A stretch of 64,000 bases of DNA from Crossiella sp. CA-258035 (lineage in GTDB: Bacteria > Actinomycetota > Actinomycetes > Mycobacteriales > Pseudonocardiaceae): the NCBI RefSeq assembly GCF_030064675.1, contig NZ_CP116413.1:8647501-8711500 (forward strand). The letters run 5' to 3'. Shown piece after piece: positions 1 to 64,000 of this stretch (positions are counted from its first letter, which is position 1; each line of letters opens with the position of its first letter). The position numbers and the translations under genes were made by a program. The notes beneath the pieces are model-generated. The model had not been told where the DNA came from and searched no databases. It saw nothing but the letters and a program-made list of their open reading frames with translations.

Positions 1-399
1 GGTCTGCGCGAACCGCTCCTGCAGCTCCGGCGGCAGGTTGTTGACCTGCGAGCGCTGGAACTCCTGCAGTCCGGCCAGCTGCTCCTTGCTGCCGAGGTAG
101 CCGAGCACGGAGCCGATCACGTAGATGACCGCGCCGGCCACCCAGACCCAGAAGGCCAGCTCGACCTGCTGCGGACGGGCGATCGCGCCACCGCCACCGG
201 GCATGCCGGGGGGCAGGTGCTGGCCCTGCTGGCCGTACTGGCCGGGCTGTGCGTACTGCGGCTGCTGCCCGTACTGGGGCTGGCCGTAGCCGGGCTGCTG
301 CTGCGGGTGCCCCTGCTGCGGGAAGCCCTGCGGGGTGGAGGGGTACCCCTGCTGGGGGTACTGCGGTTGACCCTGGTTGGGGTCGTACGGGTTGCTCAC
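1..399 (-). CDS. Gln/Pro-rich membrane protein, N-terminal part only
   Basis: Only the first 133 codons lie in the window; the rest runs off the left edge. The protein starts at GTG (V-S-N-P-Y-D-P) and its first 60 or so residues are a low-complexity stretch of Gln, Pro, Tyr and Gly (QQG, YGQ and PQY units). A hydrophobic segment follows (AFWVWVAGAVIYVIGSVLGY). This is the layout of actinobacterial membrane proteins with a disordered cytoplasmic tail. No enzymatic motif is visible. An in-frame stop excludes a start further upstream, and a TAGCGT box lies 6 bases before the GTG, suggesting a leaderless mRNA. By position it may match the membrane protein next to hemB in mycobacteria (Rv0513/Rv0514 area). 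Function unknown. Confidence 0.7.
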   Translation of the reverse strand, partial: MSNPYDPNQGQPQYPQQGYPSTPQGFPQQGHPQQQPGYGQPQYGQQPQYAQPGQYGQQGQHLPPGMPGGGGAIARPQQVELAFWVWVAGAVIYVIGSVLGYLGSKEQLAGLQEFQRSQVNNLPPELQERFAQT

Positions 400-405
400 G
401 CGCTC

Positions 406-411
406 ACGCTA
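406..411 (-). promoter_or_regulatory. -10 box of a likely leaderless promoter (TAGCGT)
   Basis: On the minus strand TAGCGT is followed by six bases and then the GTG start at 399. This TANNNT-N6-8-GTG arrangement recurs in the window and implies that the mRNA begins at or next to the start codon. No clear -35 box is seen. Confidence 0.45.
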
Positions 412-438
412 GGGCCGACCACCGACGCTGTCCAACGG

Positions 439-945
439 CTATGCCGGTGTGTTACCTGGTCGGGTCCTGCGCACGCCGGTGAAGTAGGCCCGGGAGGTCG
501 GGTGGAACATCATCACCAGCGCCCCGACGTCCAGCGCGAAGATCACCACGGACAGCGTGACCTGGATGAACCCGAGCTGGGCCAGCGCCGCCGAGGCCCC
601 GCCCAGCAGGCCGAGCACACCGATCAGCCCGAGGCCGACGCTCATCCCGCCGAGCACGGTCAGCACCACCCTTGGCGCCTCCGCGCCCTGCACCATCCGG
701 GTGGCCAGCCACCAGAACAGCGCGATGAGGCCGAGCCGGAACAGCACCGCCATCACCACCGCGAGGCTCACCGCGCCGTCCACCTGGGCCATGGTCAGCT
801 GCGGGGCGAACTGGCCGAGCATGTCGCTGATGCCGCGCCGGTCGAGCAGCCGCAGCACCACCGCGACCAGCCCGACCACACTGCTGGCCACCCACAGCTG
901 CCGGGACCGCAGCAGCTGCGGCGGCGGGGTCAGCGCCTCGCTCAT
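439..945 (-). CDS. Four-helix membrane protein downstream of hemB
   Basis: A 168-residue protein with four predicted hydrophobic segments (near residues 20-35, 62-82, 95-115 and 122-148 from this start) and short polar loops, ending in a basic tail rich in Arg. I chose ATG at 945 (MSEALTPPP) because it overlaps the hemB stop codon as ATGA; an earlier in-frame ATG at 960 would extend it by five residues into hemB. It is translationally coupled to hemB and probably made with it. A membrane protein occupies the same place next to hemB in mycobacteria. No catalytic motif is recognised, so the role is unknown. Confidence 0.75.
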
Positions 946-1919
946 CCGCGGTCCAGCCACTGCGCGGCCTCGGTGGCCCAGTAGGTCAGCACGATGTCCG
1001 CGCCGGCCCGCCGGATCGAGGTGAGGGTCTCCAGCACGGTGCGCTCCCGGTCGATCCAGCCGTTGGCCGAGGCCGCCTCGACCATCGCGTACTCCCCGGA
1101 GATCTGGTACGCCGCGACCGGCACGTCACTGGCTTTGGCCACTTCGCTGAGCACGTCCAGGTAGGGCAGCGCGGGCTTGACCATGACCAGGTCCGCCCCC
1201 TCGGCCAGGTCCAGCGCCAGCTCGCGCAGCGACTCCCGCACGTTGGGCGGGTCCTGCTGGTAGGTCTTGCGGTCCCCGCGCAGCTGGGAGTCCACCGCCT
1301 CGCGGAAGGGCCCGTAGAGCGCGGAGGCGTACTTGACGGTGTAGGCCAGGATGCCGGTGTCAGTGAGCCCCGCGGCGTCCAGCGCCTCCCGGATGAACCC
1401 GACCTGCCCGTCCATCATGCCGCTGGGCCCCACCAGGTGCGCCCCGGCCTCGGCCTGCGCCACCGCCATCTCGCCGTAGAGGGTCAGGGTGGCGTCGTTG
1501 TCCACCGACCCGTCCGCGGCCAGCACCCCGCAGTGCCCGTGGTCGGTGAACTCGTCCAGGCAGCAGTCCGACATCAGCACGGTCGAGTCGCCGAGCTCAC
1601 TGCGCAGCTCGCGCAACGCCACGTTGAGGATGCCGTCCGGATCAATCCCACCGGAACCGGTGGCATCCCGGGTCTCCGGCACCCCGAACAGCATGATCCC
1701 GCCAACCCCGGCCTGCACGGCTGCCACGGCGGCCTTGCGCAGCGAGTCCATCGAGTGCTGCACCACCCCGGGCATCGACCGGATCGCGATCGGCTCGGCA
1801 GCGCCTTCCTTGACGAACATGGGCAGCACCAGGTGCTGCGGACGCACCGTGGTCTCGGCGACCAGACGGCGCAACGCGGGGGTGGTGCGCAGTCTGCGGG
1901 GGCGGTGGGACGGGAACAC
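942..1919 (-). CDS. hemB: Delta-aminolevulinic acid dehydratase (porphobilinogen synthase)
   Basis: This cytosolic enzyme condenses two 5-aminolevulinate molecules to porphobilinogen, the second committed step of heme synthesis. The 325-residue length is typical. The two active-site lysines are visible as K196 ([12 protein letters not shown]) and K248 ([12 protein letters not shown]), the latter being the Schiff-base lysine. The metal site reads [14 protein letters not shown] (residues 118-131), with Cys at 119, 120 and 130 and Asp at 122; classical zinc enzymes have a third Cys at that Asp. The GTG start at 1919 has a GGGAG ribosome site about seven bases upstream. The gene is separated from hemD by a 384-base gap holding a hairpin repeat, so it is likely transcribed separately from the rex-hemACD unit. 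Confidence 0.97.
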
Positions 1920-2120
1920 TGCGGAACTCCCTGGGAACGTGGCCGAGGTACAGAACCACGCTACGCGCCCCCCACCACCGCTTCACGGGAAGGCAACCCA
2001 AACCACAAGCGAAACCACAGACGCGAACAACTTGTCGCGAAAAAGGCGTGGCGCGCGGCAACACCAACCACCGCGGCGTCGCGACCAAAGGTCACGCGCA
2101 GCAAGACCGCGCGCTGCCCC

Positions 2121-2303
2121 GTTGCGAAAGAGGCGTGGCGCGCCAGCGACACGCCGGGCTCTTAACCAGCGACGGGGTTGATTTTTCGCGTCGTGCGTTC
2201 GTGCCCTCGACACACCGAAGCTTGCTTCGGGGGTGTGTCGAGGGCACGAACGCACGACTCTAAGAGCGAAAAATCCCGCGCGCGGAGCGCGCCAATGTCA
2301 CAG
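2121..2303 (-). repeat. Intergenic hairpin element, copy A
   Basis: This element begins directly at the hemD stop codon and matches a second copy at 20117-20296 almost end to end. In transcript (minus) sense it holds an intrinsic terminator (2292-2278, T-run 2273-2269), then a very long hairpin: a 10-bp outer stem (2180-2189 with 2266-2275), a 27-bp perfect stem (2190-2216 with 2232-2258) and an inner CGAAGC/GCTTCG stem. After that comes a conserved tail containing AGGCGTGGCGCGC. The tail motif is partly repeated at about 2035-2060, beside the element. The rest of the gap (1920-2034) shows nothing recognisable. The element encodes no protein. Function unknown; see the findings. Confidence 0.85.
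2278..2292 (-). terminator. Intrinsic terminator after hemD
   Basis: On the minus strand a GCGCGC-TCC-GCGCGC hairpin is followed by GGGATTTTT. It lies 11 bases past the hemD stop codon. The T-run is also one arm of the large hairpin of repeat copy A, so termination and the larger fold compete for the same bases. Confidence 0.75.
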
Positions 2304-3833
2304 TCACCGTCGGGCGCGCTTGGTCTTGCGAGGTGGCGGCAGTGCCCCCTCGGCCCGCAACCGAGCCGCGTGATCCGCCAGCGCGTCCACCAGCGCGGGC
2401 ACCTGGGCGACCTCCGGCTGCACATCCACCCGCAACCCGAACTCGATCGCCGTCTCCGCGGTCTGCGGCCCGATACAAGCCACGATCGTCCGGGTGTGCG
2501 GCTTGCCCGCGATCCCGACCAGGTTCCGGACCGTCGACGAGGAGGTGAAGCACACCGCGTCGAACCCGCCGGTCTTGATCATCTCGCGGGTGTCGGCGGG
2601 CGGCGGCGCGGCGCGCACCGTGCGGTACGCGGTCACGTCGTCGGGTTCCCAGCCGCGCTCGCGCAGGCCGGCCGCCAGGGTCTCGGTGGCGATGTCCGCG
2701 CGGGGCAGCAGGATCCGGTCGACCGGGTCGAAGATGTCGTCGTGCGGCGGGAAGTCGGCCAGCAGGCCCTCGCTGGACTGGTCGCCGGAGGGCACCAACT
2801 CGGGGGTGATGCCGAAGGAGCGCACCTTCGCCGCGGTGGCCTCGCCGATGCAGGCGATCTTCACCCCGGAGAACGCGCGGGCGTCCAGGCCGAACTCCTC
2901 GAACTTCTCCCACACCGCGCGCACCGCGTTGGTGGAGGTGAAGATCACCCACTGGTAGCGGCCGTCGACCAGGCCCTTGACCGCGCGTTCCATCTGCGCG
3001 GGGCTGCGCGGCGGCTCCACCGAGATGGTGGGCACCTCGACCGGGATGGCGCCGTGCGCGCGCAGCCGGTCGCTCATCTCGCCGGCCTGCTCCTTGGTGC
3101 GCGGCACCAGCACCCGCCAGCCGTACAGGGCCCGGGACTCCCACCAGGAGAGCTTGCTCCGGTTGCCCACCGAGCTGCCCACGGTGACCACCAGCGGGCC
3201 GTTGAGCTCGCCGGCGTCGGCGGCCAGCGAGGCCAGCGTGGAGTCGATGGTGCGCTGGGCGCAGCTGGTGCCCTCGGTGGTGACCGCGGCCGGGGTCTGC
3301 GGCGCCAGGCCGTACTCCACCAGCGAGGACGCCGCCTCGGCCAGGTGGCTCGCGGAGGCGTGCAGCACCAGGGTGCCGGGCGCGCCGGCCAGGGCGGCCC
3401 AGTCCACGCTGCCGCGCACGTCGGCCTCGGTGTGCACCGCGCCGAGCGCGACACCCGCGTAGGCGGGCACCGCGGTGCCCGCGGCCACGCCGGGGATGAC
3501 GTCGAAGGCGACGCTGGTCTTGGCCACGGCCTGCGCCTCGGCCACCACCGCGTCGGCGGTCAGCGGGTCACCGGCGACCAGGCGGATCACCGAGCGGCCG
3601 TTCTTGGCCTCGGTGGCCAGGTCCTTGGCCACATCGGCCGGGTCGCCGACGGCGGGGCGGACCTCGATGCCCTCGGGGGCGAGCGCCAGCACCTCCTGCG
3701 GGACGTCCGGGTCGGTCACCACCAGCTCGGCGCTGGTGAGCAACTGCTGCGCCCGGACGGTGAGCAGGCCCAGGTCACCGGGACCGGAGCCGACGAAGGC
3801 GATCCGTCCGGGGGTCTTGCGTGCGCGGGTCAT
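2304..3833 (-). CDS. hemD: Fused uroporphyrinogen-III C-methyltransferase / uroporphyrinogen-III synthase
   Basis: A 509-residue two-domain protein. Residues 1-250 form a tetrapyrrole methylase domain with the SAM-binding loops VGSGPGDLGLLTVRA (residues 14-28) and VIRLVAGDPL. Residues 260-495 form the HemD domain, which cyclises hydroxymethylbilane to uroporphyrinogen III; typical elements are VIFTSTNAV, CIGEATAAKV and CFTSSSTV. The methylase part would make precorrin-2 for siroheme or cobalamin, though its activity cannot be judged from sequence. Such fusions are usual in actinobacteria. The tail is strongly basic (PPRKTKRARR). The start overlaps the hemC stop as TGATG, so the two are coupled. 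The gene ends at the terminator of repeat copy A and is the last gene of the rex-hemA-hemC-hemD operon. Confidence 0.95.
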   Translation of the reverse strand: MTRARKTPGRIAFVGSGPGDLGLLTVRAQQLLTSAELVVTDPDVPQEVLALAPEGIEVRPAVGDPADVAKDLATEAKNGRSVIRLVAGDPLTADAVVAEAQAVAKTSVAFDVIPGVAAGTAVPAYAGVALGAVHTEADVRGSVDWAALAGAPGTLVLHASASHLAEAASSLVEYGLAPQTPAAVTTEGTSCAQRTIDSTLASLAADAGELNGPLVVTVGSSVGNRSKLSWWESRALYGWRVLVPRTKEQAGEMSDRLRAHGAIPVEVPTISVEPPRSPAQMERAVKGLVDGRYQWVIFTSTNAVRAVWEKFEEFGLDARAFSGVKIACIGEATAAKVRSFGITPELVPSGDQSSEGLLADFPPHDDIFDPVDRILLPRADIATETLAAGLRERGWEPDDVTAYRTVRAAPPPADTREMIKTGGFDAVCFTSSSTVRNLVGIAGKPHTRTIVACIGPQTAETAIEFGLRVDVQPEVAQVPALVDALADHAARLRAEGALPPPRKTKRARR

Positions 3834-4789
3834 CAGGCACTCCCCATTCCATTAACTCCCTTGGGGCCGCTGAGCACGGCAGCGCCAAGGTCGAGCAGCT
3901 CCGCGGCCAGTGCGCGGCCCAGCTGCTCTGCTGCGGTCATCTCTCCGATGGCGGATGCGCGCAGCAACTCGTTCTGCGGCGTCGCGGCTACCCCGCGCAG
4001 GGACAGCCGTTCCACGACGCGTCCCTCCGCGTCCAGGTCCTCCACCACGTCGGCCAGCGCACCGATCGGCGCGCTGCAGCCCGCCTCCAGAGCGGCGAGC
4101 ATCGCGCGCTCCGCGGTGACCGCGGCGCGGCTGGCCTGGTCGTCCAGCGTGGACCGGAGCAGGTGCTCGGTGTCCACGTCGTCAACACGGCATTCCACCG
4201 CGAGGGCGCCCTGGGCCGGCGCTGGCAACATCTGCAGGGGGTCCAGCGACTCGGTGATCGCGTCCAGCCTGCCCAGCCGGGCGAGCCCGGCGCGGGCCAG
4301 CACCACGGCGTCCAGCTCGCCGTTGACCACCTTCTTCAGCCGGGTGTCCACGTTGCCGCGGATCGGCCTGACCTCCCAGCCGAGGCCGAGCGCGTCCAGC
4401 TGCGCGGCCCGGCGCGGTGAACCGGTGCCGATGACCGCGCCCGCGGGCAGCTCGCCGAGGGTGAGCCCGTCCCTGGCGCACAGCGCGTCCCTGGGGTCCT
4501 CCCGGCGCGGCACGGCGGCCAGCGCCAGGCGCGGGTCGGGCGCGGTGGGCAGGTCCTTGTAGGAGTGCACCGCGATGTCCACCTCACCGGCGGCGAGCGC
4601 GTCGCGCAGGGCCGAGGTGAACACGCCGATGCCGATCTCCGCGATCGGGGCCATGGACTGGTCACCGGGGGTGGACACGGTGACTATCTCCACGGTGGCG
4701 CCGGCCTGCTCGAGAGCCTGGGCGATGGTGCCGGTCTGGGCGAGCGCGAGGGCGCTGCCCCGCGTGCCGATGCGCAAGGTCCGTCTCAC
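3833..4789 (-). CDS. hemC: Hydroxymethylbilane synthase (porphobilinogen deaminase)
   Basis: This enzyme polymerises four porphobilinogen units into hydroxymethylbilane in the cytosol. The 318-residue protein carries the conserved N-terminal [12 protein letters not shown], the HSYKDLPT loop (H75-T82), the cofactor-region motif [10 protein letters not shown] (residues 144-153) and Cys238 in EAGCSAPIG, which anchors the dipyrromethane cofactor. The start is GTG at 4789 and overlaps the hemA stop as GTGA; the end overlaps hemD as TGATG. It sits in the middle of the rex-hemA-hemC-hemD operon and should be under Rex control. Confidence 0.97.
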
Positions 4790-6159
4790 CGGGCCTCACC
4801 GTCCACTGTGGACATTGCGATGTGGTGGTTGGTCACACTCTCTGCTTCCGTTGCAGGCATTGCGGGTGTCGCGCTCACGGCGGCGGCCGACTGCGGGTCC
4901 AGGGCGAAGAGCTCGCGGAGGGCGTCCGCGTAGCTCGACCCGCCCGGCGCTGAGGCCAGCTGCTTCACCCGCACGGTCGGCATGTGCAGCAGCTTGTCGA
5001 CCACCCGGCGGACGGTGCGGGACAGCTCGTCCCGGACGCCGGAGTCGAGATCGGGGAGCCGGGAGTCCAGTCGCAGCAGCTCGCTGTCGACCACCTCGGC
5101 GGCACGGCGGCGCAGCGCGGTCACCGTGGGTGTCACCTCGGCCGAGCGCTGTGCGGCCAGGTAGGCCTGCACCTCCTCGGCGACCAGCTCGGCGGCCCGC
5201 TGGGTATCCCGGCCGCTGGGGGCTTCGCGCAGCCGCAGCTGCATGGTCTCCAGGTCGACCACGTGCACGCCGGGCAGCTCGCCGACCGCGGCTTCGACGT
5301 CGCGCGGCAGGCCGAGGTCGCACACCACGAGGGCGCCCGGCTCGGTGCGCGCGGCGCGCACGGTCCCGGCGTCCAGCACGGGGGTCGAGGCCCCGGTGCA
5401 GGCGATGACGACATCGGCCAGCGCCAGCTCGGCCAGCAGCGACTCCAGGCCGATCGCGACCGCGGGGGTGCCGTCCTCGGCCAGCGCCTTGGCCAGCCGC
5501 TCGCCGTTGGCCGCGGTGCGGTTGGCCACCGCGATCCGGCCGACCCCGGCCCTGCGCAGCTGCGCGGCGGCCAGGCCGCCCATCGAGCCCGCGCCGATCA
5601 CCAGCGCGCGGCGGCCGGTCAGGCCGCCGAGCACCCGCTCGGCGTCGGCCAGCGCCTCGGTGACCACCGAGGGCCCGGCGTGGTCGATGGCGGTCTCGGT
5701 GTGCACGCGCTTTCCGACCCGCAGGCCGTGCTGGATCAGCTCGTGCAGCGTGCGGCCGACCGTGCCCATCTCGGTGGCCGAGGTGTAGGCGGCGCGCAGC
5801 TGGCCGAGGATCTGGGCCTCGCCCACGACCATCGAGTCCAGCCCGGCGGAGACCCGGAACAGGTGGTCCACCGCGCCGGCGGCGTAGTGCACGTAGAGGT
5901 GGTTGCACAGGGTGGTCACGTCCACGCCGGACTGGCGGGAGAGCACCCCGGAGATGTCGGCGAGGCCGCCGTGGAAGGTCTCCACCACGGCGTAGACCTC
6001 GACCCGGTTGCAGGTGGAGACGAGCACGGCCTCGGAGACGTTCGCGCACTCCACCAGCTCGGCCAGCAGCTTGGCGGCCTCGTCACCGGTGACCGCGGCG
6101 CGCTCCAGCACCGGCACCGGCGCGGTGCGGTGGGACAGACCGACCACGAGCAGGCTCAT
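4786..6159 (-). CDS. hemA: Glutamyl-tRNA reductase
   Basis: This enzyme reduces glutamyl-tRNA to glutamate-1-semialdehyde with NADPH, the entry step of C5-pathway heme synthesis. The 457-residue protein shows the N-terminal [11 protein letters not shown], the catalytic Cys50 in [10 protein letters not shown], the [15 protein letters not shown] block and the NADPH-binding [14 protein letters not shown], followed by a helical dimerisation domain. Its C-terminal tail contains one of the TCCACWGTGGA palindromes (4802-4812). It overlaps rex upstream and hemC downstream by four bases each, so the operon is tightly coupled. The matching glutamate-1-semialdehyde aminomutase (hemL) is not in the window. 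Confidence 0.97.
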
Positions 6160-6974
6160 GGCCGCACCCCCACCTGGTCGGCGGCTGCGACCCGGGCGCC
6201 GTTCGCCCTGGTGGCGGCGCCGCTGGGCGCCTCGGGCTCGGGCGCCTCATCGGCGCGACGGGCCACGTGGAAGGACAGGATCTGCATCTCCACCGCCAAG
6301 TCGACCTTGCGCACCTCGATGTCGTCCGGGACCTGGAGCACGACCGGTGCGAAGTTCAGGATGCATTGCACACCGGCGGAGACCAAACGATCACAGACCA
6401 GCTGAGCTGCCGCCGGAGGAGTGGCGATGACCCCGATGGTCACCTCGCGCTCCGCGCAGACGGTCGGGATGTCGTCCACGTGCTCGACCGGGATGCCGCC
6501 GACCGGCACCCCCATCAGGTCCGGGTCGACGTCGAAGAGGGCGGCCACCGGGAAGCCCCTGCCGGGGAAACCGCCGTAGTTGGCCAGCGCGTGGCCCAGG
6601 TTGCCGATGCCGACCACCGCGACGCTGTGCTTGCGGGTGAGACCGAGGATCCGCTCGATCTGGTCGACCAGCACCTCGACGTCGTAGCCGACGCCGCGGG
6701 TGCCGTAGGAGCCGATGTAGGAGAGGTCCTTGCGGAGCTTGGCGGAGTTGACGCCGGCCGCGGCGGCCAGCTCCTCGCTGGAGATGGTGCTCACGCCCTG
6801 TTCGACCAGGGTGGACAGCACCCGCAGGTAGACCGCGAGCCGGGCGACGGCCGCCTCCGGGATCGCCCTGGCGCGTTCACGGGCGCTGGGCACCTCGGGG
6901 GCGAGCGAGTCCTGGGCGACCGTCCCGGAGCTGCCGGCCGGGGCCGATCGCCCCTCGTTCCGCTGCGCCGTCAC
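6156..6974 (-). CDS. rex: Redox-sensing transcriptional repressor Rex
   Basis: Rex senses the NADH/NAD+ ratio and represses respiratory and heme genes until NADH rises. The 272-residue protein has a winged-helix domain (residues 40-105, with [20 protein letters not shown]) and a Rossmann domain starting [12 protein letters not shown] (GxGxxG at 122-127) that binds NAD(H). An Ala/Pro-rich tail of about 30 residues follows. The start is GTG at 6974. It heads the operon rex-hemA-hemC-hemD, as in Streptomyces coelicolor, where Rex represses itself. A good Rex operator lies upstream at 7083-7100. M. tuberculosis lacks rex at this position as far as I recall, so the arrangement is Streptomyces-like. 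Confidence 0.95.
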
Positions 6975-7071
6975 GCGTTAACTCCCTCACCGAACACTCT
7001 GAGGTCACCGACACAGGTGCACCGGACGCACTGAGCCCCGAACCCGCACGTCCACCCGGGTGACTGCTTAT

Positions 7072-7100
7072 ACGGTAGCCACTTGTGAACGCATGCACAA
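7072..7100 (-). promoter_or_regulatory. rex operon promoter with overlapping Rex operator
   Basis: The operator is TTGTGAACGCATGCACAA (7083-7100), a near match to the published Streptomyces Rex site TGTGAACGCGTTCACA. On the minus strand TTGTGC (7100-7095) can serve as the -35 and TACCGT (7077-7072) as the -10, with 17 bases between. Rex bound here would cover the -35 and spacer. The start codon is about 97 bases downstream of the -10, so the mRNA has a leader. Confidence 0.75.
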
Positions 7101-7191
7101 AGTCGCCGACCAAGGGCGTGACGAGGGCCCTTCGGAGTTGTGCTATAGGGGTTGGCGGCCACCGGGGCGAACGTGACGTCGCTCGCAGCTG

Positions 7192-7217
7192 ACCCGGCTG
7201 TCAAGAGCCAGCCGGGT
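7192..7217 (-). terminator. Hairpin after the molybdoenzyme gene
   Basis: A 9-bp perfect stem (ACCCGGCTG at 7192-7200 with CAGCCGGGT at 7209-7217) and an 8-base loop lie about 30 bases past the stop codon of the minus-strand gene. There is no T-run, which is common for actinobacterial terminators. Confidence 0.5.
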
Positions 7218-7245
7218 TGTCACCAAATCCGGTGATCCGCGCCGG

Positions 7246-8787
7246 TCAGGTCACCGTGAAGAAGATCGAGTGCCAGCCGGTGGCGCCGTCCGGCAGCACC
7301 TCGGCCCGCTCCGCGGTCTGCACGTAGCCGGAGCGGTCGGTGGCCCGGCACTCCACGTTGTGCCCGCCCGGCGCGAGGTCGAACTCGATCCGCCACATCC
7401 GCCAAGTGTCCACATTGGACTCAGCGCTCATCGTGGCTGCCCGCCAAGGACCCTTGTCCATCCGAACCTCCACTGTGGACACTCCGGTGTGCTGCGCCCA
7501 CGCGGTCCCGGCGACCACCACGCGACCCGCGGGCACCCTGGCGAACCCGGCGGGCTTGTCCACCCTGGACTGGGTCTTGATGGGCCCCAGCTTGCCCCAG
7601 CCGCGCCGGATCCAGTACGGGCTGAACGCGGCGAAGGTGGTCACCTCGGCCTCGGTGATCCACTTGGTCGCGCCCACGTACCCGTAGAGCCCCGGTGTGA
7701 CCATCCGCACCGGGAAACCGTGCTCGGCGGGCAGCGGCTCGCCGTTCATGCCGATGGCCAGCAGCGCGCCCCGGTCCGGCTCCAGCAGCACCGACAGCGG
7801 GGTGCCGCAGGTCCAGCCGTCCGAGCTGGTGGTGGCCAGCTGGTCGGCGCCGGGCTTGACCCCGGCCTCCAGCAGCAGTTCGCGCAGGTCCACCCCGGTG
7901 AAGGTGGCGGTGGACACGTACGGCCCGCCGACCTCGTTGGACACGCAGGTCAGCGTCACGGCCCGCTCCACCAGCGGCCGCTTCACCAGGTCGTCGAAGG
8001 AGAGCGTGAGCTCCCGCTCGACCATGCCGTGCAGCCGCAGCCGCCAGTCCTCGGCGCGCAGCCGGGGCACGCTCAGCGCGGTGTCGATCCGGTAGAAGTC
8101 CGCGTTCCGGGTCAGGAAGCTCGGCGTGCCGTCCGCCGCGAAGTCCGCGCCCGGCGGGATCGCGGGCGCCTTGGCCGCCCTGGGCAGCACCGCGGCCACC
8201 GCGTCCTGGGAGGCCGCCACGTCCACCCGGCGGCCCAGCAACTGCCCGGCAAGGCCGCTCAGACCGGCGCCGGCCGCGATGGCGACCGAGCCCAGCAGGA
8301 ACTGGCGACGGGCCTGCGCCGGTGGCTCAGCGGCCCGCACAGCCAGCGCCCGCCCGTGCAGCCAGCTGAACACCCCGAGCCCGGCGAACAGGCTCACCGC
8401 GGGCGCCAGCAGCCCCACCTGACCCACGTCCGGCCGGGTGTACACCGCCAGCCCGCCGAGCACCCCCAGCGCCACCGCGAGCACCTGCCCCGGCAGCGGC
8501 CGCGACCTGGACAGCACCCCGGCCAGCGCGCCCAGCCCGGCCAGCACCACCGCCATGCCGAGCAGCAGCACCAGCTTGTCCGCGGTGCCGAAGGTGCGCA
8601 CCGCGAAGTCCTTGACCACGGCCGGGGTCAGGTCGATCGCGGCGTTGCCCACGGCCAGGTACGGCGAGGCGTTCGGTTCCAGCAGCCCGGCGGCCAGGTG
8701 CCCCGCGCCGAGCGCGGCCAGCACGGCCAGCAGACCGATCAGCGCGGCGACGGCCGCCGGGATGCGTGGAGTGTCCATGCCCTGCAT
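7246..8787 (-). CDS. Membrane-anchored molybdopterin oxidoreductase, sulfite-oxidase family
   Basis: A 513-residue protein with hydrophobic segments near residues 10-33, 70-93, 100-115 and 122-143. A Tat-like stretch ARRQFLLGSVAIAAGAG (residues 159-175) follows, then a large domain of the sulfite-oxidase molybdopterin fold. Cys281 in TLTCVSNEVGG is the expected molybdenum ligand. A C-terminal Mo-co dimerisation domain is recognisable (GTAWAQHTGVSTVEVRMD and the closing GWHSIFFTVT). The active domain is therefore probably extracytoplasmic. The physiological substrate cannot be told; family members oxidise sulfite or reduce S- and N-oxides. The start is ATG at 8787 or ATG at 8778. No molybdopterin synthesis gene is nearby. 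Confidence 0.88.
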   Translation of the reverse strand: MQGMDTPRIPAAVAALIGLLAVLAALGAGHLAAGLLEPNASPYLAVGNAAIDLTPAVVKDFAVRTFGTADKLVLLLGMAVVLAGLGALAGVLSRSRPLPGQVLAVALGVLGGLAVYTRPDVGQVGLLAPAVSLFAGLGVFSWLHGRALAVRAAEPPAQARRQFLLGSVAIAAGAGLSGLAGQLLGRRVDVAASQDAVAAVLPRAAKAPAIPPGADFAADGTPSFLTRNADFYRIDTALSVPRLRAEDWRLRLHGMVERELTLSFDDLVKRPLVERAVTLTCVSNEVGGPYVSTATFTGVDLRELLLEAGVKPGADQLATTSSDGWTCGTPLSVLLEPDRGALLAIGMNGEPLPAEHGFPVRMVTPGLYGYVGATKWITEAEVTTFAAFSPYWIRRGWGKLGPIKTQSRVDKPAGFARVPAGRVVVAGTAWAQHTGVSTVEVRMDKGPWRAATMSAESNVDTWRMWRIEFDLAPGGHNVECRATDRSGYVQTAERAEVLPDGATGWHSIFFTVT

Positions 8788-8875
8788 TCGACGCCAGGCG
8801 AGGTCCGGTTCACATCCGGTAACGGCAGGCCGTCAGGAACCGGTAAGCATTGGGGGAAGAACTCGCTTGGGGGGA

Positions 8876-9316
8876 ATGACCGTGGAACCGCTGGGCCCGT
8901 CGCCGGTGTTCGACACCGGCACCAGGATGAACGCGCTGCCGCCGGAGCACGAGGCGCGGCCGGCCAAGGGACGCAAGGCACTGCTCGTCTCGCTGGTCGT
9001 GGCCTGCGCTCTGCTGCTGACCGGCACCGCCACCATGACCGTCATGCTGGTCAGCGCCCGGCAGCGGGCCGAGCTGAACGGCACCATGCTGGAGGCGTCC
9101 CGGCGCAGCCTGAAGAGCGCGGAGACGCGGATCCAGCAGGCCAGGGCCGAGGCCGCGGACGCGGTCGCGGAGCTGAACCGGCTGCGGTCGCAGCAGTCCC
9201 GGATCAACCAGTGCGAGATCGCGGCGCTGGTGGTCAAGGAGGCCATGGCGCGGCCGGACAACAAGTACTTCCTGGAGGCCGCGCTCAAGCAGCTCGACCA
9301 GAGGTGCCAGAAGTAG
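8876..9316 (+). CDS. Small single-pass membrane protein with coiled coil
   Basis: A 146-residue protein starting at ATG 8876 behind a GGGGGG ribosome site. Residues 1-33 are polar, 34-60 form one transmembrane helix (LLVSLVVACALLLTGTATMT), and residues 65-110 are a heptad-like charged helix (RRSLKSAETRIQQARAEAAD) likely to form a coiled coil outside the cell. The end is short and has two Cys residues (C117 and C144 or so) that could pair. It is divergent from the molybdoenzyme gene and converges on the glutaredoxin gene. I do not recognise a family; scaffolding or sensing is possible but not shown. Confidence 0.8.
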   Translation: MTVEPLGPSPVFDTGTRMNALPPEHEARPAKGRKALLVSLVVACALLLTGTATMTVMLVSARQRAELNGTMLEASRRSLKSAETRIQQARAEAADAVAELNRLRSQQSRINQCEIAALVVKEAMARPDNKYFLEAALKQLDQRCQK

Positions 9317-9322
9317 CCCGGC

Positions 9323-9571
9323 CTAGCCCCAGCTGCGCAGGGCCGCGCGGAAGCGCTCCTCCTCGACCTTCCAGTACCCGTGCTCCTCGCCGTTGATCAG
9401 GATCACCGGCACCATGTCGCCGTACTCCGCGCGCAGCTCCGCGTCGGTGTCCACGTCCACCACGGTCAGCTCGATGCCGATCTCCCCGCAGATGCGTTCC
9501 AGGTCTGCCTTGGCCACCTCGCACGCGTGGCAGTCGACCCTGCCGAGCAGGGTCACCTGGTGATCGCTCAC
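9323..9571 (-). CDS. Glutaredoxin-like thiol protein (DUF836 type)
   Basis: An 82-residue protein with the thioredoxin-fold redox motif CHAC (near residues 14-17, in GRVDCHACEVAKADLE) and the cis-Pro loop MVPVILINGEE. It matches small glutaredoxin-like proteins found beside hem genes in actinobacteria (Rv0508 position). It could reduce disulfides or mycothiol-mixed disulfides; the substrate is unknown. The GTG start overlaps the stop codon of the acyl-CoA dehydrogenase gene as GTGA, so the two genes are translationally coupled. Confidence 0.88.
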   Translation of the reverse strand: MSDHQVTLLGRVDCHACEVAKADLERICGEIGIELTVVDVDTDAELRAEYGDMVPVILINGEEHGYWKVEEERFRAALRSWG

Positions 9572-10728
9572 CGCTGCTTGACCAGCGCGCGGCCGATGAC
9601 CATGCGCTGGATCTGGTTCGTGCCCTCCACGATCTGCAAGACCTTCGCCTCCCGCATGTACCGCTCGACCGGGTAGTCCTCGACGTACCCGGCGCCACCG
9701 AGCACCTGCACCATGTCCGTGGTGACCTTCATACAGGTGTCGGTCGCGATCAGCTTGGCCATGGCGGCCTGGGTGGCGAAGGGCAGGCCCGCGTCCTTGC
9801 GGCGGGCGGCGGAGAGGTAGAGCTGGCGGGAGGCCTCGATGCCGGCCGCGGCGTCGGCGAGCAGGAACGAGACGCCCTGGAACTCGGCGATCGGCTGGCC
9901 GAAGGCGGAGCGTTCCCTGGCGTAGTCCACGGCCACGTCCAGCGCGGCCTGCGCCACGCCGACCGCGGTCGCGGCGATGCCCAGCCGCCCGGAGTTGAGC
10001 GCGTCCATGGCGATGGCGAAGCCCTGGCCTTCCGCGCCCAGGCGGCGGCCGGCCGGGACGACCGCGGCGTCGAAGACCACCTGGGCGGTGGTGGATGCCT
10101 TCATGCCCATCTTGCGTTCCGGCGGCGCGGCGGTGACGCCCGCGGTGTCCGCGTCGACCAGGAACGCGGAGATGCCCTTGGTGCCCTCCACGCCGGTGCG
10201 CGCGATCAGAGTGTAGAAGTCGGCGACCCCGCCGTGGGTGATCCACGCCTTGGTGCCGGAGACGGTGTAGTCGCCGGTCTGCCCCGGCTTGGCCGAGGTG
10301 CGCAGCGCGGCCGCGTCCGAACCGCAGTGCGCCTCGGACAGGCAGTACGCGCCGAGCAGCTCGCCGCCGACCAGGTCGGCCAGCCAGCGCTCCTTCTGCT
10401 CCTCGGTGCCGTAGCCGGCCAGCGCGTGGCAGGACAGCGTGTGCACGCTGACGCCCAGGCCGACCGCGAGCCAGGCGCGGGAGAGCTCCTCGACCACCTG
10501 GAGGTAGACCTCGTAGGGCTGACCGCCGCCGCCGAACTCCTCCGGGTAGGGCAGGCCGAGCAGTCCGGACCGGCCCAGCGTGCGGAAGACCTCGCGCGGG
10601 AACTCCCCGGTCGCCTCGGCCCGCGCCGCCCGTGGCGCGAGCTCCTTGTCCGCGATCTCCCTGGTCAGTTCGAGCAGAGCCGCGGCCTCGTCACCAGGCA
10701 GCTGTCGATCGATCACGGGAGCGCCCAT
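9568..10728 (-). CDS. Acyl-CoA dehydrogenase
   Basis: A 386-residue FAD enzyme that would introduce the alpha-beta double bond into an acyl-CoA. Signatures are present in order: AYCLSEAHCGSDAAALRT (FAD-binding signature 1), ITHGG, GRLGIAATAVGVAQAALD, and near the C-terminus QVLGGAGYVEDYPVERYMREAK followed by EGTNQIQRMVIGRAL. The catalytic Glu of the short-chain type is expected in the IVEGTNQIQ motif. ATG 10728 is preferred over upstream in-frame starts because GGAGG lies 11 bases upstream. An acyl-CoA ligase gene follows the same direction 134 bases upstream, so the pair may degrade a fatty or branched acyl chain. Chain-length specificity is unknown. Confidence 0.93.
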   Translation of the reverse strand: MGAPVIDRQLPGDEAAALLELTREIADKELAPRAARAEATGEFPREVFRTLGRSGLLGLPYPEEFGGGGQPYEVYLQVVEELSRAWLAVGLGVSVHTLSCHALAGYGTEEQKERWLADLVGGELLGAYCLSEAHCGSDAAALRTSAKPGQTGDYTVSGTKAWITHGGVADFYTLIARTGVEGTKGISAFLVDADTAGVTAAPPERKMGMKASTTAQVVFDAAVVPAGRRLGAEGQGFAIAMDALNSGRLGIAATAVGVAQAALDVAVDYARERSAFGQPIAEFQGVSFLLADAAAGIEASRQLYLSAARRKDAGLPFATQAAMAKLIATDTCMKVTTDMVQVLGGAGYVEDYPVERYMREAKVLQIVEGTNQIQRMVIGRALVKQR

Positions 10729-10774
10729 CTCTGCCCACCTCCGTTGGCTGGCACGCCGATGTGCCAGGGGGTGT

Positions 10775-10786
10775 CCTACCGGTAGG
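10775..10786. promoter_or_regulatory. Candidate operator palindrome upstream of acyl-CoA dehydrogenase
   Basis: A perfect 12-base palindrome, CCTACCGGTAGG, lies 46 bases upstream of the acyl-CoA dehydrogenase start. It is of the size bound by TetR-like fatty-acid regulators, but no regulator gene is adjacent and no second site was found, so this is tentative. Confidence 0.3.
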
Positions 10787-10861
10787 CCAATTGTGGGGTC
10801 TCCGACACTCGGAAGTCCAACTATGCGTCCGGTGACCGGCACCACGCCCGGAAGGACTAGT

Positions 10862-12313
10862 TCAGCGGAGGGAGCGGCGGGCCAGCTTGCCGGTGACCGA
10901 GTGCGGCAGCTCGCCAACGAACTCGACCTTGGTCGGCACCTTGAACTTGGCCAGGTGGCTCGCGCAGTGGGCGAGCACCGCCTCCTCGGTCAGCTCGGCG
11001 TCCTCCTGGCGGACCACCACCACCTTGACCGCCTCCCCGGTGGTCGCGTCCGGCACGCCGACCGCGGCCGCCTCGACCACCTCGGGCAGCAGGGTCAGCA
11101 CGTGCTCGACCTCGTGCGGGTAGACGTTGAAGCCGTTGACGATGATCAGGTCGTTGGCCCGGTCCACCAGGTGCAGGTCGCCGGCCTCGTCCAGGTAGCC
11201 GACGTCGCCGGTGCGGAACCAGCCCTCGGCATCGGGGCCGTGCGCGCCGTCCGGCCAGTAGCCGCTGAACAGGTTCGGGCCGCGCACCGAGACCAGGCCC
11301 GCGCCGCCCTCGTCCTCCTCCTCCAGCGGGGTGCCGTCGGAGTCGACCAGGCGCAGCTCGACCTCGGGCAGCGGCTGGCCCACCGAACCGGCCTTGGGCT
11401 TGCCGGTGACCAGGGTGGAGGTGAGCACCGGGCCGGTCTCGGTGAGGCCGTAGCCCTCGTAGACGTCCAGCCCGGTGGCGGCCTTGATCCGGTGCAGCAC
11501 CTCGCCCTCCAGCGGGGCCGCGCCGGAGGTGAGCAGCCGCAGCGTGGCCAAGCCCTCGCGCAGCTCCTGCTCCGGCCTGCCGAGCAGCGCGGTGTACATC
11601 GGCGGCACGCCGACGAAGGTGGTCACCCGGTGCCTGCGGATCGCGGCCAGCGCGCCCTCGGCGTCGAAGCGCTCCAGCAGCACCCCGGTGGCCCCCGCGG
11701 CCGCGGTCTGCAGGAGGCCGGGACCCAGGCCGTAGGCGTGGAAGAGCGGGATGGCCAGCAGCACCCGGTCGGCCGCGTTCACCGGCGTCGGCCGCAGCTG
11801 GGCGCACTGGCGGGTGTTGGAGATCAGGGCGCGGTGGGAGAGCATCACGCCGCGCGGCAGGCCGGAGGTGCCCGAGGTGTAGGCCAGCACGGCCAGGTCC
11901 TCGTCCGCGCCGACGGTCTCGAACGGCTCCGCCTCGGCCAGCGCGGGCGCTGGCAGCACCTTCACGCCCGCCACCTCGCCCTCGGCCACCAGCAGCCGCG
12001 CGCCGGAGTCGGACAGCACCCTGGTCAGCTCCGGTCCGGGCAGGCCGGGCGCGAGCGGCACGACAGCGCAGCCCGCGCGCAGCGCGCCGAAGAGGGCCAC
12101 GCAGAACTCGATGCCGGTGGGCAGCCGGACGGCCACCCGGTCCCCGGCCAGCGCGCCGGCCATCCGCAGCCGGTGCGCCTGCGCGTCCACCGCGGCGTCC
12201 AGCCTGCCCCAGCTGACCTGGCTGCCGTCCGCGGCGTCCAGCAGCGCCGGGTGGTCGGCTTCGCGGTGCGCCGCCGACCTGATCAGGTCCGCGACGTTGC
12301 GCACGGCGGTCAT
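10862..12313 (-). CDS. AMP-dependent acyl-CoA synthetase/ligase
   Basis: A 483-residue ANL-superfamily enzyme that activates a carboxylic acid as acyl-AMP and then acyl-CoA. The AMP-binding loop is YTSGTSGLPRGVMLSH, followed by GYGLTETGPVLT, the GWFRTGDVGYLDEAGDLHLV hinge region and the C-terminal catalytic lysine in SVTGKLARR. Start ATG 12313 follows a GGGAGG site; an in-frame extension to 12421 has no ribosome site and was not used. It probably supplies the acyl-CoA dehydrogenase gene just downstream. It reads divergently from the sigma factor gene. The substrate is not predictable. Confidence 0.92.
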   Translation of the reverse strand: MTAVRNVADLIRSAAHREADHPALLDAADGSQVSWGRLDAAVDAQAHRLRMAGALAGDRVAVRLPTGIEFCVALFGALRAGCAVVPLAPGLPGPELTRVLSDSGARLLVAEGEVAGVKVLPAPALAEAEPFETVGADEDLAVLAYTSGTSGLPRGVMLSHRALISNTRQCAQLRPTPVNAADRVLLAIPLFHAYGLGPGLLQTAAAGATGVLLERFDAEGALAAIRRHRVTTFVGVPPMYTALLGRPEQELREGLATLRLLTSGAAPLEGEVLHRIKAATGLDVYEGYGLTETGPVLTSTLVTGKPKAGSVGQPLPEVELRLVDSDGTPLEEEDEGGAGLVSVRGPNLFSGYWPDGAHGPDAEGWFRTGDVGYLDEAGDLHLVDRANDLIIVNGFNVYPHEVEHVLTLLPEVVEAAAVGVPDATTGEAVKVVVVRQEDAELTEEAVLAHCASHLAKFKVPTKVEFVGELPHSVTGKLARRSLR

Positions 12314-12462
12314 CTGTCCTCCCGATGTGGCCGACCGAACGGGACCCGAAGTCTGACATGGGTGTTGTTCGTCACGCATCCACCGCCGAGACGTCTGTCT
12401 CCAAGACGGGAGAAATACCACCGACCAACGCTACCTACTTCGGAGTAACAAAAGGTATGGTT

Positions 12463-12484
12463 CGGTCTACCCCCGGACAGACCG
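12463..12484. promoter_or_regulatory. Inverted repeat between ligase and sigma factor genes
   Basis: CGGTCT and AGACCG form a 6-10-6 inverted repeat in the 207-base divergent gap. It lies 37 bases before the sigma factor start and could be an operator. The gap is AT-richer around 12430-12460 and must hold both promoters, but I could not assign their boxes. Confidence 0.25.
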
Positions 12485-12520
12485 CCATCCAGCTCCGGGA
12501 CCGCGAGCAAGGGAGCGCGC

Positions 12521-13141
12521 ATGCCCCCACCGATGGGTTGGCCCTGCTCAACCGGGCGCCCTTCGCAGGCCGAGACCGTGGAGACACCGTCACCGGCCGG
12601 GGAAGCATGGGCATTGGTACAGGCCGCCCAGGCCGGGGACAGTGACGCCTTCGGCAGGCTCTACGACCAGTACGTGGACGTGGTGTTCCGCTACGTGCTC
12701 TTCCGGGTCGGCGACCGCAGCCTGGCCGAGGACTTCACCAGCGAGACCTTCCTGCGCGCGCTGCGCCGGATCAACTCGGTCAGCTACCAGGGCCGGGACG
12801 TGGGCGCCTGGTTCGTCACCATCGCCAGGAACCTGATCCTGGACCACGTGAAGTCCAGCCGGTACCGCTTCGAGGTGCCCACCGCCGAACTGGCGGACAA
12901 CTCCGAGCCGCTGGCCGGTCCCGAGCAGGAAGTGCTGGCCGAGGCCACCAACGCGGAGCTGCTCAAGTGCGTCGGCCAGCTCAACACCGACCAACGCGAG
13001 TGCATCGTGCTGCGCTTCCTGCAGGGCCTGTCGGTGGCCGAGACAGCGGAGGTCATGGGCCGCAACGAGGGCGCCATCAAGGCCCTCCAGCACCGGGCGG
13101 TACGCCGTTTGGCCCAGCTCCTGCCCCAGGGGCTCCGCTAA
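12521..13141 (+). CDS. bldN: ECF RNA polymerase sigma factor, BldN-like
   Basis: A 206-residue ECF sigma factor. Region 2 spans about 43-85 (FGRLYDQYVDVVFRY and the SLAEDFTSETFLRALRRI core), and region 4 about 150-200 (LNTDQRECIVLRFLQGLS, then AETAEVMGRNEGAIKALQHR). It has a short Pro-rich N-terminal stretch of about 28 residues before region 2. In Streptomyces BldN has a longer, processed pro-sequence. The ATG at 12521 follows AGGGAG. The next gene encodes a membrane anti-sigma factor of the RsbN type, and a BldN-type promoter lies between them, which is why I favour BldN over other ECF groups. In Streptomyces this sigma factor drives aerial development genes. Confidence 0.82.
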   Translation: MPPPMGWPCSTGRPSQAETVETPSPAGEAWALVQAAQAGDSDAFGRLYDQYVDVVFRYVLFRVGDRSLAEDFTSETFLRALRRINSVSYQGRDVGAWFVTIARNLILDHVKSSRYRFEVPTAELADNSEPLAGPEQEVLAEATNAELLKCVGQLNTDQRECIVLRFLQGLSVAETAEVMGRNEGAIKALQHRAVRRLAQLLPQGLR

Positions 13142-13157
13142 CCCGTACGGGCGTACG

Positions 13158-13186
13158 CGTAACTCATCGGGTCACTGCTTCGTTGT
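13158..13186 (+). promoter_or_regulatory. Candidate sigma-BldN promoter for the anti-sigma gene
   Basis: CGTAAC (13158-13163) and CGTTGT (13181-13186) are 17 bases apart. This is close to the Streptomyces BldN consensus as I remember it (CGTAAC, about 16 bases, CGTTGA). It lies just past the sigma factor stop codon and about 60 bases before the rsbN-like start. Two small palindromes, CCGTACGG and GCGTACGC, lie directly upstream of or overlap the -35. Confidence 0.6.
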
Positions 13187-13245
13187 TGTGCTGAGAGCGC
13201 GGGCCTGCCGGGGCCTGGGCTACCGGCCAGCCGAAGGACACACGC

Positions 13246-14295
13246 GTGAGCACGGGTGAACCGCCCCCAGGGCCATCCGAGGGACCAGCGCAGTTCGCGC
13301 ACGTGCTGCCGGCGCTCGCCGCCTACGAGGAACACCTGAACCCGGACAGCTCGGCCCGGGACCGGATGCGGCAGCGCCTGCTGGCCGAGTTCCCCGCCGC
13401 GGTCCGCGAGGCCGACCGCCGCCCTGATCCCGCGGCCAGGCGGCGGCGCTTCGCCGTCGCGCTGGCCGCCAGCGTGGCGCTGCTCGGGGCCGTGTCCGGG
13501 ATGTCGTTGCTGCTCAGCCAGGACGCGGTGCCGGGGGACGCGCTGTACGCGGTCAAGCGCAGCGCGGAGTCCGCCGAGCTGGGCCTGACCTTCCGCGAGC
13601 GGCCCAGGGGCCTCAAGCACCTGGAGTTCGCCAGGGACCGGGTCACCGAGCTGGGCACGCTGCGAGACCGGCCGGGGGTCGCCGACGCCGACTTCACCCG
13701 CGCGCTCGGCGACTTCGAGGCCGACGCGGCCGCCGGGTCCCGGCTGCTCACCGAGCTGGGCGCGGACGCCGAGGACCAGCTCTTCGTCGCGCTGGCCGAC
13801 TGGGCCACCAGCCAGCTCAACCGGCTGCGCGCGGCAGGCCCCGGGCTGCCCGCGGCGGCCCGGCACCGGGTGCTGGGCACCGTGGAGCTGCTGGAGCGGA
13901 TCCGGCAGCGGGCCAGCGAGCTGCGCCAGCGCGCGGGCTGCCTGACCATCACCTCCGGCGCGGCCGACGACATCGGCGCGCTGCCCGCCACCGAGCGCTG
14001 CGTGCCCGCCCCGGCGCGGGAGGCCGGTGCGCTGCCGAGCACCGGAACGAACGGCCGGGCGGTGGAGACCTCCCCGACGGGCACACCGACGGTCCGGGAA
14101 ACCCCCGCGCCCAGTGCGATCCCCACCACGTCCGCGCCGCCGCGGACGCCGGTTCCGGTCAGCCCGCCGAAGCCCAGCCTGCCGCAGGTCAGCAGGCCCG
14201 TGCCGGTGCCATCGACCCCGGCGCCGGCCGGCCTGTTGCCGGGTCTCCTCGATCTTCTGAAACTCCCCTTCGGCCTGCTCGGCCAGAACCGGTAA
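13246..14295 (+). CDS. rsbN: Membrane anti-sigma factor, RsbN-like (DUF5667 domain)
   Basis: A 349-residue single-pass membrane protein. Residues 1-66 form a cytoplasmic domain expected to hold the sigma factor, with no zinc HXXXCXXC motif. Residues 67-90 form the membrane helix (FAVALAASVALLGAVSGMSL). Residues 92-235 form a helical extracytoplasmic domain of the DUF5667 type, starting at VPGDALYAVKRSAESAEL. The last 110 residues are a Pro/Thr/Ser-rich linker ending in a hydrophobic GLLPGLLDLLKLPFGLLG. The GTG start has GAAGGA upstream. The position right behind a BldN-like sigma factor gene is the Streptomyces bldN-rsbN arrangement; RsbN there inhibits BldN. Confidence 0.82.
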   Translation: MSTGEPPPGPSEGPAQFAHVLPALAAYEEHLNPDSSARDRMRQRLLAEFPAAVREADRRPDPAARRRRFAVALAASVALLGAVSGMSLLLSQDAVPGDALYAVKRSAESAELGLTFRERPRGLKHLEFARDRVTELGTLRDRPGVADADFTRALGDFEADAAAGSRLLTELGADAEDQLFVALADWATSQLNRLRAAGPGLPAAARHRVLGTVELLERIRQRASELRQRAGCLTITSGAADDIGALPATERCVPAPAREAGALPSTGTNGRAVETSPTGTPTVRETPAPSAIPTTSAPPRTPVPVSPPKPSLPQVSRPVPVPSTPAPAGLLPGLLDLLKLPFGLLGQNR

Positions 14296-14309
14296 CGTGC
14301 GGCGATCGC

Positions 14310-14315
14310 TACCCT
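14310..14315 (+). promoter_or_regulatory. -10 box of a likely leaderless promoter (TACCCT)
   Basis: TACCCT is followed by seven bases and the GTG start at 14323. The mRNA of the HAD hydrolase would then start at or beside its start codon. Confidence 0.45.
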
Positions 14316-14322
14316 GGGGCGG

Positions 14323-15258
14323 GTGAACCCGCTGACGCAGGAGGACGTGGAGGGGACCGCGGTGGCCAACCGGCGGGCGAACGAGGACCGGCCCGAGCAC
14401 AAGAGCAGCGCGGCACTGGCCGGGGAGGCCTCGGCCGAGGCCGCGGTGGCCGCCGCCGCCGAGTACGACGCGGCCGTGCCGCAGGACCTCACCGCGGCCG
14501 CGTTCTTCGACGTGGACAACACCATGATGATGGGCGCGTCGATCTTCCACTTCGCCCGCGGCCTGGCCGCCCGCAAGTACTTCGCCAGCTCGGACCTGCT
14601 CGGTTTCGCCTGGCAGCAGCTGAAGTTCCGGGTCGGCGGCAAGGAGAGCCCGGAGGGCATCCGGTCCAGCCGGGAGCAGGCGCTCTCCTTCGTGGCCGGT
14701 CGCCAGGTCAGCGAGCTGGTCACCCTCGGCGAGGAGATCTACGACGAGCTGATGGCCGACCGGATCTGGGACGGCGCCAGGGCGCTGGCCCAGATGCACC
14801 TGGACGCGGGCCAGCGGGTCTGGCTGGTCACCGCCACCCCGGTCGAGCTGGCCACCATCATCGCCCGCCGCCTCGGCCTCACCGGCGCGCTGGGCACGGT
14901 CTCCGAGCACCAGGACGGCGTCTACACCGGCCGCCTGGTCGGCGACCTGCTGCACGGCCCGGCCAAGGCGCACGCGGTGCGCGCGCTGGCCGCCCGCGAG
15001 GGCCTGGACCTGCGGCGCTGCACCGCGTACTCGGACTCCTCCAACGACGTGCCGATGCTGTCGGTGGTGGGCACCTCGGTGGCGGTCAACCCGGACCAGC
15101 GGCTGCGCGACATCGCCAGGGCGCGCGGCTGGGAGGTGCGCGACTTCCGCACCGGCCGCAAGGCGATGAAGATCGGCATCCCGGCTCTGCTCGGCGCGGG
15201 CGCGCTGACCGCGGCCTTCGCCGCCGGGGTGGCCTACCGCCGCAAGCGCCAGGGCTAG
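14323..15258 (+). CDS. HAD-IB family phosphatase, SerB1-like, with C-terminal membrane helix
   Basis: A 311-residue haloacid-dehalogenase family phosphatase. The nucleophile motif is [11 protein letters not shown] with Asp63 and Asp65; motif II is VTATPVE and motif IV is [11 protein letters not shown]. This subgroup includes phosphoserine phosphatase-like proteins such as SerB1 of mycobacteria (Rv0505c position). A polar N-terminal extension of about 50 residues and a C-terminal helix ([20 protein letters not shown]) followed by YRRKRQG suggest a tail-anchored enzyme. The substrate could be a phosphoserine or lipid phosphate and is not certain. Its TAG stop shares the CTAG tetranucleotide with the stop codon of the converging XRE gene. 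Confidence 0.9.
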
Positions 15259-15467
15259 GACTCTTCCTCGACCCACTCCAGCAGGTCGCCGGGCTGGCAC
15301 TCCAGCACCCGGCACATGGCCTCCAGGGTGCTGAAGCGCACCGCCTTGGCCCGGCCGTTCTTCAGCACGGCCACGTTCGCCGGGGTGAGCCCGACCTTCT
15401 CGGCGAACTCGCCGACGCTCATCTTGCGCTTGGCCAGCTGCACGTCGATCCGCACCACGATCGGCAT
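15255..15467 (-). CDS. Small XRE-family regulator (YozG-like)
   Basis: A 70-residue Cro/CI-type DNA-binding protein consisting only of the helix-turn-helix domain ([20 protein letters not shown], recognition region [19 protein letters not shown]). Its ATG overlaps the stop codon of the DUF2975 membrane protein gene as TGATG. Such DUF2975/XRE pairs are common in Gram-positive bacteria, and the small regulator may act together with its membrane partner, possibly by autoregulation. Targets are unknown. Confidence 0.9.
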
Positions 15468-15946
15468 CAGATCACCGCTTCCAGGTCCGAGCGCAGCTCG
15501 ACGGCCTGCCGCAGCAGCGCGCGCAGCACGACCACCACCAGCACCAGCACGCCGACCCCGGTGGAGAGCAGGAACAGCACCATCGGCACGCCGGGGTCGT
15601 CCGCGTTGAGCACCACCGCGGTCGCGATGCCGACCAGCACCAGCCACCCGGCGAAGATCGCCCAGGCGATCGCGTCCACCCAGACCAGCGAGGCCTTGGT
15701 GAAGATGCGGTCCCTGCGGACCAGGGTGAGCAGCTTCCAGGTGGCGACCACCACCACCTGCACGCACAGGATCAGGAAGCCGGCCACCAGGGTCAGCGGC
15801 CAGCGCAGGTGGGCGCTCTGCGGCTCCACCTGCGCCATGTGCGCGAACTGCCCAGGGAAGGACAGGAACTGGAACACGAGCAGGATCGCGAAGAACAGCG
15901 CGAGGAACGCCCGAAGCGGCAAGATCACTCGATGCACGGTCAACAT
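15467..15946 (-). CDS. DUF2975 four-helix membrane protein
   Basis: A 159-residue membrane protein with four helices (near residues 8-30, 48-75, 88-112 and 120-145). ATG 15946 is chosen because a strong promoter (TTGACT, 17 bases, GATACT) places the transcript start at this codon; an in-frame ATG at 15967 lies upstream of that transcript start. It is the partner of the small XRE regulator that follows with a one-base overlap. DUF2975 proteins have no known activity; a membrane-signal or regulator-sequestering role is only inferred. Confidence 0.85.
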   Translation of the reverse strand: MLTVHRVILPLRAFLALFFAILLVFQFLSFPGQFAHMAQVEPQSAHLRWPLTLVAGFLILCVQVVVVATWKLLTLVRRDRIFTKASLVWVDAIAWAIFAGWLVLVGIATAVVLNADDPGVPMVLFLLSTGVGVLVLVVVVLRALLRQAVELRSDLEAVI

Positions 15947-15952
15947 GCATCG

Positions 15953-15981
15953 AGTATCGGTAGCCACCTATCGAAAGTCAA
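15953..15981 (-). promoter_or_regulatory. Promoter of the DUF2975-XRE pair
   Basis: On the minus strand TTGACT (15981-15976), a 17-base spacer and GATACT (15958-15953) form one of the best consensus promoters in the window. Six bases then lead to ATG 15946, so the mRNA is probably leaderless. Repeated CGATA/TATCG half-sites around 15950-16000 could be the operator of the XRE protein. Confidence 0.65.
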
Positions 15982-16006
15982 TCGGTATCTATCGCTTCGT
16001 GATCGG

Positions 16007-16393
16007 TCAGTGCTGCGGGGCGCCCTGCTGCTGCTCGGGCACGATGAACACCGCGGTGCCGTAGGCGGCGATCTCGGTGCTGCCGGGCACCACCTCGCCG
16101 CTCTCGAAGCGCATCGCGATCACCGCGTTGGCGCCGCGCTGGGCCGCCTCGGCGCGCATCCGGTTGATCGCCTCCCAGCGGGAGTCGCTGAGCAGCTTGG
16201 TGTAGCCCACCTGCTCACCGCCGAACATGCCCTTGAAGCTGGCGCCGATGTCGGAGAAGGCGTTGCGGCTGCGCACGGTCAGGCCGAAGACCTCGCCGAA
16301 GACCTGCACGACCCGGTAGCCCGGGACGTCGTTCATCGTGCTGACCAGGATCGGCGGCGGCTGCTGCGGCGGAGGCTGCATCGGATGTCCCAC
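16007..16393 (-). CDS. YbjQ/UPF0145 family protein
   Basis: A 128-residue protein of the YbjQ (DUF74) family, which assembles into pentamers; its biochemical role is not known. Family signatures are VSTMNDVPGYRVVQVFGEVFG, split by convention as VSTMNDVPGYR and VVQVFGEVFG, then RWEAINRMRAEAAQRGANAV and MRFESGEV. The first 14 residues are Met/Pro/Gln-rich and the end is Gln-rich. The start is GTG at 16393; a TAATCT box lies seven bases upstream and includes the stop codon of the preceding acyltransferase gene. Confidence 0.9.
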   Translation of the reverse strand: MGHPMQPPPQQPPPILVSTMNDVPGYRVVQVFGEVFGLTVRSRNAFSDIGASFKGMFGGEQVGYTKLLSDSRWEAINRMRAEAAQRGANAVIAMRFESGEVVPGSTEIAAYGTAVFIVPEQQQGAPQH

Positions 16394-16400
16394 GCGGCGC

Positions 16401-16406
16401 AGATTA
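16401..16406 (-). promoter_or_regulatory. -10 box overlapping the acyltransferase stop codon (TAATCT)
   Basis: TAATCT on the minus strand is followed by seven bases and the GTG start of the YbjQ gene. Its first three bases are the TAA stop of the upstream acyltransferase, so an independent leaderless promoter may be embedded in the end of that gene. Confidence 0.4.
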
Positions 16407-17378
16407 GCCGAGGAAGACGTTCCTCCGCTGGGTCAACAGGCGGTAGAGGGTCTGCTGGATGGTTTCCCTGATCTGGTCGGTCAGGTTGAACACCAGCATC
16501 GGGTCCTCGGCGGCGTGCTGGTCGAAGCCGTCGGTGCGGATCGGCTCGCCGAACTCGATGTACCACTTGCTCGGCAGCGGAACCAGGCCGAGCGGGCCCA
16601 GCCAGGGAAAAGTCGGGGTGAGCGGGAAGTACGGCAGGCCCAGCAGCCGGGCCAGCGGGCGCAGGTCGCCGAGCATCGGGTAGATCTCCTCCGCGCCCAC
16701 GATCGAGCAAGGCACGATCGGCGCCCCGGTGCGCAGCGCGGCCGAGACGAACCCGCCGCGGCCGAAGCGCTGCAGCTTGTACCGGTCGCGGAAGGGCTTG
16801 CCGATGCCCTTGAAGCCCTCCGGCCACACGCCCACCAGCTCGCCGCGGCGCAGCAGCCGTTCCGCGTCCGGGTTGCAGGCCAGGGTGTGCCCGGCCTTGC
16901 GGGCCAGCGCGCCCAGCACCGGCACGTTGAACACCAGGTCCGCGCCGAGCATGCGCAGGTGCCGGTTGCCGGGGTGGTGGTCGTGCACGGCCACGCCGGT
17001 CATCAGCGAGTCCATCGGGAACATGGTGCCGGAGTGGTTGGCCACGATCAGCGCGCCACCCTCGGCAGGCACGTTGGACAGGCCGGTGGCCTCCACCCGG
17101 AAGTACTTCTCGTACAGCGGGCGCAGCGGGGTCATCAGCAGGTTGTCGGTGAGGTCGGGGTCGAAGCCGAACTCGTCCACCTCGTACTCGCCGGTGAGCC
17201 TGCGCCGCACGAAGGCCATCGCCTCGGTGATCTTCTGCTCCCAGACCGAGGGGTCCGGCGGCGCCGACGTCACCGGGACCGGCCCCGGCCGCCCGCTGCC
17301 GTTCCGTGTGTCGGCGGCCCGCTCGCGTCCGCCACCCCTGATCGGGATCACCCGTGCCTCTGCCACCGCTTCGCTCAC
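16404..17378 (-). CDS. PlsC-like phospholipid/glycerolipid acyltransferase
   Basis: A 324-residue protein of the 1-acylglycerol-3-phosphate acyltransferase superfamily (Rv0502 position). After a polar N-terminal region of 75 residues comes the acyltransferase domain with NHSGTMFPMD (the His-Asp catalytic motif with longer spacing than HX4D), GVWPEGFKGIGK (substrate-binding EG motif) and APIVPCSIVGAEE. It would transfer acyl chains onto a glycerol-phosphate or related lipid at the membrane. GTG 17378 is used, one base after the stop of the epimerase gene, so the two are coupled. The exact acceptor is unknown. Confidence 0.9.
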   Translation of the reverse strand: MSEAVAEARVIPIRGGGRERAADTRNGSGRPGPVPVTSAPPDPSVWEQKITEAMAFVRRRLTGEYEVDEFGFDPDLTDNLLMTPLRPLYEKYFRVEATGLSNVPAEGGALIVANHSGTMFPMDSLMTGVAVHDHHPGNRHLRMLGADLVFNVPVLGALARKAGHTLACNPDAERLLRRGELVGVWPEGFKGIGKPFRDRYKLQRFGRGGFVSAALRTGAPIVPCSIVGAEEIYPMLGDLRPLARLLGLPYFPLTPTFPWLGPLGLVPLPSKWYIEFGEPIRTDGFDQHAAEDPMLVFNLTDQIRETIQQTLYRLLTQRRNVFLG

Positions 17379-17379
17379 C

Positions 17380-18420
17380 TCATCCTCGTCCGTTGCGGGA
17401 GAACACCGACTTCAGCGTCCGTTCCACGCCGGTGATCAACTCCGGGTCGAGCACCGGCCGCAGGCCGCGGCCGCGCACGTAGTCGTCGAAGGCCTGCTGG
17501 GTGGTCCAGCGCGGCTGGAAACCGAACTCCTCGACCAGCCGGGTGGTGTCCACGACCCGGCCGAAGTTCAGGAAGCGCATCTGCTCCGGCGAGAAGTCCA
17601 CCAGCCTGGCCCCGCGCACCAGCTGACCGAAGGAGGGCACCAGCGCGCTGGGCACCGGCAGCGGCACCCGGCCCGCCCTGCGGATGGCCTGGGAGAGCAT
17701 CAGCACGCCGTCCGCGCCCACGTTGAACACCCCGGGCAGCTCGTGCATGGTGGCCCGTTCCAGCACCGCCAGCGCGTCCTCGGAGTGCAGCAGCTGCACC
17801 CTGGCGTCGTAGCCGAGCACGGTCGGGATCACCGGCAGGGCGAAGTAGCGGGTGAGCACGGTGTCGATGCGCGGGCCGATGAAGTTGGTGAAGCGCAGCG
17901 TGGTGACGTCCACGTCGGGCCGGCGCCTGCCGAAGCCGCGCACGTAGCCCTCGATCTCCACCGCGTCCTTGGCGTAGCCGCTGGATGGCAGGTCCTTGGG
18001 GCCCATGTCCTCGCTGAACACCGCGGGGTCCCGTGAGCTGGCGCCGTAGACCGCGCTGGTGGACTTGACCACCAGCTTGCGCATCGACACCGCCTTCTGG
18101 CACGCGGCCAGCAGCTGCATGGTGCCGATGACGTTCATCTCCTTCATCGCGGTGCGCCCGGTGGGGCCGGGGTTCGCACTCACCGAGGCGTGCACCACGG
18201 TGTCCACCTTGGCGGTGGCGATGACCTTGGAGATGAGCGGGTTGCGGATGTCCGCGCGCACGAACTCGGCCCGGCCCATCCGGCGCAGCAGGTCCCTCGG
18301 CGGCGGCACGGTGTCCACGCCGAGGACGCGTTCGATGGACGGGTCGGCGGCGAGCCGGGCGGCGAGGTGGCCGCCGAGGAACCGGCTCACCCCGGTGACG
18401 AGGACGACGTTGGGCGCCAT
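17380..18420 (-). CDS. NAD-dependent epimerase/dehydratase (extended SDR, GalE2-like)
   Basis: A 346-residue extended short-chain dehydrogenase. The NAD-binding loop is VTGVSRFLGGHLA near the N-terminus; the active site has STSAVYG (Ser, Tyr region) and SGYAKDAVE (Tyr-x-x-x-Lys). Enzymes of this type epimerise nucleotide sugars or oxidise other substrates. ATG 18420 follows GGGAG, so the in-frame extension upstream is not used. It stands in the order found around Rv0501/galE2 in mycobacteria and is immediately followed by the acyltransferase gene, hinting at a joint lipid or glycolipid role that is not proven. Confidence 0.9.
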   Translation of the reverse strand: MAPNVVLVTGVSRFLGGHLAARLAADPSIERVLGVDTVPPPRDLLRRMGRAEFVRADIRNPLISKVIATAKVDTVVHASVSANPGPTGRTAMKEMNVIGTMQLLAACQKAVSMRKLVVKSTSAVYGASSRDPAVFSEDMGPKDLPSSGYAKDAVEIEGYVRGFGRRRPDVDVTTLRFTNFIGPRIDTVLTRYFALPVIPTVLGYDARVQLLHSEDALAVLERATMHELPGVFNVGADGVLMLSQAIRRAGRVPLPVPSALVPSFGQLVRGARLVDFSPEQMRFLNFGRVVDTTRLVEEFGFQPRWTTQQAFDDYVRGRGLRPVLDPELITGVERTLKSVFSRNGRG

Positions 18421-18533
18421 GCGACTCCCTGGGCACGGGCGGTGACGGCAAGGGGATGCTACTCGCGCGCCCCGCCCCGGCATGCCGCCTTGCGGGGAGT
18501 GTGGGATGAAGTTCCCTGGTCAGCCCGGTAACG

Positions 18534-18583
18534 CGAACCGCCGCCGGTATCGAGGCTCACACCTCGAACGCGGCGGCGGTTCG
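18534..18583. terminator. Terminator hairpin after bS22
   Basis: A perfect 12-bp stem (18534-18545 with 18572-18583) encloses a smaller TCGAGG/CCTCGA stem, giving a nested hairpin. It lies 55 bases past the bS22 stop on the minus strand and about 110 bases before the epimerase start. No T-run is present. The rest of the 217-base gap shows nothing else. Confidence 0.65.
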
Positions 18584-18637
18584 TTCGGTCTCAGGCCATC
18601 ATCGGCGCAACGAGCGAAGCGACCTCAGACCCGAAGG

Positions 18638-18739
18638 TCACTTGCCCTGCTTGCGACGCGCGTGACGCGTCTTGCGGAGCAACTTGCGGTGCTTCTTCTT
18701 CGACATGCGCTTGCGGCGCTTCTTGATGACCGAGCCCAT
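18638..18739 (-). CDS. Small ribosomal protein bS22 / AURKAIP1-like (33 residues)
   Basis: A 33-residue, extremely basic protein ([19 protein letters not shown], then [14 protein letters not shown]). It matches the tiny actinobacterial ribosomal protein bS22 that sits on the 30S subunit, first annotated in mycobacteria as Rv0500B. A GAGGAA ribosome site lies eight bases upstream of ATG 18739. Its position between the epimerase and the small HTH gene is the same as in mycobacteria. It is short enough to be missed by most gene finders. Confidence 0.93.
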
Positions 18740-18870
18740 ACGGGTTCCTCTTCACTATCGATGTTGGTCAGCTGAGCTTTCGCGTGTCGTCAGCGCGCGC
18801 TGCGGCCGCCGGCCGGGCGGCCGAATGACACGAACGGTCTACCAGGGTACCCGGGGGGTGGAACCGCCCC

Positions 18871-19086
18871 TCAGCCCGCGTTGTAGTACGCGTTCTCCAG
18901 GTAGGCGTGCACCTCGTTCTCGGGCACCCGGAAGGACCTCCCGACCCGGACCGCGGGCAGTTCGCCCGAGTGCACGAGCCGGTAGACCGTCATCTTGGAG
19001 ACACGGATGAGCCCGGCCACTTCGGCAACCGTGAGAAACCGAACCTGACCGAGTCCAGCGTGATCCGTCTCCTTCTTCGCCGGCAT
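18871..19086 (-). CDS. Small MerR/excisionase-type HTH protein
   Basis: A 71-residue DNA-binding protein made up of one winged-helix domain: FLTVAEVAGLIRVSKMTVYR, then LVHSGELPAVRVGRSFRVPE. This is the HTH_17 type found in phage excisionases and in BldC; the mycobacterial counterpart sits at Rv0500A next to proC. It probably binds DNA as a regulator, with unknown targets. ATG 19086 is used although its ribosome site is weak; an internal start at GTG (VRFLTV) would also keep the whole domain. Confidence 0.9.
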   Translation of the reverse strand: MPAKKETDHAGLGQVRFLTVAEVAGLIRVSKMTVYRLVHSGELPAVRVGRSFRVPENEVHAYLENAYYNAG

Positions 19087-19231
19087 GAGTCACCGTGTCC
19101 TTCGGCACGTGTCGCGCCGCCGGCTTCCCCACCGACGGAATCGACACGCACGTGCTGCCTACGAGGGTAGCCCCCCGGCCCGCACGCTGCGAGGACTCGA
19201 CTTCCGATACCATTCCGTGATAACGCACTTA

Positions 19232-20038
19232 CTACTCGTGCGCCTTCCCGAGCTGCACGGACCGGTCCCGAGCAGCCTCGATCGCCGCGATCAGCGCCGC
19301 CCGCACCCCGTGCTTCTCCAGCTCCACGATCGCCGAGATGGTGGTCCCGGCGGGCGAGGTGACCGCCTCCCGCAGCGCCACCGGGTGCTCCCCCGAGTCC
19401 CGCAGCATGGCCGCCGACCCCACCGCGGACTGGATGATCAGATCCGCCGCCACCGCCCTGGGCAGCCCGAGCAGGATCCCCGCGTCGATCATGGCCTCAA
19501 CCAGGAAGAAGAAGTAGGCAGGCCCAGACCCGGACAACGCGGTCACCGCGTCCTGCTGCGCCTCCGGCACCCGCACCACCTTGCCCACCGCCGCCAGCAT
19601 GGCCTCGGCCAGCGCCAGGTGCTCGGACCTGGCGTGCCGCCCCCCGGAGATGGCGCTCATCGCCTCTCCCACGACCATCGGCGTGTTCGGCATGACCCGC
19701 ACCACCGGCGTCCCCTCGGGCAGCCTGCGCTCGAACAGGCCGGTCGGCAGCCCCGCGCACAGCGACACGATGAGCGTCCCCGGCCGCAACACCGCCCCCA
19801 GCTCGTCCAGCAGCGGCTCGATGTCCTGCGGCTTCACCGCGACAACGAGCACATCGGCCAGCCCAGCCGCGGTCGGCACATCAACGCCGCGAACCCCGTA
19901 GCGCTTGGTCAGCTCGGCACTGCGCTCCGGATACCGCTCGGTGAACAGCAGCTCCTCAGGACTGCGCCCGGACTGCAACAGCCCCGACAACAACGCCTCA
20001 CCGATCTTGCCCGCGCCAAGTACAGCGGTGGTGGTCAT
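19232..20038 (-). CDS. proC: Pyrroline-5-carboxylate reductase
   Basis: This enzyme reduces pyrroline-5-carboxylate to proline with NADPH in the cytosol. The 268-residue protein has the Rossmann loop VLGAGKIGEALLSGLL, VVAVKPQDIEPLL and the C-terminal family signature LSGSGPAYFFFLVEAMID. The stop is followed by a gap of 145 bases up to the HTH gene. ATG 20038 is preceded by TAGGCT and seven bases, suggesting a leaderless mRNA; an in-frame start at 20056 lies upstream of the predicted transcript start. A proline dehydrogenase gene, the opposite step, lies 1.1 kb upstream. Confidence 0.96.
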   Translation of the reverse strand: MTTTAVLGAGKIGEALLSGLLQSGRSPEELLFTERYPERSAELTKRYGVRGVDVPTAAGLADVLVVAVKPQDIEPLLDELGAVLRPGTLIVSLCAGLPTGLFERRLPEGTPVVRVMPNTPMVVGEAMSAISGGRHARSEHLALAEAMLAAVGKVVRVPEAQQDAVTALSGSGPAYFFFLVEAMIDAGILLGLPRAVAADLIIQSAVGSAAMLRDSGEHPVALREAVTSPAGTTISAIVELEKHGVRAALIAAIEAARDRSVQLGKAHE

Positions 20039-20045
20039 GGCAAGA

Positions 20046-20051
20046 AGCCTA
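20046..20051 (-). promoter_or_regulatory. -10 box of a likely leaderless proC promoter (TAGGCT)
   Basis: On the minus strand TAGGCT is followed by seven bases and the proC ATG at 20038. Confidence 0.45.
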
Positions 20052-20116
20052 ACCACCGCACCACCAGACCAGCCCCTGACCTGCCGCGTAGGGAGGAGAC
20101 GCGCCCCCCTTGCCGC

Positions 20117-20296
20117 GTTGGGAGGCGTGGCGCGCCAGCGACACGCCGGGCCTTTTGACCCAGCGGTGGGTTTGATTTTTTCGCGTCGTGCGTTCGTGAC
20201 CCCGACACTCCGAAGCTTGCTTCGCGTGTGCCGGGGTCACGAACGCACGACTCAAGAGCGAAAAAATCCCGCGCGCGGAGCGCGCCAATGTGACAG
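20117..20296 (-). repeat. Intergenic hairpin element, copy B
   Basis: This is the second copy of the element at 2121-2303, in the same orientation relative to transcription. It lies between the thioesterase stop codon (15 bases away) and proC. It has the terminator (20285-20271), an 11-bp outer stem (20174-20184 with 20258-20268) and a 24-bp stem (20185-20208 with 20228-20251) with a single A-C mismatch, which becomes G-U if the minus strand is transcribed. Compared with copy A, two base pairs in the stem are changed on both sides together, keeping the pairing. No protein is encoded. Confidence 0.85.
20271..20285 (-). terminator. Intrinsic terminator after the thioesterase gene
   Basis: The same GCGCGC-TCC-GCGCGC hairpin plus T-run as after hemD, here within repeat copy B and about 25 bases past the thioesterase stop codon. 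Confidence 0.75.
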
Positions 20297-20310
20297 CTAC
20301 AGCTCGCGAG

Positions 20311-21141
20311 CTAGTCCACCGGCGTCAAAGCCAGCTGCCGGGTCTGGCAGACCAGACGGCCGGTGCTGTCGATCACCGTGGTGTCCTCGTCGAACCACTG
20401 CCCATAAACAGCCTTCGACTCCACCGACAACCGCAACCACCCCGGCGCGGGCCGGGACCGCAGCAACGCCGTCAGCTGCACCGTGGGCGACCACGACAGC
20501 CGCCCCAGGTTGAACGTCACCGGCATCGAGATGTCCCCGGCCACCAACGCGAACAACGGATCCGGCTGCCCCTCCCGCGGCCGCACCCACAACCGCAGCC
20601 GCAACGGACTGGTGTGGTTGTCCGTCAGAAAGCCCGCACCCTCCGGATCCAGCATCAGCTGACAGGCCTTCGCCACCCGGAACACCTTGGCGGCCTGCGT
20701 AGCGCCCACCTCGATCGCCCGCGCGGGCGGCTCGGCGGGCAGGTCCGGCAGATCCGTCCAGGCCGCAGGGTCATCCGGCAACCGCCCAGTCGTGACCATG
20801 GCGTGCACGCACACCCGGCCACGCTGTTCCAGCTCCGTCTTGACCACGGTCACGGTCCGCCCCGCCTTGACCACGCTGGTGCGCAGCATCACCGGCCCCA
20901 GCTCCGGCGGGTGCAGGAAGTCCGCGCCCACGCTGAGCGGGTCGGCCGCGGTCGCGCCGCCTGCCTCGGCGGTGGTGACCGCGGCCCTGGCGAGCAGGGC
21001 CAGCAGGTAGCCGCCGTGGGGTTTGCCGGCGATGGTCCAGTCCGCGGCCAGCTCGGCGGTGAAGCTTCCGTCACCCATCGGGCGGACCGCGGTGGCGAGT
21101 CCGAACGGGGTGATCCGGAGTGGATCCGTCCGGACCCTCAC
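20311..21141 (-). CDS. TesB-like acyl-CoA thioesterase family protein
   Basis: A 276-residue protein of the double hot-dog thioesterase family. The N-terminal half contains DWTIAGKPHGGYLLALLARA and DPLSVGADFLHPPELG, and the C-terminal half LRLRLWVRPREGQPDPLFAL and GQWFDEDTTVIDSTGRLVCQ. Family members hydrolyse acyl-CoA thioesters, but the physiological substrate here is unknown. The GTG start overlaps the proline dehydrogenase stop codon as GTGA. It ends just before repeat copy B. A similar hypothetical protein precedes proC in mycobacteria (Rv0499 position), so this is likely a backbone gene. Confidence 0.85.
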   Translation of the reverse strand: MRVRTDPLRITPFGLATAVRPMGDGSFTAELAADWTIAGKPHGGYLLALLARAAVTTAEAGGATAADPLSVGADFLHPPELGPVMLRTSVVKAGRTVTVVKTELEQRGRVCVHAMVTTGRLPDDPAAWTDLPDLPAEPPARAIEVGATQAAKVFRVAKACQLMLDPEGAGFLTDNHTSPLRLRLWVRPREGQPDPLFALVAGDISMPVTFNLGRLSWSPTVQLTALLRSRPAPGWLRLSVESKAVYGQWFDEDTTVIDSTGRLVCQTRQLALTPVD

Positions 21142-22064
21142 CGCTTGCTGGCCAGAGCCCGGAGGAAGAAAGCGGTGTTCGCCGGTCGCTCGGCCAGTCG
21201 TCGCATCAGGTATCCGTACCACTCCTGGCCGTAGGGGATGTAGACCCGTACGGTCTCGCCCGCCTGAGCGAGCCGGAGCTGCTCCTCCGGACGGATGCCG
21301 TAGAGCATCTGGTATTCGTAGCTGCCGGGCTTGCGGTCGTGCCAGCGGGCACGCTCGTCGATGATGCCCACCAGCCGCGGGTCGTGGGTGGCGAACATCG
21401 GGTAGCCCTCGCCCTGCAGCAGCGTGTTGGCGCAGCGCACGTAGCTCAGGTCCACCTCGTGCGGGGCCTGGTAGGCCACAGACTCGGGCTCCTTGTACGC
21501 GCCCTTGCACAGCCGGACCCTGGAGCCGGGGCCGGAGAGCTCGCGGCAGTCGTCCAGGGTGCGGCGCAGGTAGGCCTGGAGCACCGCGCCCACCCACGGC
21601 CAGCTCCGGCGCAGCTCGGCGAGCACGCGCAGGGTGGAGTCGGTGGTGGTGTGGTCCTCCATGTCCAGGGTGACCGTGGTGCCGCACTGTTCGGCGGCCG
21701 CGCAGATCCGGGAGGCGTTGTCCAGCGCGAGCCGCTCGTCCAGGGCCTGGCCGACCGCGGACAGCTTCACGCTGACCTCGGCCGAGGGCGCCAGGCCCGC
21801 GGAGTGCAGCTGGTCCAGCAGCTGGAGGTAGGACTGGACGGTGACCTCGGCCAGCTCCCGGTCGGTGGTGTCCTCGCCGAGGTAGTCCAGGGTCACGGTC
21901 AGCCCGTCGGCGACCAGCTTGGTGGTCGCGGCGACGGCGTCCTCGGTGGTCTCACCGGCCACGAAACGGCGCACCACGTCCCTGGACACGGGAGCGGTGC
22001 CGACCAGTCGCCGGATGCCGTCGTTTCTGGCAGCGGCGAGGATCAAGGCGCGCAACGGGTTCAC
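21138..22064 (-). CDS. Proline dehydrogenase
   Basis: A monofunctional FAD enzyme that oxidises proline to pyrroline-5-carboxylate. The 308-residue protein carries the barrel motifs EVSVKLSAVGQALDE, VTLDMEDHTTTD, VRLCKGAYKEP and the FAD/substrate signature YIPYGQEWYGYLMRRLAERP followed by ANTAFFLRAL. I prefer GTG 22064 (V-N-P-L-R-A) because TACAGT lies eight bases upstream as a leaderless -10 and because the family starts near here; GTG 22088 would add eight residues. It is coupled to the thioesterase gene. No P5C dehydrogenase gene is in the window. Confidence 0.92.
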   Translation of the reverse strand: MNPLRALILAAARNDGIRRLVGTAPVSRDVVRRFVAGETTEDAVAATTKLVADGLTVTLDYLGEDTTDRELAEVTVQSYLQLLDQLHSAGLAPSAEVSVKLSAVGQALDERLALDNASRICAAAEQCGTTVTLDMEDHTTTDSTLRVLAELRRSWPWVGAVLQAYLRRTLDDCRELSGPGSRVRLCKGAYKEPESVAYQAPHEVDLSYVRCANTLLQGEGYPMFATHDPRLVGIIDERARWHDRKPGSYEYQMLYGIRPEEQLRLAQAGETVRVYIPYGQEWYGYLMRRLAERPANTAFFLRALASKR

Positions 22065-22072
22065 AGGGCGGA

Positions 22073-22078
22073 ACTGTA
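22073..22078 (-). promoter_or_regulatory. -10 box of a likely leaderless promoter (TACAGT)
   Basis: TACAGT on the minus strand lies eight bases before the chosen GTG start of proline dehydrogenase at 22064. Confidence 0.4.
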
Positions 22079-22164
22079 CGTGAACCACCCGGACGGGTCA
22101 GGGCCTGAACAGCCTCTTCACGGGAGAGATATGACAGAAGACACGTTCCGTGACATTCACCGAT

Positions 22165-22995
22165 TTACCGACCCAGGTGCAGGCGCGCGAACAACAGGGC
22201 TTCGGCCAGGTCGGCGAGCCTTTCCTCGCGGGTGCGGGCCTTGCGGGTGCTGACTTCCAGCACCACCGATCCGGTGAACTGGTTGGCCACCAGCTCCTCG
22301 CACAGCCGGGCGCAGGGCTGGTCGCCGCGGCCGGGCACCAGGTGCTCGTCCACCGGGGCCCCGGTGCCGTCGGCCAGGTGCACGTGCCGCAGGCCGGGCC
22401 CCATCCGCTTGGCCAGTTCCAGCGCGTCCACGTGCGCGGCCGAGGTGTGCGAGGTGTCCAGGGTGTAGTTGCGGTAGCCCACGTCGGTCGGGTCCGGCGA
22501 GGGGCGGAAGCCGGAGAGCCGGACCTGGCGCTTCCGGCCGAGCGGGCGCAGCGGGAACATGTTCTCCACCGCCACCGCGATGCCGCTGACCTCTTCCAGC
22601 TCGGCGACCAGTGCGGAGAAGGTCTCGGCGTAGCGGCGCTGCCAGCGGAACGGCGGGTGCACCACCACGGTCTCCGCGCCCAGCGCGCCGGCCGCGGCCA
22701 CCGAGCGGCGCAGCCGGACCTCGGGGTCGGGCGACCAGACCCGCTGGGTGATCAGCAGGCAGGGCGAGTGGATGGCCAGGATCGGCACGTTGTGCGCGGC
22801 GGAGAGCTTCTCCAGCGCGTTGAGGTCCTGGCTGACCGGATCGGCCCAGACCATGACCTCGACGCCGTCGTAGCCCAGTTCGGCGGCCATCTGGAAGGCG
22901 GTGGCGGCGGGCTGCGGCCAGACCGCGGCGGTGGACAGCCCGATCGGGATGTCCCGGCGCCACTGGCCTGCCGGATGCGCGCGGGCCGGCGTCAC
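22165..22995 (-). CDS. Sugar phosphate isomerase/epimerase-like TIM-barrel protein
   Basis: A 276-residue protein of the AP-endonuclease-2/xylose isomerase-like TIM-barrel superfamily. Strand and metal-site motifs are visible: LGYDGVEVMVWAD, LAIHSPCLLI, TVVVHPPFRWQ, VAVENMFPL, LDTSHTS and HVHLADG. The reaction is unknown; relatives are metal-dependent isomerases. It corresponds to the Rv0498 position between the acidic membrane protein and proC. The GTG start overlaps the upstream stop codon as GTGA, and the operon with ppx and the membrane protein appears continuous. Confidence 0.88.
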   Translation of the reverse strand: MTPARAHPAGQWRRDIPIGLSTAAVWPQPAATAFQMAAELGYDGVEVMVWADPVSQDLNALEKLSAAHNVPILAIHSPCLLITQRVWSPDPEVRLRRSVAAAGALGAETVVVHPPFRWQRRYAETFSALVAELEEVSGIAVAVENMFPLRPLGRKRQVRLSGFRPSPDPTDVGYRNYTLDTSHTSAAHVDALELAKRMGPGLRHVHLADGTGAPVDEHLVPGRGDQPCARLCEELVANQFTGSVVLEVSTRKARTREERLADLAEALLFARLHLGR

Positions 22996-24089
22996 TTGCC
23001 GACTAGCAGCAGCGCGGCCGGGGACACCGTGACGACCAGGCCGACCAGCACAGCCAGCAGGATGGTCTGCAGGTCGTCCGCCTTGCGGATCTTGCGGACC
23101 AGCCAGACCATGCCGCCGATCACGGCCAGCGCGAGGAACAGGGTGATCGACGGGATGGCCCGCCACAGCCACTGGAAGCCCAGCCACAGGCCGGCGCCGC
23201 CGAGCACGCCGCCGCCCAGCTGGACGACCATCATCAGCCATTCCTTGGCCGGGGACCGCGGTTCCTCGTCCTCGTCGTAGTCCTCCGGGACCTCGGCGTC
23301 CTCGTCCAGCCCGGCCGGGCCGCGCGCTGGGCGCGGTTCCTCGTCCTCGGGCTCGGCCTCGGACTCCGCCTCGGGCGCCCGCACCGCCTGGTACTGCGCG
23401 GTGTGCTCGCCCTCGTCGGTGTAGGCCTCCTGGTAGCCGGTGTCGGTGAACCAGTCCTCGTTCTGCTCGCGCTGGGCGGTCCCGTCCTCGGCGGGCTGCG
23501 GGTCGTCGATGACCGGCAGCACCTCGGTGACCGGGTCCGGCTGCACCCTCGGCTTGGCCCTGGGCGCCGGTTTCGGCGGCACCGGCGGCACGTCGGGGCG
23601 CGGCAGGCGGCCGCTGGTGGCGGTGCCCGGCGGCGCGGCGGCGGGCGGCTCGGCCAGCGTCGGGTACTCGTCGGTGATCGCCGGGACCTCGGTGGTCAGC
23701 TCGGCCGCGTCCGGGGCGGCCACCGCCGGCGCGGCGGGCGGGGGCACCGGACGGGTCGGCGTGGCAGGCCTGGCGAAGCGGCCGCTGGGGGTGTCGTAGC
23801 TGGGCGCGTCGTAACTGGGTAGGTCACGCCGGGAGGGTGCGTCCACGTTCGCCGCGCGCGGCGGCGCAGGCGGCGGCTCGACCGGCGGCTGCTCCTCGCG
23901 CAGCGCGCGCAGCTGACCGGAGTCGGAGTTGATCCGGTCGATGATCTGCTGCGGGGCGGTCTCGTTGGCGTCCTCGGCACGACGACGCCGGCGCCTGGGC
24001 GCGGCGTTGCCGGACCCCTCGCCGTACTGCGCGAGGAGATCCGCAACGGTGCGCTGGCTGTCGCGCTCCGACTCGCTGTCCCGATTCAT
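22992..24089 (-). CDS. Disordered acidic/proline-rich protein with C-terminal membrane helices
   Basis: A 365-residue protein. Residues 1-270 are low complexity: a charged N-terminus with RRRRRR, then Pro/Ala-rich and Glu/Asp-rich stretches (DEDAEVPEDYDEDEEP). The last 85 residues hold three hydrophobic segments (LMMVVQLGGGVLGGAGLWL, SITLFLALAVIGGMVWLV and ILLAVLVGLVVTVSPAALLL). ATG 24089 overlaps the ppx stop as ATGA; an ATG three codons earlier is less likely. It matches the conserved membrane protein next to ppx in mycobacteria (Rv0497). Its function is not known; the acidic tail may bind partners or polyphosphate-linked enzymes, which is speculation. Confidence 0.85.
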   Translation of the reverse strand: MNRDSESERDSQRTVADLLAQYGEGSGNAAPRRRRRRAEDANETAPQQIIDRINSDSGQLRALREEQPPVEPPPAPPRAANVDAPSRRDLPSYDAPSYDTPSGRFARPATPTRPVPPPAAPAVAAPDAAELTTEVPAITDEYPTLAEPPAAAPPGTATSGRLPRPDVPPVPPKPAPRAKPRVQPDPVTEVLPVIDDPQPAEDGTAQREQNEDWFTDTGYQEAYTDEGEHTAQYQAVRAPEAESEAEPEDEEPRPARGPAGLDEDAEVPEDYDEDEEPRSPAKEWLMMVVQLGGGVLGGAGLWLGFQWLWRAIPSITLFLALAVIGGMVWLVRKIRKADDLQTILLAVLVGLVVTVSPAALLLVGK

Positions 24090-25138
24090 TGGTTCCACCG
24101 TGCCCCGTGCTGGCCCATCCGTCCAGTGTTGTGACCTTGCTCCTGCCCAGCGTCAGGCCCGGAGCCGTTGGTCGTCTCGGCTCCGCCAAGGTCGGAGACA
24201 GTGTGGTCGTCGCCGTCCGTCTGGTCCAGCCGCCGGAGAATGACACCCTCACGGAGGGCCCACGGGCAAATCTCCAGCTGCGGGAGTGACAACGCTCGCA
24301 TGGTGGCCTCGGCCACCAGCGCGCCGGCCACCAGCTGGTGCGCCCGGCTCGCGCTGACCCCCTCCAGGTCGGCCAGGTCGGCGGCGGACATCCGGGAGAT
24401 GAAGGCGATCAGCTGGCGCAGCCCGCTGTCGGTGAGCACCCGGCTGACCCTCGGTCCGGCCGAGGAGGGCGCGGCGCCGGTGAGCCTGGCCAGCGTGCGG
24501 AAGGTCTTGGAGCTGGCCACCGCGCGGTCCGGGACGCCGCTCTTGCGCAGCACCCTGGTCACCTCGGCCAGTTCCTCGGTCAGCCACTCCCGCATCGCCC
24601 TGATCTCGCGCTGCTGCGGCGGGTCGTGCCGGAACCGGGTCCTGGTGAGCCTGCCCGCGCCCAGCGGCACCGAGAAGGCCAGCTCGGGGTCCTCGTCCAT
24701 GCCGGTGGCCAGCTCCAGCGAGCCGCCGCCGATGTCCACCACCAGCAGCCTGCCCGCGGACCAGCCGAACCAGCGGCGCACCGCGAGGAAGGTGTAGCGG
24801 GCCTCGTCGGAGCCGGAGAGCACCTTGAGGTCGACGCCGGTCTCCTTGCGCACCCGGTTGAGCACCGCGGCGGAGTTGCCCGCCTCGCGCACCGCGGAGG
24901 TGGCGAAGGCCATCAGGTCGTCGCAGCCCAGCTTGGCCGCCTCGTGCTTGGCCGCGGCCACCGTGCGCACCAGGTTGTCCGCGCCCGCCTTGGTCAGCCT
25001 GCCGTTGCGGTCCAGCTGCTCGGCAAGGCGGAGCATGGTCTTGATCGAACTCATCGGGGTCGGCTGGGCACCCCGATGCGCGTCCACCACGAGGAGATGG
25101 ACGGTGTTCGAACCCACGTCGAGCACGCCGAGCCGCAC
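24086..25138 (-). CDS. ppx: Exopolyphosphatase / guanosine pentaphosphate phosphohydrolase
   Basis: A 350-residue actin-like ATPase-fold enzyme of the Ppx/GppA family that hydrolyses polyphosphate and/or pppGpp. Signatures are GVLDVGSNTVHLLVVD at the N-terminus and VVDIGGGSLELATG near residue 130. GTG 25138 is used because it matches the family N-terminus and has TACTTT six bases upstream as a leaderless -10; a longer reading to 25261 would cross a terminator hairpin. It stands downstream of regX3 but is separated from it by a strong terminator and a 161-bp palindrome, so it probably has its own promoter. Confidence 0.95.
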   Translation of the reverse strand: MRLGVLDVGSNTVHLLVVDAHRGAQPTPMSSIKTMLRLAEQLDRNGRLTKAGADNLVRTVAAAKHEAAKLGCDDLMAFATSAVREAGNSAAVLNRVRKETGVDLKVLSGSDEARYTFLAVRRWFGWSAGRLLVVDIGGGSLELATGMDEDPELAFSVPLGAGRLTRTRFRHDPPQQREIRAMREWLTEELAEVTRVLRKSGVPDRAVASSKTFRTLARLTGAAPSSAGPRVSRVLTDSGLRQLIAFISRMSAADLADLEGVSASRAHQLVAGALVAEATMRALSLPQLEICPWALREGVILRRLDQTDGDDHTVSDLGGAETTNGSGPDAGQEQGHNTGRMGQHGARWNQ

Positions 25139-25144
25139 CAGAGC

Positions 25145-25150
25145 AAAGTA
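25145..25150 (-). promoter_or_regulatory. -10 box of a likely leaderless ppx promoter (TACTTT)
   Basis: TACTTT on the minus strand lies six bases before the ppx GTG. It is downstream of the terminator and palindrome, so ppx transcription can start afresh here. Confidence 0.45.
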
Positions 25151-25201
25151 CCTGGCGGCATCCGAGGGTTCACCGGCACCGGTCGGATCTGCGCCGATCT
25201 C

Positions 25202-25245
25202 GGGAAAAAGCACGCCTGTCAAGATCACTTGGCATGCTTTTTCCC
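25202..25245. terminator. Bidirectional terminator hairpin between regX3 and ppx
   Basis: A 15-bp stem (25202-25216 with 25231-25245) has one mismatch, which becomes G-U on the minus-strand RNA. AAAAA and TTTTT are inside the two arms, so both strands give a stem ending in U-rich sequence. It would end regX3 transcription before ppx. Confidence 0.65.
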
Positions 25246-25251
25246 AGGGCG

Positions 25252-25412
25252 GCCGGTCCACGCGGGCCTCGGTCGTGGAGCGTCGGAGTCCAGTTCGTTC
25301 CTGGCAAGGCGCCGTGGTGGCCGCGTACCGGTGTTGTACGTGGCCACCACGGCAACGCGGCCAGGGACGAACTGGGCCCGACGATCCGCGGCCGAGGCCC
25401 GCGTGGACCGGC
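25252..25412. repeat. 161-bp near-perfect palindrome
   Basis: Two arms of 77 bases (25252-25328 and 25336-25412) are inverted copies with a 7-base loop. By hand alignment they match at roughly 85% of positions with two small bulges; the outer 20 bases and the inner CCGTGGTGGC blocks are identical. It fills most of the regX3-ppx gap. No protein is encoded and no similar sequence was noticed elsewhere in the window. It could be a small structured RNA or a miniature inverted-repeat element. Confidence 0.85.
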
Positions 25413-25426
25413 CTAGGCCAATCGGC

Positions 25427-26107
25427 TCAGCTCTCGAACTTATAGCCCAGGCCGCGAACCGTGACCAGGTGCCGGGGAGCGCCTGGGTCGGGTTCGATCT
25501 TGGAGCGCAGCCGCTTGACGTGCACGTCCAGCGTCTTGGTGTCGCCGACGTAGTCCGCGCCCCACACCCGGTCGATCAGCTGGCCGCGGGTGAGCACCCG
25601 GCCGACGTTGCGGAGCAGGTACTCCAGCAGGTCGAACTCCTTCAGCGGCAGGCTGACCTCGCCGCCGCTGACGGTCACCACGTGCCGCTCCACGTCCATC
25701 CGCACCGGGCCCGCCTCCAGCACCTGGGGCAGCAGCTCCTCGGACTCGCCGCCGCGGCGCAGCACCGCCCTGATCCGGGCGATCAACTCGCGCGCGGAGT
25801 AGGGCTTGGTCACGTAGTCGTCCGCGCCGAGCTCCAGCCCGACCACCTTGTCGATCTCGCTGTCCCGCGCGGTCACCATGATCACCGGCACCGCGGAGCG
25901 CTGCCGGAGCGCCTTGCAGACGTCGGTGCCGCTCATACCGGGCAGCATGAGGTCCAGCAGCACGATGTCCGCGCCGTTGCGGTCGAACTCCTCGAGCGCC
26001 TCCTGCCCGGTGGCCGCCACCGCGGTGGCGAAACCCTCCTTGCGCAGCAGGAACGCCAGCGGGTCGGCGAAGGACTCCTCGTCCTCGACGATGAGCACCC
26101 TGGTCAC
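25427..26107 (-). CDS. regX3: Phosphate-responsive response regulator RegX3
   Basis: A 226-residue OmpR/PhoB-family response regulator. The receiver domain has the phospho-acceptor Asp52 in LLDLMLPG, the acidic cluster EDEE at 8-11 and Lys101 in DYVTKPYSARELI. The DNA-binding winged helix follows (residues 125-225, with LLEYLLRNVGRVLTRGQLID, then VWGADYVGDTKTLDVHVKRL). In mycobacteria it activates genes under phosphate starvation. GTG 26107 overlaps the senX3 stop codon as GTGA, so kinase and regulator are coupled. Confidence 0.96.
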   Translation of the reverse strand: MTRVLIVEDEESFADPLAFLLRKEGFATAVAATGQEALEEFDRNGADIVLLDLMLPGMSGTDVCKALRQRSAVPVIMVTARDSEIDKVVGLELGADDYVTKPYSARELIARIRAVLRRGGESEELLPQVLEAGPVRMDVERHVVTVSGGEVSLPLKEFDLLEYLLRNVGRVLTRGQLIDRVWGADYVGDTKTLDVHVKRLRSKIEPDPGAPRHLVTVRGLGYKFES

Positions 26108-27327
26108 TGCACTCCTCCATGCTCGACGCTGCCAGCGTTGACGGGGCGCGGGTCGTCCGCGTCCCGTACGTCCACTGTGGACGAATTGGGGGTCCCGCCA
26201 CCATGGTCGGCCCGGTGTGCCGGGATGCGCATGGTGAACGTGGAACCGGTGCCGGGGCGGCTCCACAGCCGCACCTCACCGGCGTGGTTGGCGGCCACGT
26301 GTTTGACGATGGCCAGCCCGAGTCCGGTGCCGCCGGTGGCGCGGGAGCGCGCGGGGTCGATGCGGAAGAACCGCTCGAACACCCGGCCCTGCAGCTCGGC
26401 GGGGATGCCGATGCCCCGGTCGGTGACCGAGATCTCGACGAAGTTGTCCACCAGCCGCCTGCTCACCGACACCGGGCTGTCCGGCGGGGAGTAGGCGACC
26501 GCGTTGTCGATCAGGTTGGCCAGCGCGGTGACCAGCAGGGTCCGGTCGCCGTCCACGATCAGGCCGCTGGCCTCGTCCGCGGCGATCTCGATGCCGAGGG
26601 ACTCCGCGGCCAGCTTGCACCGGCCCAGCGCCTCGGTGACCACCGCGTCCAGCTCGACCGGGGTCAGCTCGGGCAGCCGTTCCGCGCCCTGCAGCCGGGA
26701 CAGCGCGATCAGCTCGGTGACCAGGGTGCCCAGCCGGTTGGCCTCGTGCAGGATCTTGCTGGCGAACCGGCGGACCTCGTCCTCGTCGTCGACGGCGTCC
26801 AGCACCGCCTCGGCCAGCAGCGCGAGCGCGCCGACCGGGGTCTTGAGCTCGTGGCTGACGTTGGCCACGAAGTCCCGGCGGATCGCCTCCAGCCGGACCG
26901 CGTCGGACTCGTCGGAGGCGTCCACCACCACGAAGCCGTCACCGAGCAGCCGGGCCTCGCCGAGCACCGCGGCCGGCTGGCGGCTGGACAGGGTGGCCCG
27001 CTCCAGCGGGGAGAGGTCGACCTCCAGCACCTCGCCGGTCTCCAGCACCACCTCGGCGGCCTTGCGCGCCCTGGGGTCGGCCCTGGCGTCGGCCACCACG
27101 CCCAGCTCCTCGGCGCGCGGGTTGTGCAGCACCACGTCGCCGAAGCGGTTGAGCACGGCCACCGCGTTGTGCGAGGAGTGCACCACCCGCTGCATCAGGT
27201 CGGCCACGGTCAGGCCGGGCGGTTTGCGGTGGGCTCGGGCGGTGATCGACCGGCCGAGGAAAAAGCCGAGGACCGCGGCGACTAGGGCCGCGCAGATCGA
27301 CAGGGCGAGCAGGCCCGATGCGGTCAC
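26104..27327 (-). CDS. senX3: Sensor histidine kinase SenX3
   Basis: A 407-residue membrane kinase that phosphorylates RegX3. One hydrophobic segment near residues 6-25 anchors it; a PAS-like sensor follows (residues 40-140, VVHSSHNAVAVLNRFGDVVL). The phospho-acceptor is His159 in FVANVSHELKTPVGAL, and the ATPase has NLIDNAVAYSP (N box), DRGIGIP (G1) and GGTGLGLAIVKHVAANH (G2). GTG 27327 has TACCAT six bases upstream, suggesting a leaderless mRNA. One TCCACWGTGGA palindrome lies near its 3' end (26171-26181). Confidence 0.96.
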   Translation of the reverse strand: MTASGLLALSICAALVAAVLGFFLGRSITARAHRKPPGLTVADLMQRVVHSSHNAVAVLNRFGDVVLHNPRAEELGVVADARADPRARKAAEVVLETGEVLEVDLSPLERATLSSRQPAAVLGEARLLGDGFVVVDASDESDAVRLEAIRRDFVANVSHELKTPVGALALLAEAVLDAVDDEDEVRRFASKILHEANRLGTLVTELIALSRLQGAERLPELTPVELDAVVTEALGRCKLAAESLGIEIAADEASGLIVDGDRTLLVTALANLIDNAVAYSPPDSPVSVSRRLVDNFVEISVTDRGIGIPAELQGRVFERFFRIDPARSRATGGTGLGLAIVKHVAANHAGEVRLWSRPGTGSTFTMRIPAHRADHGGGTPNSSTVDVRDADDPRPVNAGSVEHGGVQ

Positions 27328-27333
27328 GGGCGC

Positions 27334-27339
27334 ATGGTA
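27334..27339 (-). promoter_or_regulatory. -10 box of a likely leaderless senX3 promoter (TACCAT)
   Basis: TACCAT on the minus strand lies six bases before the senX3 GTG start. The stretch 27340-27479 between this and the gpm terminator shows no further clear site. Confidence 0.45.
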
Positions 27340-27479
27340 AGCAGCCGAACGGGCTCCCGGCCTACTCCCTGAAGGCTATACGTGACCGTGGTGACACCAG
27401 AATGGTGTGAGGTACACCGCACGTTAGGCGCTGTGTCACCCGATGTTCATTTGACGCCACTCCTTCGGTGGAAAAGCCA

Positions 27480-27508
27480 AACGCGCCCGGACACTGTCCG
27501 AGCGCGTT
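27480..27508. terminator. Hairpin after phosphoglycerate mutase
   Basis: AACGCGC (27480-27486) pairs with GCGCGTT (27502-27508), enclosing CGGAC/GTCCG. It lies 24 bases past the mutase stop codon on the minus strand, followed by a weak T-rich stretch. Confidence 0.6.
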
Positions 27509-27531
27509 CAACGAGTAGTCGGAGTGGTTTT

Positions 27532-28275
27532 TCAGCGACCCTGGTTGGCCACGGCCTTGATCGCGTCGGCGGCCGCGTTCGGGTCGAGGTACTCCCCGCC
27601 AGCCTTGAGCGGACGCAGCTGCTCGTCCAGGTCGTAGCGCAGCGGGATGCCGGTGGGGATGTTCAGCCCGGCGATGGCCTCGTCGCTGATCCCGTCCAGG
27701 TGCTTGACCAGCGCGCGCAGCGAGTTGCCGTGCGCGGCCAGCAGCACCGTCTGGCCCGCCCGCAGGTCCGGCACGACCTCGTTCTCCCAGTACGGGAGCA
27801 TCCGGGCCACCACGTCCTTGAGGCACTCGGTGCGCGGCAGCGCGGCGCCGAGCCCGGCGTAGCGCGGGTCGCCGTCCTGGCTGTAGGTGCTGCCCAGCTC
27901 GATCTCGGGCGGCGGGGTGTCGTAGGAGCGGCGCCAGAGCATGAACTGCTCCTCGCCGTAGGTCTCCAGGGTCTGCTTCTTGTCCTTGCCCTGGAGCGCG
28001 CCGTAGTGGCGCTCGTTGAGCCGCCAGTCCCGCTTCACCGGAATCCAGTGCCGGTCGCAGGCGTCCAGCGCGAGGTTCGCGGTGGAGATCGCGCGGCGCA
28101 GCAGCGACGTGTGCAGGATGTCCGGCAGCAGCCCGGCGTCCCTGAGCAGCTCACCGCCCCGGCGTGCCTCGGCCTCACCCTGCTCCGACAGCGGGACGTC
28201 CACCCAGCCGGTGAACAGGTTCTCGGCGTTCCAGACGCTCTGGCCGTGACGGAGCAACACCAACGTGCCTGTCAT
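27532..28275 (-). CDS. gpmA: 2,3-bisphosphoglycerate-dependent phosphoglycerate mutase
   Basis: This glycolytic enzyme interconverts 3- and 2-phosphoglycerate. The 247-residue protein has the phosphohistidine motif [18 protein letters not shown] (His10), [12 protein letters not shown] and the second active-site His in [18 protein letters not shown]. Its ATG overlaps the stop codon of an XRE/DUF5753 regulator gene as ATGA, which is unusual; in mycobacteria gpm1 stands alone next to senX3. It ends with a terminator hairpin before senX3. Confidence 0.97.
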
Positions 28276-29138
28276 GGGCCACAGCCTGCCAGATCACCGT
28301 TAGTGGTGACGTCGCCACCGGTTGCCGGTTCCGGCTCCCTGGCCAGCTGGAGCAGCAGGTCACGGGACTCCGCGGGCCCCTTGGCGAGCCGCCGGAGGGT
28401 GTCGAGGACGGTCTCGTAACGATCAAGCGAGGTCGGGTGCTCCAGGAACAGGCTGGCCGTCTCCAGCTCCACGTGCACCAGCGGCCCGTGGTCCCGGAAG
28501 GACAGCCGGGTGAAGGAGTTCACGCTGGTCCTGGCCGCGGAGACGGACATCGGCACCACCCGGATCCGGCAGCGCGCCCAGTCCACCCGGCGGGCCAGGA
28601 ACTCCAGCTGCCGCCGCATCACCACCGGCGGGCCGACCCTGGCGCGCAGCGCGGCCTCATGGATGTAGAAGGTGGCCAGGCCCACGCTGGGCAGCACGGC
28701 CTGCCGGTCCAGCCGGGCGCGCAGGCCGGCGTCCTGGCCGAGCAGCGCCCTGGCGTAGCCCTCGGTCTGCAGCAGCGGCGGCACCACGGCCAGGTCGTAG
28801 CTGGCCAGCGTGCAGGCGGTGGACTCGTGCAGCAGCAGGGTGCGCAGGGTGTCGGCGAACCGGCCGGAATGCGGCCGGGCCCAGTAGCCGGTGTCCGGTT
28901 CCCGGTGAATGGCGAGCAGCCGGTCCACCTCTTTGTTGTCCGCCCGGCAGTAACCGAGGAAACGGGTGACATCGGTTTCCGAGATACCGCGTTTGCCCGC
29001 CTCCAGCCGGGAGAACTTGCTCGCCGACCAGTCGAAGTGCTCGATCAGCTCCGCCCTGCTCAGTCCGGCCCGCTCACGCTGGACCCGCAGGCCTTCCCCC
29101 AGTTCGCGCCGCTGCGCCGTGCTTTCCTCCTCCACCAC
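28272..29138 (-). CDS. XRE-family regulator with DUF5753 ligand domain
   Basis: A 288-residue DNA-binding protein of the large actinomycete family with an N-terminal XRE helix-turn-helix ([20 protein letters not shown], then [17 protein letters not shown]) and a C-terminal DUF5753 domain ([38 protein letters not shown] and [16 protein letters not shown]). GTG 29138 fits the family start and has TATGTT six bases upstream. ATG 29228 would add a 30-residue tail. These regulators normally have a DUF397 partner gene next to them, which is missing here. It is translationally coupled to gpm. Confidence 0.85.
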
Positions 29139-29144
29139 GCGCGC

Positions 29145-29150
29145 AACATA
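29145..29150 (-). promoter_or_regulatory. -10 box of a likely leaderless promoter (TATGTT)
   Basis: TATGTT on the minus strand lies six bases before GTG 29138. The gap 29151-29268 beyond it is AT-richer than its surroundings and holds nothing else I can name. Confidence 0.4.
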
Positions 29151-29268
29151 ACCGGAGCCGACTCGAATTCCGGCCCTTTTTCCGGAAGATCCACCCCTTA
29201 GCGGAATGGCGAGAGTTGTTGTTGCCATTCCCTCCCGAATATTGCCATTGGAATTCGAGTTAAACGGG

Positions 29269-30417
29269 TCAACGGGCGTTGAGCCGGGCGGCCTGGCGGG
29301 TCAGGTGCTCGACCTCGGCCAGGGTGGTCGCCTGCCGCGCCGCCTCGGCGTACAGCCGGGCCGCCGTGGCCAGGTCGCCGTCGCGCTCGTGCAGGTAGGC
29401 CGCCACCGCGGTGTGCCGGGGCAGGGACTCGTCCAGCTCGGCCAGCGCCTTCAGTCCGGCCCGCGGCCCGTCCGCCTCACCGAGGGCGACCGCGCGGTTG
29501 AGCCGGACCACCGGGCTGTCGGTCAGGCCGAGCAGCTCGTCGTACCACTCCACGATCTGCACCCAGTCGGTCTCCTCGGCGGCGGGCGCGTCCGCGTGCA
29601 GCGCCGCGATGGCCGCCTGGGCCTGGAACTCGCCCAGCCGGTCGCGGGCCAGCGCCGCCTGCAGGATCTCGACGCCCTCGGCGATCAGGGCGGTGTCCCA
29701 CCGGCCGCGGTCCTGCTCGGCCAGCGGCACCAGGCGGCCTTCCGGCGTGGTCCGGGCGGCGCGGCGGGCGTGGTGCAGCAGCATCAGCGCGAGCAGCCCG
29801 GCCACCTCGGGATGGTCGATCGTGGTGGCCAGCTGCCTGGTCAGCCGGATGGCCTCGGCGGCCAGGTCCACGTCGCCGGAGTAGCCCTCGTTGAACACCA
29901 GGTAGAGCACCCGCAGCACGGTGGCCACGTCACCGGGCTGGTCGAACCGGACACCGGCCACGGTGCGCTTGGCCCGGCTGATCCGCTGCGCCATGGTCGC
30001 CTCGGGCACCAGGTAGGCCTGGGCGATCTGCTTGGTGGTCAGCCCGCCGACCGCGCGCAGGGTGAGCGCGACCGCCGAGGACGGGGTCAGCGACGGGTGG
30101 GCGCACAGGAAGTACAGCTGGAGCGTGTCGTCCACGCCCGGCGCTGGCCCCGGCGCGGGTTCCTCCTCCTCGCGGTCCTCGCGCCTGCGCCGGGCGGTGT
30201 CCGCGCGGGCCGCGTCCAGGAACTTGCGCCAGGCGGCGGTGACCAGCCAGCCCTTCGCATCCCTCGGCGGGTCGACGGGCCAGACGCGGATCGCCTCGAT
30301 CAGCGCCTCCTGCACGGCGTCCTCGGCCGCCGCGAAGTCAGCTCCGCGGCGGACGAGGACTCCGAGCACGTTCGGGGTGAGGCTCCGGAGCAGGGCCTCG
30401 TCCAGGCCAGTGGTCAT
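29269..30417 (-). CDS. ECF42-type RNA polymerase sigma factor
   Basis: A 382-residue sigma factor with the usual ECF core (residues 5-180: region 2 with DAVQEALIEAIRVWPVD, region 4 with LTLRAVGGLTTKQIAQAYLV and PEATMAQRISRAKRTV). A long C-terminal extension of about 200 residues is TPR-like (WVQIVEWYDELLGL, LNRAVALGEADGPRAGLKAL). This is the ECF42 group, which controls YCII/DGPF proteins in oxidative or antibiotic stress and lacks a classical anti-sigma factor; the extension is thought to control activity. Its ATG overlaps the stop codon of the DGPF gene, so the two are coupled as is typical. Confidence 0.92.
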   Translation of the reverse strand: MTTGLDEALLRSLTPNVLGVLVRRGADFAAAEDAVQEALIEAIRVWPVDPPRDAKGWLVTAAWRKFLDAARADTARRRREDREEEEPAPGPAPGVDDTLQLYFLCAHPSLTPSSAVALTLRAVGGLTTKQIAQAYLVPEATMAQRISRAKRTVAGVRFDQPGDVATVLRVLYLVFNEGYSGDVDLAAEAIRLTRQLATTIDHPEVAGLLALMLLHHARRAARTTPEGRLVPLAEQDRGRWDTALIAEGVEILQAALARDRLGEFQAQAAIAALHADAPAAEETDWVQIVEWYDELLGLTDSPVVRLNRAVALGEADGPRAGLKALAELDESLPRHTAVAAYLHERDGDLATAARLYAEAARQATTLAEVEHLTRQAARLNAR

Positions 30418-30821
30418 TCGGTGATGGTGGCCGGGACGCCGTAGAAGGGCCGCAGCTCCAGCCACTCGTGGATCGGCTTGCCGCCGGCGCCGGGGGCGGC
30501 GGAGAGCTCGCCTGCCAGCTCGATCGCCCGCTCCTGGCTCTCCACGTCGATCACCATCCACCCGGCGATCAGGTCCTTGGTCTCGGCGAAGGGACCGTCG
30601 GTGATCGGCGGCCTGCCCTCGCCGTCGTAGCGGACGAACATGCCCTCCGGCGCGAGGGCCTGGCCGTCGACGTACTCGCCGGTCTGCTCCAGCCGGGCGG
30701 CGAAGTCCCGCATGTACTGGATGTGCGCCGAGACCTCCTCGGGCGTCCACTCCGCCATCGGCACGTTGTTCACCGCGTCGGGGGCGCCGCGGTAGTGCTT
30801 GAGCAGCAGGTACTTGGCCAT
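30414..30821 (-). CDS. YCII-related DGPF-domain protein
   Basis: A 135-residue protein of the YCII/DGPF family (COG3795). The DGPF signature is visible as ITDGPFAETKD, preceded by EGMFVRYDGEG and followed by IAGWMVIDVES and HEWLELRPFYG. ATG 30821 follows AGGAG by eight bases. Family members are the regulated partners of ECF42 sigma factors; their biochemical activity is not known. The 108-base gap to the FGGY kinase gene contains GATTTTTTCGCG, matching one arm of the hairpin element. Confidence 0.93.
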   Translation of the reverse strand: MAKYLLLKHYRGAPDAVNNVPMAEWTPEEVSAHIQYMRDFAARLEQTGEYVDGQALAPEGMFVRYDGEGRPPITDGPFAETKDLIAGWMVIDVESQERAIELAGELSAAPGAGGKPIHEWLELRPFYGVPATITE

Positions 30822-30929
30822 CGTGGTTCTCCTGGAGTCCGGTTGCGGCCCATTCTGGCCGCAGTCATCCCTGGGACGAAGCCGTTCCCGGGTTCTCGAC
30901 ACCCCCGCCCAAGATTTTTTCGCGGCTGG

Positions 30930-32417
30930 TCAGCCGGTGCCCCACCAGCGGCCGAGGGCAGTGATCGCGGCCCGGTACTCCTCGGCCCGCTCGGTCATCC
31001 GGCGCACCCCGGCCGGGTCCGGTTCGTGCGCGCGGACCACCTCGGCGGTGGCCGCCGCCTCGGCCAGCCCGGCGAAGCGCCCGGCGCCGATCCCGGCCAG
31101 CAGGGCCGCGCCGCGCGCGCCCGGCTCCGCGCCCGCGGTGACCTCCAGCGGCAGGTCCACCGTGTCGGCCAGCAGCTGGCTCCAGGCCGGGCTGCGCGCG
31201 CCGCCGCCGGAGAGCCGGCCCGCACCGGTGAACGGGAATGCCTCGCGCAGCGCGGACAGGTGCGTGCGGTGGTTGAGCGCCACCCCCTCCCAGAGCGCGC
31301 GCAGCAGGTCACCCCGGGTGTGCCAGCCGCGCACACCGAGGAACCCGGCGGAGGCGGCCGGGCCGGGGTCGACCGGCGCGCCGAACAGGAACGGCAGGTA
31401 GAGCGGCAGGTCGGCGCGAATGCTGGTGGCGACCTCGGCGGTGACGAAGGCGAACGGGTCCTCGCCGGTGGCGGCTTCCGGGCAGAGCGTGCGGACGAAC
31501 CACTCCAGGTTCGAGGAGGAGGCCGGGCTGGTGGACATGGCCAGCCACTGGCCGGATCGCAAAAATGCGCGGGCCTGCCAGCGGTGGTCCAGCCGGACCG
31601 TGTCGGTGACCACCTGGTTGATGCTGAAGGTGCCCATCACCACCGACACCGCGCCGGGGGTCACCGCGCCCATGCCGAGCGCGGCCGCGTCCACGTCGTG
31701 CGCGCCGGTGGCCACCGGGGTGCCCGCGCGCAGGCCGGTCAGCCCGGCCGCCGCGGCGGTGACCCGGCCGGCGACCTCCGCGCTGCCCAGGATCGGCGGC
31801 TGCTTGTCCGCCAGCTCGGTCAGGCCGTAGAGCTCGAAGGCGGCCGGGCTGTAGCGCTGGCTGTGCACGTCGGTGAAGGAGGCGGATGCCTCGGTCGGGT
31901 CGGTGGCCACCTCGCCGGTCAGGCCCAGCCGCAGCCAGTCCTTGCAGAACAGCAGCCACCTGGTCCTGGCCATCGCCGCCGGTTCCTCGGCCAGCAGCCA
32001 GGCCTGCACCGCGGCCGGGCTGGCCGCGAACGGGGACTGGCCGGTCAGCGGCAGCGCGGCCTCGGCGGCCCCGGTGTCCCGGTAGTGCCGGACCTGCTCG
32101 TGCGCGCGGGAGTCCATGGCCAGCACGGCGGGCCGGACCGGGCGCAGGTGCTCGTCCACCGGGTAGCAGCCGTCGTTGTGGCCGCACAGGCCGATCGCGG
32201 CGATCCGGCCGGCGTCGATCCCGGCCAGCGCGGCCCGGACGGCCCGCACGCAGCCGTCCCACACCTGGTCCTGGTCGCGTTCCACCCAGCGCGGGTGCGG
32301 GGTGGACACCGGCACCCTGGCCTGCCCGACCGCGACCTCCCGGCCGGTCTCCGCGTGCACCAGCACCGCCTTGGTGACGGTCTGCCCGGCGTCGATGCCG
32401 AGCAGCAGATCGGTCAC
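30930..32417 (-). CDS. FGGY-family carbohydrate kinase
   Basis: A 495-residue sugar kinase with the FGGY fold. The N-terminal phosphate loop is LLGIDAGQTVTKAVL, and later motifs include GLCGHNDGCYPVDE, GTPVATGAHDVDAAALGMG (FGGY signature region), VVMGTFSINQV and RLSGGGARSPAWSQLLADTV. Members phosphorylate xylulose, ribulose, erythritol and similar substrates. It is the last gene of a four-gene operon with DeoR, PfkB and a 2-hydroxyacid dehydrogenase, all overlapping by four bases. The exact sugar cannot be told from sequence. No transporter gene is next to it. Confidence 0.9.
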   Translation of the reverse strand: MTDLLLGIDAGQTVTKAVLVHAETGREVAVGQARVPVSTPHPRWVERDQDQVWDGCVRAVRAALAGIDAGRIAAIGLCGHNDGCYPVDEHLRPVRPAVLAMDSRAHEQVRHYRDTGAAEAALPLTGQSPFAASPAAVQAWLLAEEPAAMARTRWLLFCKDWLRLGLTGEVATDPTEASASFTDVHSQRYSPAAFELYGLTELADKQPPILGSAEVAGRVTAAAAGLTGLRAGTPVATGAHDVDAAALGMGAVTPGAVSVVMGTFSINQVVTDTVRLDHRWQARAFLRSGQWLAMSTSPASSSNLEWFVRTLCPEAATGEDPFAFVTAEVATSIRADLPLYLPFLFGAPVDPGPAASAGFLGVRGWHTRGDLLRALWEGVALNHRTHLSALREAFPFTGAGRLSGGGARSPAWSQLLADTVDLPLEVTAGAEPGARGAALLAGIGAGRFAGLAEAAATAEVVRAHEPDPAGVRRMTERAEEYRAAITALGRWWGTG

Positions 32418-33457
32418 GACCAGCCCAGCAGGGCCGCGTTGGCCGCGGTGCGCACCCGGCCGGTCTCGGTGAACTCGGCCACCGCCTCGGCCACCAGAGC
32501 CGCCGAGGTGCGGTTGGTCTGCTCGGTGTCGCCGCCGAAGTGGGTGGTCAGGGTGACGTTGTCCAGCCGCCGCCACGGCGAGTCCTCGGCCAGCGGCTCC
32601 TCGTCGAAGACGTCCAGGCCCGCGCCCGCGATCCGGCCCTCAGCCAGCGCGGTGTAGAGCGCCGCGGTGTCCACCACCCGGCTGCGGGCCACGTTGACGA
32701 AGTACGCGCCCGGCTTGAGCAGGGCCAGCTCGCGGGCGCCGATGAACCGGTCGGTCTCCGCGCTGTGCCTGGCCTGCACCACCACGAAGTCCGCGCCGGG
32801 CAGCAGATCGTCCACTGTGGACGCTCGGCGGACGCCGGACTCGGCCAGCGCCTCGTCCGGGGCGTAGGGGTCGTAGGCGAGCAGCGTGCAGCCGAAACCG
32901 CTGAGCTTGCGGGCGAAGTGGCGGCCCACCTGGCCGAAGCCGATCATGCCAACGGTGCTGCCGCCCAGCTCGACCCGGCGGCCGGGGAACTCCTTGCGCC
33001 AGCCGCCGTTCTTCACCGAGGCGTCCGCGCGGGCGATGTTGCGGGACTCGGCCAGGATCAGCCCGATCTGCAGCTCGGCCACCGCGGAGGCGTTGCGCCC
33101 GAACACCGGCACCACGCCGATGCCGCGCGCGCTCGCGGCGTCCAGGTCCACGTTCTCCAGGCCGGTGCGGGCCACCGCGACCAGCCGCAGGCCGTCCGCG
33201 GCGGCCAGCAGGTCGGGGCCGACCGGGGCGAAGTGCACGCACAGCACCTCGGCCCCCGGCACCGCGGCGAGCAGCTCCGGCGGGGCGGGCACCGCGGCCG
33301 CGCCGTGCACCTCCATCCGCTGCTGCGCCTCGTGCTGGGTGGCCTTCTCCCCGGCCCAGTCAGCCACGGTGACCGGGGTGCCGGGCAGCCGGGCCTCGAT
33401 CTCCTCGGCGAAGGTGCCGCCGGGGATGAAGCGGTCGCCCGCGACCAGGACCTTCAT
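32414..33457 (-). CDS. D-isomer specific 2-hydroxyacid dehydrogenase (PGDH-like)
   Basis: A 347-residue NAD-dependent dehydrogenase. The NAD loop is VGMIGFGQVGRHFARKL (GxGxxG), and the catalytic Arg, Glu and His are in YFVNVARSRVVD, LDVFDEEPLAEDS and LTTHFGGDTEQ. The N-terminal substrate domain has VARTGLENVDLDAAS. Such enzymes oxidise phosphoglycerate, glyoxylate or erythronate-type acids. It is coupled to the PfkB and FGGY genes by ATGA/GTGA overlaps, so its substrate is probably a sugar-derived acid rather than serine-pathway phosphoglycerate. One TCCACWGTGGA palindrome lies at 32811-32821. Confidence 0.9.
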   Translation of the reverse strand: MKVLVAGDRFIPGGTFAEEIEARLPGTPVTVADWAGEKATQHEAQQRMEVHGAAAVPAPPELLAAVPGAEVLCVHFAPVGPDLLAAADGLRLVAVARTGLENVDLDAASARGIGVVPVFGRNASAVAELQIGLILAESRNIARADASVKNGGWRKEFPGRRVELGGSTVGMIGFGQVGRHFARKLSGFGCTLLAYDPYAPDEALAESGVRRASTVDDLLPGADFVVVQARHSAETDRFIGARELALLKPGAYFVNVARSRVVDTAALYTALAEGRIAGAGLDVFDEEPLAEDSPWRRLDNVTLTTHFGGDTEQTNRTSAALVAEAVAEFTETGRVRTAANAALLGWS

Positions 33458-34380
33458 GCGCGCTCCTCGAGTTCGGTGGTGGTGACCAGCTCCGGCGCCA
33501 CCGGGTGGCCGGGCAGCTCCGCGGTGCCCTCGGCCAGGCAGGCGCCGGTGCCCCAGGCGACCGCGCGGGCCAGCCGAGCCGCGGCCGGTCCTTCGGCGGC
33601 CAGCCAGCCGGCCAGCAGCGCGTCCCCGGCCCCGGCGGTGTTGACCACGGTGACCGGCGGCGGGACCGCGTGCATGGCGGTGCCGTTGGGCCGGACCAGC
33701 ACCGCGCCCAGCTCGCCGAGGCTGACCAGTGCGGTGCCGGAGAACAGGTTCGCGGCGGCCTCGGCCGCGCTGTCCGGGCCGGTGACCGGCTGCCCGGCCA
33801 GTTCGGCCAGCTCCTCGCCGTTGGGCGCGACCAGGTCCGCGCCCGCGCGCACCGCCTCGGCCAGTCCGGCGCCCGAGCTGTCCACCGCGACCGCGGCCCC
33901 GCCCGCGTGCCCGGCCGCGACCAGCCGGGTGACCAGCCCTGGCGGCGCGCCCGGCGGCAGCGATCCGCAGATGGCCAGCCAGCGCGCCTGGCTCGTGCGC
34001 ACCGCTTTCGCCGTGGTGGCAACGAGTTCGTCGATCTCCGCGGCGCTCAGCTCGGGACCGGGCTCGTTGAGCTTGGTGGTGCCCGAGCGGCCGTCCAGCA
34101 CGGTGACGTTGCCCCTGATCCGCCCGGCGATGGGCACCGCGGCGAACGGAACCTGCTGTGCGACGAGCAATGCGCGCAGCTCGGCCCCGGCGGCGCCGCC
34201 CAGTGGCAGCACCGCGGTGGAGTCGATCCCGTTGGCGCGCAACACCCTGGTCACGTTGACGCCCTTGCCGCTGGCCTCGGTGCGGCTCGCGGTGGCCCGG
34301 TGCACCTGGCCCGGTCTCAGCCGCGTGGCCAGCACCAGGGTCCGGTCCAGGCTGGGGTTCGGAGTGACCGTGACGATCAT
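33454..34380 (-). CDS. PfkB-family sugar kinase (1-phosphofructokinase type)
   Basis: A 308-residue ribokinase-family enzyme of the 1-phosphofructokinase/tagatose-6-phosphate kinase (FruK/LacC) branch, judged from the N-terminus VTVTPNPSLDRTL, the SGKGVNVTRVL motif and the C-terminal ATP/catalytic-base motif VNTAGAGDALLAGWL (the Asp is the base). It phosphorylates a phosphosugar at C1 or C6. No fructose PTS gene is nearby, so it more likely serves the operon with the FGGY kinase. Its ATG overlaps the DeoR stop as ATGA. Confidence 0.92.
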   Translation of the reverse strand: MIVTVTPNPSLDRTLVLATRLRPGQVHRATASRTEASGKGVNVTRVLRANGIDSTAVLPLGGAAGAELRALLVAQQVPFAAVPIAGRIRGNVTVLDGRSGTTKLNEPGPELSAAEIDELVATTAKAVRTSQARWLAICGSLPPGAPPGLVTRLVAAGHAGGAAVAVDSSGAGLAEAVRAGADLVAPNGEELAELAGQPVTGPDSAAEAAANLFSGTALVSLGELGAVLVRPNGTAMHAVPPPVTVVNTAGAGDALLAGWLAAEGPAAARLARAVAWGTGACLAEGTAELPGHPVAPELVTTTELEERA

Positions 34381-35138
34381 GCGCGCACCACCTCGGGGCC
34401 GAGCAGCGAGTACCGGCGGGCCTGCGCCGCGGGCAGACCGGTGTCGGTGACGATCACGTCGAAGTCGGCGACGTCGGCGAAGCGGCAGAAGCTGTTCACG
34501 CCGAACTTGGTGTGGTCGGCGATCAGGATCTTGCGCCCGGCCCTGGCCAGCGCCTTGGACTTGATCGCGGCCACCGCCGGGTCGGGCGTGGTGAGGCCGT
34601 GTTCCCGGCTGATCCCGTTGGCGCCCAGGAAGACCACGTCCAGCACCAGGTCGGCGAGCATCCGGGTGGCCCAGTGGTCCACGGTGGCCAGGGTGTTGCC
34701 GCGCAACCGGCCGCCGAGCACCAGCACGGTGGCCGCGGTGCCGGTGGCCAGCGCGGTCGCGGTGGGCAGCGCCGAGGTGACCACGGTGCACCGCCGGTCG
34801 GCCGGGAAGGCGTCGGCCAGCGCGCGGCCGGTGGAGCCCTCGTCCAGGTAGACCGACTCGGCGTCGCCGAGCTGGCCCAGCGCGGCCCGCGCGATCCGCT
34901 GCTTCTCGGCCAGCCTGCGGTGTTCCCTGGTGGCCAGCTCGATCTCGTACCCGGCCCGCTCCACCGGCCGCGCGCCGCCGTGCACCCGGTGCAGCAGCCC
35001 GTGCTTCTCCAGCAGCGCCAGGTCGCGGCGAATGGTCTCCGGCGCGGTGTCCAGCACGGCCGCCGCCGCGGTGACCTCCACCCGGCCCTCCGCGCGGGCG
35101 GCGGCCACCAGCCACCGGCGACGCTGCTCGGCATCCAC
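34377..35138 (-). CDS. DeoR-family transcriptional regulator
   Basis: A 253-residue sugar-phosphate sensing repressor. The N-terminal HTH (VEVTAAAAVLDTAPETIRRD, with LALLEKHGLLHRVHGGA) is the DeoR signature, and the C-terminal effector domain contains YLDEGSTGRALADAF and ILIADHTKFGVNSF. GTG 35138 follows GGAGG by about 11 bases; an upstream in-frame start at 35252 is not needed. It heads the operon with PfkB, dehydrogenase and FGGY kinase genes and is expected to repress it until a sugar phosphate accumulates. A 117-base gap precedes it. Confidence 0.92.
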   Translation of the reverse strand: MDAEQRRRWLVAAARAEGRVEVTAAAAVLDTAPETIRRDLALLEKHGLLHRVHGGARPVERAGYEIELATREHRRLAEKQRIARAALGQLGDAESVYLDEGSTGRALADAFPADRRCTVVTSALPTATALATGTAATVLVLGGRLRGNTLATVDHWATRMLADLVLDVVFLGANGISREHGLTTPDPAVAAIKSKALARAGRKILIADHTKFGVNSFCRFADVADFDVIVTDTGLPAAQARRYSLLGPEVVRA

Positions 35139-35255
35139 GATCGGCCACCTCCGTGCCCTTGTTCTAACCCGGCGCGGAACCAGGTCGCCAGCAAGGCACC
35201 GGTGCTGAATCTGCCCGGTTGTGCCCGCCTCGACAACTCGAAGCCGCAGCACGCC

Positions 35256-36782
35256 TCAGCCGGGCACGCCCGTTCCGGCCCGTGCGGGCACCCGGCCGGG
35301 CAGCAACACGGCCGCCAGCACCGCGCCGAGCAGCGCCGCGGCGGCCGCGGTCCACACCGCGGCGGCCATCCCGTCCAGGAACGCGGCGAAGGCCGCCTCG
35401 CCCAGCTCGCCCGCGCGCGCACCGGCCTGCTCGCGCACCGCGAGGGTCGCGCCGAGCGAGTCGGCGGCCCGCTCCCGCAGCGGTTCGGGCAGCAGCCCGG
35501 CCGCGCCGCCGAGGGAGCTCCGGTAGCCGACCGAGAGCACCGAGCCGACCACCGCGATGCCCAGTGCCGCGCCGATCTGCCGCACCGCGCTGCTGACCGC
35601 GGACCCGGCCGCGACCCGCTCCGGCGGCACCACGCTCATCGCGGCCGCGGTGGCCGGTCCGAGCACACAGCCGAAGGCCAGCCCGAACACCCCGAACAGC
35701 AGCTCCAGCAACCACACCGGCGTGCTCGCCGCCCAGCACGCGCTGCCCGCGAAGAACAGCCCGGAGACCGCCAGCCCGCCGCCGACCACCGCGTTCGGGC
35801 CGAACCGCCTGCTCAGCGCGGCGCCGCGGGTGGAGCCGAGCACCGTGCCCACCGCCACCGGCAGGAACAGCAGCCCGGTCTCCAGCGGTGAGTTGCCGCG
35901 CAACAGCTGGAGGTAGAACACCAGCGCGAAGAACCCGCCGGACTGCACGAAGAACCCGATCGCCACCGCACAGGAGCCCGCGGTGAACACCGGGCTGCGG
36001 AACAGGCCGAGGTCCACGGCCGGATCGCTGGTCCGCCGCTCCGCCAGCACAAAAAGCGCCAGCAGCGCCACCGCGCCGCCCAGCGGCAGCAGCACCCCCG
36101 CGCCCAGCCAGTCCCCGGCCTCGCCGCCGTGGATGATCGCGTACACCAGCAGGCCGATGCCGCCGATGGACAACAGCGCACCGAGCGGGTCCAGCGGCCG
36201 CCGCCGCGCCGACCGAGACTCCGGCACCAGCCAGCCGACCAGCACCAGCCCGGCCAGCACCACCGGCACGTTCACCAGGAACACCGAGCCCCACCAGAAG
36301 TGCTCCAGCAACAGCCCGCCGACCACCGGCCCGAGCGCCACCCCCAGCCCGGAGACGCCGGAGAAGATGCCGATCGCCCGCGCCCGCTCCTCCGCCGGGA
36401 ACACCGTGGTCAGGATGGCCAGGCTGGTCGCGGGCACGGCGGCCGCGCCGATCCCCTTGACCGCCCGGAACAGCACCAGCTCACCCGGCGAAGCGGCGAA
36501 GGCGCACAGCGCGGAGGCGATGCCGAAGGCGAGCAGCCCGAGCAGCAGGATCCGCTTGCGCCCCACCGCGTCGGCCAGCGCGCCGGTGGTGAGCAGCAGC
36601 GCGGCGAAGACCAGCGTGTAGGCGTCCACCGCCCATTGCAGCTCGGACTGGGTGGCCCCCAGCTCGGCCTGGATCCGCTGCAACGCGACCTGGAGGATCA
36701 TGGTGTCCAGCACCGGGATGAGCAGGCAGCCGCTCAGCACGGCGAGGATGCCCCAGCGCCGCCGGTGCGTCAGCTCGTCCAT
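35256..36782 (-). CDS. DHA2-family multidrug efflux MFS transporter
   Basis: A 508-residue proton-driven exporter with 14 predicted transmembrane helices. Motifs of the DHA2 family are visible: MILQVALQRIQAELGATQSE in the first helix region, LADAVGRKRILLLGLLAFG (the loop 2-3 motif) and the GVSGLGVALGPVVGGLLLE stretch. ATG 36782 (MDELTHRRR) is the likely start; an ATG at 36818 is possible. Substrates are unknown. No TetR or MarR regulator sits next to it. It is divergent from a secreted-protein gene. Confidence 0.9.
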   Translation of the reverse strand: MDELTHRRRWGILAVLSGCLLIPVLDTMILQVALQRIQAELGATQSELQWAVDAYTLVFAALLLTTGALADAVGRKRILLLGLLAFGIASALCAFAASPGELVLFRAVKGIGAAAVPATSLAILTTVFPAEERARAIGIFSGVSGLGVALGPVVGGLLLEHFWWGSVFLVNVPVVLAGLVLVGWLVPESRSARRRPLDPLGALLSIGGIGLLVYAIIHGGEAGDWLGAGVLLPLGGAVALLALFVLAERRTSDPAVDLGLFRSPVFTAGSCAVAIGFFVQSGGFFALVFYLQLLRGNSPLETGLLFLPVAVGTVLGSTRGAALSRRFGPNAVVGGGLAVSGLFFAGSACWAASTPVWLLELLFGVFGLAFGCVLGPATAAAMSVVPPERVAAGSAVSSAVRQIGAALGIAVVGSVLSVGYRSSLGGAAGLLPEPLRERAADSLGATLAVREQAGARAGELGEAAFAAFLDGMAAAVWTAAAAALLGAVLAAVLLPGRVPARAGTGVPG

Positions 36783-36925
36783 GGCTGCCAGTGGGCCAGC
36801 GCGCCGAGGGCCGCACAAGGCAGCCGCAGGGTTTCTGATATGCCGTTCAGCGGACGCGGAAATGCCCTACAGGGCCTACCGTCGAGGGCCAGGGGAAGTT
36901 TTCAACCACAGGGGGTTCCACGGTC

Positions 36926-38137
36926 ATGTCCGCGTTCACGCGCGCCTGCACACCGGTGCTGGCGCTGTCACTGTTACTCATCGCCACACCGGCGAACGCC
37001 GCGCCCGCGCCGGAGTCCATCGCCTCGTTCCAGGCCTCCGACGAGCTCGGCGGCCACGAGCTGCACCGCTACGACAACGGCGCGGGCACGGTCGCCGAGA
37101 GCGCCTATCCCAAGACGCGCCGGTTCAACGGCGTCAGCGCCGAGTCCCGGATGATCGGCGCCTCGCTCGGCGGCCGCCAGGCGCTGTTCCAGGCCGTGGC
37201 CGCGAACCCGGACGGCACGCTCACCCTGGGCGTCGGCGCGCCAGGGACCACCGAGCCGCGGTCCTGGACCCAGCGCTTCGCCGAGGCCGAGACGCCGTTC
37301 GACCTCACCCCGGACGGCCACGGCGTGGTCAGCACCGAGACGGTCGGCGACACCGAGACCGTGCTGCGCCGCTATCCCGTCGGCCGCGCGGGCAAGGGCG
37401 TGCTGCTGGCCCGGCTGCCCGAGGTCAAGCGGTTCCCCGACCGGACGGAGTTCCAGTACAGCGGCAACTACGACCGGACCACGCACAAGCACGTCAACGT
37501 CAGTCTCGGCTACGGCCAGGACCGGCTCTACGCCAGGGGCGAGCAGGGACCGTTGTGGGCGCGCTACGGCGGCACGTTCGGTCCGATCACCACCCCGGAC
37601 GGCGCGACCGCGGACCGGATCCTGGTGAGCGCCAGCGGGATCGCCGTGGTGCGCACGCCCAAGGGCTTCTGGCGGATCAGCGCTGGCCGGGTCGAGCCGC
37701 TGGCCGCGGAGCACTTCGGCGCGGACCGCGGTGAGCGGGTCTTCGGCGAGAACTTCCACGACAACGAGCACCGCTCGGCGCTGTCGATCCGGGGCGACAA
37801 GATCGCCTACGCGGTGCCGCCGCCCACCACGCCGGACTTCGAGGCCCTGGTGGTGCTGGACCTGCGCACCGGCACGCACACCAGGTACGTGCTGCCGCCC
37901 AACTCGATGACCTTCCCGTTCATCCCGTGGGTGATGGGCTCGGCGGCCTGGTCCTGGCGGGACGACTCGGTCTACCTGATGCGGCACAACCGGTGGCTGT
38001 CCCCGCACCAGCCGCGGATGCTCACCGTGCAGTCGCTGAACCTGGCCGACGGCAAGGTCAGCACGCTGTGGCCGCACGACGGCGGCAGCGTGCGCGGCTG
38101 GCAGCCGGTCCTGCTCGGCGCGGACGTGCACCCCTGA
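36926..38137 (+). CDS. Secreted protein of unknown function
   Basis: A 403-residue protein with a signal peptide (ACTPVLALSLLLIATPANA, cleavage probably after ANA near residue 26). The mature part is rich in beta-strand-like repeats of aromatic and Gly/Asp motifs (HGVVSTETVGDTETVL, ISAGRVEPLAAEHF, LVVLDLRTGTHTRYVL, SVYLMRHNRWLS), which resembles a beta-propeller or lectin-like fold. I do not recognise a family and see no catalytic motif. ATG 36926 is about 45 bases past a TACCGT box (36877-36882). It converges on the acyl-CoA ligase gene, with a strong terminator between. Confidence 0.8.
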   Translation: MSAFTRACTPVLALSLLLIATPANAAPAPESIASFQASDELGGHELHRYDNGAGTVAESAYPKTRRFNGVSAESRMIGASLGGRQALFQAVAANPDGTLTLGVGAPGTTEPRSWTQRFAEAETPFDLTPDGHGVVSTETVGDTETVLRRYPVGRAGKGVLLARLPEVKRFPDRTEFQYSGNYDRTTHKHVNVSLGYGQDRLYARGEQGPLWARYGGTFGPITTPDGATADRILVSASGIAVVRTPKGFWRISAGRVEPLAAEHFGADRGERVFGENFHDNEHRSALSIRGDKIAYAVPPPTTPDFEALVVLDLRTGTHTRYVLPPNSMTFPFIPWVMGSAAWSWRDDSVYLMRHNRWLSPHQPRMLTVQSLNLADGKVSTLWPHDGGSVRGWQPVLLGADVHP

Positions 38138-38167
38138 CGGGCCAGGGCTGACCCCGGCCCGTCAGGG
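38132..38167. terminator. Bidirectional terminator
   Basis: A perfect 12-bp stem (CCCTGACGGGCC at 38132-38143 with GGCCCGTCAGGG at 38156-38167) and a 12-base loop lie between two converging genes. The left arm already includes the stop codon of the secreted-protein gene. No T-run is present. Confidence 0.75.
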
Positions 38168-38173
38168 AGGGGG

Positions 38174-39742
38174 TCAGCCCGCCTCGCGGGCGCGCAGGTC
38201 CTTGCGCAGGATCTTGCCGCTGGCGGACTTGGGGATGGCCTCCAGGAACTCCACCACGCGGACCTTCTTGTGCGGGGCCACCCGCCCGGCCACGAACGCC
38301 ATCACCGCGGTCTCGTCCAGCTCGTCCGCGCCCTGCTGGCGCACCACGAACGCCTTGGGCACCTCCTCGCCCTCGGCGTCGCGCACCCCGATCACCGCGG
38401 CGTCCGCGATCTGGGGATGGGTCAGCAGCAGCGCCTCCAGCTCGGCGGGCGGCACCTGGTAGCCCTTGTACTTGATCAGCTCCTTGACCCTGTCCACAAT
38501 GGACACAACCCCGTGCTCGTCGATCACCGCGACGTCGCCGGTGTGCAGGAAGCCGTCCTCGTCGAGGGTGGCCCTGGTGGCGTCCTCGTTGTTCAGGTAG
38601 CCCTTCATCACGTTGGGCCCCTGGCACCACAGCTCGCCGGGCTGGCCGGGCGCGGCCTCGGCCTCGGTGGCCGGGTCGACGAGCTTGCACACCATGTTCG
38701 GCAGGATCACCCCGACCGTGCCCACGTTGATGTCCGGCCGGTCGCTCGGGATGGCGTGGCTGACCGGGCTCATCTCGGTCATCCCGTAGCCCTGCCGCAC
38801 CTGCACGCCCAGCCGCTTGGCCACCGCGCCGGCCAGCTCCGCGTCCAGCGGCGCGGCCCCGGAGAACAGCATCTTCATCGCGGACAGGTCGTACTGCTCC
38901 ACCATCGGGTGCTTGGCCAGCGCGACCGCCACCGGCGGGGCGATGTAGACGTAGCTGGTCCGGTGCTCGGCGATGATCCGCAGGAACTCGGCCAGGTCGA
39001 ACTTGGGCATGGTCACCACGGTCGCGCCCACCGCGAGCGCGTGGTTCATGGTCACCTGCATGCCGTAGATGTGGAAGAACGGCAGCACCGCGAGCACCCG
39101 GTCCTCGGCGGTGATGTGCACGACCTGCTTGAACTGCTCGATGTTGGCCACCAGGTTGCGGTGGGTGAGCATCACGCCCTTGGCCCGGCCGGTGGTGCCG
39201 GAGGAGTAGGGCAGCACGGCCAGGTCCTCGGCCGGGTCGATCTCCACCTGGGGCGGGGCCGCCTCGGCGGCCAGCAGGTCGGCCAGCGACGGGTGGCCGT
39301 CCAGCCCGTCCAGGAAGACCACCTCGGCGATGCCGGCGGCCTCGGCCGCGGCCAGCGCGCGATCGGCGAAGGCGGAGACGGTGACCAGCAGCTTCGCCCC
39401 CGCGTCGGTGAGCTGGTGGGCCAGCTCCTCCGCGGTGTAGAGCGCGTTCACCGTGGTGGCCACCGCGCCCGCGCGCAGCACCCCGTGGAAGATCACCGCG
39501 TAGTAGGGCGTGTTCGGGCTGAAGATGCCGACCACATCACCCTTGTTGATACCGCGGGCAACAAGCCCGGCGGCCGCCTTGTCGACCAGCGCGGCCAGTT
39601 CCCCGTAGCGCAGCACTCGGCCACTCGGACCATCGATCAGCGCAGGCGCCGCAGCCTGTTCCGGACTCAGCGCGCCGAAGAGCAGCTCGGGCAGCGAGAC
39701 GTCCGGAATCGCGACATCGGGATACGGACTGCGAAAAGCCAT
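38174..39742 (-). CDS. Acyl-CoA synthetase (4-coumarate-CoA ligase-like)
   Basis: A 522-residue ANL-superfamily ligase. Motifs in order: PYSSGTTGRAKGVMLTH (P-loop), YGMTEMSPVSHA, GELWCQGPNVMKGYL, GFLHTGDVAVIDEHGVVSIV, DRVKELIKYKGYQVPPAELE and the catalytic Lys region IPKSASGKILRKDLR. The last blocks resemble plant-type 4-coumarate-CoA ligases and their bacterial relatives for aryl or medium-chain acids. ATG 39742 follows GGAGGG. A CRP-like site lies about 41 bases upstream. The substrate is unknown, and it is not in an operon with other lipid genes. Confidence 0.93.
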   Translation of the reverse strand: MAFRSPYPDVAIPDVSLPELLFGALSPEQAAAPALIDGPSGRVLRYGELAALVDKAAAGLVARGINKGDVVGIFSPNTPYYAVIFHGVLRAGAVATTVNALYTAEELAHQLTDAGAKLLVTVSAFADRALAAAEAAGIAEVVFLDGLDGHPSLADLLAAEAAPPQVEIDPAEDLAVLPYSSGTTGRAKGVMLTHRNLVANIEQFKQVVHITAEDRVLAVLPFFHIYGMQVTMNHALAVGATVVTMPKFDLAEFLRIIAEHRTSYVYIAPPVAVALAKHPMVEQYDLSAMKMLFSGAAPLDAELAGAVAKRLGVQVRQGYGMTEMSPVSHAIPSDRPDINVGTVGVILPNMVCKLVDPATEAEAAPGQPGELWCQGPNVMKGYLNNEDATRATLDEDGFLHTGDVAVIDEHGVVSIVDRVKELIKYKGYQVPPAELEALLLTHPQIADAAVIGVRDAEGEEVPKAFVVRQQGADELDETAVMAFVAGRVAPHKKVRVVEFLEAIPKSASGKILRKDLRAREAG

Positions 39743-39782
39743 GGTGTTCCCTCCAACGGCGGACGCCAATCGGGCGATCAAT

Positions 39783-39798
39783 CGTGACTACGCTCACA
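39783..39798. promoter_or_regulatory. CRP/GlxR-like operator upstream of the acyl-CoA ligase
   Basis: CGTGACTACGCTCACA is one base away from the TGTGA-N6-TCACA consensus of cAMP-binding regulators. It is placed 41 bases before the ligase start. The stretch 39799-40068 has no gene; it is AT-richer near 39810-39930 and holds TTGACA/TTGACT-like hexamers on the minus strand, but I cannot assign a full promoter. Confidence 0.4.
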
Positions 39799-40068
39799 GC
39801 TCCCAGTCAAGTTGTTGTCAACACGGGCCGACCAGACATCATCCCGTTATCCCACCGAGCTAATTACACTCGAATGGAGCAGTGGGCCAGGCTTGTGATT
39901 GCCACATCGAATCTGCCAAGTTGACATCACTCTTTCAGATCGGCTCCCACGCACTCCCCGATCTCGAGAGGGTGTCCACCGCGGTTCGTATCCCCCGTCG
40001 AACCGCGGCCCGCCCGGACCCGGGGCTCCCCCCGCCCGCAGTGGTCCGATGTAGCGGGAGCTTGTGGA

Positions 40069-40119
40069 CGCGGGGCGGCTCGAGCTCGCGACTCCCCCTC
40101 TCTCCCGGGCCGCCCCGCG
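40069..40119. terminator. Hairpin after the DUF4349 lipoprotein gene
   Basis: An 11-bp perfect GC stem (40069-40079 with 40109-40119) with a 29-base loop lies about 10 bases past the stop codon of the minus-strand lipoprotein gene. No T-run is seen. Confidence 0.55.
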
Positions 40120-40128
40120 CGACAACTC

Positions 40129-41019
40129 TCAGCCCGCCGGTGTCTCGGCGGTGACCGGCTCGACCGGCTTCCGCTTCCGGCGGCGCAGCACCACCACCAG
40201 CAGCGCGCCGAGCAGGCCCAGCGCCACCAGGAACGGCAGCATCGCGCCGAAGGCCACCAGCAGGGCGTTGACCGTGCTGAGGAAGGCCCGCCAGCCCGCG
40301 GCCAGCCCGCTGAGGAAGTCATCCGAGCTGGGCGCGACCGCCTGGCCCTCGCGCAGCAGGGTCACCGTGACGGTGGCCATGGCGACCTGCTTGGACATCG
40401 ACTCCAGCCTGCGCTGCAAGGACTCCAGCTCGGCCTGCCGCTTGGTCAGCTCGCCCTCGACCTGCACGACCTCGCTGACCGACCCGGCCCGCTCCAGCAG
40501 CGCGCGCACCCGGTCCACGCTGGCCCGCTGGGACTCCAGCCTGCTCTTGGTGTCCACCAGCTGGTCGGTGACGTCCTGGGAGCGCTGCTCGCGCACGATG
40601 ACCTTGCCGAGGTCGTCCAAGCGGTTGAGCACCTCGTCCAGCTTGTCCGCGGGCACCCGCACGGTGAGCGTGGCCCGCTGCTCGCGGGCGTTCTCCTCGC
40701 TGGCGAACCCGCCTGCGGCCTTGGCCTCCTCCTGGGCCTTGCGCACCGCCTCGGCCACCTCGGCCACGCTCAGCTCGATCCGCGCGGTCCTGATCAGCTG
40801 CCTGGCCTCCAGCGCGGCCTGCTCCGGCGCGGCCGCGGACTGGCCCTTCTCCGGCTGCCTCTTGGCATCGCCGGACCCGCCGCCGCTGAAGCCCGGCTGC
40901 GCCTGGCCCTGCGCGACCTCGGGCGCGACCGCCGCGTTGGTCCGCTCGCCCGCGCCCGAGCACCCGGCCACCAGCACCAGGCTGAGCGCGCCGAGGGCGA
41001 GCAATGATCGTCCTGCCAT
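40129..41019 (-). CDS. DUF4349 lipoprotein
   Basis: A 296-residue protein with a lipoprotein signal (LLALGALSLVLVAGCSG, lipobox LVAGC near residue 20), a disordered Gly/Pro/Gln-rich linker, then the DUF4349 domain (RTARIELSVAEVAEAVRKAQ, LTVRVPADKLDEVLNRLDDL, a long coiled coil over VDTKSRLESQRASVDRVRAL) and a C-terminal membrane helix (MLPFLVALGLLGALLVVVL) followed by RRRKRK. It is therefore anchored at both ends. Function unknown; a scaffold in the envelope is a guess. ATG 41019 is used since it gives the complete signal, although its ribosome site is weak. Confidence 0.85.
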   Translation of the reverse strand: MAGRSLLALGALSLVLVAGCSGAGERTNAAVAPEVAQGQAQPGFSGGGSGDAKRQPEKGQSAAAPEQAALEARQLIRTARIELSVAEVAEAVRKAQEEAKAAGGFASEENAREQRATLTVRVPADKLDEVLNRLDDLGKVIVREQRSQDVTDQLVDTKSRLESQRASVDRVRALLERAGSVSEVVQVEGELTKRQAELESLQRRLESMSKQVAMATVTVTLLREGQAVAPSSDDFLSGLAAGWRAFLSTVNALLVAFGAMLPFLVALGLLGALLVVVLRRRKRKPVEPVTAETPAG

Positions 41020-41101
41020 GTCGTCCGACCCCCATCGTCGTAAGCGGTACAACGATCGGACGGTGGCCGGGGTGACGGCCGTTGCGCGGCCCCGGTCACG
41101 A

Positions 41102-41611
41102 TCAGGACTCGGCGTGCACCGGCCCCTCGTGCGGCGAGGTGACCAGGTGCTTGAACGCCTGCAGGTTGGCCAGCGACTCGCCCCTGGACACCCGCCAGTC
41201 CCACTCCCGCTTGATGGCCCCGGCGAAACCCAGCTCCAGCAACGGGTTGAAGTCGCCGTCGGCGGCCTCCAGCACCTGGCCGAGCACCCGGTCCAGCTCA
41301 TCGGCGGTGACCGCGTGCAGGCCGACCCGGCCCACCAGGTAGATGTCGCCCGCCGGGTCGATGGTGTAGTGCACGCCGTAGAGCTTGGCGTTGCGGCGCA
41401 ACAGGAACCGGTAGACCTGCTCGTGCCCCTCGTCCGGGCGGCGGCAGACGAAGGCCTCCACCAGCAACGACTGGCGGCCCAGGATCAGCCACAGGTTGGT
41501 CTGCAGCTTCTTCACCCCGGGCAGGGTGACGAACCACCGGCCCTCGCCGCGCTTGACGTACTTCAGTTCTTGACCGTCCAAAGTGGACTCGATCAGCTGG
41601 TCCAGGCTCAT
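41102..41611 (-). CDS. YbjN-domain protein (Rv0487-like)
   Basis: A 169-residue cytosolic protein of the YbjN/CesT-like fold. Family segments visible are [53 protein letters not shown] and [10 protein letters not shown]. YbjN proteins are linked to stress and chaperone-like roles, with no known catalysis. The ATG overlaps the mshA stop codon as ATGA. The same YbjN gene next to mshA is found in mycobacteria (Rv0487), so the two functions may be related to mycothiol metabolism. Confidence 0.9.
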
Positions 41612-42894
41612 ACCGCGATCTCCAGGGTGGTGCGCAGCTCGGTGGCCGCCTGGTCGTACACCGCGAGCAGCCGCTCGGTGGTGCGGTCCCAGGAGAACGC
41701 CGAGGCGTGTGCGGACGCGGCGGTGGCGAACTCCCGCCACCGCGCAGGCTCCAGTGCCAGGTACCCCAACGCGTCCGCCCAGGAACCCGCGCGGCGGTCC
41801 GGGACCAGGATCCCGGAGACCCCGTCGGCCACCGCGACCGGCAGCCCGCCGACCGCGGCCGCGGCCACCGGGGTGCCGCAGGCCTGCGCCTCCAGCGCGA
41901 CCAGGCCGAAGGACTCGGAATGGCTGGGCACCGCGACCACGTCCGCGGCCCGGTACACCGTGGCCAGCGCCGCACCCGGCCGCGGCGGCAGGAAGCGCAC
42001 CAGCTCGGTGATGCCCAGCCGCGCGGCCAGCTCGTGCAGCTCGGTCGGCCGCTCCAGCCCGGTGCCCGACGGTCCTCCCACGATGAGCACCACCAGCCGG
42101 GCGCGCAGCCCGGGATCGCGGCGGACCAGCTCCGCGGCGGCGTGCAGCAGCACGTCCGGGGCCTTGAGCGGCTGGATCCGGCCGACGAAGGCCAGCACCA
42201 CGGCCTCCGGCGCGAGCCCCAGCTCGGCCCTGGCCTCCGCACGGCCCTCGGGGGTGAAGCGTTCGAGGTCCACGCCGGGGGGCACCACGGTCAGCTGCCC
42301 GGGCCGGGCGCCGTAGAGCTCGGCCAGGTCGGCGGCCTCGGCCTCGGTGTTCACCACCAGCCGGTCCGCCTCGGCGACCACCCGCTCCTCACCGGCCACC
42401 CGCACCGGCGGCTCCGGCGACTCGCCCTCGGCCAGCGTGCGGTGCTTGACCTTGGCCAGGGTGTGCGCGGTGTGCACCAGCGGCACGCCCCAGCGGTCCC
42501 TGGCCAGCCAGCCGACCTGGCCGGAGAGCCAGTAGTGCGAGGCGACCACGTCGTAGTAGCCGGGCGAGTGGCTGGCCTCGGTGCGCAGCACGCCGGCGTG
42601 GAAGGCGCACAGGTGGCCGGGCAGGTCGTTCTTGGCCAGGCCCTGGTAGGGACCGGCGGCGATGTGCCGCACGGTGACGCCGGGGGCCAGCTCGGCGGTG
42701 GGCGGCAGGTCCGAGGAGGTGGCCCTGGTGAACACCTCGACCTCGGTGCCGCGCTCGGCCATCCGGGTCGCGGTCTGCGCGATGTAGACGTTCATGCCGC
42801 CGGCGTCACCGGTGCCCGGCAGCTCAAGGGGGGAGGTGTGCAGGGACAACACGGCCACCCGGCGCGCCCGGGCAGGGTCTCTGCGGCGTCTCAC
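41608..42894 (-). CDS. mshA: D-inositol-3-phosphate glycosyltransferase (mycothiol synthesis)
   Basis: This GT4 enzyme transfers GlcNAc from UDP-GlcNAc to inositol-3-phosphate, the first step of mycothiol synthesis. The 428-residue protein has the N-terminal [58 protein letters not shown] and the donor motif [23 protein letters not shown] 42894 overlaps the alpha/beta hydrolase stop codon as GTGA. It lies in an operon ldt - hydrolase - mshA - ybjN. A mycothiol-dependent isomerase gene lies downstream in the window at 48.5 kb. Confidence 0.97.
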
Positions 42895-43733
42895 AACCCC
42901 ATTTTGCCGTGTTCGGCGTGGCTGCGCGTCAGGAAGTGGGCCAGGTCAACGTCGAAGTCCCCAGGCCGCTCCAGGAAGGGCGCGTGCCCGCAGCCGGGGT
43001 ACCAGCTGGCGGCGGCTCCCGGCACGGTGTCGGCGGCGTAGCGACCGGCCATCGGCAGCACCACCTCGTCGGAGTCGCCGTGCAGCACCAGGGTGGGCAC
43101 GGTCACCCCGGCCAGCGCCTCCGCGCTGCCGATGTCCCGCTTGAACAGCGCCTTGCGCACCGCGGCCGGTGTGCTCAGCGCCACCCCCAGCTGCCGGTCC
43201 TGCTCGTCCTGGCTCAGCGGGATCGCGGTGCCGCGCTCGATGAAGGTGCGCAGCGCGGGGCGGGCGATCTCGTCGTCCGGGGAGAGCATCTCGCGCAGCC
43301 CGGCGTTCATCACCGGCCCGGTCAGCCCGCCCTGCCGGTCCGGCCCGATCTCGGTGATCGCGCCCAGCAGCACGATCCCGGCCAGCGCGACGTCCCCGTG
43401 CACGCGCAGGTAGTCCGCGATCACCAGCCCGCCGTAGGACCAGCCGAGCACCACGGCAGGGCCGCTGGCCTCGGCCAGCACCGCGGCCAGGTCACCGGCC
43501 CAGACCTCCGGGTCGTCGTAGCCGCCCTCGGGGACCTCGGAGTCGCCGTGCCCGCGCAGGTCCGGCGCGAGCAACCGGTACCGCTCGGTCAGGCCGGGGT
43601 CGGCGAGCAGCCGCCGCCAGACCGCGGCGCTCTGCGCCCAGCCGTGCAGCAGCACCAGCGCGGGCGCGCCCAGCGGGCCGGCGGTGCGCAGCGCCAGGCG
43701 CGCACCGCCGTGGCCGGTGACCGTGGTGCTCAC
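42891..43733 (-). CDS. Alpha/beta hydrolase
   Basis: A 280-residue alpha/beta-fold hydrolase. The oxyanion loop is [13 protein letters not shown], the nucleophile elbow GWSYGG (Ser99), the acid is in [13 protein letters not shown] and the base is His in [14 protein letters not shown]. It lies between the L,D-transpeptidase and mshA genes, overlapping both by four bases. Esters, lactones or epoxides are all possible substrates; the genes around it do not settle this. Confidence 0.9.
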
Positions 43734-44905
43734 TTCAGCGCCGACTTCGACAGCCAGGTCGGCCAGTCGATCCGCCAGTCGTAGGTGTCCGACACCGCGC
43801 CCTTGGTGGCCGCCGAACCGGAGATGATCACCGGGTCGCCGATCATCGCCTGGTCGAAGTACTTCTTGGCGTCGGCCTCGAGCAGGTTGATGCAGCCGTG
43901 CGAGGTGTTCCGCTTGCCGATGTTGCCCGCGTTGTCGTTGTTCTCGTGGATGAACTCACCGCTGTTGGCGATGCGCACCGCCCACTTCTTGACCACGTCG
44001 TACTTGTACTTCTCGTTGACCATGCGCTCGGTGGCGTTGCGCTCGGAGACCATGTAGATCCCGTTCGCGGTGCGCAGGTCCGGCTTGCTCTCATCGCCGA
44101 GGCTGGCGGCCAGGTTCATGATCTCCTTGCCGTCCTGCTTGACGATCATGCGGTGGGTGCGCACGTCCGCCTCGACCACCTGCGCGCGGCCGATGGTGAA
44201 CTTGGTGCTCAGGTTGGCCCGGCCGAAGACGTTCTTGCCGTAGGGCACCGCGAACAGCTCCGCGGTCACCTTCACCTTGGTGTTGGCCGGCCAGAACTCC
44301 TTGGGCCGGTAGTGCACTTCCTTGGGGTTGAGCCAGGCCCACGCGCCCTCGACCGGCACCGAGGTCTCCACCTTCAGCGCCTTCTCCACCGCGGCCCGGT
44401 CCTGCGGGGCCTCGTCGAACTCGACCTTGATCGGCATCGCGATGCCCACGGTGGCGTTGTCCACCGGGTTGATCGTGGCCCGCAGCAGCTTGCCCGCCGC
44501 CTGGGTGGCGAAACTGCCCTTGATCTCGACCTTCTTGCCGTCGGTCCCGGTGGCCGAGCCGCCGACGGTGTAGCTCTTGCCGAACTCCAGCACCTTGTCC
44601 GGGGCCCAGGTCTTCTTGTCCTCGCTGAGCTTGCCCGGGACCGTCTTGCCGTCCGCGCTCAGCTTCACCTCATCGAGCGTGCCCTCGGCCACCGACACCT
44701 TCACCGGCGCCTTCGGGCTGACGTCCTTGGCGCCCTCACCGGGCTCCACACTCACCTTGGCGACCGGTGGCGCATCCGGCTTGGCCGGGTCCCCGCCGGG
44801 GCCGTCCGCGCCGCCGGTACAGGCGGAAAGCAGCAGCGCACCGGCAGTGAGCAACCCCGCGAAACCGAGCAGGGACCGTCCCCGTCCCCGTCGTTCACCA
44901 ACCAC
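43730..44905 (-). CDS. L,D-transpeptidase lipoprotein (LprQ/Ldt-type)
   Basis: A 391-residue cell-wall cross-linking enzyme. The lipobox LLLSAC (Cys29) places it on the outer face of the membrane. Two Ig-like domains follow (about 48-170 and 175-240), then the YkuD catalytic domain with GEFIHENNDN and RNTSHGCINLLEADAK; Cys338 is the nucleophile and His336 its neighbour. It makes 3-3 links between peptide stems and is insensitive to most penicillins. GTG 44905 follows GGAGG by seven bases. It heads the operon with hydrolase, mshA and ybjN, as around Rv0483 in mycobacteria. Confidence 0.95.
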   Translation of the reverse strand: MVGERRGRGRSLLGFAGLLTAGALLLSACTGGADGPGGDPAKPDAPPVAKVSVEPGEGAKDVSPKAPVKVSVAEGTLDEVKLSADGKTVPGKLSEDKKTWAPDKVLEFGKSYTVGGSATGTDGKKVEIKGSFATQAAGKLLRATINPVDNATVGIAMPIKVEFDEAPQDRAAVEKALKVETSVPVEGAWAWLNPKEVHYRPKEFWPANTKVKVTAELFAVPYGKNVFGRANLSTKFTIGRAQVVEADVRTHRMIVKQDGKEIMNLAASLGDESKPDLRTANGIYMVSERNATERMVNEKYKYDVVKKWAVRIANSGEFIHENNDNAGNIGKRNTSHGCINLLEADAKKYFDQAMIGDPVIISGSAATKGAVSDTYDWRIDWPTWLSKSALK

Positions 44906-45047
44906 AGTCGACCTCCAACACTCCGGCACCCCGTCAAGGGTGCCCCCATCTCCAGGACGCCCTACGCCCATGCCGGGGTGCCCCAGGTGGATGTGGCACT
45001 TCTCACAATGGGGTTGCGAGTGAACCGGATTGTCCGGACGGGCCGTT

Positions 45048-46040
45048 CTAGGCCAGCACCACGTCCAGCTCCTCGAGCACCCGGTTGATCGGGTTGGCGA
45101 AGCCGCTGCCGCCGCCCAGGGTGCCCGCGCAGTGCAGGCCCACGACCTGGTTGTCCGCGTCCACCAGCACCGCCCCGGAGTCGCCCCGGTCGCCGAAGAC
45201 GTCCTCGGCCGCGGTCACCCGGATCTGGTCGCGCAGGCGGCGGTGGCCGAGGCTGTCGCCGTAGTCCAGGCACAGCGTGACGTCGGTGGAGACCACCACG
45301 CCACGGGTGAGCCCGGTGGTCCGGCCGCGCTTGCGCACCTGGCTGCCCAGCAGCGCCTGCCCGCAGCCGCCCGGCCTGCCCACCTGGGCGATCTCCCGCC
45401 GCCACGGCCGGTCGGCGGCCAGCGCTATCAGCGCCGCGTCCACCGAGCCGGACAGCGCCGAGCTGGCCAGGCTGCCCACCACGTCGGCGGGGCAGCGGCC
45501 GCCGTCCACCCTGGACGGGTGGGTCATCCGGTCGCCCACCGCCCAGGCGTCGTCCACGCAGGCGATGTGGAAGTTGGTCAGCCCGAACACCCGCCGCCGG
45601 TCGTCCCTGGCCGCCACCAGCAGGCCGAGGGTGCCCACGGTGACGTACTCACCGGCCTCCGGGGCCTGCGGCGGCACCATCTGGATGGACCGGCACGGGC
45701 CGACGCTGATCCCGCCGACCAGCGGCGCGTAGGACTCCCCGGTGCGCTCCGGCGCGGCGTCCGCGCGCAGCAGCGCGGGGTGCAGCAGGACGTCCTCCTC
45801 GATGACGTCCACCGGCACCCCGTCAATCCGCTCGGGCAGCAGCTGTCCGTGCGCCACCGCGATGGCGGGCCGCTTGGCCCGCACCGACACCACGATGGCC
45901 GGCCGGCCGGTGCGCACACCGTTGGTGGTCTGCGCACCGATGTCCACCGCGACGACGCCGGGCAGGTCGAGCAGGGTGTCCTCGTGCCGTCGCTTCACCG
46001 GCCGGATCGCCGCCCTGCGCCTGTCCTCCGCGCTGGTCAT
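45048..46040 (-). CDS. Trypsin-like (Nal1-type) protease-fold protein, cytosolic
   Basis: A 330-residue protein without a signal peptide. A chymotrypsin-like triad is visible: His158 in LTNFHIACVDD, Asp201 in SGSVDAALIAL and Ser288 in DRGDSGAVLVDADNQVVGLH. The N-terminal 100 residues are a separate domain (LPGVVAVDIGAQTTNGVRTG, AIVVSVRAKRPAI). Such Nal1-like proteins occur in plants and bacteria and are predicted serine proteases. ATG 46040 follows AGGAG. Trypsin-like enzymes acting in the cytosol are not common in bacteria, so a regulatory or phage-defence role is possible but unsupported here. It stands alone between ldt and murB. Confidence 0.75.
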   Translation of the reverse strand: MTSAEDRRRAAIRPVKRRHEDTLLDLPGVVAVDIGAQTTNGVRTGRPAIVVSVRAKRPAIAVAHGQLLPERIDGVPVDVIEEDVLLHPALLRADAAPERTGESYAPLVGGISVGPCRSIQMVPPQAPEAGEYVTVGTLGLLVAARDDRRRVFGLTNFHIACVDDAWAVGDRMTHPSRVDGGRCPADVVGSLASSALSGSVDAALIALAADRPWRREIAQVGRPGGCGQALLGSQVRKRGRTTGLTRGVVVSTDVTLCLDYGDSLGHRRLRDQIRVTAAEDVFGDRGDSGAVLVDADNQVVGLHCAGTLGGGSGFANPINRVLEELDVVLA

Positions 46041-46132
46041 GCGCACTCCTAGATCCGGCACTACACCGTCTATGTAACCCCGGAGTACCGGACCCGTCAC
46101 TTGGCGTCACTCGTTTGGCCGGTTGCCCCGCT

Positions 46133-47197
46133 TCAGAGCGAGCAGCCCACGAACACCGGTTCCGGGTGCAGCTCGACCTCGAAGGCCGCGCGCACGCCGT
46201 CGCGCACCTCGCGGGCCAGGGTGAGCAGGTCCTCGGTGTCGGCCTTGCCGCGGTTGGTCAGGGCCAGGGTGTGCTTGTGCGAGAGCGAGACCCGGCCGTC
46301 GGCGGCCTCGTGCCCGCGCAGGAACCCGGCCCGCTCGATCAACCAGGCCGCGGACAGCTTCACCTTGCCCGCGCCACCCGGGTACTGCGGCACCTTGACC
46401 TCGGGGCCGAGCCGGGCGTGGATCAGCGAGAGCACCCTGGGCAGGTCGGCCTCGGCCACGATCGGGTTGGTGAAGAAGGACCCGGCGCTCCAGGTGTCGT
46501 GGTCCTCCGGGTCGAGCACCATGCCCTTGCCGGTGCGCAGCGCGAGCACCGCCTCCCGCACCAGCGCGGCGGGCACCCTGGCGCCCAGCTCCACGCCCAG
46601 GGTGTTGGCCAGCTCGGCGTAGCGGACCGGGGCGGACTGGCCGCCGGTGCGCAGCGCGAAGGAGACCCGCAGCACCACCGCGTCGTCGGTGCCCTTGAGC
46701 ACGCTGGTCCGGTAGCCCAGGCCCAGCTCGGCGGTGCTGACCTGGCGCACCTGGCCGCTGCGCCGGTCCAGCAGGTCCACCGAGAGCAGCAGGTCGGCCA
46801 CCTCGACGCCGTAGGCGCCCACGTTCTGCACCGGGGTCGCGCCGACCAGGCCGGGGATGCCGGAGAGGGCCTCCAGGCCGCCGAGGTCGTTGGCCACCGC
46901 GTCGGCGACCACGTCGTCCCAGTTCTCGCCGGCCTCCACGGTCAGCCGGACCAGGCCGTCGCCGAGCGGGTCGTGGCCGCGGCCCCTGGTGGCGATGCGC
47001 ACCACGGTGCCGTCGAAGCCCTCGTCGCCGATGACCAGGTTGGACCCGCCGCCCAGCACGAGCAGGGGTTCACCTGCCCGGTCGGCGGCGCGGACGGCTT
47101 CGATGACCTCGGTGGACTTCGCTGCTTCCAGGAACACCGAGGCCGGGCCGCCAAGGCGCAGGGTGGTGTAGCCAGCCAACGGCACGGGTGTGGTCAC
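46133..47197 (-). CDS. murB: UDP-N-acetylenolpyruvoylglucosamine reductase
   Basis: This flavoenzyme makes UDP-MurNAc for peptidoglycan. The 354-residue protein shows the FAD-binding VLGGGSNLVIGDEGFDGTVV, GIPGLVGATPVQNVGAYGVE, the proton-donating Ser region SAGSFFTNPIV and LSAAWLIERAGFL (substrate loop with the catalytic Glu expected near HPEPVFVG). GTG 47197 is preceded by TACCGT eight bases upstream, so it is probably leaderless. It diverges from the DUF2505 gene with only 26 bases between the two start codons. Confidence 0.96.
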   Translation of the reverse strand: MTTPVPLAGYTTLRLGGPASVFLEAAKSTEVIEAVRAADRAGEPLLVLGGGSNLVIGDEGFDGTVVRIATRGRGHDPLGDGLVRLTVEAGENWDDVVADAVANDLGGLEALSGIPGLVGATPVQNVGAYGVEVADLLLSVDLLDRRSGQVRQVSTAELGLGYRTSVLKGTDDAVVLRVSFALRTGGQSAPVRYAELANTLGVELGARVPAALVREAVLALRTGKGMVLDPEDHDTWSAGSFFTNPIVAEADLPRVLSLIHARLGPEVKVPQYPGGAGKVKLSAAWLIERAGFLRGHEAADGRVSLSHKHTLALTNRGKADTEDLLTLAREVRDGVRAAFEVELHPEPVFVGCSL

Positions 47198-47205
47198 GAC
47201 GTTCA

Positions 47206-47215
47206 ACGGTAGCGT
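47206..47215. promoter_or_regulatory. Overlapping divergent -10 boxes of murB and DUF2505
   Basis: TACCGT on the minus strand (47211-47206, eight bases before murB GTG) and TAGCGT on the plus strand (47210-47215, eight bases before the DUF2505 GTG) share two bases. Both would give leaderless mRNAs. Both -35 regions must lie inside the other gene; no strong -35 hexamer is seen on either side. Confidence 0.5.
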
Positions 47216-47223
47216 GACACCCC

Positions 47224-47724
47224 GTGGCAACCAGCACCGAGACCTCGCACGGCTACTCCTTCCCCGCCGCACGGGTGGCCGCGACCATGGTCGACGAGAC
47301 CTACCTGCGGGACCGGCTGGCCGCGGTGGGCGGCACCAAGGCCGAGCTGCTCTCCCTCGAGGCCAGCGGCGCGGAGACCGTGCTCGAGCTGCGCCAAGGC
47401 ATCCCGGCGGACAAGCTGCCCGCGCTCGTGCGCACGTTCATCTCCGGCGACCTGGTGATCGAGCGGGCGGAGACCTGGCGGGCCACCGGCGAGGGCGCGA
47501 CGGCAGTGGTGAACGCCACCGTGCCCGGCGCGCCGGCGACCATCGGCTGCTCGATCGCGGTCGGCCCGGACGGCGCGGGCTGCCGGGTGCGGGCGAAGCT
47601 CACCGTGTCGGTCTCGCTGCCCTTCGTCGGCGGCAAGGTGGAGAAGGCGATCATCGAGCAGGTCCAGCGACTGCTGACCACCGAGCACGAGTTCACCGAG
47701 CGCTGGCTGCGCGAACACCCGTGA
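47224..47724 (+). CDS. DUF2505 protein (Rv0481c-like)
   Basis: A 166-residue protein of the START/SRPBCC-like DUF2505 family, with SHGYSFPAARVAATMVDETY at the N-terminus and VSVSLPFVGGKVEKAIIEQV near the end. These proteins have a hydrophobic-pocket fold that may bind lipids or other ligands; no enzyme activity is known. The start is GTG 47224. It is divergent from murB, as Rv0481c is from murB in mycobacteria. The end overlaps the methyltransferase gene as GTGA. Confidence 0.9.
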   Translation: MATSTETSHGYSFPAARVAATMVDETYLRDRLAAVGGTKAELLSLEASGAETVLELRQGIPADKLPALVRTFISGDLVIERAETWRATGEGATAVVNATVPGAPATIGCSIAVGPDGAGCRVRAKLTVSVSLPFVGGKVEKAIIEQVQRLLTTEHEFTERWLREHP

Positions 47725-48551
47725 ACCAGGTCCACAAGCGCGCGCCCCGCTACGCCGCGGGCCGGGCCAGGGCGCTCGGCCTGCCCACCAGGGGCACCAC
47801 CAACCCGAACCGGCTGCGCAAGGTGGACCGCTGGATCGCCGCCACCCCGCTCACCGCCGACGCGCTGCGCGCCGCGCCGGACCCCTTGGTGGTCGACCTG
47901 GGCTACGGCTCCTCGCCGATCACCACGGTGGAGCTGGCCGACCGGCTGGCCGGGCTGCGGCCGGACCTGCGGGTGCTGGGCCTGGAGATCGACCAGGAAC
48001 GGGTGGAGGCGGCCAAACCGGCCGAGCGGCCCGGCCTGGAGTTCCGCCGCGGCGGGTTCGAGCTGGCCGGTCGGCGGCCCGCGCTGGTGCGCGCGTTCAA
48101 CGTGCTGCGCCAGTACGAGGAGGACGCCGCCGGGGAGGCGTGGGCCACCATGCAGGCCCGGCTGGCTCCCGGCGGGCTGCTGGTGGAGGGCACCTGCGAC
48201 GAGATCGGCCGCCGCTGCTGCTGGGTCACCCTGGACGCCGGCGGCCCGCTGACCTTCACCCTGGCCTGCCTGCCCTCGGACCTGGAACAGCCCTCCGACC
48301 TGGCCGAACGGCTGCCCAAGTCGCTGATCCACCACAACGTGCCCGGCGAGCGGGTGCACGCCCTGCTGGCCGAGCTGGACGCCTGCTGGGCCACCGCGGC
48401 CCCGTTCGCGCCGTACGGGCCAAGGGCTCGCTGGGTGGAGGCGGTGCGGCTGCTCGCCGCGCGGGACTGGCCGGTGCTGGACCGCCGGAACCGGTGGCGG
48501 CTGGGCGAGGTCACGCTTAATGCGGACGCGGTCTACGGCCCGCGTCCGTAG
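47721..48551 (+). CDS. Class I SAM-dependent methyltransferase-like protein
   Basis: A 276-residue protein with a Rossmann-type SAM-binding motif (LVVDLGYGSSPITTVELADR, about residues 57-76) and acidic motif II (VLGLEIDQERVEAA), followed by FNVLRQYEED and MQARLAPGGLLVEGTCDEIG (motif III). The substrate is unknown. The N-terminal KRAPRYAAGRARALGLPTRG is basic. GTG 47721 overlaps the DUF2505 stop codon as GTGA, so the two are co-translated. The two Cys in RRCCWVTLD are unusual for the fold and could bind metal. Confidence 0.85.
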   Translation: MNQVHKRAPRYAAGRARALGLPTRGTTNPNRLRKVDRWIAATPLTADALRAAPDPLVVDLGYGSSPITTVELADRLAGLRPDLRVLGLEIDQERVEAAKPAERPGLEFRRGGFELAGRRPALVRAFNVLRQYEEDAAGEAWATMQARLAPGGLLVEGTCDEIGRRCCWVTLDAGGPLTFTLACLPSDLEQPSDLAERLPKSLIHHNVPGERVHALLAELDACWATAAPFAPYGPRARWVEAVRLLAARDWPVLDRRNRWRLGEVTLNADAVYGPRP

Positions 48552-48554
48552 GCT
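48549..48554 (+). promoter_or_regulatory. -10 box of a likely leaderless promoter (TAGGCT)
   Basis: TAGGCT lies seven bases before GTG 48562. It begins within the TAG stop codon of the methyltransferase gene, so the promoter sits at the end of the upstream gene. Confidence 0.4.
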
Positions 48555-48561
48555 CGGTGAC

Positions 48562-49314
48562 GTGCAGCACAACGACTTCATCGAGCAGATCAGGCTTCAT
48601 TCCGAGGCGATGCGGGCGGCCACGCTGAAAGCCGGTCCCGAGGCGCGGGTCCCCACCTGCCCGGAGTGGGAGGTGCGGGACCTGGTCGCGCACATGGCCA
48701 GGGTGCAGTGCTGGGCTGGGGACAACCTGGCCGCGGGCATCCGCGAGGCGCGGCCGGAGTTCCCGCCCGCGCCGGAGGACTGGGCCGAGCTGCACGCCTG
48801 GTGGCTGGCCAAGCAGGAGCGGCTGACCGGCCTGCTCGCGGAGAAGGGCGCGGACACCCCAGCGTGGACCTTCGGGCAGGAGGTGGCCGAGCCCGGCGCG
48901 TTCTGGGCCCGGCGGCAGGCGCACGAGGTGGCCATCCACCGGCTGGACGCCGAGCACGCGCTGTTCGAGGTCTCCGGCGGCGCCGACCCCGGCAAGGAGC
49001 TGCTGTTCGACCCGGCCTTCGCCGGTGACGGCATCGAGGAAGCCCTGTGGATGGCCCTGGCCTTCCGCAAGCACGCCGAACGCACCGAGGAGGGCACGGT
49101 GCTCTTCCACGCCGCCGACGCGGGCCTGGCCCTGGTGCTGAAGCTGACCGCGGGGCAGCCCGCCGAGCTGGGCCCGGTGCGCGGCACCGGCACGGACACC
49201 GACGCGGTGGTGGCGGGCACCGCGGACGCGATCTACCGGTACCTGTGGAACCGGCCGAACAACGCCGTGGTGACCGGGAAGTCCGAGTTGCTGGACCGGA
49301 TCGGCACCCCCTGA
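48562..49314 (+). CDS. Maleylpyruvate isomerase family mycothiol-dependent enzyme
   Basis: A 250-residue protein of the MDMPI family. The N-terminal DinB-like domain has RVPTCPEWEVRDLVAHMARV (metal-ligand His), and ARRQAHEVAIHRLDAE brings further metal ligands; the C-terminal domain is the MDMPI_C type. Family members use mycothiol as cofactor for isomerisation or detoxification. The GTG at 48562 is chosen on the leaderless -10 seven bases upstream; an in-frame start at 48520 lies inside the methyltransferase gene. The mycothiol gene mshA is 6 kb away. The exact substrate is unknown. Confidence 0.85.
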   Translation: MQHNDFIEQIRLHSEAMRAATLKAGPEARVPTCPEWEVRDLVAHMARVQCWAGDNLAAGIREARPEFPPAPEDWAELHAWWLAKQERLTGLLAEKGADTPAWTFGQEVAEPGAFWARRQAHEVAIHRLDAEHALFEVSGGADPGKELLFDPAFAGDGIEEALWMALAFRKHAERTEEGTVLFHAADAGLALVLKLTAGQPAELGPVRGTGTDTDAVVAGTADAIYRYLWNRPNNAVVTGKSELLDRIGTP

Positions 49315-49352
49315 CCAGGTGAAGCCGTTCGCACGGGGCAGACTGACCAGCC

Positions 49353-50237
49353 ATGTCCGCACGTGAACGACGCTACGTGATCACCCTCGGCTGCCCGGAC
49401 CGCACCGGCATCGTGGCCCGGATCTCCACCTTCCTCGCCGAGCAGGGCGGCTGGATCGTGGAGGCGGCCTACCACACCGACACCGACACCAACTGGTTCT
49501 TCACCCGCCAGGAGGTGCGCGCGGACTCGCTGCCCTACGACGTGACCGAGCTGCGGCGCCGGTTCAGCTCGGTGGCCAGGGAGCTCGGCGTGCGCAGCGA
49601 CTGGCGGGTCACCGACACCGGGGAGAAGCGGCGGGTGGTCATCCTGGTGTCCAAGGCAGGGCACTGCCTGTACGACATCCTGGGCCGGGTGGCCTCCGGC
49701 GAGCTGGACGTGGACGTGCGCGCGGTGATCGGCAACCACGCGGACCTGGCCGGCATCACCAGGGCGCACGGCATCCCGTTCCACCACGTGCCGTTCCCGG
49801 TGGCCGGCAAGGATCCCGAGGGCAAGACGGCGGCGTTCGCGCAGATCCGGCAGCTGGTGGACTCCCAGCGCCCGGACGCGGTGGTGCTGGCCCGGTTCAT
49901 GCAGGTGCTGCCGCACGAGCTGTGCGCGGCCTGGTCCGGCAAGGCGCTCAACATCCACCACAGCTTCCTGCCCTCGTTCATGGGCGCCCGCCCGTACCAC
50001 CAGGCCCACGCCCGCGGCGTGAAGCTGGTGGGCGCGACCTGCCACTACGTCACCGCGGAGCTGGACGCCGGGCCGATCATCGAGCAGGAGGTGGGCCGGG
50101 TGGACCACACCGACTCGGTGGCCGACATGGTGCGCAAGGGCACCGACATCGAGAAGGTGGTGCTGGCCAGGGGCCTGCGCTGGCACGTGGAGGACCGGGT
50201 GCTGGTGCACGGCAACAGAACTGTCGTTTTCCACTAG
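49353..50237 (+). CDS. purU: Formyltetrahydrofolate deformylase
   Basis: This enzyme hydrolyses 10-formyl-THF to THF and formate, balancing one-carbon pools. The 294-residue protein has an N-terminal ACT domain (CPDRTGIVARISTFLAEQGG) and a formyl-transfer domain with VILVSKAGHCLYDILGRV, RFMQVLP, the catalytic LNIHHSFLPSFMGARPYHQA and GATCHYVTAELDAGPIIEQE. The start is ATG 49353. It is not in an operon with folate genes; the neighbours are unrelated. Confidence 0.97.
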   Translation: MSARERRYVITLGCPDRTGIVARISTFLAEQGGWIVEAAYHTDTDTNWFFTRQEVRADSLPYDVTELRRRFSSVARELGVRSDWRVTDTGEKRRVVILVSKAGHCLYDILGRVASGELDVDVRAVIGNHADLAGITRAHGIPFHHVPFPVAGKDPEGKTAAFAQIRQLVDSQRPDAVVLARFMQVLPHELCAAWSGKALNIHHSFLPSFMGARPYHQAHARGVKLVGATCHYVTAELDAGPIIEQEVGRVDHTDSVADMVRKGTDIEKVVLARGLRWHVEDRVLVHGNRTVVFH

Positions 50238-50254
50238 CGGAACGTCCTCGGCCC

Positions 50255-50260
50255 TACCCT
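50255..50260 (+). promoter_or_regulatory. -10 box of a likely leaderless promoter (TACCCT)
   Basis: TACCCT is followed by seven bases and GTG 50268, the same spacing as before the HAD hydrolase gene at 14323. Confidence 0.45.
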
Positions 50261-50267
50261 GGGCGGC

Positions 50268-51440
50268 GTGCGGATCGAGATCGGTGAGCTGGACACGCTG
50301 CGGGAGCACCGGGCAGCCGGGCGGGACCTGCGGCACACGGTGCTGGTCGGGCTGGACCTGACCGGCCAGGAGGAGAACGAGCTGCTGCGCACCAGCCTGG
50401 ACGGCGCGCTGCTGCTGGGCTGCCTGCTGACGCCGACGGCCAGGGACCGCGCCGAGGCCAGCGGCGCGCTGGTGTTCCCGGACATCCCGGAGCTGCCCTA
50501 CCGCGCCTACCGCTCCTCGCTGTACACGGTGGCCGAGCTGTTCGAGGGCCTGGACCCGCGCCGCCCGGAGACCTACCGGGACACCCCGGACGCCAGGGTC
50601 TACCGGCACAGCCGCTCGATCGGCGGCAGCACCGGCAACCACCCGGACCCGCTGCACGCGCTGGCCGAACGCCTGCACGACCACGCCATCACCGAGGCGC
50701 TGGAAGACCTGCTGGCCGCCTGCGCGGTGCAGGGCAGGGCCAACCCGGTCGCGGTGATGGGCGGCCACGCCTTCCGCCGGGACAGCCCCGAGTACCGCCA
50801 GGCCGCCGAGCTGGGCCGCGCCATCGGCCGCAGCCCCGCCGGTTTCACCGTCCTCACCGGCGGCGGCCCCGGCGCCATGGAAGCCATCCCCCTCGGCGTC
50901 CGACTGTCCACAGTGGACGACGACCAGCTCACCAAAGCCCTGTCGGAACTGGCTGCCGCACCGGCCTTCCACGCCGCGGATTCGTCCACAGTGGACGATG
51001 CGGCGATCGGCCGCTGGGTGCAGGCCGGCCTGTCCCTCGACCTGCCGGAGCCACAGGCGCTGCCCCGCACCATCGGCATCCCGACCTGGTTCTACGGCCA
51101 CGAACCGCCCAACCCGCTGTGCGAGCTGCACGCCAAGTACTTCGCCAACTCCGTCCGCGAGGACGGCCTGCTCACCGTCGCCACCGGCGGCGTGCTCTAC
51201 ACCCCGGGCCGCGCAGGCACCGTCCAGGAGATCTTCCAGGACCTCACCCAGAACTACTACGAGAGCGTCGGCCCCGCCGCACCCATGGTGTTCCTGGGCA
51301 AGCGGTTCTGGACCGAGGAACTGCCGGTGGCCGACCTGGTGCACCGGCTGACCAGCGGCAGGCCGGCGCAGCGCTGGATCCTGGTCACCGACGACCCGGA
51401 CGAGGCGGTCGCACTGCTGGAGGACTACGCGGGCAGCTGA
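50268..51440 (+). CDS. LOG/Rossmann-fold protein (lysine decarboxylase-like family)
   Basis: A 390-residue protein with a C-terminal LOG-type Rossmann domain. GGGPGAMEA is the expected nucleotide-binding motif, and PGRAGTVQEIFQDL corresponds to the PGGxGTxxE motif with Arg in place of Gly. The LOG family cleaves nucleotide monophosphates to free bases in cytokinin metabolism, but the N-terminal 130 residues are unlike the short LOGs. Two TCCACAGTGGA palindromes (50907-50917 and 50985-50995) lie in the gene 78 bases apart and are both read as S-T-V-D. The exact function is unknown. Confidence 0.82.
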   Translation: MRIEIGELDTLREHRAAGRDLRHTVLVGLDLTGQEENELLRTSLDGALLLGCLLTPTARDRAEASGALVFPDIPELPYRAYRSSLYTVAELFEGLDPRRPETYRDTPDARVYRHSRSIGGSTGNHPDPLHALAERLHDHAITEALEDLLAACAVQGRANPVAVMGGHAFRRDSPEYRQAAELGRAIGRSPAGFTVLTGGGPGAMEAIPLGVRLSTVDDDQLTKALSELAAAPAFHAADSSTVDDAAIGRWVQAGLSLDLPEPQALPRTIGIPTWFYGHEPPNPLCELHAKYFANSVREDGLLTVATGGVLYTPGRAGTVQEIFQDLTQNYYESVGPAAPMVFLGKRFWTEELPVADLVHRLTSGRPAQRWILVTDDPDEAVALLEDYAGS

Positions 51441-51532
51441 GTCGTTTCGGTCGAGTCACGATACAGCCAAACGGACTAACGTCGCGCGCCCCCGCACGAC
51501 GAACGGGACACCCCAGCCGAATCGAGGGCCCC

Positions 51533-52108
51533 GTGAAGCTTGCCGCCGCCTGCCTGTCCGTCCTGCTCCTGTCCGCCTGCGCCGACGCCGCCCCACCTGC
51601 GGCCGCCCCACCAACCCAGCACCACGCGACCACCAGCACACCGCCCACGCCAAGCACCACCACGGCCGCCCGAAAGCAGTCGGCGCGCGGCAACCTGGTG
51701 AAGAACGTCGGCGAGCGAGCAGGCTGGACCACCCGCGATCAGGAACGGGCCGCCGACTTCACCCTGACCGCCATCGAGGTCGATCCGCGCTGCAAGGCGC
51801 AGTGGGAGAACACCGGCGGCAAGCACATGCTCGTGTTGAGCTTCACCGTGGAGACCACCGCGAAGCTGCCTGCCGACCAAGCCTGGTGGATCATGGCGCA
51901 CGATTTCGAGGTCATCGGCCCGGACGGGTTCACCGAGTCCGCACTGGTTCCCGATGGCTATGGCAACTGCCCCAAGGACTTGCTGCCTACCCGGCCCTAC
52001 GCACCGGCCTCGAAGTTCACCGGGAAACTGGTGCTGTTCAGCAAGCACGCGCACGGGACGCTCGTCTACCGGATGGCCAGCGACGTCGGCTGGGAATGGG
52101 CCTACTGA
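51533..52108 (+). CDS. Secreted lipoprotein with DUF4352-like domain
   Basis: A 191-residue lipoprotein; the signal is VKLAAACLSVLLLSACADAA with lipobox LLSAC (Cys near 16). A Thr/Pro-rich linker follows, and the beta-sheet domain (FTLTAIEVDPRCKAQWENTG, MLVLSFTVETTAKL, FEVIGPDGFTESAL) resembles DUF4352 immunoglobulin-like lipoprotein domains. A Cys pair (PRCK and NCPK) may form a disulfide. Function unknown; anchoring on the outer membrane face is expected. GTG 51533 is the likely start; an AGGG site precedes it. Its end overlaps the converging ybaK gene by seven bases. Confidence 0.8.
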   Translation: MKLAAACLSVLLLSACADAAPPAAAPPTQHHATTSTPPTPSTTTAARKQSARGNLVKNVGERAGWTTRDQERAADFTLTAIEVDPRCKAQWENTGGKHMLVLSFTVETTAKLPADQAWWIMAHDFEVIGPDGFTESALVPDGYGNCPKDLLPTRPYAPASKFTGKLVLFSKHAHGTLVYRMASDVGWEWAY

Positions 52109-52644
52109 GCCAGCCCCGGCAGCACCTCCGCGTTCGGCAGCTTCGCCAGCAGCGACCCCGGCACCAGCAGCTTGCTGTGCCGAACCCCGCTGCCGATCAC
52201 CAGTTCCGGCGCCTCCGCCACCTCCGGCGCGAGCAGGATCGGCCAGTCCGCGGGCAGTCCGATCGGGGTGATGCCGCCATAGGCCATGCCGGTGCGGGTC
52301 ACCGCCTCGTCCATGGGCGCGAAGCTGGCCTTGCGGGCGTCCAGGCGTTTGCGGACCACGCCGTTGACGTCGGCCCGGGTGGTGGCCAGGACCAGGCAAG
52401 CGGCGTAGCGGGTGACCTCGCCGCGGCGGCCGGCCACGACCACGCAGTTGGCCGAGGCGGCCAGTGGGGAGCCGTACTCGGCGCAGAAGGCTGCCGTGTC
52501 GGCTAGGTCGGGGTTGATCTCGGCCACGCCGCAGCGCTCGGCCGCCAGGGTGCGCAGCATGGTGGCCACCGGGGCGGCCAGCAGGTCGAGGCGGTCTTGG
52601 GCGGGGTGGACGGTGAGGGTGCCCGCGATGGTCCAGCCGGTCAT
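52102..52644 (-). CDS. YbaK/EbsC-family aminoacyl-tRNA deacylase
   Basis: A 180-residue protein related to YbaK, which clears mischarged Cys-tRNAPro, and to the editing domain of prolyl-tRNA synthetase. The family core is visible as ANCVVVAGRRGEVTRYAACL, VRKRLDARKASFAPMDEAV and GMAYGGITPIGLPADWPILL. ATG 52644 has TAGCCT seven bases upstream; that box begins with the TAG stop codon of the upstream DJ-1/PfpI gene. Confidence 0.9.
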   Translation of the reverse strand: MTGWTIAGTLTVHPAQDRLDLLAAPVATMLRTLAAERCGVAEINPDLADTAAFCAEYGSPLAASANCVVVAGRRGEVTRYAACLVLATTRADVNGVVRKRLDARKASFAPMDEAVTRTGMAYGGITPIGLPADWPILLAPEVAEAPELVIGSGVRHSKLLVPGSLLAKLPNAEVLPGLAQ

Positions 52645-52651
52645 GTCCGGC

Positions 52652-52657
52652 AGGCTA
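52652..52657 (-). promoter_or_regulatory. -10 box overlapping the PfpI stop codon (TAGCCT)
   Basis: On the minus strand TAGCCT is followed by seven bases and the ATG of the YbaK gene. The TAG is the stop codon of the PfpI gene. Confidence 0.4.
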
Positions 52658-53197
52658 GCCGAGGCCGAACTCCTTGAGCGCGGCCTGGTTGAAGGCGGGC
52701 AGGTCCTTCGGGGTGCGGCTGGTGACCAGCCGCCACTCGCGGTGGTCGCAGACCTGGACCTCCCGGTCGACCCACTCGCCGCCCGCGTTGCGGATGTCGG
52801 TGGCCAGGCTGGGGAAGGAGGTCAGCACCCGGCCGTTGACCAGGTCCGCCTCGACCAGCAGCCAGGGGGCGTGGCAGATCGCCGCGATGGGCTTGCCCGC
52901 GGCGGCGATGGCCTGGACGAACCGGACGGCGTCCTCGTCCATCCGCAGCTCGTCGGCGTTGGCCACCCCGCCGGGCAGCACCACGCCCGCGTAGTCGGCC
53001 GGGTTGGCGTCGCTGAGCGCCACGTCCACGGTGAACTCGTCGGCCGGGTCCAGGTGGTTGTAGGCGCGGACCGTGCCCAGCTTGGTGGACAGCAGCCGCG
53101 GCACGCCGCCCGCTTCCTCGACGGCGGCCCAGGGGTCGGTCAGTTCGGCCTGTTCGATGCCCTCGCTCGCGACGAGGAACGCGATGCGCTTGTCCAT
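52655..53197 (-). CDS. DJ-1/PfpI family protein
   Basis: A 180-residue class I glutamine-amidotransferase-fold protein. The nucleophile elbow is AAICHAPWLL with the conserved Cys (near residue 106), and the Glu site is in EGIEQAELTDPW near residue 15. PfpI-type proteins act as deglycases or glyoxalase III type enzymes or as stress proteases; which applies is unknown. ATG 53197 is 28 bases after the upstream hydrolase gene. It is followed closely by the ybaK gene. Confidence 0.93.
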   Translation of the reverse strand: MDKRIAFLVASEGIEQAELTDPWAAVEEAGGVPRLLSTKLGTVRAYNHLDPADEFTVDVALSDANPADYAGVVLPGGVANADELRMDEDAVRFVQAIAAAGKPIAAICHAPWLLVEADLVNGRVLTSFPSLATDIRNAGGEWVDREVQVCDHREWRLVTSRTPKDLPAFNQAALKEFGLG

Positions 53198-53225
53198 GCC
53201 CAGGGCCTACCCGGTGCCGCCGGGG

Positions 53226-54005
53226 TTACACCGCCCAGTCGGCCAGCAGGGCGCGCAGTTCGCGGCGATGGGTGACCAGCGGGATGAGCGCGGGCAGCAC
53301 CACCAGCCGGGCGGCGGGGAAGGCGGCGGCCACCGACTTGGCCACGTGCTCGGGGTGCAGCGGGTCGCCGGTGGGCGAGACCACCAGCACCTTGGCGGTG
53401 ACCTCGGCCAGCGCGGCCACGTCGGCCACCGGGACCTGGGGCGGCAGCTGGCGCAGCGCCTCGCGCAGGCGCAGCACCGCGGCCACCCGCTTGTCCACGT
53501 AGTCGGCCAGGTGCTGGCCGGGCGGCAGGTCCGCGGCCACCACCGCGTGCAGCAGACCGCTGTCGCCGGTGGCCAGGGCGTGCTCGGTGGCCTCGCACAG
53601 CCGGGTCAGCGGGTCGGCGGCCTCGGCCGTGCGGGGTTCGTCCAGCACCGCGGGCAGCAGCAGGGCGAGCCGCTCGAAGCGGGCCGGGTGGCTCGCGGCG
53701 ATGTGCAGCAGGGCGCTGGCGCCGAGCGAGGTGCCGATCGCGGCGGTGGCGCCGACCTCGTCGGCCACCGCGAGCACGTCGGCGGCGATGGTGTCGTAGC
53801 GGAAGTAGCCGGGCGGGGCGTCCGGGGACTCGCCGTGGCTGGGCAGGGTGAGCACCACCCTGGTGCCGGGCAGGCCGGTCGCGGGCAGCCGCGCCTCACC
53901 CGGTGTGGCGCCCAGACCGGGGACCACCAGGGTGACCGGGCCGCCGGTGCCGTGCGCGCTCCAGCGCACGCCGTTGGCCTCGGCCGTGGCCAGTGGCGAG
54001 CTCAC
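53226..54005 (-). CDS. Alpha/beta hydrolase (Rv0477-Rv0480 region type)
   Basis: A 259-residue hydrolase. The oxyanion strand is TLVVPGLGATPGEARLP, the nucleophile elbow GTSLGAS (Ser near 104), the acid in LVVSPTGDPLHPEHV, and the His base is less certain (LIPLVTHRRELRALLADW). The lid is rich in Ala and Leu. GTG 54005 overlaps the DUF2516 stop codon as GTGA. The substrate is unknown. Confidence 0.85.
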   Translation of the reverse strand: MSSPLATAEANGVRWSAHGTGGPVTLVVPGLGATPGEARLPATGLPGTRVVLTLPSHGESPDAPPGYFRYDTIAADVLAVADEVGATAAIGTSLGASALLHIAASHPARFERLALLLPAVLDEPRTAEAADPLTRLCEATEHALATGDSGLLHAVVAADLPPGQHLADYVDKRVAAVLRLREALRQLPPQVPVADVAALAEVTAKVLVVSPTGDPLHPEHVAKSVAAAFPAARLVVLPALIPLVTHRRELRALLADWAV

Positions 54006-54295
54006 CACCGGGGGCCGCGCTGGGCCTCGATCACCTTCGGCCGCACGTCCACCAGGTACACCAGCACCGCGACCAGCCCGGCCATCCAGAACAGCGAGCC
54101 CGGCCCGCCGAAGGGGAACAGCGCCAGCGCGGCGGTGCCACCGCCGGTGATGCCGAGCCAGGCGGGCTTGCTCAGCTTGTCCGCCGCGGTGAAGGCGTCC
54201 GCGCGCTGGATGAGAGCGTGCACGAACGCGAACAGGCCGACCGGGATCGCGGCGAAGTAGATGATTTTCATGATCAGGTAAGCGGGCTCGAGCAC
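54002..54295 (-). CDS. DUF2516 membrane protein
   Basis: A 97-residue protein with three hydrophobic segments (AYLIMKIIYFAAIPVGLFAF, LGITGGGTAALALFPFGGPG and LFWMAGLVAVLVYLVDVRPK). DUF2516 proteins are found next to HbhA-like genes in mycobacteria (Rv0476). GTG 54295 is chosen on the TACCCT box six bases upstream; an in-frame start further up (54352) lies within the hairpin region. Function unknown. Confidence 0.87.
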   Translation of the reverse strand: MLEPAYLIMKIIYFAAIPVGLFAFVHALIQRADAFTAADKLSKPAWLGITGGGTAALALFPFGGPGSLFWMAGLVAVLVYLVDVRPKVIEAQRGPRW

Positions 54296-54301
54296 ACCAC
54301 C

Positions 54302-54307
54302 AGGGTA
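54302..54307 (-). promoter_or_regulatory. -10 box of a likely leaderless DUF2516 promoter (TACCCT)
   Basis: TACCCT on the minus strand is followed by six bases and GTG 54295. Confidence 0.45.
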
Positions 54308-54347
54308 CGGCGAAGCCCGGGTGGTGCGGAGCCACCTGGAGACGAAA

Positions 54348-54384
54348 GCCACCGCCGGCCAGTTCGGGGCTGGTCGGCGGTGGC
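54348..54384. terminator. Hairpin after the HbhA-like gene
   Basis: GCCACCGCCG pairs with CGGCGGTGGC, with an inner CCAG/CTGG stem and short loop. It begins 24 bases past the stop codon of the HbhA-like gene and should end its transcript before the leaderless DUF2516 promoter. Confidence 0.65.
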
Positions 54385-54408
54385 AGCTCTCGGCGAGATC
54401 CAGCCAGG

Positions 54409-55068
54409 TCAGCTGGTGGTCTTGCGCGCACCGGTGCTGGTGCCACCGGTGGTCTTGCGGGCGCCGGTGCTGGGCTTGGCGGCCGGCTTGCGGGCGGTGG
54501 CGGCCTTGGTGGCGGCGGCCACGTCCGCGCCGGCCTCCTCGACCTTGACCGCGACGTCCTCGATCTTCTCCGCGAGGTTCTCGGCGGCCTCGGCGGTCTT
54601 CTCACCGGCGGCGCGGGTCCGGCGGGTGACCTTGCCGAGCACGTCGTCGGCCAGCTCGCGGACCTCGGCCGCGGCCTCCTCGACCCGGTGCTGGGCGGTC
54701 TGCACCTGCGGGTTGGCGCGCAGCTTGTCCAGGGTGGCCTCGCCGCGCTCGGCCAGGTAGCCGTAGAGCTGCTGGGCGGCCTGGGTGTAGGCGTCCACGA
54801 TCTTGCGGAACTCGGCCGGGTCCAGCTTGCTGCGCAGCTCGCCCAGGTCGGCGGGTAGGTCGTTGACGGCGGTGGTGGCCTTCTCGGCGCGCTCGCCGAC
54901 GGTCTCGCGGGCCTTGGTCAGCGCGTCCACCACGGCCTTGGCGGCCAGGTCACCGGCGCCGAGGGCGGCCAGCAGCGGGGTGCGGGCCTGCTCGATGGCG
55001 GCGTTGAACACGGTGGCGGCCTGCTCGGTGGCCTTGCGGACGTCTTCAGCGGTGGGCAGTGCGGGCAT
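54409..55068 (-). CDS. Heparin-binding hemagglutinin-like protein (HbhA-like)
   Basis: A 219-residue mainly helical protein. The N-terminal 115 residues form long amphipathic helices (TEQAATVFNAAIEQARTPLL, AEFRKIVDAYTQAAQQLYGY), the middle is a coiled coil (TAQHRVEEAAAEVRELADDV) and the tail is Lys/Arg/Ala/Thr-rich with repeats of TGARKTT. This layout is that of mycobacterial HbhA (Rv0475), an adhesin and lipid-body protein whose Lys-rich tail binds sulfated glycans. The tail here is shorter and uses Arg-Lys pairs, so an adhesin role is inferred only. ATG 55068 follows GAGGAG. Confidence 0.88.
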   Translation of the reverse strand: MPALPTAEDVRKATEQAATVFNAAIEQARTPLLAALGAGDLAAKAVVDALTKARETVGERAEKATTAVNDLPADLGELRSKLDPAEFRKIVDAYTQAAQQLYGYLAERGEATLDKLRANPQVQTAQHRVEEAAAEVRELADDVLGKVTRRTRAAGEKTAEAAENLAEKIEDVAVKVEEAGADVAAATKAATARKPAAKPSTGARKTTGGTSTGARKTTS

Positions 55069-55075
55069 TGCTGGA

Positions 55076-55483
55076 TCACTCCTCGGTGGGTGAATCGGCT
55101 GGCGGGGTCGCGGCGGCGTTCTCCCGCCGGAACGACTCGTAGACGTCGAGCAGCACCTGCTTCTGCCGCTCGTTCAGGTCTGGGTCGGCGAGCACGGCGT
55201 CGATGACGGGCCCGCCAGGGCGCTCCTGCAGGATTCCGGCCTGGACGTAGAGCGCCTCGGCGGAGATCCGCAGCCCCTTGGCGATCTGCTGCAGGATCTC
55301 GGCGCTCGGCTTGCGCAACCCGCGCTCGATCTGGCTGAGGTACGGGTTGGACACACCGGCGAGCTTGGCCAGCTGGCGCAACGAGATCTGCGCGGTCGCC
55401 CGCTGGGTGCGGATGTAGTCACCGATATCACGGCCGAGATCAGCGACCACCTGGTTGACCGACTTGCTGTGGTCTTCCGTCAT
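55076..55483 (-). CDS. XRE-family regulator (Rv0474-like)
   Basis: A 135-residue DNA-binding protein with one XRE helix-turn-helix (ISLRQLAKLAGVSNPYLSQI, then ERGLRKPSAEILQQIAKGLR) and a short helical C-terminus (DLNERQKQVLLDVYESFRRE). ATG 55483 has AGGAGG eight bases upstream. It lies seven bases upstream of the HbhA-like gene in the same direction, as Rv0474 and hbhA do in mycobacteria, and probably regulates that operon. In mycobacteria this regulator is linked to hypoxia and copper stress in my memory; not checked. Confidence 0.9.
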   Translation of the reverse strand: MTEDHSKSVNQVVADLGRDIGDYIRTQRATAQISLRQLAKLAGVSNPYLSQIERGLRKPSAEILQQIAKGLRISAEALYVQAGILQERPGGPVIDAVLADPDLNERQKQVLLDVYESFRRENAAATPPADSPTEE

Positions 55484-55594
55484 GGGGTCACCTCCTCTCG
55501 CCTGTCTCCGACCGTACGCAAGAGTGCTAGCTCCTGCAAGCGCTCTGCTAACAGATCAGCGGTGGGCTCGCACACACCCGATCGGGTCAGCGCC

Positions 55595-55600
55595 TACCGT
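55595..55600 (+). promoter_or_regulatory. -10 box of a likely leaderless crcB promoter (TACCGT)
   Basis: TACCGT is followed by six bases and GTG 55607, the start of the first crcB gene. The mRNA of the crcB operon would then have no leader and so no fluoride riboswitch. Confidence 0.45.
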
Positions 55601-55606
55601 GGTCCG

Positions 55607-55951
55607 GTGCGCGTCCTACTGCTCATCTCCGCCGGTGGCGTGCTCGGCGCGCTGGCCAGGCACGCCGTCGGCACGGCCTTCCCATGGCCATGGCCGACGG
55701 TCGGCGTGAACGTGCTCGGCTGCTTGCTGATCGGCCTGCTGATCAGCCGGACCGCCCCGGAGTCGGCGCTGCGCCCGTTCCTCGGCACCGGGGTGCTGGG
55801 CGGGTTCACCACCTTCTCCGCCTACGCCGTGGACGTGGTCCGGCTGACCCACGAGGGCCGCGCCGTCGAAGCCGCCGCCTACCTCGCGGTCACCCTGCTC
55901 GGCGCGCTGGCCGCGGTCTGGGCCGGCCGAGCGCTCGGCGCGGCCCGGTGA
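55607..55951 (+). CDS. crcB: Fluoride ion channel Fluc, first subunit
   Basis: A 114-residue four-helix membrane protein of the Fluc (CrcB) family, which forms dual-topology fluoride channels. Signatures are [26 protein letters not shown] and the TM3 core [16 protein letters not shown]. Two adjacent crcB genes, as here, usually form a heterodimer. GTG 55607 is used because of the -10 six bases upstream. It overlaps the second crcB as GTGA. Confidence 0.95.
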
Positions 55952-56292
55952 ACGCGCTGCTGGTGGCGCTGGGCGCGGCCGTCGGCGCGCCGCTGCGCTA
56001 CCTGGTCACCGAGTGGGCGCGGCGGCGCTTCCCCGGCCTGCCCTGGGGCACCTTCGCGGTGAACACCGCGGGCTCGCTGCTGCTCGGCCTGCTCGCCGGG
56101 GCCGCGGTGGCCGGCCCGGCGATGGCGCTGCTGGGCACCGGCTTCTGCGGCGCGCTGACCACCTACTCCACCTTCGCGCTGGAGACCAGCCAGCTGCCCA
56201 GGGGCAGGGCCGCGCTCACCGTGGCTGGCAGCGTCGCCGCCGGAGTTCTGGCCGCCGCCACCGGCTTCCTGCTCGGTACCCTGAGCTGGTGA
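55948..56292 (+). CDS. crcB: Fluoride ion channel Fluc, second subunit
   Basis: A 114-residue four-helix Fluc subunit ([49 protein letters not shown]). It carries the pore motif TTYSTFALE and the central Asn of FAVNTAGS. Together with the first subunit it forms a fluoride exporter. GTG 55948 overlaps the stop of the first gene and its own stop overlaps the zinc-ribbon gene, so all three are one coupled unit. Confidence 0.95.
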
Positions 56293-56711
56293 TCTGCCCA
56301 AAGTGCCAGGACATCATGCAGACCGTGGACCGCACCGGTGTGCACATCGACGTCTGCCAGGACTGCAAGGGCATCTTCCTGGACCGCGGCGAGCTGGAGC
56401 GCCTGGTCGACGCGGCGCTGATCTACCGCCAGGCCGCCGAGGCCCGCGAGCGCGAGGCGGCCGCCACCGCGAGCACCGGGGCCAACCCGGTCACCAGCGA
56501 GCAGCCGGTGCCCGCCCAGCCGCCGCCCTACCAGCCGGAACCCGGCTACGCGCCGCCGCCACCGGCCTACCAGCAGCCGGGCTACGCCGCGCCGCCGATG
56601 CCGCCGGGCTACGGCCAGCCCGCGCCCTACGGCCACGACCCGTACGCGCACGACCCGTACCACCGGCGGCGCAAGAAGAAGGACATCCTCTCCGAGCTGT
56701 TCGACCTCTAG
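56289..56711 (+). CDS. Zinc-ribbon (TFIIB-type) protein with Pro/Tyr-rich tail
   Basis: A 140-residue protein. Residues 1-42 hold the zinc ribbon zf-[13 protein letters not shown] and [16 protein letters not shown] disordered tail rich in Pro, Tyr, Gly and Gln ([19 protein letters not shown]) ends in the basic [15 protein letters not shown]. Such proteins are common and unnamed; their role may be nucleic-acid or protein binding. It is translationally coupled to the fluoride channel genes, and its stop codon is one base from that of the converging XRE gene. Confidence 0.85.
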
Positions 56712-56712
56712 C

Positions 56713-57570
56713 TCAGACCAGCTCGTCGGCGATCTTGGCGATCAGCGCCACCGAGTCCTTCTGGCTCATCGCGGCCATGGTCAGGTGGTCCATGGCCAGC
56801 TTGTACCGGCGCACCTCGGCCGCCTTCTTCATGCCCTGCCAGCCGGCCGAGTTCTCCAGGAACACCACCGGCGGGTCCACCGGGTCCGGGAACTCCAGCA
56901 GCGCCACGTTGTCCCCGATCAGCGGGTGCGCGCCGGCCGCGTTGGGCAGCACCTGCACGGTCACGTTGGCCCGGTAGGCCAGGTGCAGCAGGTGCCGCAG
57001 CTGCTGGCGCATGGCATCGGCGGGCACCACCAGCCTGCGCAGCGCGGACTCCTCCACCACCGCCCACAGGGTGAGCGGGTTGACCCCGGTCAGCCGCTCC
57101 TGCCTGGCCAGCCGCAGCGCCAGGCTGCTCTCCACGTCGGTGCGCTCCACCGGGGACCAGGCGTTGAGCAGCTCGTAGGCGTACTCCTTGGTCTGCAGCA
57201 GGCCGGGCACCAGGCCGCTGCTGAAGGTGCGCAGCGAGCTGGCCGCGGCCTCCAGGCCGAGGAAGGTGTCGAAGCCGGGCGGCACCGCGCCGGTGCCGTA
57301 GGACTGCCACCAGCCCTTCTGCTTGGAGTCCTTGGCCAGGCCCAGCAGGATCTCGATCTTGTCGTCGGCCGCGCCGTAGAGCTCGGCCATGGCCCGGACC
57401 TCCAGGGTCCGCACCGGCACCCGGCCCGTCTCGATCTTGGAGATCTTGCCCTGAGAGCAGTCCAGCGCCTCGGCGACCTGGACGTGGGTGAGCCCCGCTG
57501 CCTCGCGGAGCTGTCGTAGTTCGGTGCCGAGTCGGCGGCGCCCCACGGTCGGGCTTTGCACCTGGGCCAC
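56713..57570 (-). CDS. XRE-family regulator with DUF5753 domain, second copy
   Basis: A 285-residue DNA-binding protein: XRE HTH (LRQLREAAGLTHVQVAEALD, then CSQGKISKIETGRVPVRTLE) followed by a DUF5753 domain (LVPGLLQTKEYAYELLNAW, LWAVVEESALRRLVVPADAM, VTVQVLPNAAGAHPLIGDNV). GTG 57570 follows GGGGAG; the upstream in-frame start at 57636 has no site. As with the regulator at 28.3 kb there is no DUF397 partner gene in this window. It converges on the crcB operon with one base between stop codons. The gap 57571-57767 (197 bases) shows no other feature. Confidence 0.88.
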   Translation of the reverse strand: MAQVQSPTVGRRRLGTELRQLREAAGLTHVQVAEALDCSQGKISKIETGRVPVRTLEVRAMAELYGAADDKIEILLGLAKDSKQKGWWQSYGTGAVPPGFDTFLGLEAAASSLRTFSSGLVPGLLQTKEYAYELLNAWSPVERTDVESSLALRLARQERLTGVNPLTLWAVVEESALRRLVVPADAMRQQLRHLLHLAYRANVTVQVLPNAAGAHPLIGDNVALLEFPDPVDPPVVFLENSAGWQGMKKAAEVRRYKLAMDHLTMAAMSQKDSVALIAKIADELV

Positions 57571-57767
57571 GCGTTCGCTCCCCTGTTCGGCTCTACTGCT
57601 CGCGGCAGTGTCGCGCGATCGGGGACCAACCCTCAACAGGGCTCACCGTAGGTCACGAAAACGACCCGCATTCGGCCCATCGCCGCAGCGAATATTCTCA
57701 TCTAGCGTCGAGAACGGCCGGGCGGTGCGCGCGCCCGCACCGCCCGGCCGCCTGGAATATGTGTCGC

Positions 57768-58250
57768 TCAGAAGCGCCAGTCCACACTGCCGAGCAAGCT
57801 GCCGCCGCTGGCCAGCACGCAGAACCGGATGATCCGGCCGAGCAGCGCGGCCGGCAGCAGCACCCGCAGCGGCAGCCGGCCGGCCCCGGCCACCACGACC
57901 AGGATGGTGTACGGCGGGATGCCCACCGAGGCGCTGAGCAGCACCACGAAGAAGCTCCACCACGGCCGGTGCGCGCAGGTGTCCTGGAAGTGCCGGAACC
58001 AGGTGGCGAACCGGCCCTTGGAGGTGCCCAGCCTGCGGGTCACCCAGGGCATGTTGATCACGCCGCGCGCGGCGTAGTAGTGCACCATCTTGCCCAGCAC
58101 GTGGCCAACGCCGGTCACCACACCGGCCGCGAGCCAGTGCAGGTCCGGCCGGGCCGCGGACAGCCCGACCAGGTACAGCTCGACGCTGAAGACCGGCAGG
58201 ATGCCACTGCCGACCGCCGCGCCGAACAGGCTCAGCAGTGGCCAGCTCAC
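57768..58250 (-). CDS. VTT/DedA-like small membrane protein
   Basis: A 160-residue membrane protein with about four hydrophobic segments. The core matches the VTT (DedA-like) fold: WLAAGVVTGVGHVLGKMVHY, FVVLLSASVGIPPYTILVVV and LPLRVLLPAALLGRIIRFCV. The helix-Gly-x-Pro-Pro element in the second block is typical. The family has roles in membrane lipid distribution and proton-motive force. GTG 58250 overlaps the FtsX stop codon as GTGA. It is the last gene of the ABC operon. Confidence 0.85.
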   Translation of the reverse strand: MSWPLLSLFGAAVGSGILPVFSVELYLVGLSAARPDLHWLAAGVVTGVGHVLGKMVHYYAARGVINMPWVTRRLGTSKGRFATWFRHFQDTCAHRPWWSFFVVLLSASVGIPPYTILVVVAGAGRLPLRVLLPAALLGRIIRFCVLASGGSLLGSVDWRF

Positions 58251-60580
58251 TCGAAGCGCAGGCCGCTCGGGCGGACCGCGGAACGCAGGGCCGGCAGGGT
58301 GGACAGGGTCACCAGCACGATCAGCGCGGCGCCCGCGCCCAGAATCATCGCCACGTCTCCCCAGTTCACCACAAGCTCGCGCAGGATTGCACCGCTGCTG
58401 GTTATGACCCCCAGCACCAACACTGCCAGGCCGATGCCGACCGGGGGCGCCAGTGCCAGGCCGATCGCGGTGGGCACCGCGTTCTGCCACAGCGTCGCCC
58501 AGCCCAGGGTACGGCGTGGCACCCCGCTGGCGGCCAGCACCGAGTACTGCCGCCTGCGCTCCTGGAGCTGGTCCACCGCGGCCACCACCAGGCTCAGCAG
58601 CGCCAGCAGCACCACCACCGCGGTGCCGGCCAGCACCCCGCCGCGCACGCTGTCGAACGCGGCCACCTCCCGCGCGGGCATGTCGTAGGCGCGCACGGAC
58701 AGGTCCACCCGGCCGGTGGCGGCCAGCACCCGGTCCTGCAGGTCGGGCACTGGCGGACCCTTCACCCAGATGTAGTTGGCCTGCGCCGCGTCCAGCCGGG
58801 GGTCGGTGCCGGTGGCCACCAGCACGGAACCCAGGTTGCTGCCCAGCCAGGGGCTGCCGGTGCTGACCTGCTGCACCGGCGGCACGGTCCAGGCGAAGGG
58901 CCGGTCGGCGCCGGAGGCGCGCAGCCGAACCACCTGTCCCTGCCGGAACTCCGGCCGCCAGCTGCCCGCCTGGTAGAGCTTGCCCGGCCGACAGTCGGAC
59001 ACCCCGAACAGCTGCTGGATGGTCGGGCAGTTCGCGACCTGGAGGACGCGGCTGTCCTCGGCGTAGAGCGAGCGCAGCGCTCCGGCGTGCAGCACGCCCG
59101 GCACCCGGCCCGCCGCCTCGAGCACCCGCGCCTCGTCGGGCCGGTTGTCCGGCCCGCCGCCGGTGACCAGCACGACCTCGCCGGAGCGGCTGCCGCGGTA
59201 GCTCTCCGCGGGGACGTCGGTGTGCGCGATGGTGCTCAGCAGCACCTGCAACGCGATCGCGCCGATCAGCACGGTGACCACGCCGGCCACCACCCGGGTG
59301 GTGGCGTACTCGAAGCGCAGCCGGCGCACCGCGAGCAGCGCGGGCACCCAGCGCGGCCGCCAGCGGTCAGCCACCCGCTCCACCAGCCAGGGCAGCACCG
59401 CGGCGGCGGCGGCCAGCACCAGCGCGATGCCCGCCGAGAGCAGCGTGCCGCGCCAGTCGTCCTCGCGGGCGTAGCGCCGCAGCGGGATGTTGGCCGCGAG
59501 CACCAGCACGCCGAGCCCGGCCAGGGCCAGCCGCCAGCGCAGCCTGCGCGGCGGCGGATCGGCCTTGCGGACCACGCCCAGCGGCCCGATCTCCAGTCGC
59601 CGCAACGCGATCAGCGCCGCGGCCACCGCGGTGGCCGGCACCCCGAGCAGCAGCAGCACGGTGATCGGCGCGCTGGGCACCAGGTCACCGGGGTAGAAGC
59701 CGACCTGCTCGATCTGCACCACCGCGGCCAGCGAGCGCACCAGCAGGAACAGCCCCGCGCCCACGCCGAGGCCGAGCAGCGCGGCGGCCAGCGACTCACC
59801 GGCCGCGATCCGCCTGGCCTGCCCGGGATCGGCGCCGACCAGCCGGATCGAGGCCAGCCGCTGCTCCCTGGCCCCGGCGCCGATCTGGGTGGCGACCAGC
59901 ACGAACACCCCGATCGGCACCAGCAGGGCGGCCGCGGCCGCGGTGAGCAGCAGCTGGAACAGCTCCGGCAGCGCCGTCGACTGGGGCGCGCTGCCGATTC
60001 GCAGCACCGGCAGCGCCCGGCCCCGCTGGTCCTCGGGCAGCCCGGCGTAGAAGTACAGCTCGCCCGGCCTGGCCAGCCCCGCCTCGCCGATCTGGCCGGC
60101 GATCTTGCTGGGCAGCCGCTCGCGCAGCAGCTCGCTGCCCGGCTCGGCGAGCAGCCGGTCCAGCGCGGGCGAGACGACGACCTCGCCCGGCCCCGGCAGC
60201 CGGTCCAGTCCCGGCGGCAGCTTGGGCACGCCACCGCTGACCGGGGCCAGCTCGGCGCCCTGGACGTAGGTGCTGCGCCAGACCTGACCGGCCTGCCTGG
60301 CCAGCAGGTGGGTCGGCTCCGTCCCGCCCGCACGCGCCGGATCGCCGGTCTCCAGCTGGCGGGCGGCCATCCGGTCGGCCTTGGCCTCCTGCGCGGGGCC
60401 GACCGCGGCGGCCAGCAGCAGCACCATGACGCCGAGGCCGATGCCGACCGCGGAGAGCATCAGCCTGGCCCAGGCGGCGCGGCCGCCGGTGAGCGCGAGC
60501 CTGGTGCCCAGCAGCAGCTCGCTCAGCCACTGCCCGATCCGGACCTCGTCCGCCGACGACCGCGTCATGCTCGTGCTCAT
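58247..60580 (-). CDS. ABC transporter permease, FtsX/MacB family (second copy)
   Basis: A 777-residue permease with two FtsX-like cores, each with a group of helices and a large extracytoplasmic region. The N-terminal half has LTGGRAAWARLMLSAVGIGL and FVLVATQIGAGAREQRLASI, followed by RLVGADPGQARRIAAGESLA; the C-terminal half has LLSLVVAAVDQLQERRRQYS and VLAASGVPRRTLGWATLWQN. It is paralogous to the permease upstream. ATG 60580 overlaps that gene as ATGA. Together they probably form a heterodimer that acts with the ATPase at 63.0 kb. A reading frame stretching to 62068 is not part of this gene. Confidence 0.92.
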   Translation of the reverse strand: MSTSMTRSSADEVRIGQWLSELLLGTRLALTGGRAAWARLMLSAVGIGLGVMVLLLAAAVGPAQEAKADRMAARQLETGDPARAGGTEPTHLLARQAGQVWRSTYVQGAELAPVSGGVPKLPPGLDRLPGPGEVVVSPALDRLLAEPGSELLRERLPSKIAGQIGEAGLARPGELYFYAGLPEDQRGRALPVLRIGSAPQSTALPELFQLLLTAAAAALLVPIGVFVLVATQIGAGAREQRLASIRLVGADPGQARRIAAGESLAAALLGLGVGAGLFLLVRSLAAVVQIEQVGFYPGDLVPSAPITVLLLLGVPATAVAAALIALRRLEIGPLGVVRKADPPPRRLRWRLALAGLGVLVLAANIPLRRYAREDDWRGTLLSAGIALVLAAAAAVLPWLVERVADRWRPRWVPALLAVRRLRFEYATTRVVAGVVTVLIGAIALQVLLSTIAHTDVPAESYRGSRSGEVVLVTGGGPDNRPDEARVLEAAGRVPGVLHAGALRSLYAEDSRVLQVANCPTIQQLFGVSDCRPGKLYQAGSWRPEFRQGQVVRLRASGADRPFAWTVPPVQQVSTGSPWLGSNLGSVLVATGTDPRLDAAQANYIWVKGPPVPDLQDRVLAATGRVDLSVRAYDMPAREVAAFDSVRGGVLAGTAVVVLLALLSLVVAAVDQLQERRRQYSVLAASGVPRRTLGWATLWQNAVPTAIGLALAPPVGIGLAVLVLGVITSSGAILRELVVNWGDVAMILGAGAALIVLVTLSTLPALRSAVRPSGLRFE

Positions 60581-62964
60581 TCCGCTCGTAGGCCCTCCGG
60601 CCGCATGGCCCGCAGCACCGACGGTAGCGTCAGCAGGCTCACCGCGAGCGCCGCCAGCAGCGCCGCGCCAGCGGACACCCCGACCGAGCTCCAGTCCAGC
60701 AGCAGCGGCCGCCGCACGGTGCGCAGCAGCAGCGCGCCGAGCCCGATCCCGGCCCCGCTGGAGACCACCACGGCCAGCAGCACCGGCACCGCGTTCTGCC
60801 ACAGCACCGACCCGGCCAGCGTGCGCCTGGGCACCCCGTTGGCGGAGAGCACGGCCAGCGGCCGCCGCCGTTCCCGCACCTGCTCGAAGCCGATCACCAG
60901 CAGGCTGGCCGCGGCCAGCAGCAGCGCGACCAGCACGCCGGCCAGCACGCCGCGGCGCACGGTGGCGTAGCTCTGCGCGCGCTCCCGGTCGTAGGAGCCG
61001 TCGCGGTAGGCCGGGTACACCGAGGCCCGCCAGCCCATCGGCCCGAGCAGGTTGCGCACGTGCTCGGCGGCGTCCGGCTGGGCCGGGTCCACCTTCAGCT
61101 GGGCCTGTAGGTACAGCTGCTTGGCCACCTCGGGCGGCAGGGTGCCCGCGGCCACCAGGATCCCGTCGCCGATGCCGCCGTCGGGGACGTCCTTGGCGGC
61201 GACCGGGGTGAGGCCGGCAGGCACCGTCCAGTCCGGCTGCCACGCGGGCCGCCCGGCCGTCGGATCGGTGCGCAGCATCAGCTGCTGACCGGGCCTGGGC
61301 CGCGGGGCAGGGGTGGCGGATCCGGACCCCGGCACGGAGGCCGGCTGCGACCGGGGCTGGACCAGCCAGGCCCGGCCTGGCCGGCAGTCGCTGATCTCGG
61401 CGTGCCTGGCCAACTCGGCGCAGTCGGCCATGGTCACCGAGAAGTACTCGTCCTTGCCGGCACCGCGCGCGGTCACAGTCGCGGCGCCGGTGACCGAGAG
61501 CAGGCCGGGGGTGCGGCGCAGCTCGGTGAGCAGGGCCAGCGGGTCCGCCAGCCCGGAGCGCGCGTTCACCATCAGCTTGGTCGCGTCGGCGGGGCGCTGC
61601 TCCGGCGGGTACTCCCGTTCGGTGGTCATCAGCACGGTCTGCAACGCGATGCCGCCCGCCAGCACCACCGCGAGCCCGCCGATCACCCTGGCCGAGGTGC
61701 CGCTGTCCAGCTGCATCCGGCGCACCGCCAGCTGCCAGGCAGGGTGACCGCCGCGCCCGCGCGCGACCAGCTTCTCCACCGCCCACGGCAGCAACATCGG
61801 GATGCTCAGCAACAGCAGCACCACACCGGCCGCGATCATCATCATGGCCCGGGCGGAGAAGCCGCGGCTGGCCGCGAGGTTGTCGGCCTGGGCGGCCAGC
61901 AGCGCGAAGCCGAGCACCAGCGGGACCAGCCGCCAGATCAGCCTGCGCCGGACCGGCTTCGCCTGCCGGACCGAGCCGAGCGGGTCGACCAGGGTGTTGC
62001 GCAGGGTGGCCATGGACACCGCGACCGCGAGCACCGGCACGCCGAGCACGATCAGCGTGGCCAGCCACGGCGAGGGCCGCACGTCCACCGCGAACACGCT
62101 GACGCCGAACACCTCGCCCAGTTCCACCAGCTGCCTGCCGAGCAGGAACACCAGCCAGCCGAGCAGCACGCCGAGCACCGCGCCGATCAGCGTCTCGCCC
62201 GCGGCCACCCGCCTGGTCTGCACCGCGTCCGCGCCGACCAGCCGCAGCGCGGCCAGCCTGCGGTCGCGGGCGGCGGCGGCCAGCCGGGTGCTGGTGCCGA
62301 TGAACACCACCACCGGGATCAGCATGGTGGCGGCCCCGACCAGCACCAGCAGCGCCAGCAGCGGCTCCAGCGACCGCGGTTCCGGCGTCTCGCCGAAGCT
62401 GTACAGGGTCCGCACGTCACTGGCCCAGGTGAGGTCGTTGGCGCCGCCGTAGAAGAACAGCTCGTGCGGCCCGACCAGGCCCTCGTCCGCGATCAGCCGC
62501 CGGGGCCCGTCGAACCGGGGCCGCAGCAGCTCACCCTCGGCCGAGCTCAGCAGCCGGTCCAGCGCGGGCGAGACCACGAACTCGCCCGGCCCGGGCAGCG
62601 TGCTGACCCCCGGCGGCAGCGGCGGGGTGGCGCCCAGCGGCTGGAGCAGGACGCCCTGGACGGTCTGCCCGCGGAACTCGGTGCTGGTCCTGGTGGCCAG
62701 CAGCGGGTCCCTGCCGGGCACCGGTTTCTGTTGCTGCTGGCTGACCGCGCGGTCGTACCGGCGCGCGTCGTGGTCTTCCTTGATGTTGAAGAAGGAGGCC
62801 GCGAGCAGCAGCACGGCCACGCCGATGCCGATGCCGACGGCGGTCAGGGTGAGCCTCGCCCAGGAGTTCCGGCTGCCCCCGACGGCCAGCCGGATGCCCA
62901 GGGCGAGGTCGTCAACCCAACGGCGGACCACGGTCCGCTTGTCCCTTTTGCCTGTACCCCTCAC
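60577..62964 (-). CDS. ABC transporter permease, FtsX/MacB family (first copy)
   Basis: A 795-residue permease with a basic N-terminus, then SRNSWARLTLTAVGIGIGVA as first helix, two FtsX cores (VVFIGTSTRLAAAARDRRLA and LRLVGADAVQTRRVAAGETL; in the second half VIGFEQVRERRRPLAVLSAN, GVPRRTLAGSVLWQN) and a long external loop. GTG 62964 is the start with a GGAAG site; the gap to the ATPase gene is 34 bases. The transported or sensed compound is unknown; such exporters often act on peptides, antibiotics or lipoproteins. Confidence 0.92.
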   Translation of the reverse strand: MRGTGKRDKRTVVRRWVDDLALGIRLAVGGSRNSWARLTLTAVGIGIGVAVLLLAASFFNIKEDHDARRYDRAVSQQQQKPVPGRDPLLATRTSTEFRGQTVQGVLLQPLGATPPLPPGVSTLPGPGEFVVSPALDRLLSSAEGELLRPRFDGPRRLIADEGLVGPHELFFYGGANDLTWASDVRTLYSFGETPEPRSLEPLLALLVLVGAATMLIPVVVFIGTSTRLAAAARDRRLAALRLVGADAVQTRRVAAGETLIGAVLGVLLGWLVFLLGRQLVELGEVFGVSVFAVDVRPSPWLATLIVLGVPVLAVAVSMATLRNTLVDPLGSVRQAKPVRRRLIWRLVPLVLGFALLAAQADNLAASRGFSARAMMMIAAGVVLLLLSIPMLLPWAVEKLVARGRGGHPAWQLAVRRMQLDSGTSARVIGGLAVVLAGGIALQTVLMTTEREYPPEQRPADATKLMVNARSGLADPLALLTELRRTPGLLSVTGAATVTARGAGKDEYFSVTMADCAELARHAEISDCRPGRAWLVQPRSQPASVPGSGSATPAPRPRPGQQLMLRTDPTAGRPAWQPDWTVPAGLTPVAAKDVPDGGIGDGILVAAGTLPPEVAKQLYLQAQLKVDPAQPDAAEHVRNLLGPMGWRASVYPAYRDGSYDRERAQSYATVRRGVLAGVLVALLLAAASLLVIGFEQVRERRRPLAVLSANGVPRRTLAGSVLWQNAVPVLLAVVVSSGAGIGLGALLLRTVRRPLLLDWSSVGVSAGAALLAALAVSLLTLPSVLRAMRPEGLRAE

Positions 62965-62998
62965 GCGGCACTTCCAAACCTGTTCCGGCGCAACGGGA

Positions 62999-63688
62999 TC
63001 AACCCACCAGCTCGACGTCGCGGGTCCGGCCGTCGCGCACCACGACCTCGCGGTCGGAGTAGGCGGCCACCCTGGCCTCGTGCGTCACCAGCACCACCGC
63101 GGCCCCAGTCTCCTTGGCCGCGGTGACCAGCAGCCGCATCACCCGCTCGCCGTTGAGCGAGTCCAGCGCGCCGGTCGGCTCGTCAGCGAAGATCACCCGA
63201 GGTCCGGTGACCAGCGCGCGGGCCACCGCGACCCGCTGGCCCTGGCCGCCGGAGGTCTCGCCGGGCCGCTTGTCCCGCACGTCGGCGACCTCCAGCCGCT
63301 CCAGCCAGTCGGTCGCCTTGGCCTCGGCCTCCTTGCGCTTGATCCCGCCCAGCCGCAGCGGCAGCGCCACGTTCTCCACCGCGGTCAGCTCCGGCACCAG
63401 CTGGCCGAACTGGAAGACGAAACCGAACTCGGTGCGCCGCAGCGCGCTGCGCTCGGACTCGCCCATGGCCGACATCTCCCGGCCGCGGTAGGTCACCCGG
63501 CCCGAGTCCGGCACCAGGATCCCGGCCAGGCAGTGCAGCAGGGTGGACTTGCCGGAGCCGGAGGGCCCCATCACGGCGACCACCTCGCCGGGGCTGACCT
63601 GCATCCCGGCCCCGTCCAGCGCCGGGGTCGGGCCGAAGGTCTTGTGCAGGTCGAATCCGGCCAGCAGCGGCCCGTTCACGTTGGTCAT
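62999..63688 (-). CDS. ABC transporter ATP-binding protein (MacB/LolD type)
   Basis: A 229-residue ATPase for the FtsX-type permeases. The Walker A is VMGPSGSGKSTLLHC, the Q-loop is in FGFVFQFGQLVPE, the signature is TSGGQGQRVAVARAL, Walker B and Glu are RVIFADEPTGALDS and the switch His is in VLVTHEARVA. ATG 63688 overlaps the PadR gene stop codon as ATGA. It is coupled to that regulator, which probably controls the operon. Confidence 0.96.
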   Translation of the reverse strand: MTNVNGPLLAGFDLHKTFGPTPALDGAGMQVSPGEVVAVMGPSGSGKSTLLHCLAGILVPDSGRVTYRGREMSAMGESERSALRRTEFGFVFQFGQLVPELTAVENVALPLRLGGIKRKEAEAKATDWLERLEVADVRDKRPGETSGGQGQRVAVARALVTGPRVIFADEPTGALDSLNGERVMRLLVTAAKETGAAVVLVTHEARVAAYSDREVVVRDGRTRDVELVG

Positions 63689-64000
63689 GCCCCGACTTCC
63701 TTCGCGAGCTGGTGCAGGCGGGCCGCGGTGAGCTCCAGCCACCGCAGGTCGGCCTCCAGGTGGAACAGCGCGTGGTCGCAGATCAGCTGGTCGGCGAGGT
63801 CACCGGCGCTCTTGCGCTGGGTCAGCTCGCGCATCAGCCGCAGGTGCTCGGCGCGCTGGGTGTCCAGCAGGTCGGTGGCGCTGCGGCCGGAGAGCAGGGC
63901 CAGCACGACCTTGGTGTAGAGCGTGTTCTGCAGGTACGGCTCCGGCTTCTCCGGCGTGGCCAGCCAGGTGCCCACATCGGTGATGCCCGCGCCGGTGATC
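63685..64000 (-). CDS. PadR-family regulator, C-terminal part
   Basis: The protein enters from the right edge; at least 104 codons are seen and its N-terminus lies outside the window. The visible part holds the end of the winged helix (ITGAGITDVGTWLATPEKPE) and the C-terminal Vir-type dimerisation helices (LMRELTQRKSAGDLADQLIC, HALFHLEADLRWLELTAARL). PadR proteins with this C-terminus often repress neighbouring ABC exporters. Its stop codon overlaps the ATPase start. Confidence 0.85.
   Translation of the reverse strand, partial: ITGAGITDVGTWLATPEKPEPYLQNTLYTKVVLALLSGRSATDLLDTQRAEHLRLMRELTQRKSAGDLADQLICDHALFHLEADLRWLELTAARLHQLAKEVGA

Follow-up and report, generated by a model that had tools for sequence, protein, structure and literature searches.

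A dispersed giant-hairpin element at gene ends in Crossiella genomes

Hairpins at gene ends are commonly viewed as either terminators serving the host or selfish repeats. In the parts of one account that describe them, REP/BIME sequences (GTAG and CGTC super-families) are dispersed palindromes of 20–40 bp with an unpaired GTAG or CGTC tag, which lie between convergent or tandem genes, often <20 bp from convergent gene ends, and for the CGTC families there seems to be no dedicated transposase (PMC3733652). ERIC/IRU and Correia/NEMIS repeats, as far as the relevant passages of their description extend, are intergenic sequences of ∼105–155 bp that form long stem-loops, are transcribed and affect neighbouring mRNA, and they have terminal inverted repeats, TA termini and target duplications (PMC2229807). 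Two further descriptions, each drawn on in part, concern terminators: SPRITE of S. pneumoniae is a small dispersed repeat resembling a rho-independent terminator (PMC10969869), and in intrinsic terminators of low-GC firmicutes an A-rich stretch pairs with the U-run (PMC1590033).

We analyzed a window of 64,000 nucleotides from Crossiella sp. CA-258035 (contig NZ_CP116413.1, positions 8,647,501–8,711,500), in which an intergenic hairpin element had been predicted in two copies, and compared five Crossiella genomes (G000–G004, G000 being the window's own genome of 9.17 Mb). On balance, the element is probably a non-autonomous, genus-specific, REP/MITE-like cassette of ∼180 bp that serves as an exchangeable terminator at gene ends.

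Architecture and distribution of the element

Copy A occupies positions 2121–2303 of the window (+ strand, the canonical orientation; alignment, genome search as locus L019, and model match) and copy B positions 20117–20296 (+; alignment and genome search as L001). As the original prediction stated, they can be aligned end to end and both follow a minus-strand gene; the sequence in common extends from P1 to CAATGTNACAG. Pfam matches identify the two genes as a tetrapyrrole methylase plus uroporphyrinogen-III synthase (HemD) gene at 2304–3833 for copy A and an acyl-CoA thioesterase family gene at 20311–21687, with its stop at 20311, for copy B.

Read on the + strand, the element consists of a leader, hairpin P1 (GGCGTG-gCGC-GCCA-GCGa-CACGCC), a weak P2 (ACC...GGT), the giant hairpin P3, hairpin P4 (GCGYGC-GGA-GCRCGC) and then CAATNNNACAG. 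P3 starts with a T-run and ends with an A-run, contains an asymmetric bulge (∼TCARGA) and carries an apical GAAG-CUUG-CUUC. Copy A has P1 at 2132–2155 (+; GGCGTG..CACGCC followed by a short T-tract, from the sequence and helix 1 of the structure alignment), P3 at 2180–2275 (+; T5/A5 tracts paired, with the same apical motif), P4 at 2278–2292 (−; helix 5 of the structure alignment) and a 3′ end, CAATGTCACAG, at 2293–2303 (+; by sequence) that adjoins the stop codon of the minus-strand gene (2304–2306). The corresponding hairpins of copy B lie at 20124–20147 (P1, +; sequence and fold), 20174–20268 (P3 with T6/A6, +; fold) and 20271–20285 (P4, −). In the copy B stem, GATTTTTTCGC pairs with GCGAAAAAATC, followed by 20 pairs, one A-C mismatch and 3 pairs; the T-run is thereby one strand of the long stem, as had been proposed.

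About 8 nt (TGGCGCGC) recur in inverted orientation near both element ends, and the same bases belong to P1 and P4. The T- and A-runs change together among copies (T6/A6, T5/A5, TGTTTT/AAAACA and CGTTTT/AAAACG, with two unequal cases), and G002 copies have a P1 of different sequence in which the hairpin is still formed (by eye). Folding energies, computed on copy B only, were −100.8 kcal/mol for the + strand (z = −8.1) and −108.6 kcal/mol for the minus strand (z = −9.8), with 0 of 200 shuffles as low in either case. A search of the 64 kb against Rfam gave no match above the gathering score, and the long stem of copy A had sub-threshold microRNA matches only.

Two irregular forms were also seen. 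At locus L013 (G000:C1:441284–441463) the apical part of P3 points the opposite way to the element ends, as if recombination between the arms had flipped it. A stray partial 5′ module, with the rest of the element absent, lies at 2034–2056 (+), 87 bp upstream of copy A's own module, of which it is a direct repeat with 91% identity.

A search of G000 located the element at 27 distinct places, each at E 4.1e-23 or better, plus fragments; most remaining rows were the same places on the opposite strand. With so many places in one genome, the likeness of copies A and B is not a matter of chance. A covariance model (R1) built from 76 copies gave 27, 12, 23, 17 and 18 matches of at least 100 bits in G000, G001, G002, G003 and G004, respectively (97 by hand count, most of them its training copies), so the further copies sought after the original prediction occur both in this genome and in related Crossiella.

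The family has so far been seen only in the genus Crossiella. In a collection that represents 84,980 species by a single genome each and may omit the window's own genome, a pattern for the 3′ end matched 23 stretches, all in Crossiella sp. SN42 and S99.2. Applied to 249 Pseudonocardiaceae genomes, the same pattern was positive in five, all Crossiella, and in 0 of the 244 others. When R1 was run over 100 drawn genomes of the family, four Crossiella genomes scored strongly and one of the 96 others (G011) gave a match of 39.9 bits, which we did not count as a member since its score resembles that of the stem read on the wrong strand; strict filters with 27 candidates scored per genome were used for these 96, so weak relatives could escape. 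Among the titles listed for literature on Crossiella and repeats, none concerns repeats in its genome or describes this family. Within G000, none of the 27 copies falls between 3.0 and 5.9 Mb, a stretch of ∼2.9 Mb opposite the origin (dnaA at 592–1077) in which the hairpin family B described below is present.

Covariation and the folded strand

For structural comparison we collected 88 copies with a regular expression, by which divergent copies are missed; 78 passed a length filter and 76 were aligned, two with internal deletions being left out. Copy B served as the template for the structure, and its mismatched pair at columns 93/122 stands outside the main counts. Across the 76 copies, 99.4% of P3 cells are paired, and the 23 counted pairs comprise 7 that are invariant, 1 with one-sided variation and 15 changed on both sides. 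P4 (helix 5) is paired in 100% of cells; among all 88 copies its variable inner pair is C-G in 63 and U-A in 25, with no wobble, and its outer pair shows one U-G. Both-sided change is absent from P1 (90.2% of cells paired) and from the helix of the T- and A-runs (81.7%), where runs of unequal length are misaligned.

Relatedness among copies inflates covariation counts, and the compensating changes nonetheless exceed the controls in four of five measures. The whole-structure covariation score was 0.272, compared with 0.115 in shuffled alignments (reached by 0 of 500) and 0.028–0.063 when the structure was slid, and pairs with both-sided change numbered 17 against 14.8 in shuffles (1 of 500). 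The exception is the number of further pair types, which was not above chance (41 vs 41.5; 404 of 500). Alignment also confirmed the two compensating changes predicted between the window copies (C-G to A-T and T-A to C-G) as well as the A-C mismatch of copy B, and the additional copies contain compensating changes of their own. By comparison of aligned copies, the long stem is shown to be kept paired by matched mutations.

The remaining mismatches differ between strands. Over the 23 P3 pairs and 76 copies, the + strand has G-U in 103 cells and A-C in 4, or 26 vs 4 when combinations of genome, column and type are counted, spread over 11 vs 4 columns. A looser comparison of the arms in 79 of the 88 copies (9 skipped) found 143 G-U, 8 A-C and 117 other mismatches. 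Strand-blind processes, such as palindrome correction or selection on a cruciform, predict equal numbers; the asymmetry therefore indicates that the fold is kept on the + strand, the constrained one, as RNA or as single-stranded DNA. The original prediction had taken the minus strand to be folded, and this is contradicted by the + strand count of 103 G-U vs 8 A-C obtained when pair 93/122, with copy B's A-C, is included (24 pairs, 76 copies). Its proposal of selection on an RNA fold holds in part: covariation and wobble asymmetry speak for a single-strand fold, but not for RNA specifically, as single-stranded DNA is possible.

The same counts bear on whether the compensating changes could be a by-product of repair, arising through arm correction by template switching or through gene conversion with no selection on the fold. 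Block-wise differences between copies at one site, together with the inverted apex at L013, suggest that recombination between copies probably occurs. Arm-to-arm correction is strand-blind, however, and the ratio of G-U to A-C is 103:4 or 103:8. It should also erase mismatches, yet near the apex columns 93/122 retain A-G in 45 of 76 copies (otherwise A-T in 15, G-C in 9, A-C in 4, C-G in 2 and A-A in 1), and one-sided wobbles persist in many. We therefore disfavour the repair reading and regard it as improbable; selection on a folded + strand remains the preferred explanation of the stem.

The asymmetry does not clearly depend on the direction of neighbouring genes. G-U and A-C stand at 23:1 between two minus-strand genes, 55:2 between convergent genes, 15:0 between two plus-strand genes and 10:1 between divergent genes. 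Because it is much alike where no gene reads into the + strand, a simple role of the long stem at mRNA 3′ ends is doubtful, and the pattern speaks against a function solely in a neighbour's mRNA. The + strand fold of P3 may instead serve the element's own spread, through a single-stranded RNA or DNA form.

Gene ends and turnover between strains

Using a home-made gene finder whose gene starts are approximate, we placed 44 of the 88 copies between convergent, 36 between tandem and 6 between divergent genes, with 2 unknown; the 67 adjacent gene pairs of the window comprise 57 tandem, 5 divergent and 5 convergent. Among tandem copies, 24 have their 3′ end facing a stop codon and 12 lie the opposite way. 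Overall, a gene reads into the 3′ end in 70 of the 88 copies, and in the other 18 no gene faces P4. P4 lies ≤30 nt from the facing stop codon in 54 of the 88, one of them an overlapping gene call, and so looks like the terminator of the incoming gene.

A G+C-rich hairpin with a U-run behind a stop codon is the pattern of an intrinsic terminator, and P4 is predicted from its sequence to be one. In a terminator scan of copy A only, P4 with the T-run beyond it was positive on the minus strand, which would make it terminator-like for the gene at 2304–3833, and nothing was found on the + strand; P4 of copy B with its T6 run is terminator-like by sequence for the gene at 20311–21687. At the level of sequence, the scan and the facing stop codons support the predicted 3′-end terminator role for the minus-strand gene. 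Transcription of the gene reading in would end at P4 and its U-run, read on the minus strand, and P1 may weakly terminate the convergent gene on the other side, although a + strand terminator at P1 is conjecture given the negative + strand scan of copy A. No sigma-70-type promoter was found in a scan of 1900–2450, and no conserved block is visible among copies upstream of the leader. At L011, L026 and L086 the stop codon of the flanking gene is, by eye, apparently supplied or altered by the element end (TGATTGG, or loss of TAG).

The element might be purely host-serving, a 3′-end RNA module whose hairpin protects or terminates the transcripts of its neighbours, with each copy selected in place. 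Its location at gene ends, the facing stop codons and the terminator match are what such a module would show, as is the occupation of 15 sites, including both window copies, in at least two genomes. We consider this reading unlikely, since the + strand asymmetry is of much the same strength where no neighbour reads in and presence varies at many sites between near-identical strains.

Ten sites are occupied in both G000 and G004, of which nine could be compared because L018/L097 is cut by a contig end. Their flanks are ∼93–98% identical and the elements only 0.80–0.95 identical, and in seven of the nine each of the two genomes has within it another copy with a higher identity. Among the G004 copies, the ortholog is the closest in one of the nine; taking every genome pair compared together, the ortholog is closest in 4 of 22.

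For sites not shared between these two genomes, 23 flanks were searched and 22 sites aligned, the minus copy at L018 being left out because of a contig end in G004. Of the 22, L015 had no match in G004 and four proved to be occupied in both (L008, L011 and L020 cut by a G004 contig end, and L081, whose G000 copy is truncated). Of the 17 remaining, 15 were measured; the left flanks of L004 and L023 did not align. The spacer is replaced by unrelated DNA of 8–146 bp at 13 of these 15, and the other two look like simple insertions (L003 with an overlap of 6 nt, L087 with 2 nt). Outgroups share the element-free form at 8 of the 13 replaced sites (by eye), indicating that the element came in there and that 8–61 bp were lost. 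By these comparisons, sites are shown to be gained, lost and refilled between strains that are ∼97% identical: near-identical genomes carry different cassettes at the same gene ends. New copies would often replace the old spacer between two genes, so that the host would keep a terminator while its sequence is exchanged.

Other hairpins may occupy the same places. At the L023 site, the ∼180-bp element is present in G000 and an ordinary terminator in G004; the hairpins found there in G001 and G003 are built of GTGTTGGCC units (family B) and TTGGGCCAACTGG-like units (family C), respectively. At L039 and L095 it is G004 that carries the ∼180-bp element (truncated in L095) and G000 that carries family B; a fourth hairpin occupies the L004 site in G004 and G003 (all by eye). 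With both strands counted and 40 candidates scored, family B gave 110 matches in G000, 119 in G001, 105 in G002, 102 in G003 and 2 in G004. Six B sites were tested in G004, and five had 0–6 bp between the matched flanks; the sixth did not align. Different hairpins at the same sites imply that Crossiella gene ends host several hairpin families.

These families have distinct makeups. Family B forms giant hairpins from facing arrays of ∼22-nt GTGTTGGCCGTTNTCGTACG units, many right behind stop codons, with ∼40 listed places in G000 (among L196–L225, e.g. G000:C1:7253825–7253936). Gene-end hairpins of family C, TTGGGCCAACTGGTACGCCC-like, were seen at L178, L193 and L195 in G003, and a AAGTTTTAGTTT..AAACTAAAACTT hairpin (family D) lies at L137 (G004) and L160 (G003), at a gene end that has the element in G000. 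Separately, positions 25251–25413 of the window hold a MITE-like insertion of 163 bp, unrelated to the hairpin family, with 36-nt terminal inverted repeats that are 92% complementary; the corresponding spacer of G004 and G001 lacks the segment.

Site turnover could also arise by homologous recombination with DNA of other strains, with crossovers in conserved genes, the element itself being hardly mobile and convergent spacers perhaps changing fast in general. The replaced DNA spans roughly the interval between the two gene ends, with no target duplication, and a given site holds different families from genome to genome, as such recombination would produce. As a control, 33 element-free spacers in the window are 83–100% identical to G004 and 15 outside the window 80–100%, but only one of these spacers is convergent (36 bp, 86%), so the control applies to tandem and divergent sites, and fast turnover of convergent spacers in general would be compatible with it. 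At tandem or divergent sites, where element-free spacers are conserved, 5 of the 13 replacements nevertheless took place. Recombination also leaves unexplained how one family came to be at ∼27 places, and why family B exceeds 100 matches in G000 and has 2 in G004. We regard it as a serious but doubtful alternative to an exchangeable terminator cassette.

A bolder interpretation is that gene-end spacers in Crossiella constitute an exchangeable slot, into which a hitherto unknown process, operating via a single-stranded (perhaps RNA) form, writes unrelated giant-hairpin terminator families while deleting the old spacer. We put this forward only tentatively and think it rather unlikely to be right; if it were true, terminators would behave as mobile cassettes. 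For the ∼180-bp cassette, two phenomena could be tested in one organism, namely REP-like spread without a known transposase and harmless replacement of terminators.

Mobility and likeness to described repeats

The original prediction suggested a REP/MITE-like element, and the dispersed nature of the family agrees with this; a conserved tag, a Y1 transposase in its own genome, a general target duplication and an autonomous relative with the same 3′ end do not appear. GTAG is missing from the element, and a CGTC within the stem reads CGTT or CGTG in other Crossiella and is neither unpaired nor conserved. Y1_Tnp (PF01797) had no match in G000, G002 or G004 and was present in G001 and G003. The 15 measured G000–G004 sites show no general target-site duplication, with clean insertions at 2 of 15, and all 22 exact matches to one 3′-end pattern in G000 lie at known copies or fragments, none at an autonomous relative. 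No replication-strand bias is evident among the 27 copies (12 vs 15 by hand count, with dnaA at 592–1077 and the terminus assumed opposite). As another candidate we considered attC sites, which are recognized by RYYYAAC/GTTRRRY boxes; visual inspection of the element ends showed no such boxes.

Hairpins near both ends, the strand-specific fold and a gene-end location like that given for REPs in the corresponding part of PMC3733652 would fit a REP or IS200/IS605-type element moved by a Y1 transposase (RAYT). Such an element is nevertheless very improbable here, because Y1_Tnp is absent from three of the five Crossiella genomes, G000 included, because orientation shows no replication bias, and because the two REP tags behave as described above. 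The better reading is of an element that works like a REP or SPRITE type. Because the tag, Y1 transposase and general target duplication were not found, we do not file it as a member of either group.

It appears to be both terminator and repeat, with a strand-specific covariation signal. Compared with REP/BIME as described in the parts of that literature cited above, it is likewise dispersed, palindromic and located between convergent or tandem genes, but it is longer (∼180 bp), has several helices, lacks a conserved tag and often takes the place of a whole spacer. With ERIC/IRU and Correia/NEMIS, so far as their cited description goes, it shares an intergenic position and long stem-loops, but not a general target duplication. 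The A-run/U-run pairing at gene ends recalls the firmicute terminators in the portion of that work cited, except that in Crossiella the two runs close a further stem of >20 pairs, which is dispersed and shows covariation. Like SPRITE, the family is dispersed and intrinsic-terminator-like, although it belongs to a different phylum; relative to the part of the SPRITE description used here, the giant covarying stem and the exchange of spacers are features of the Crossiella element.
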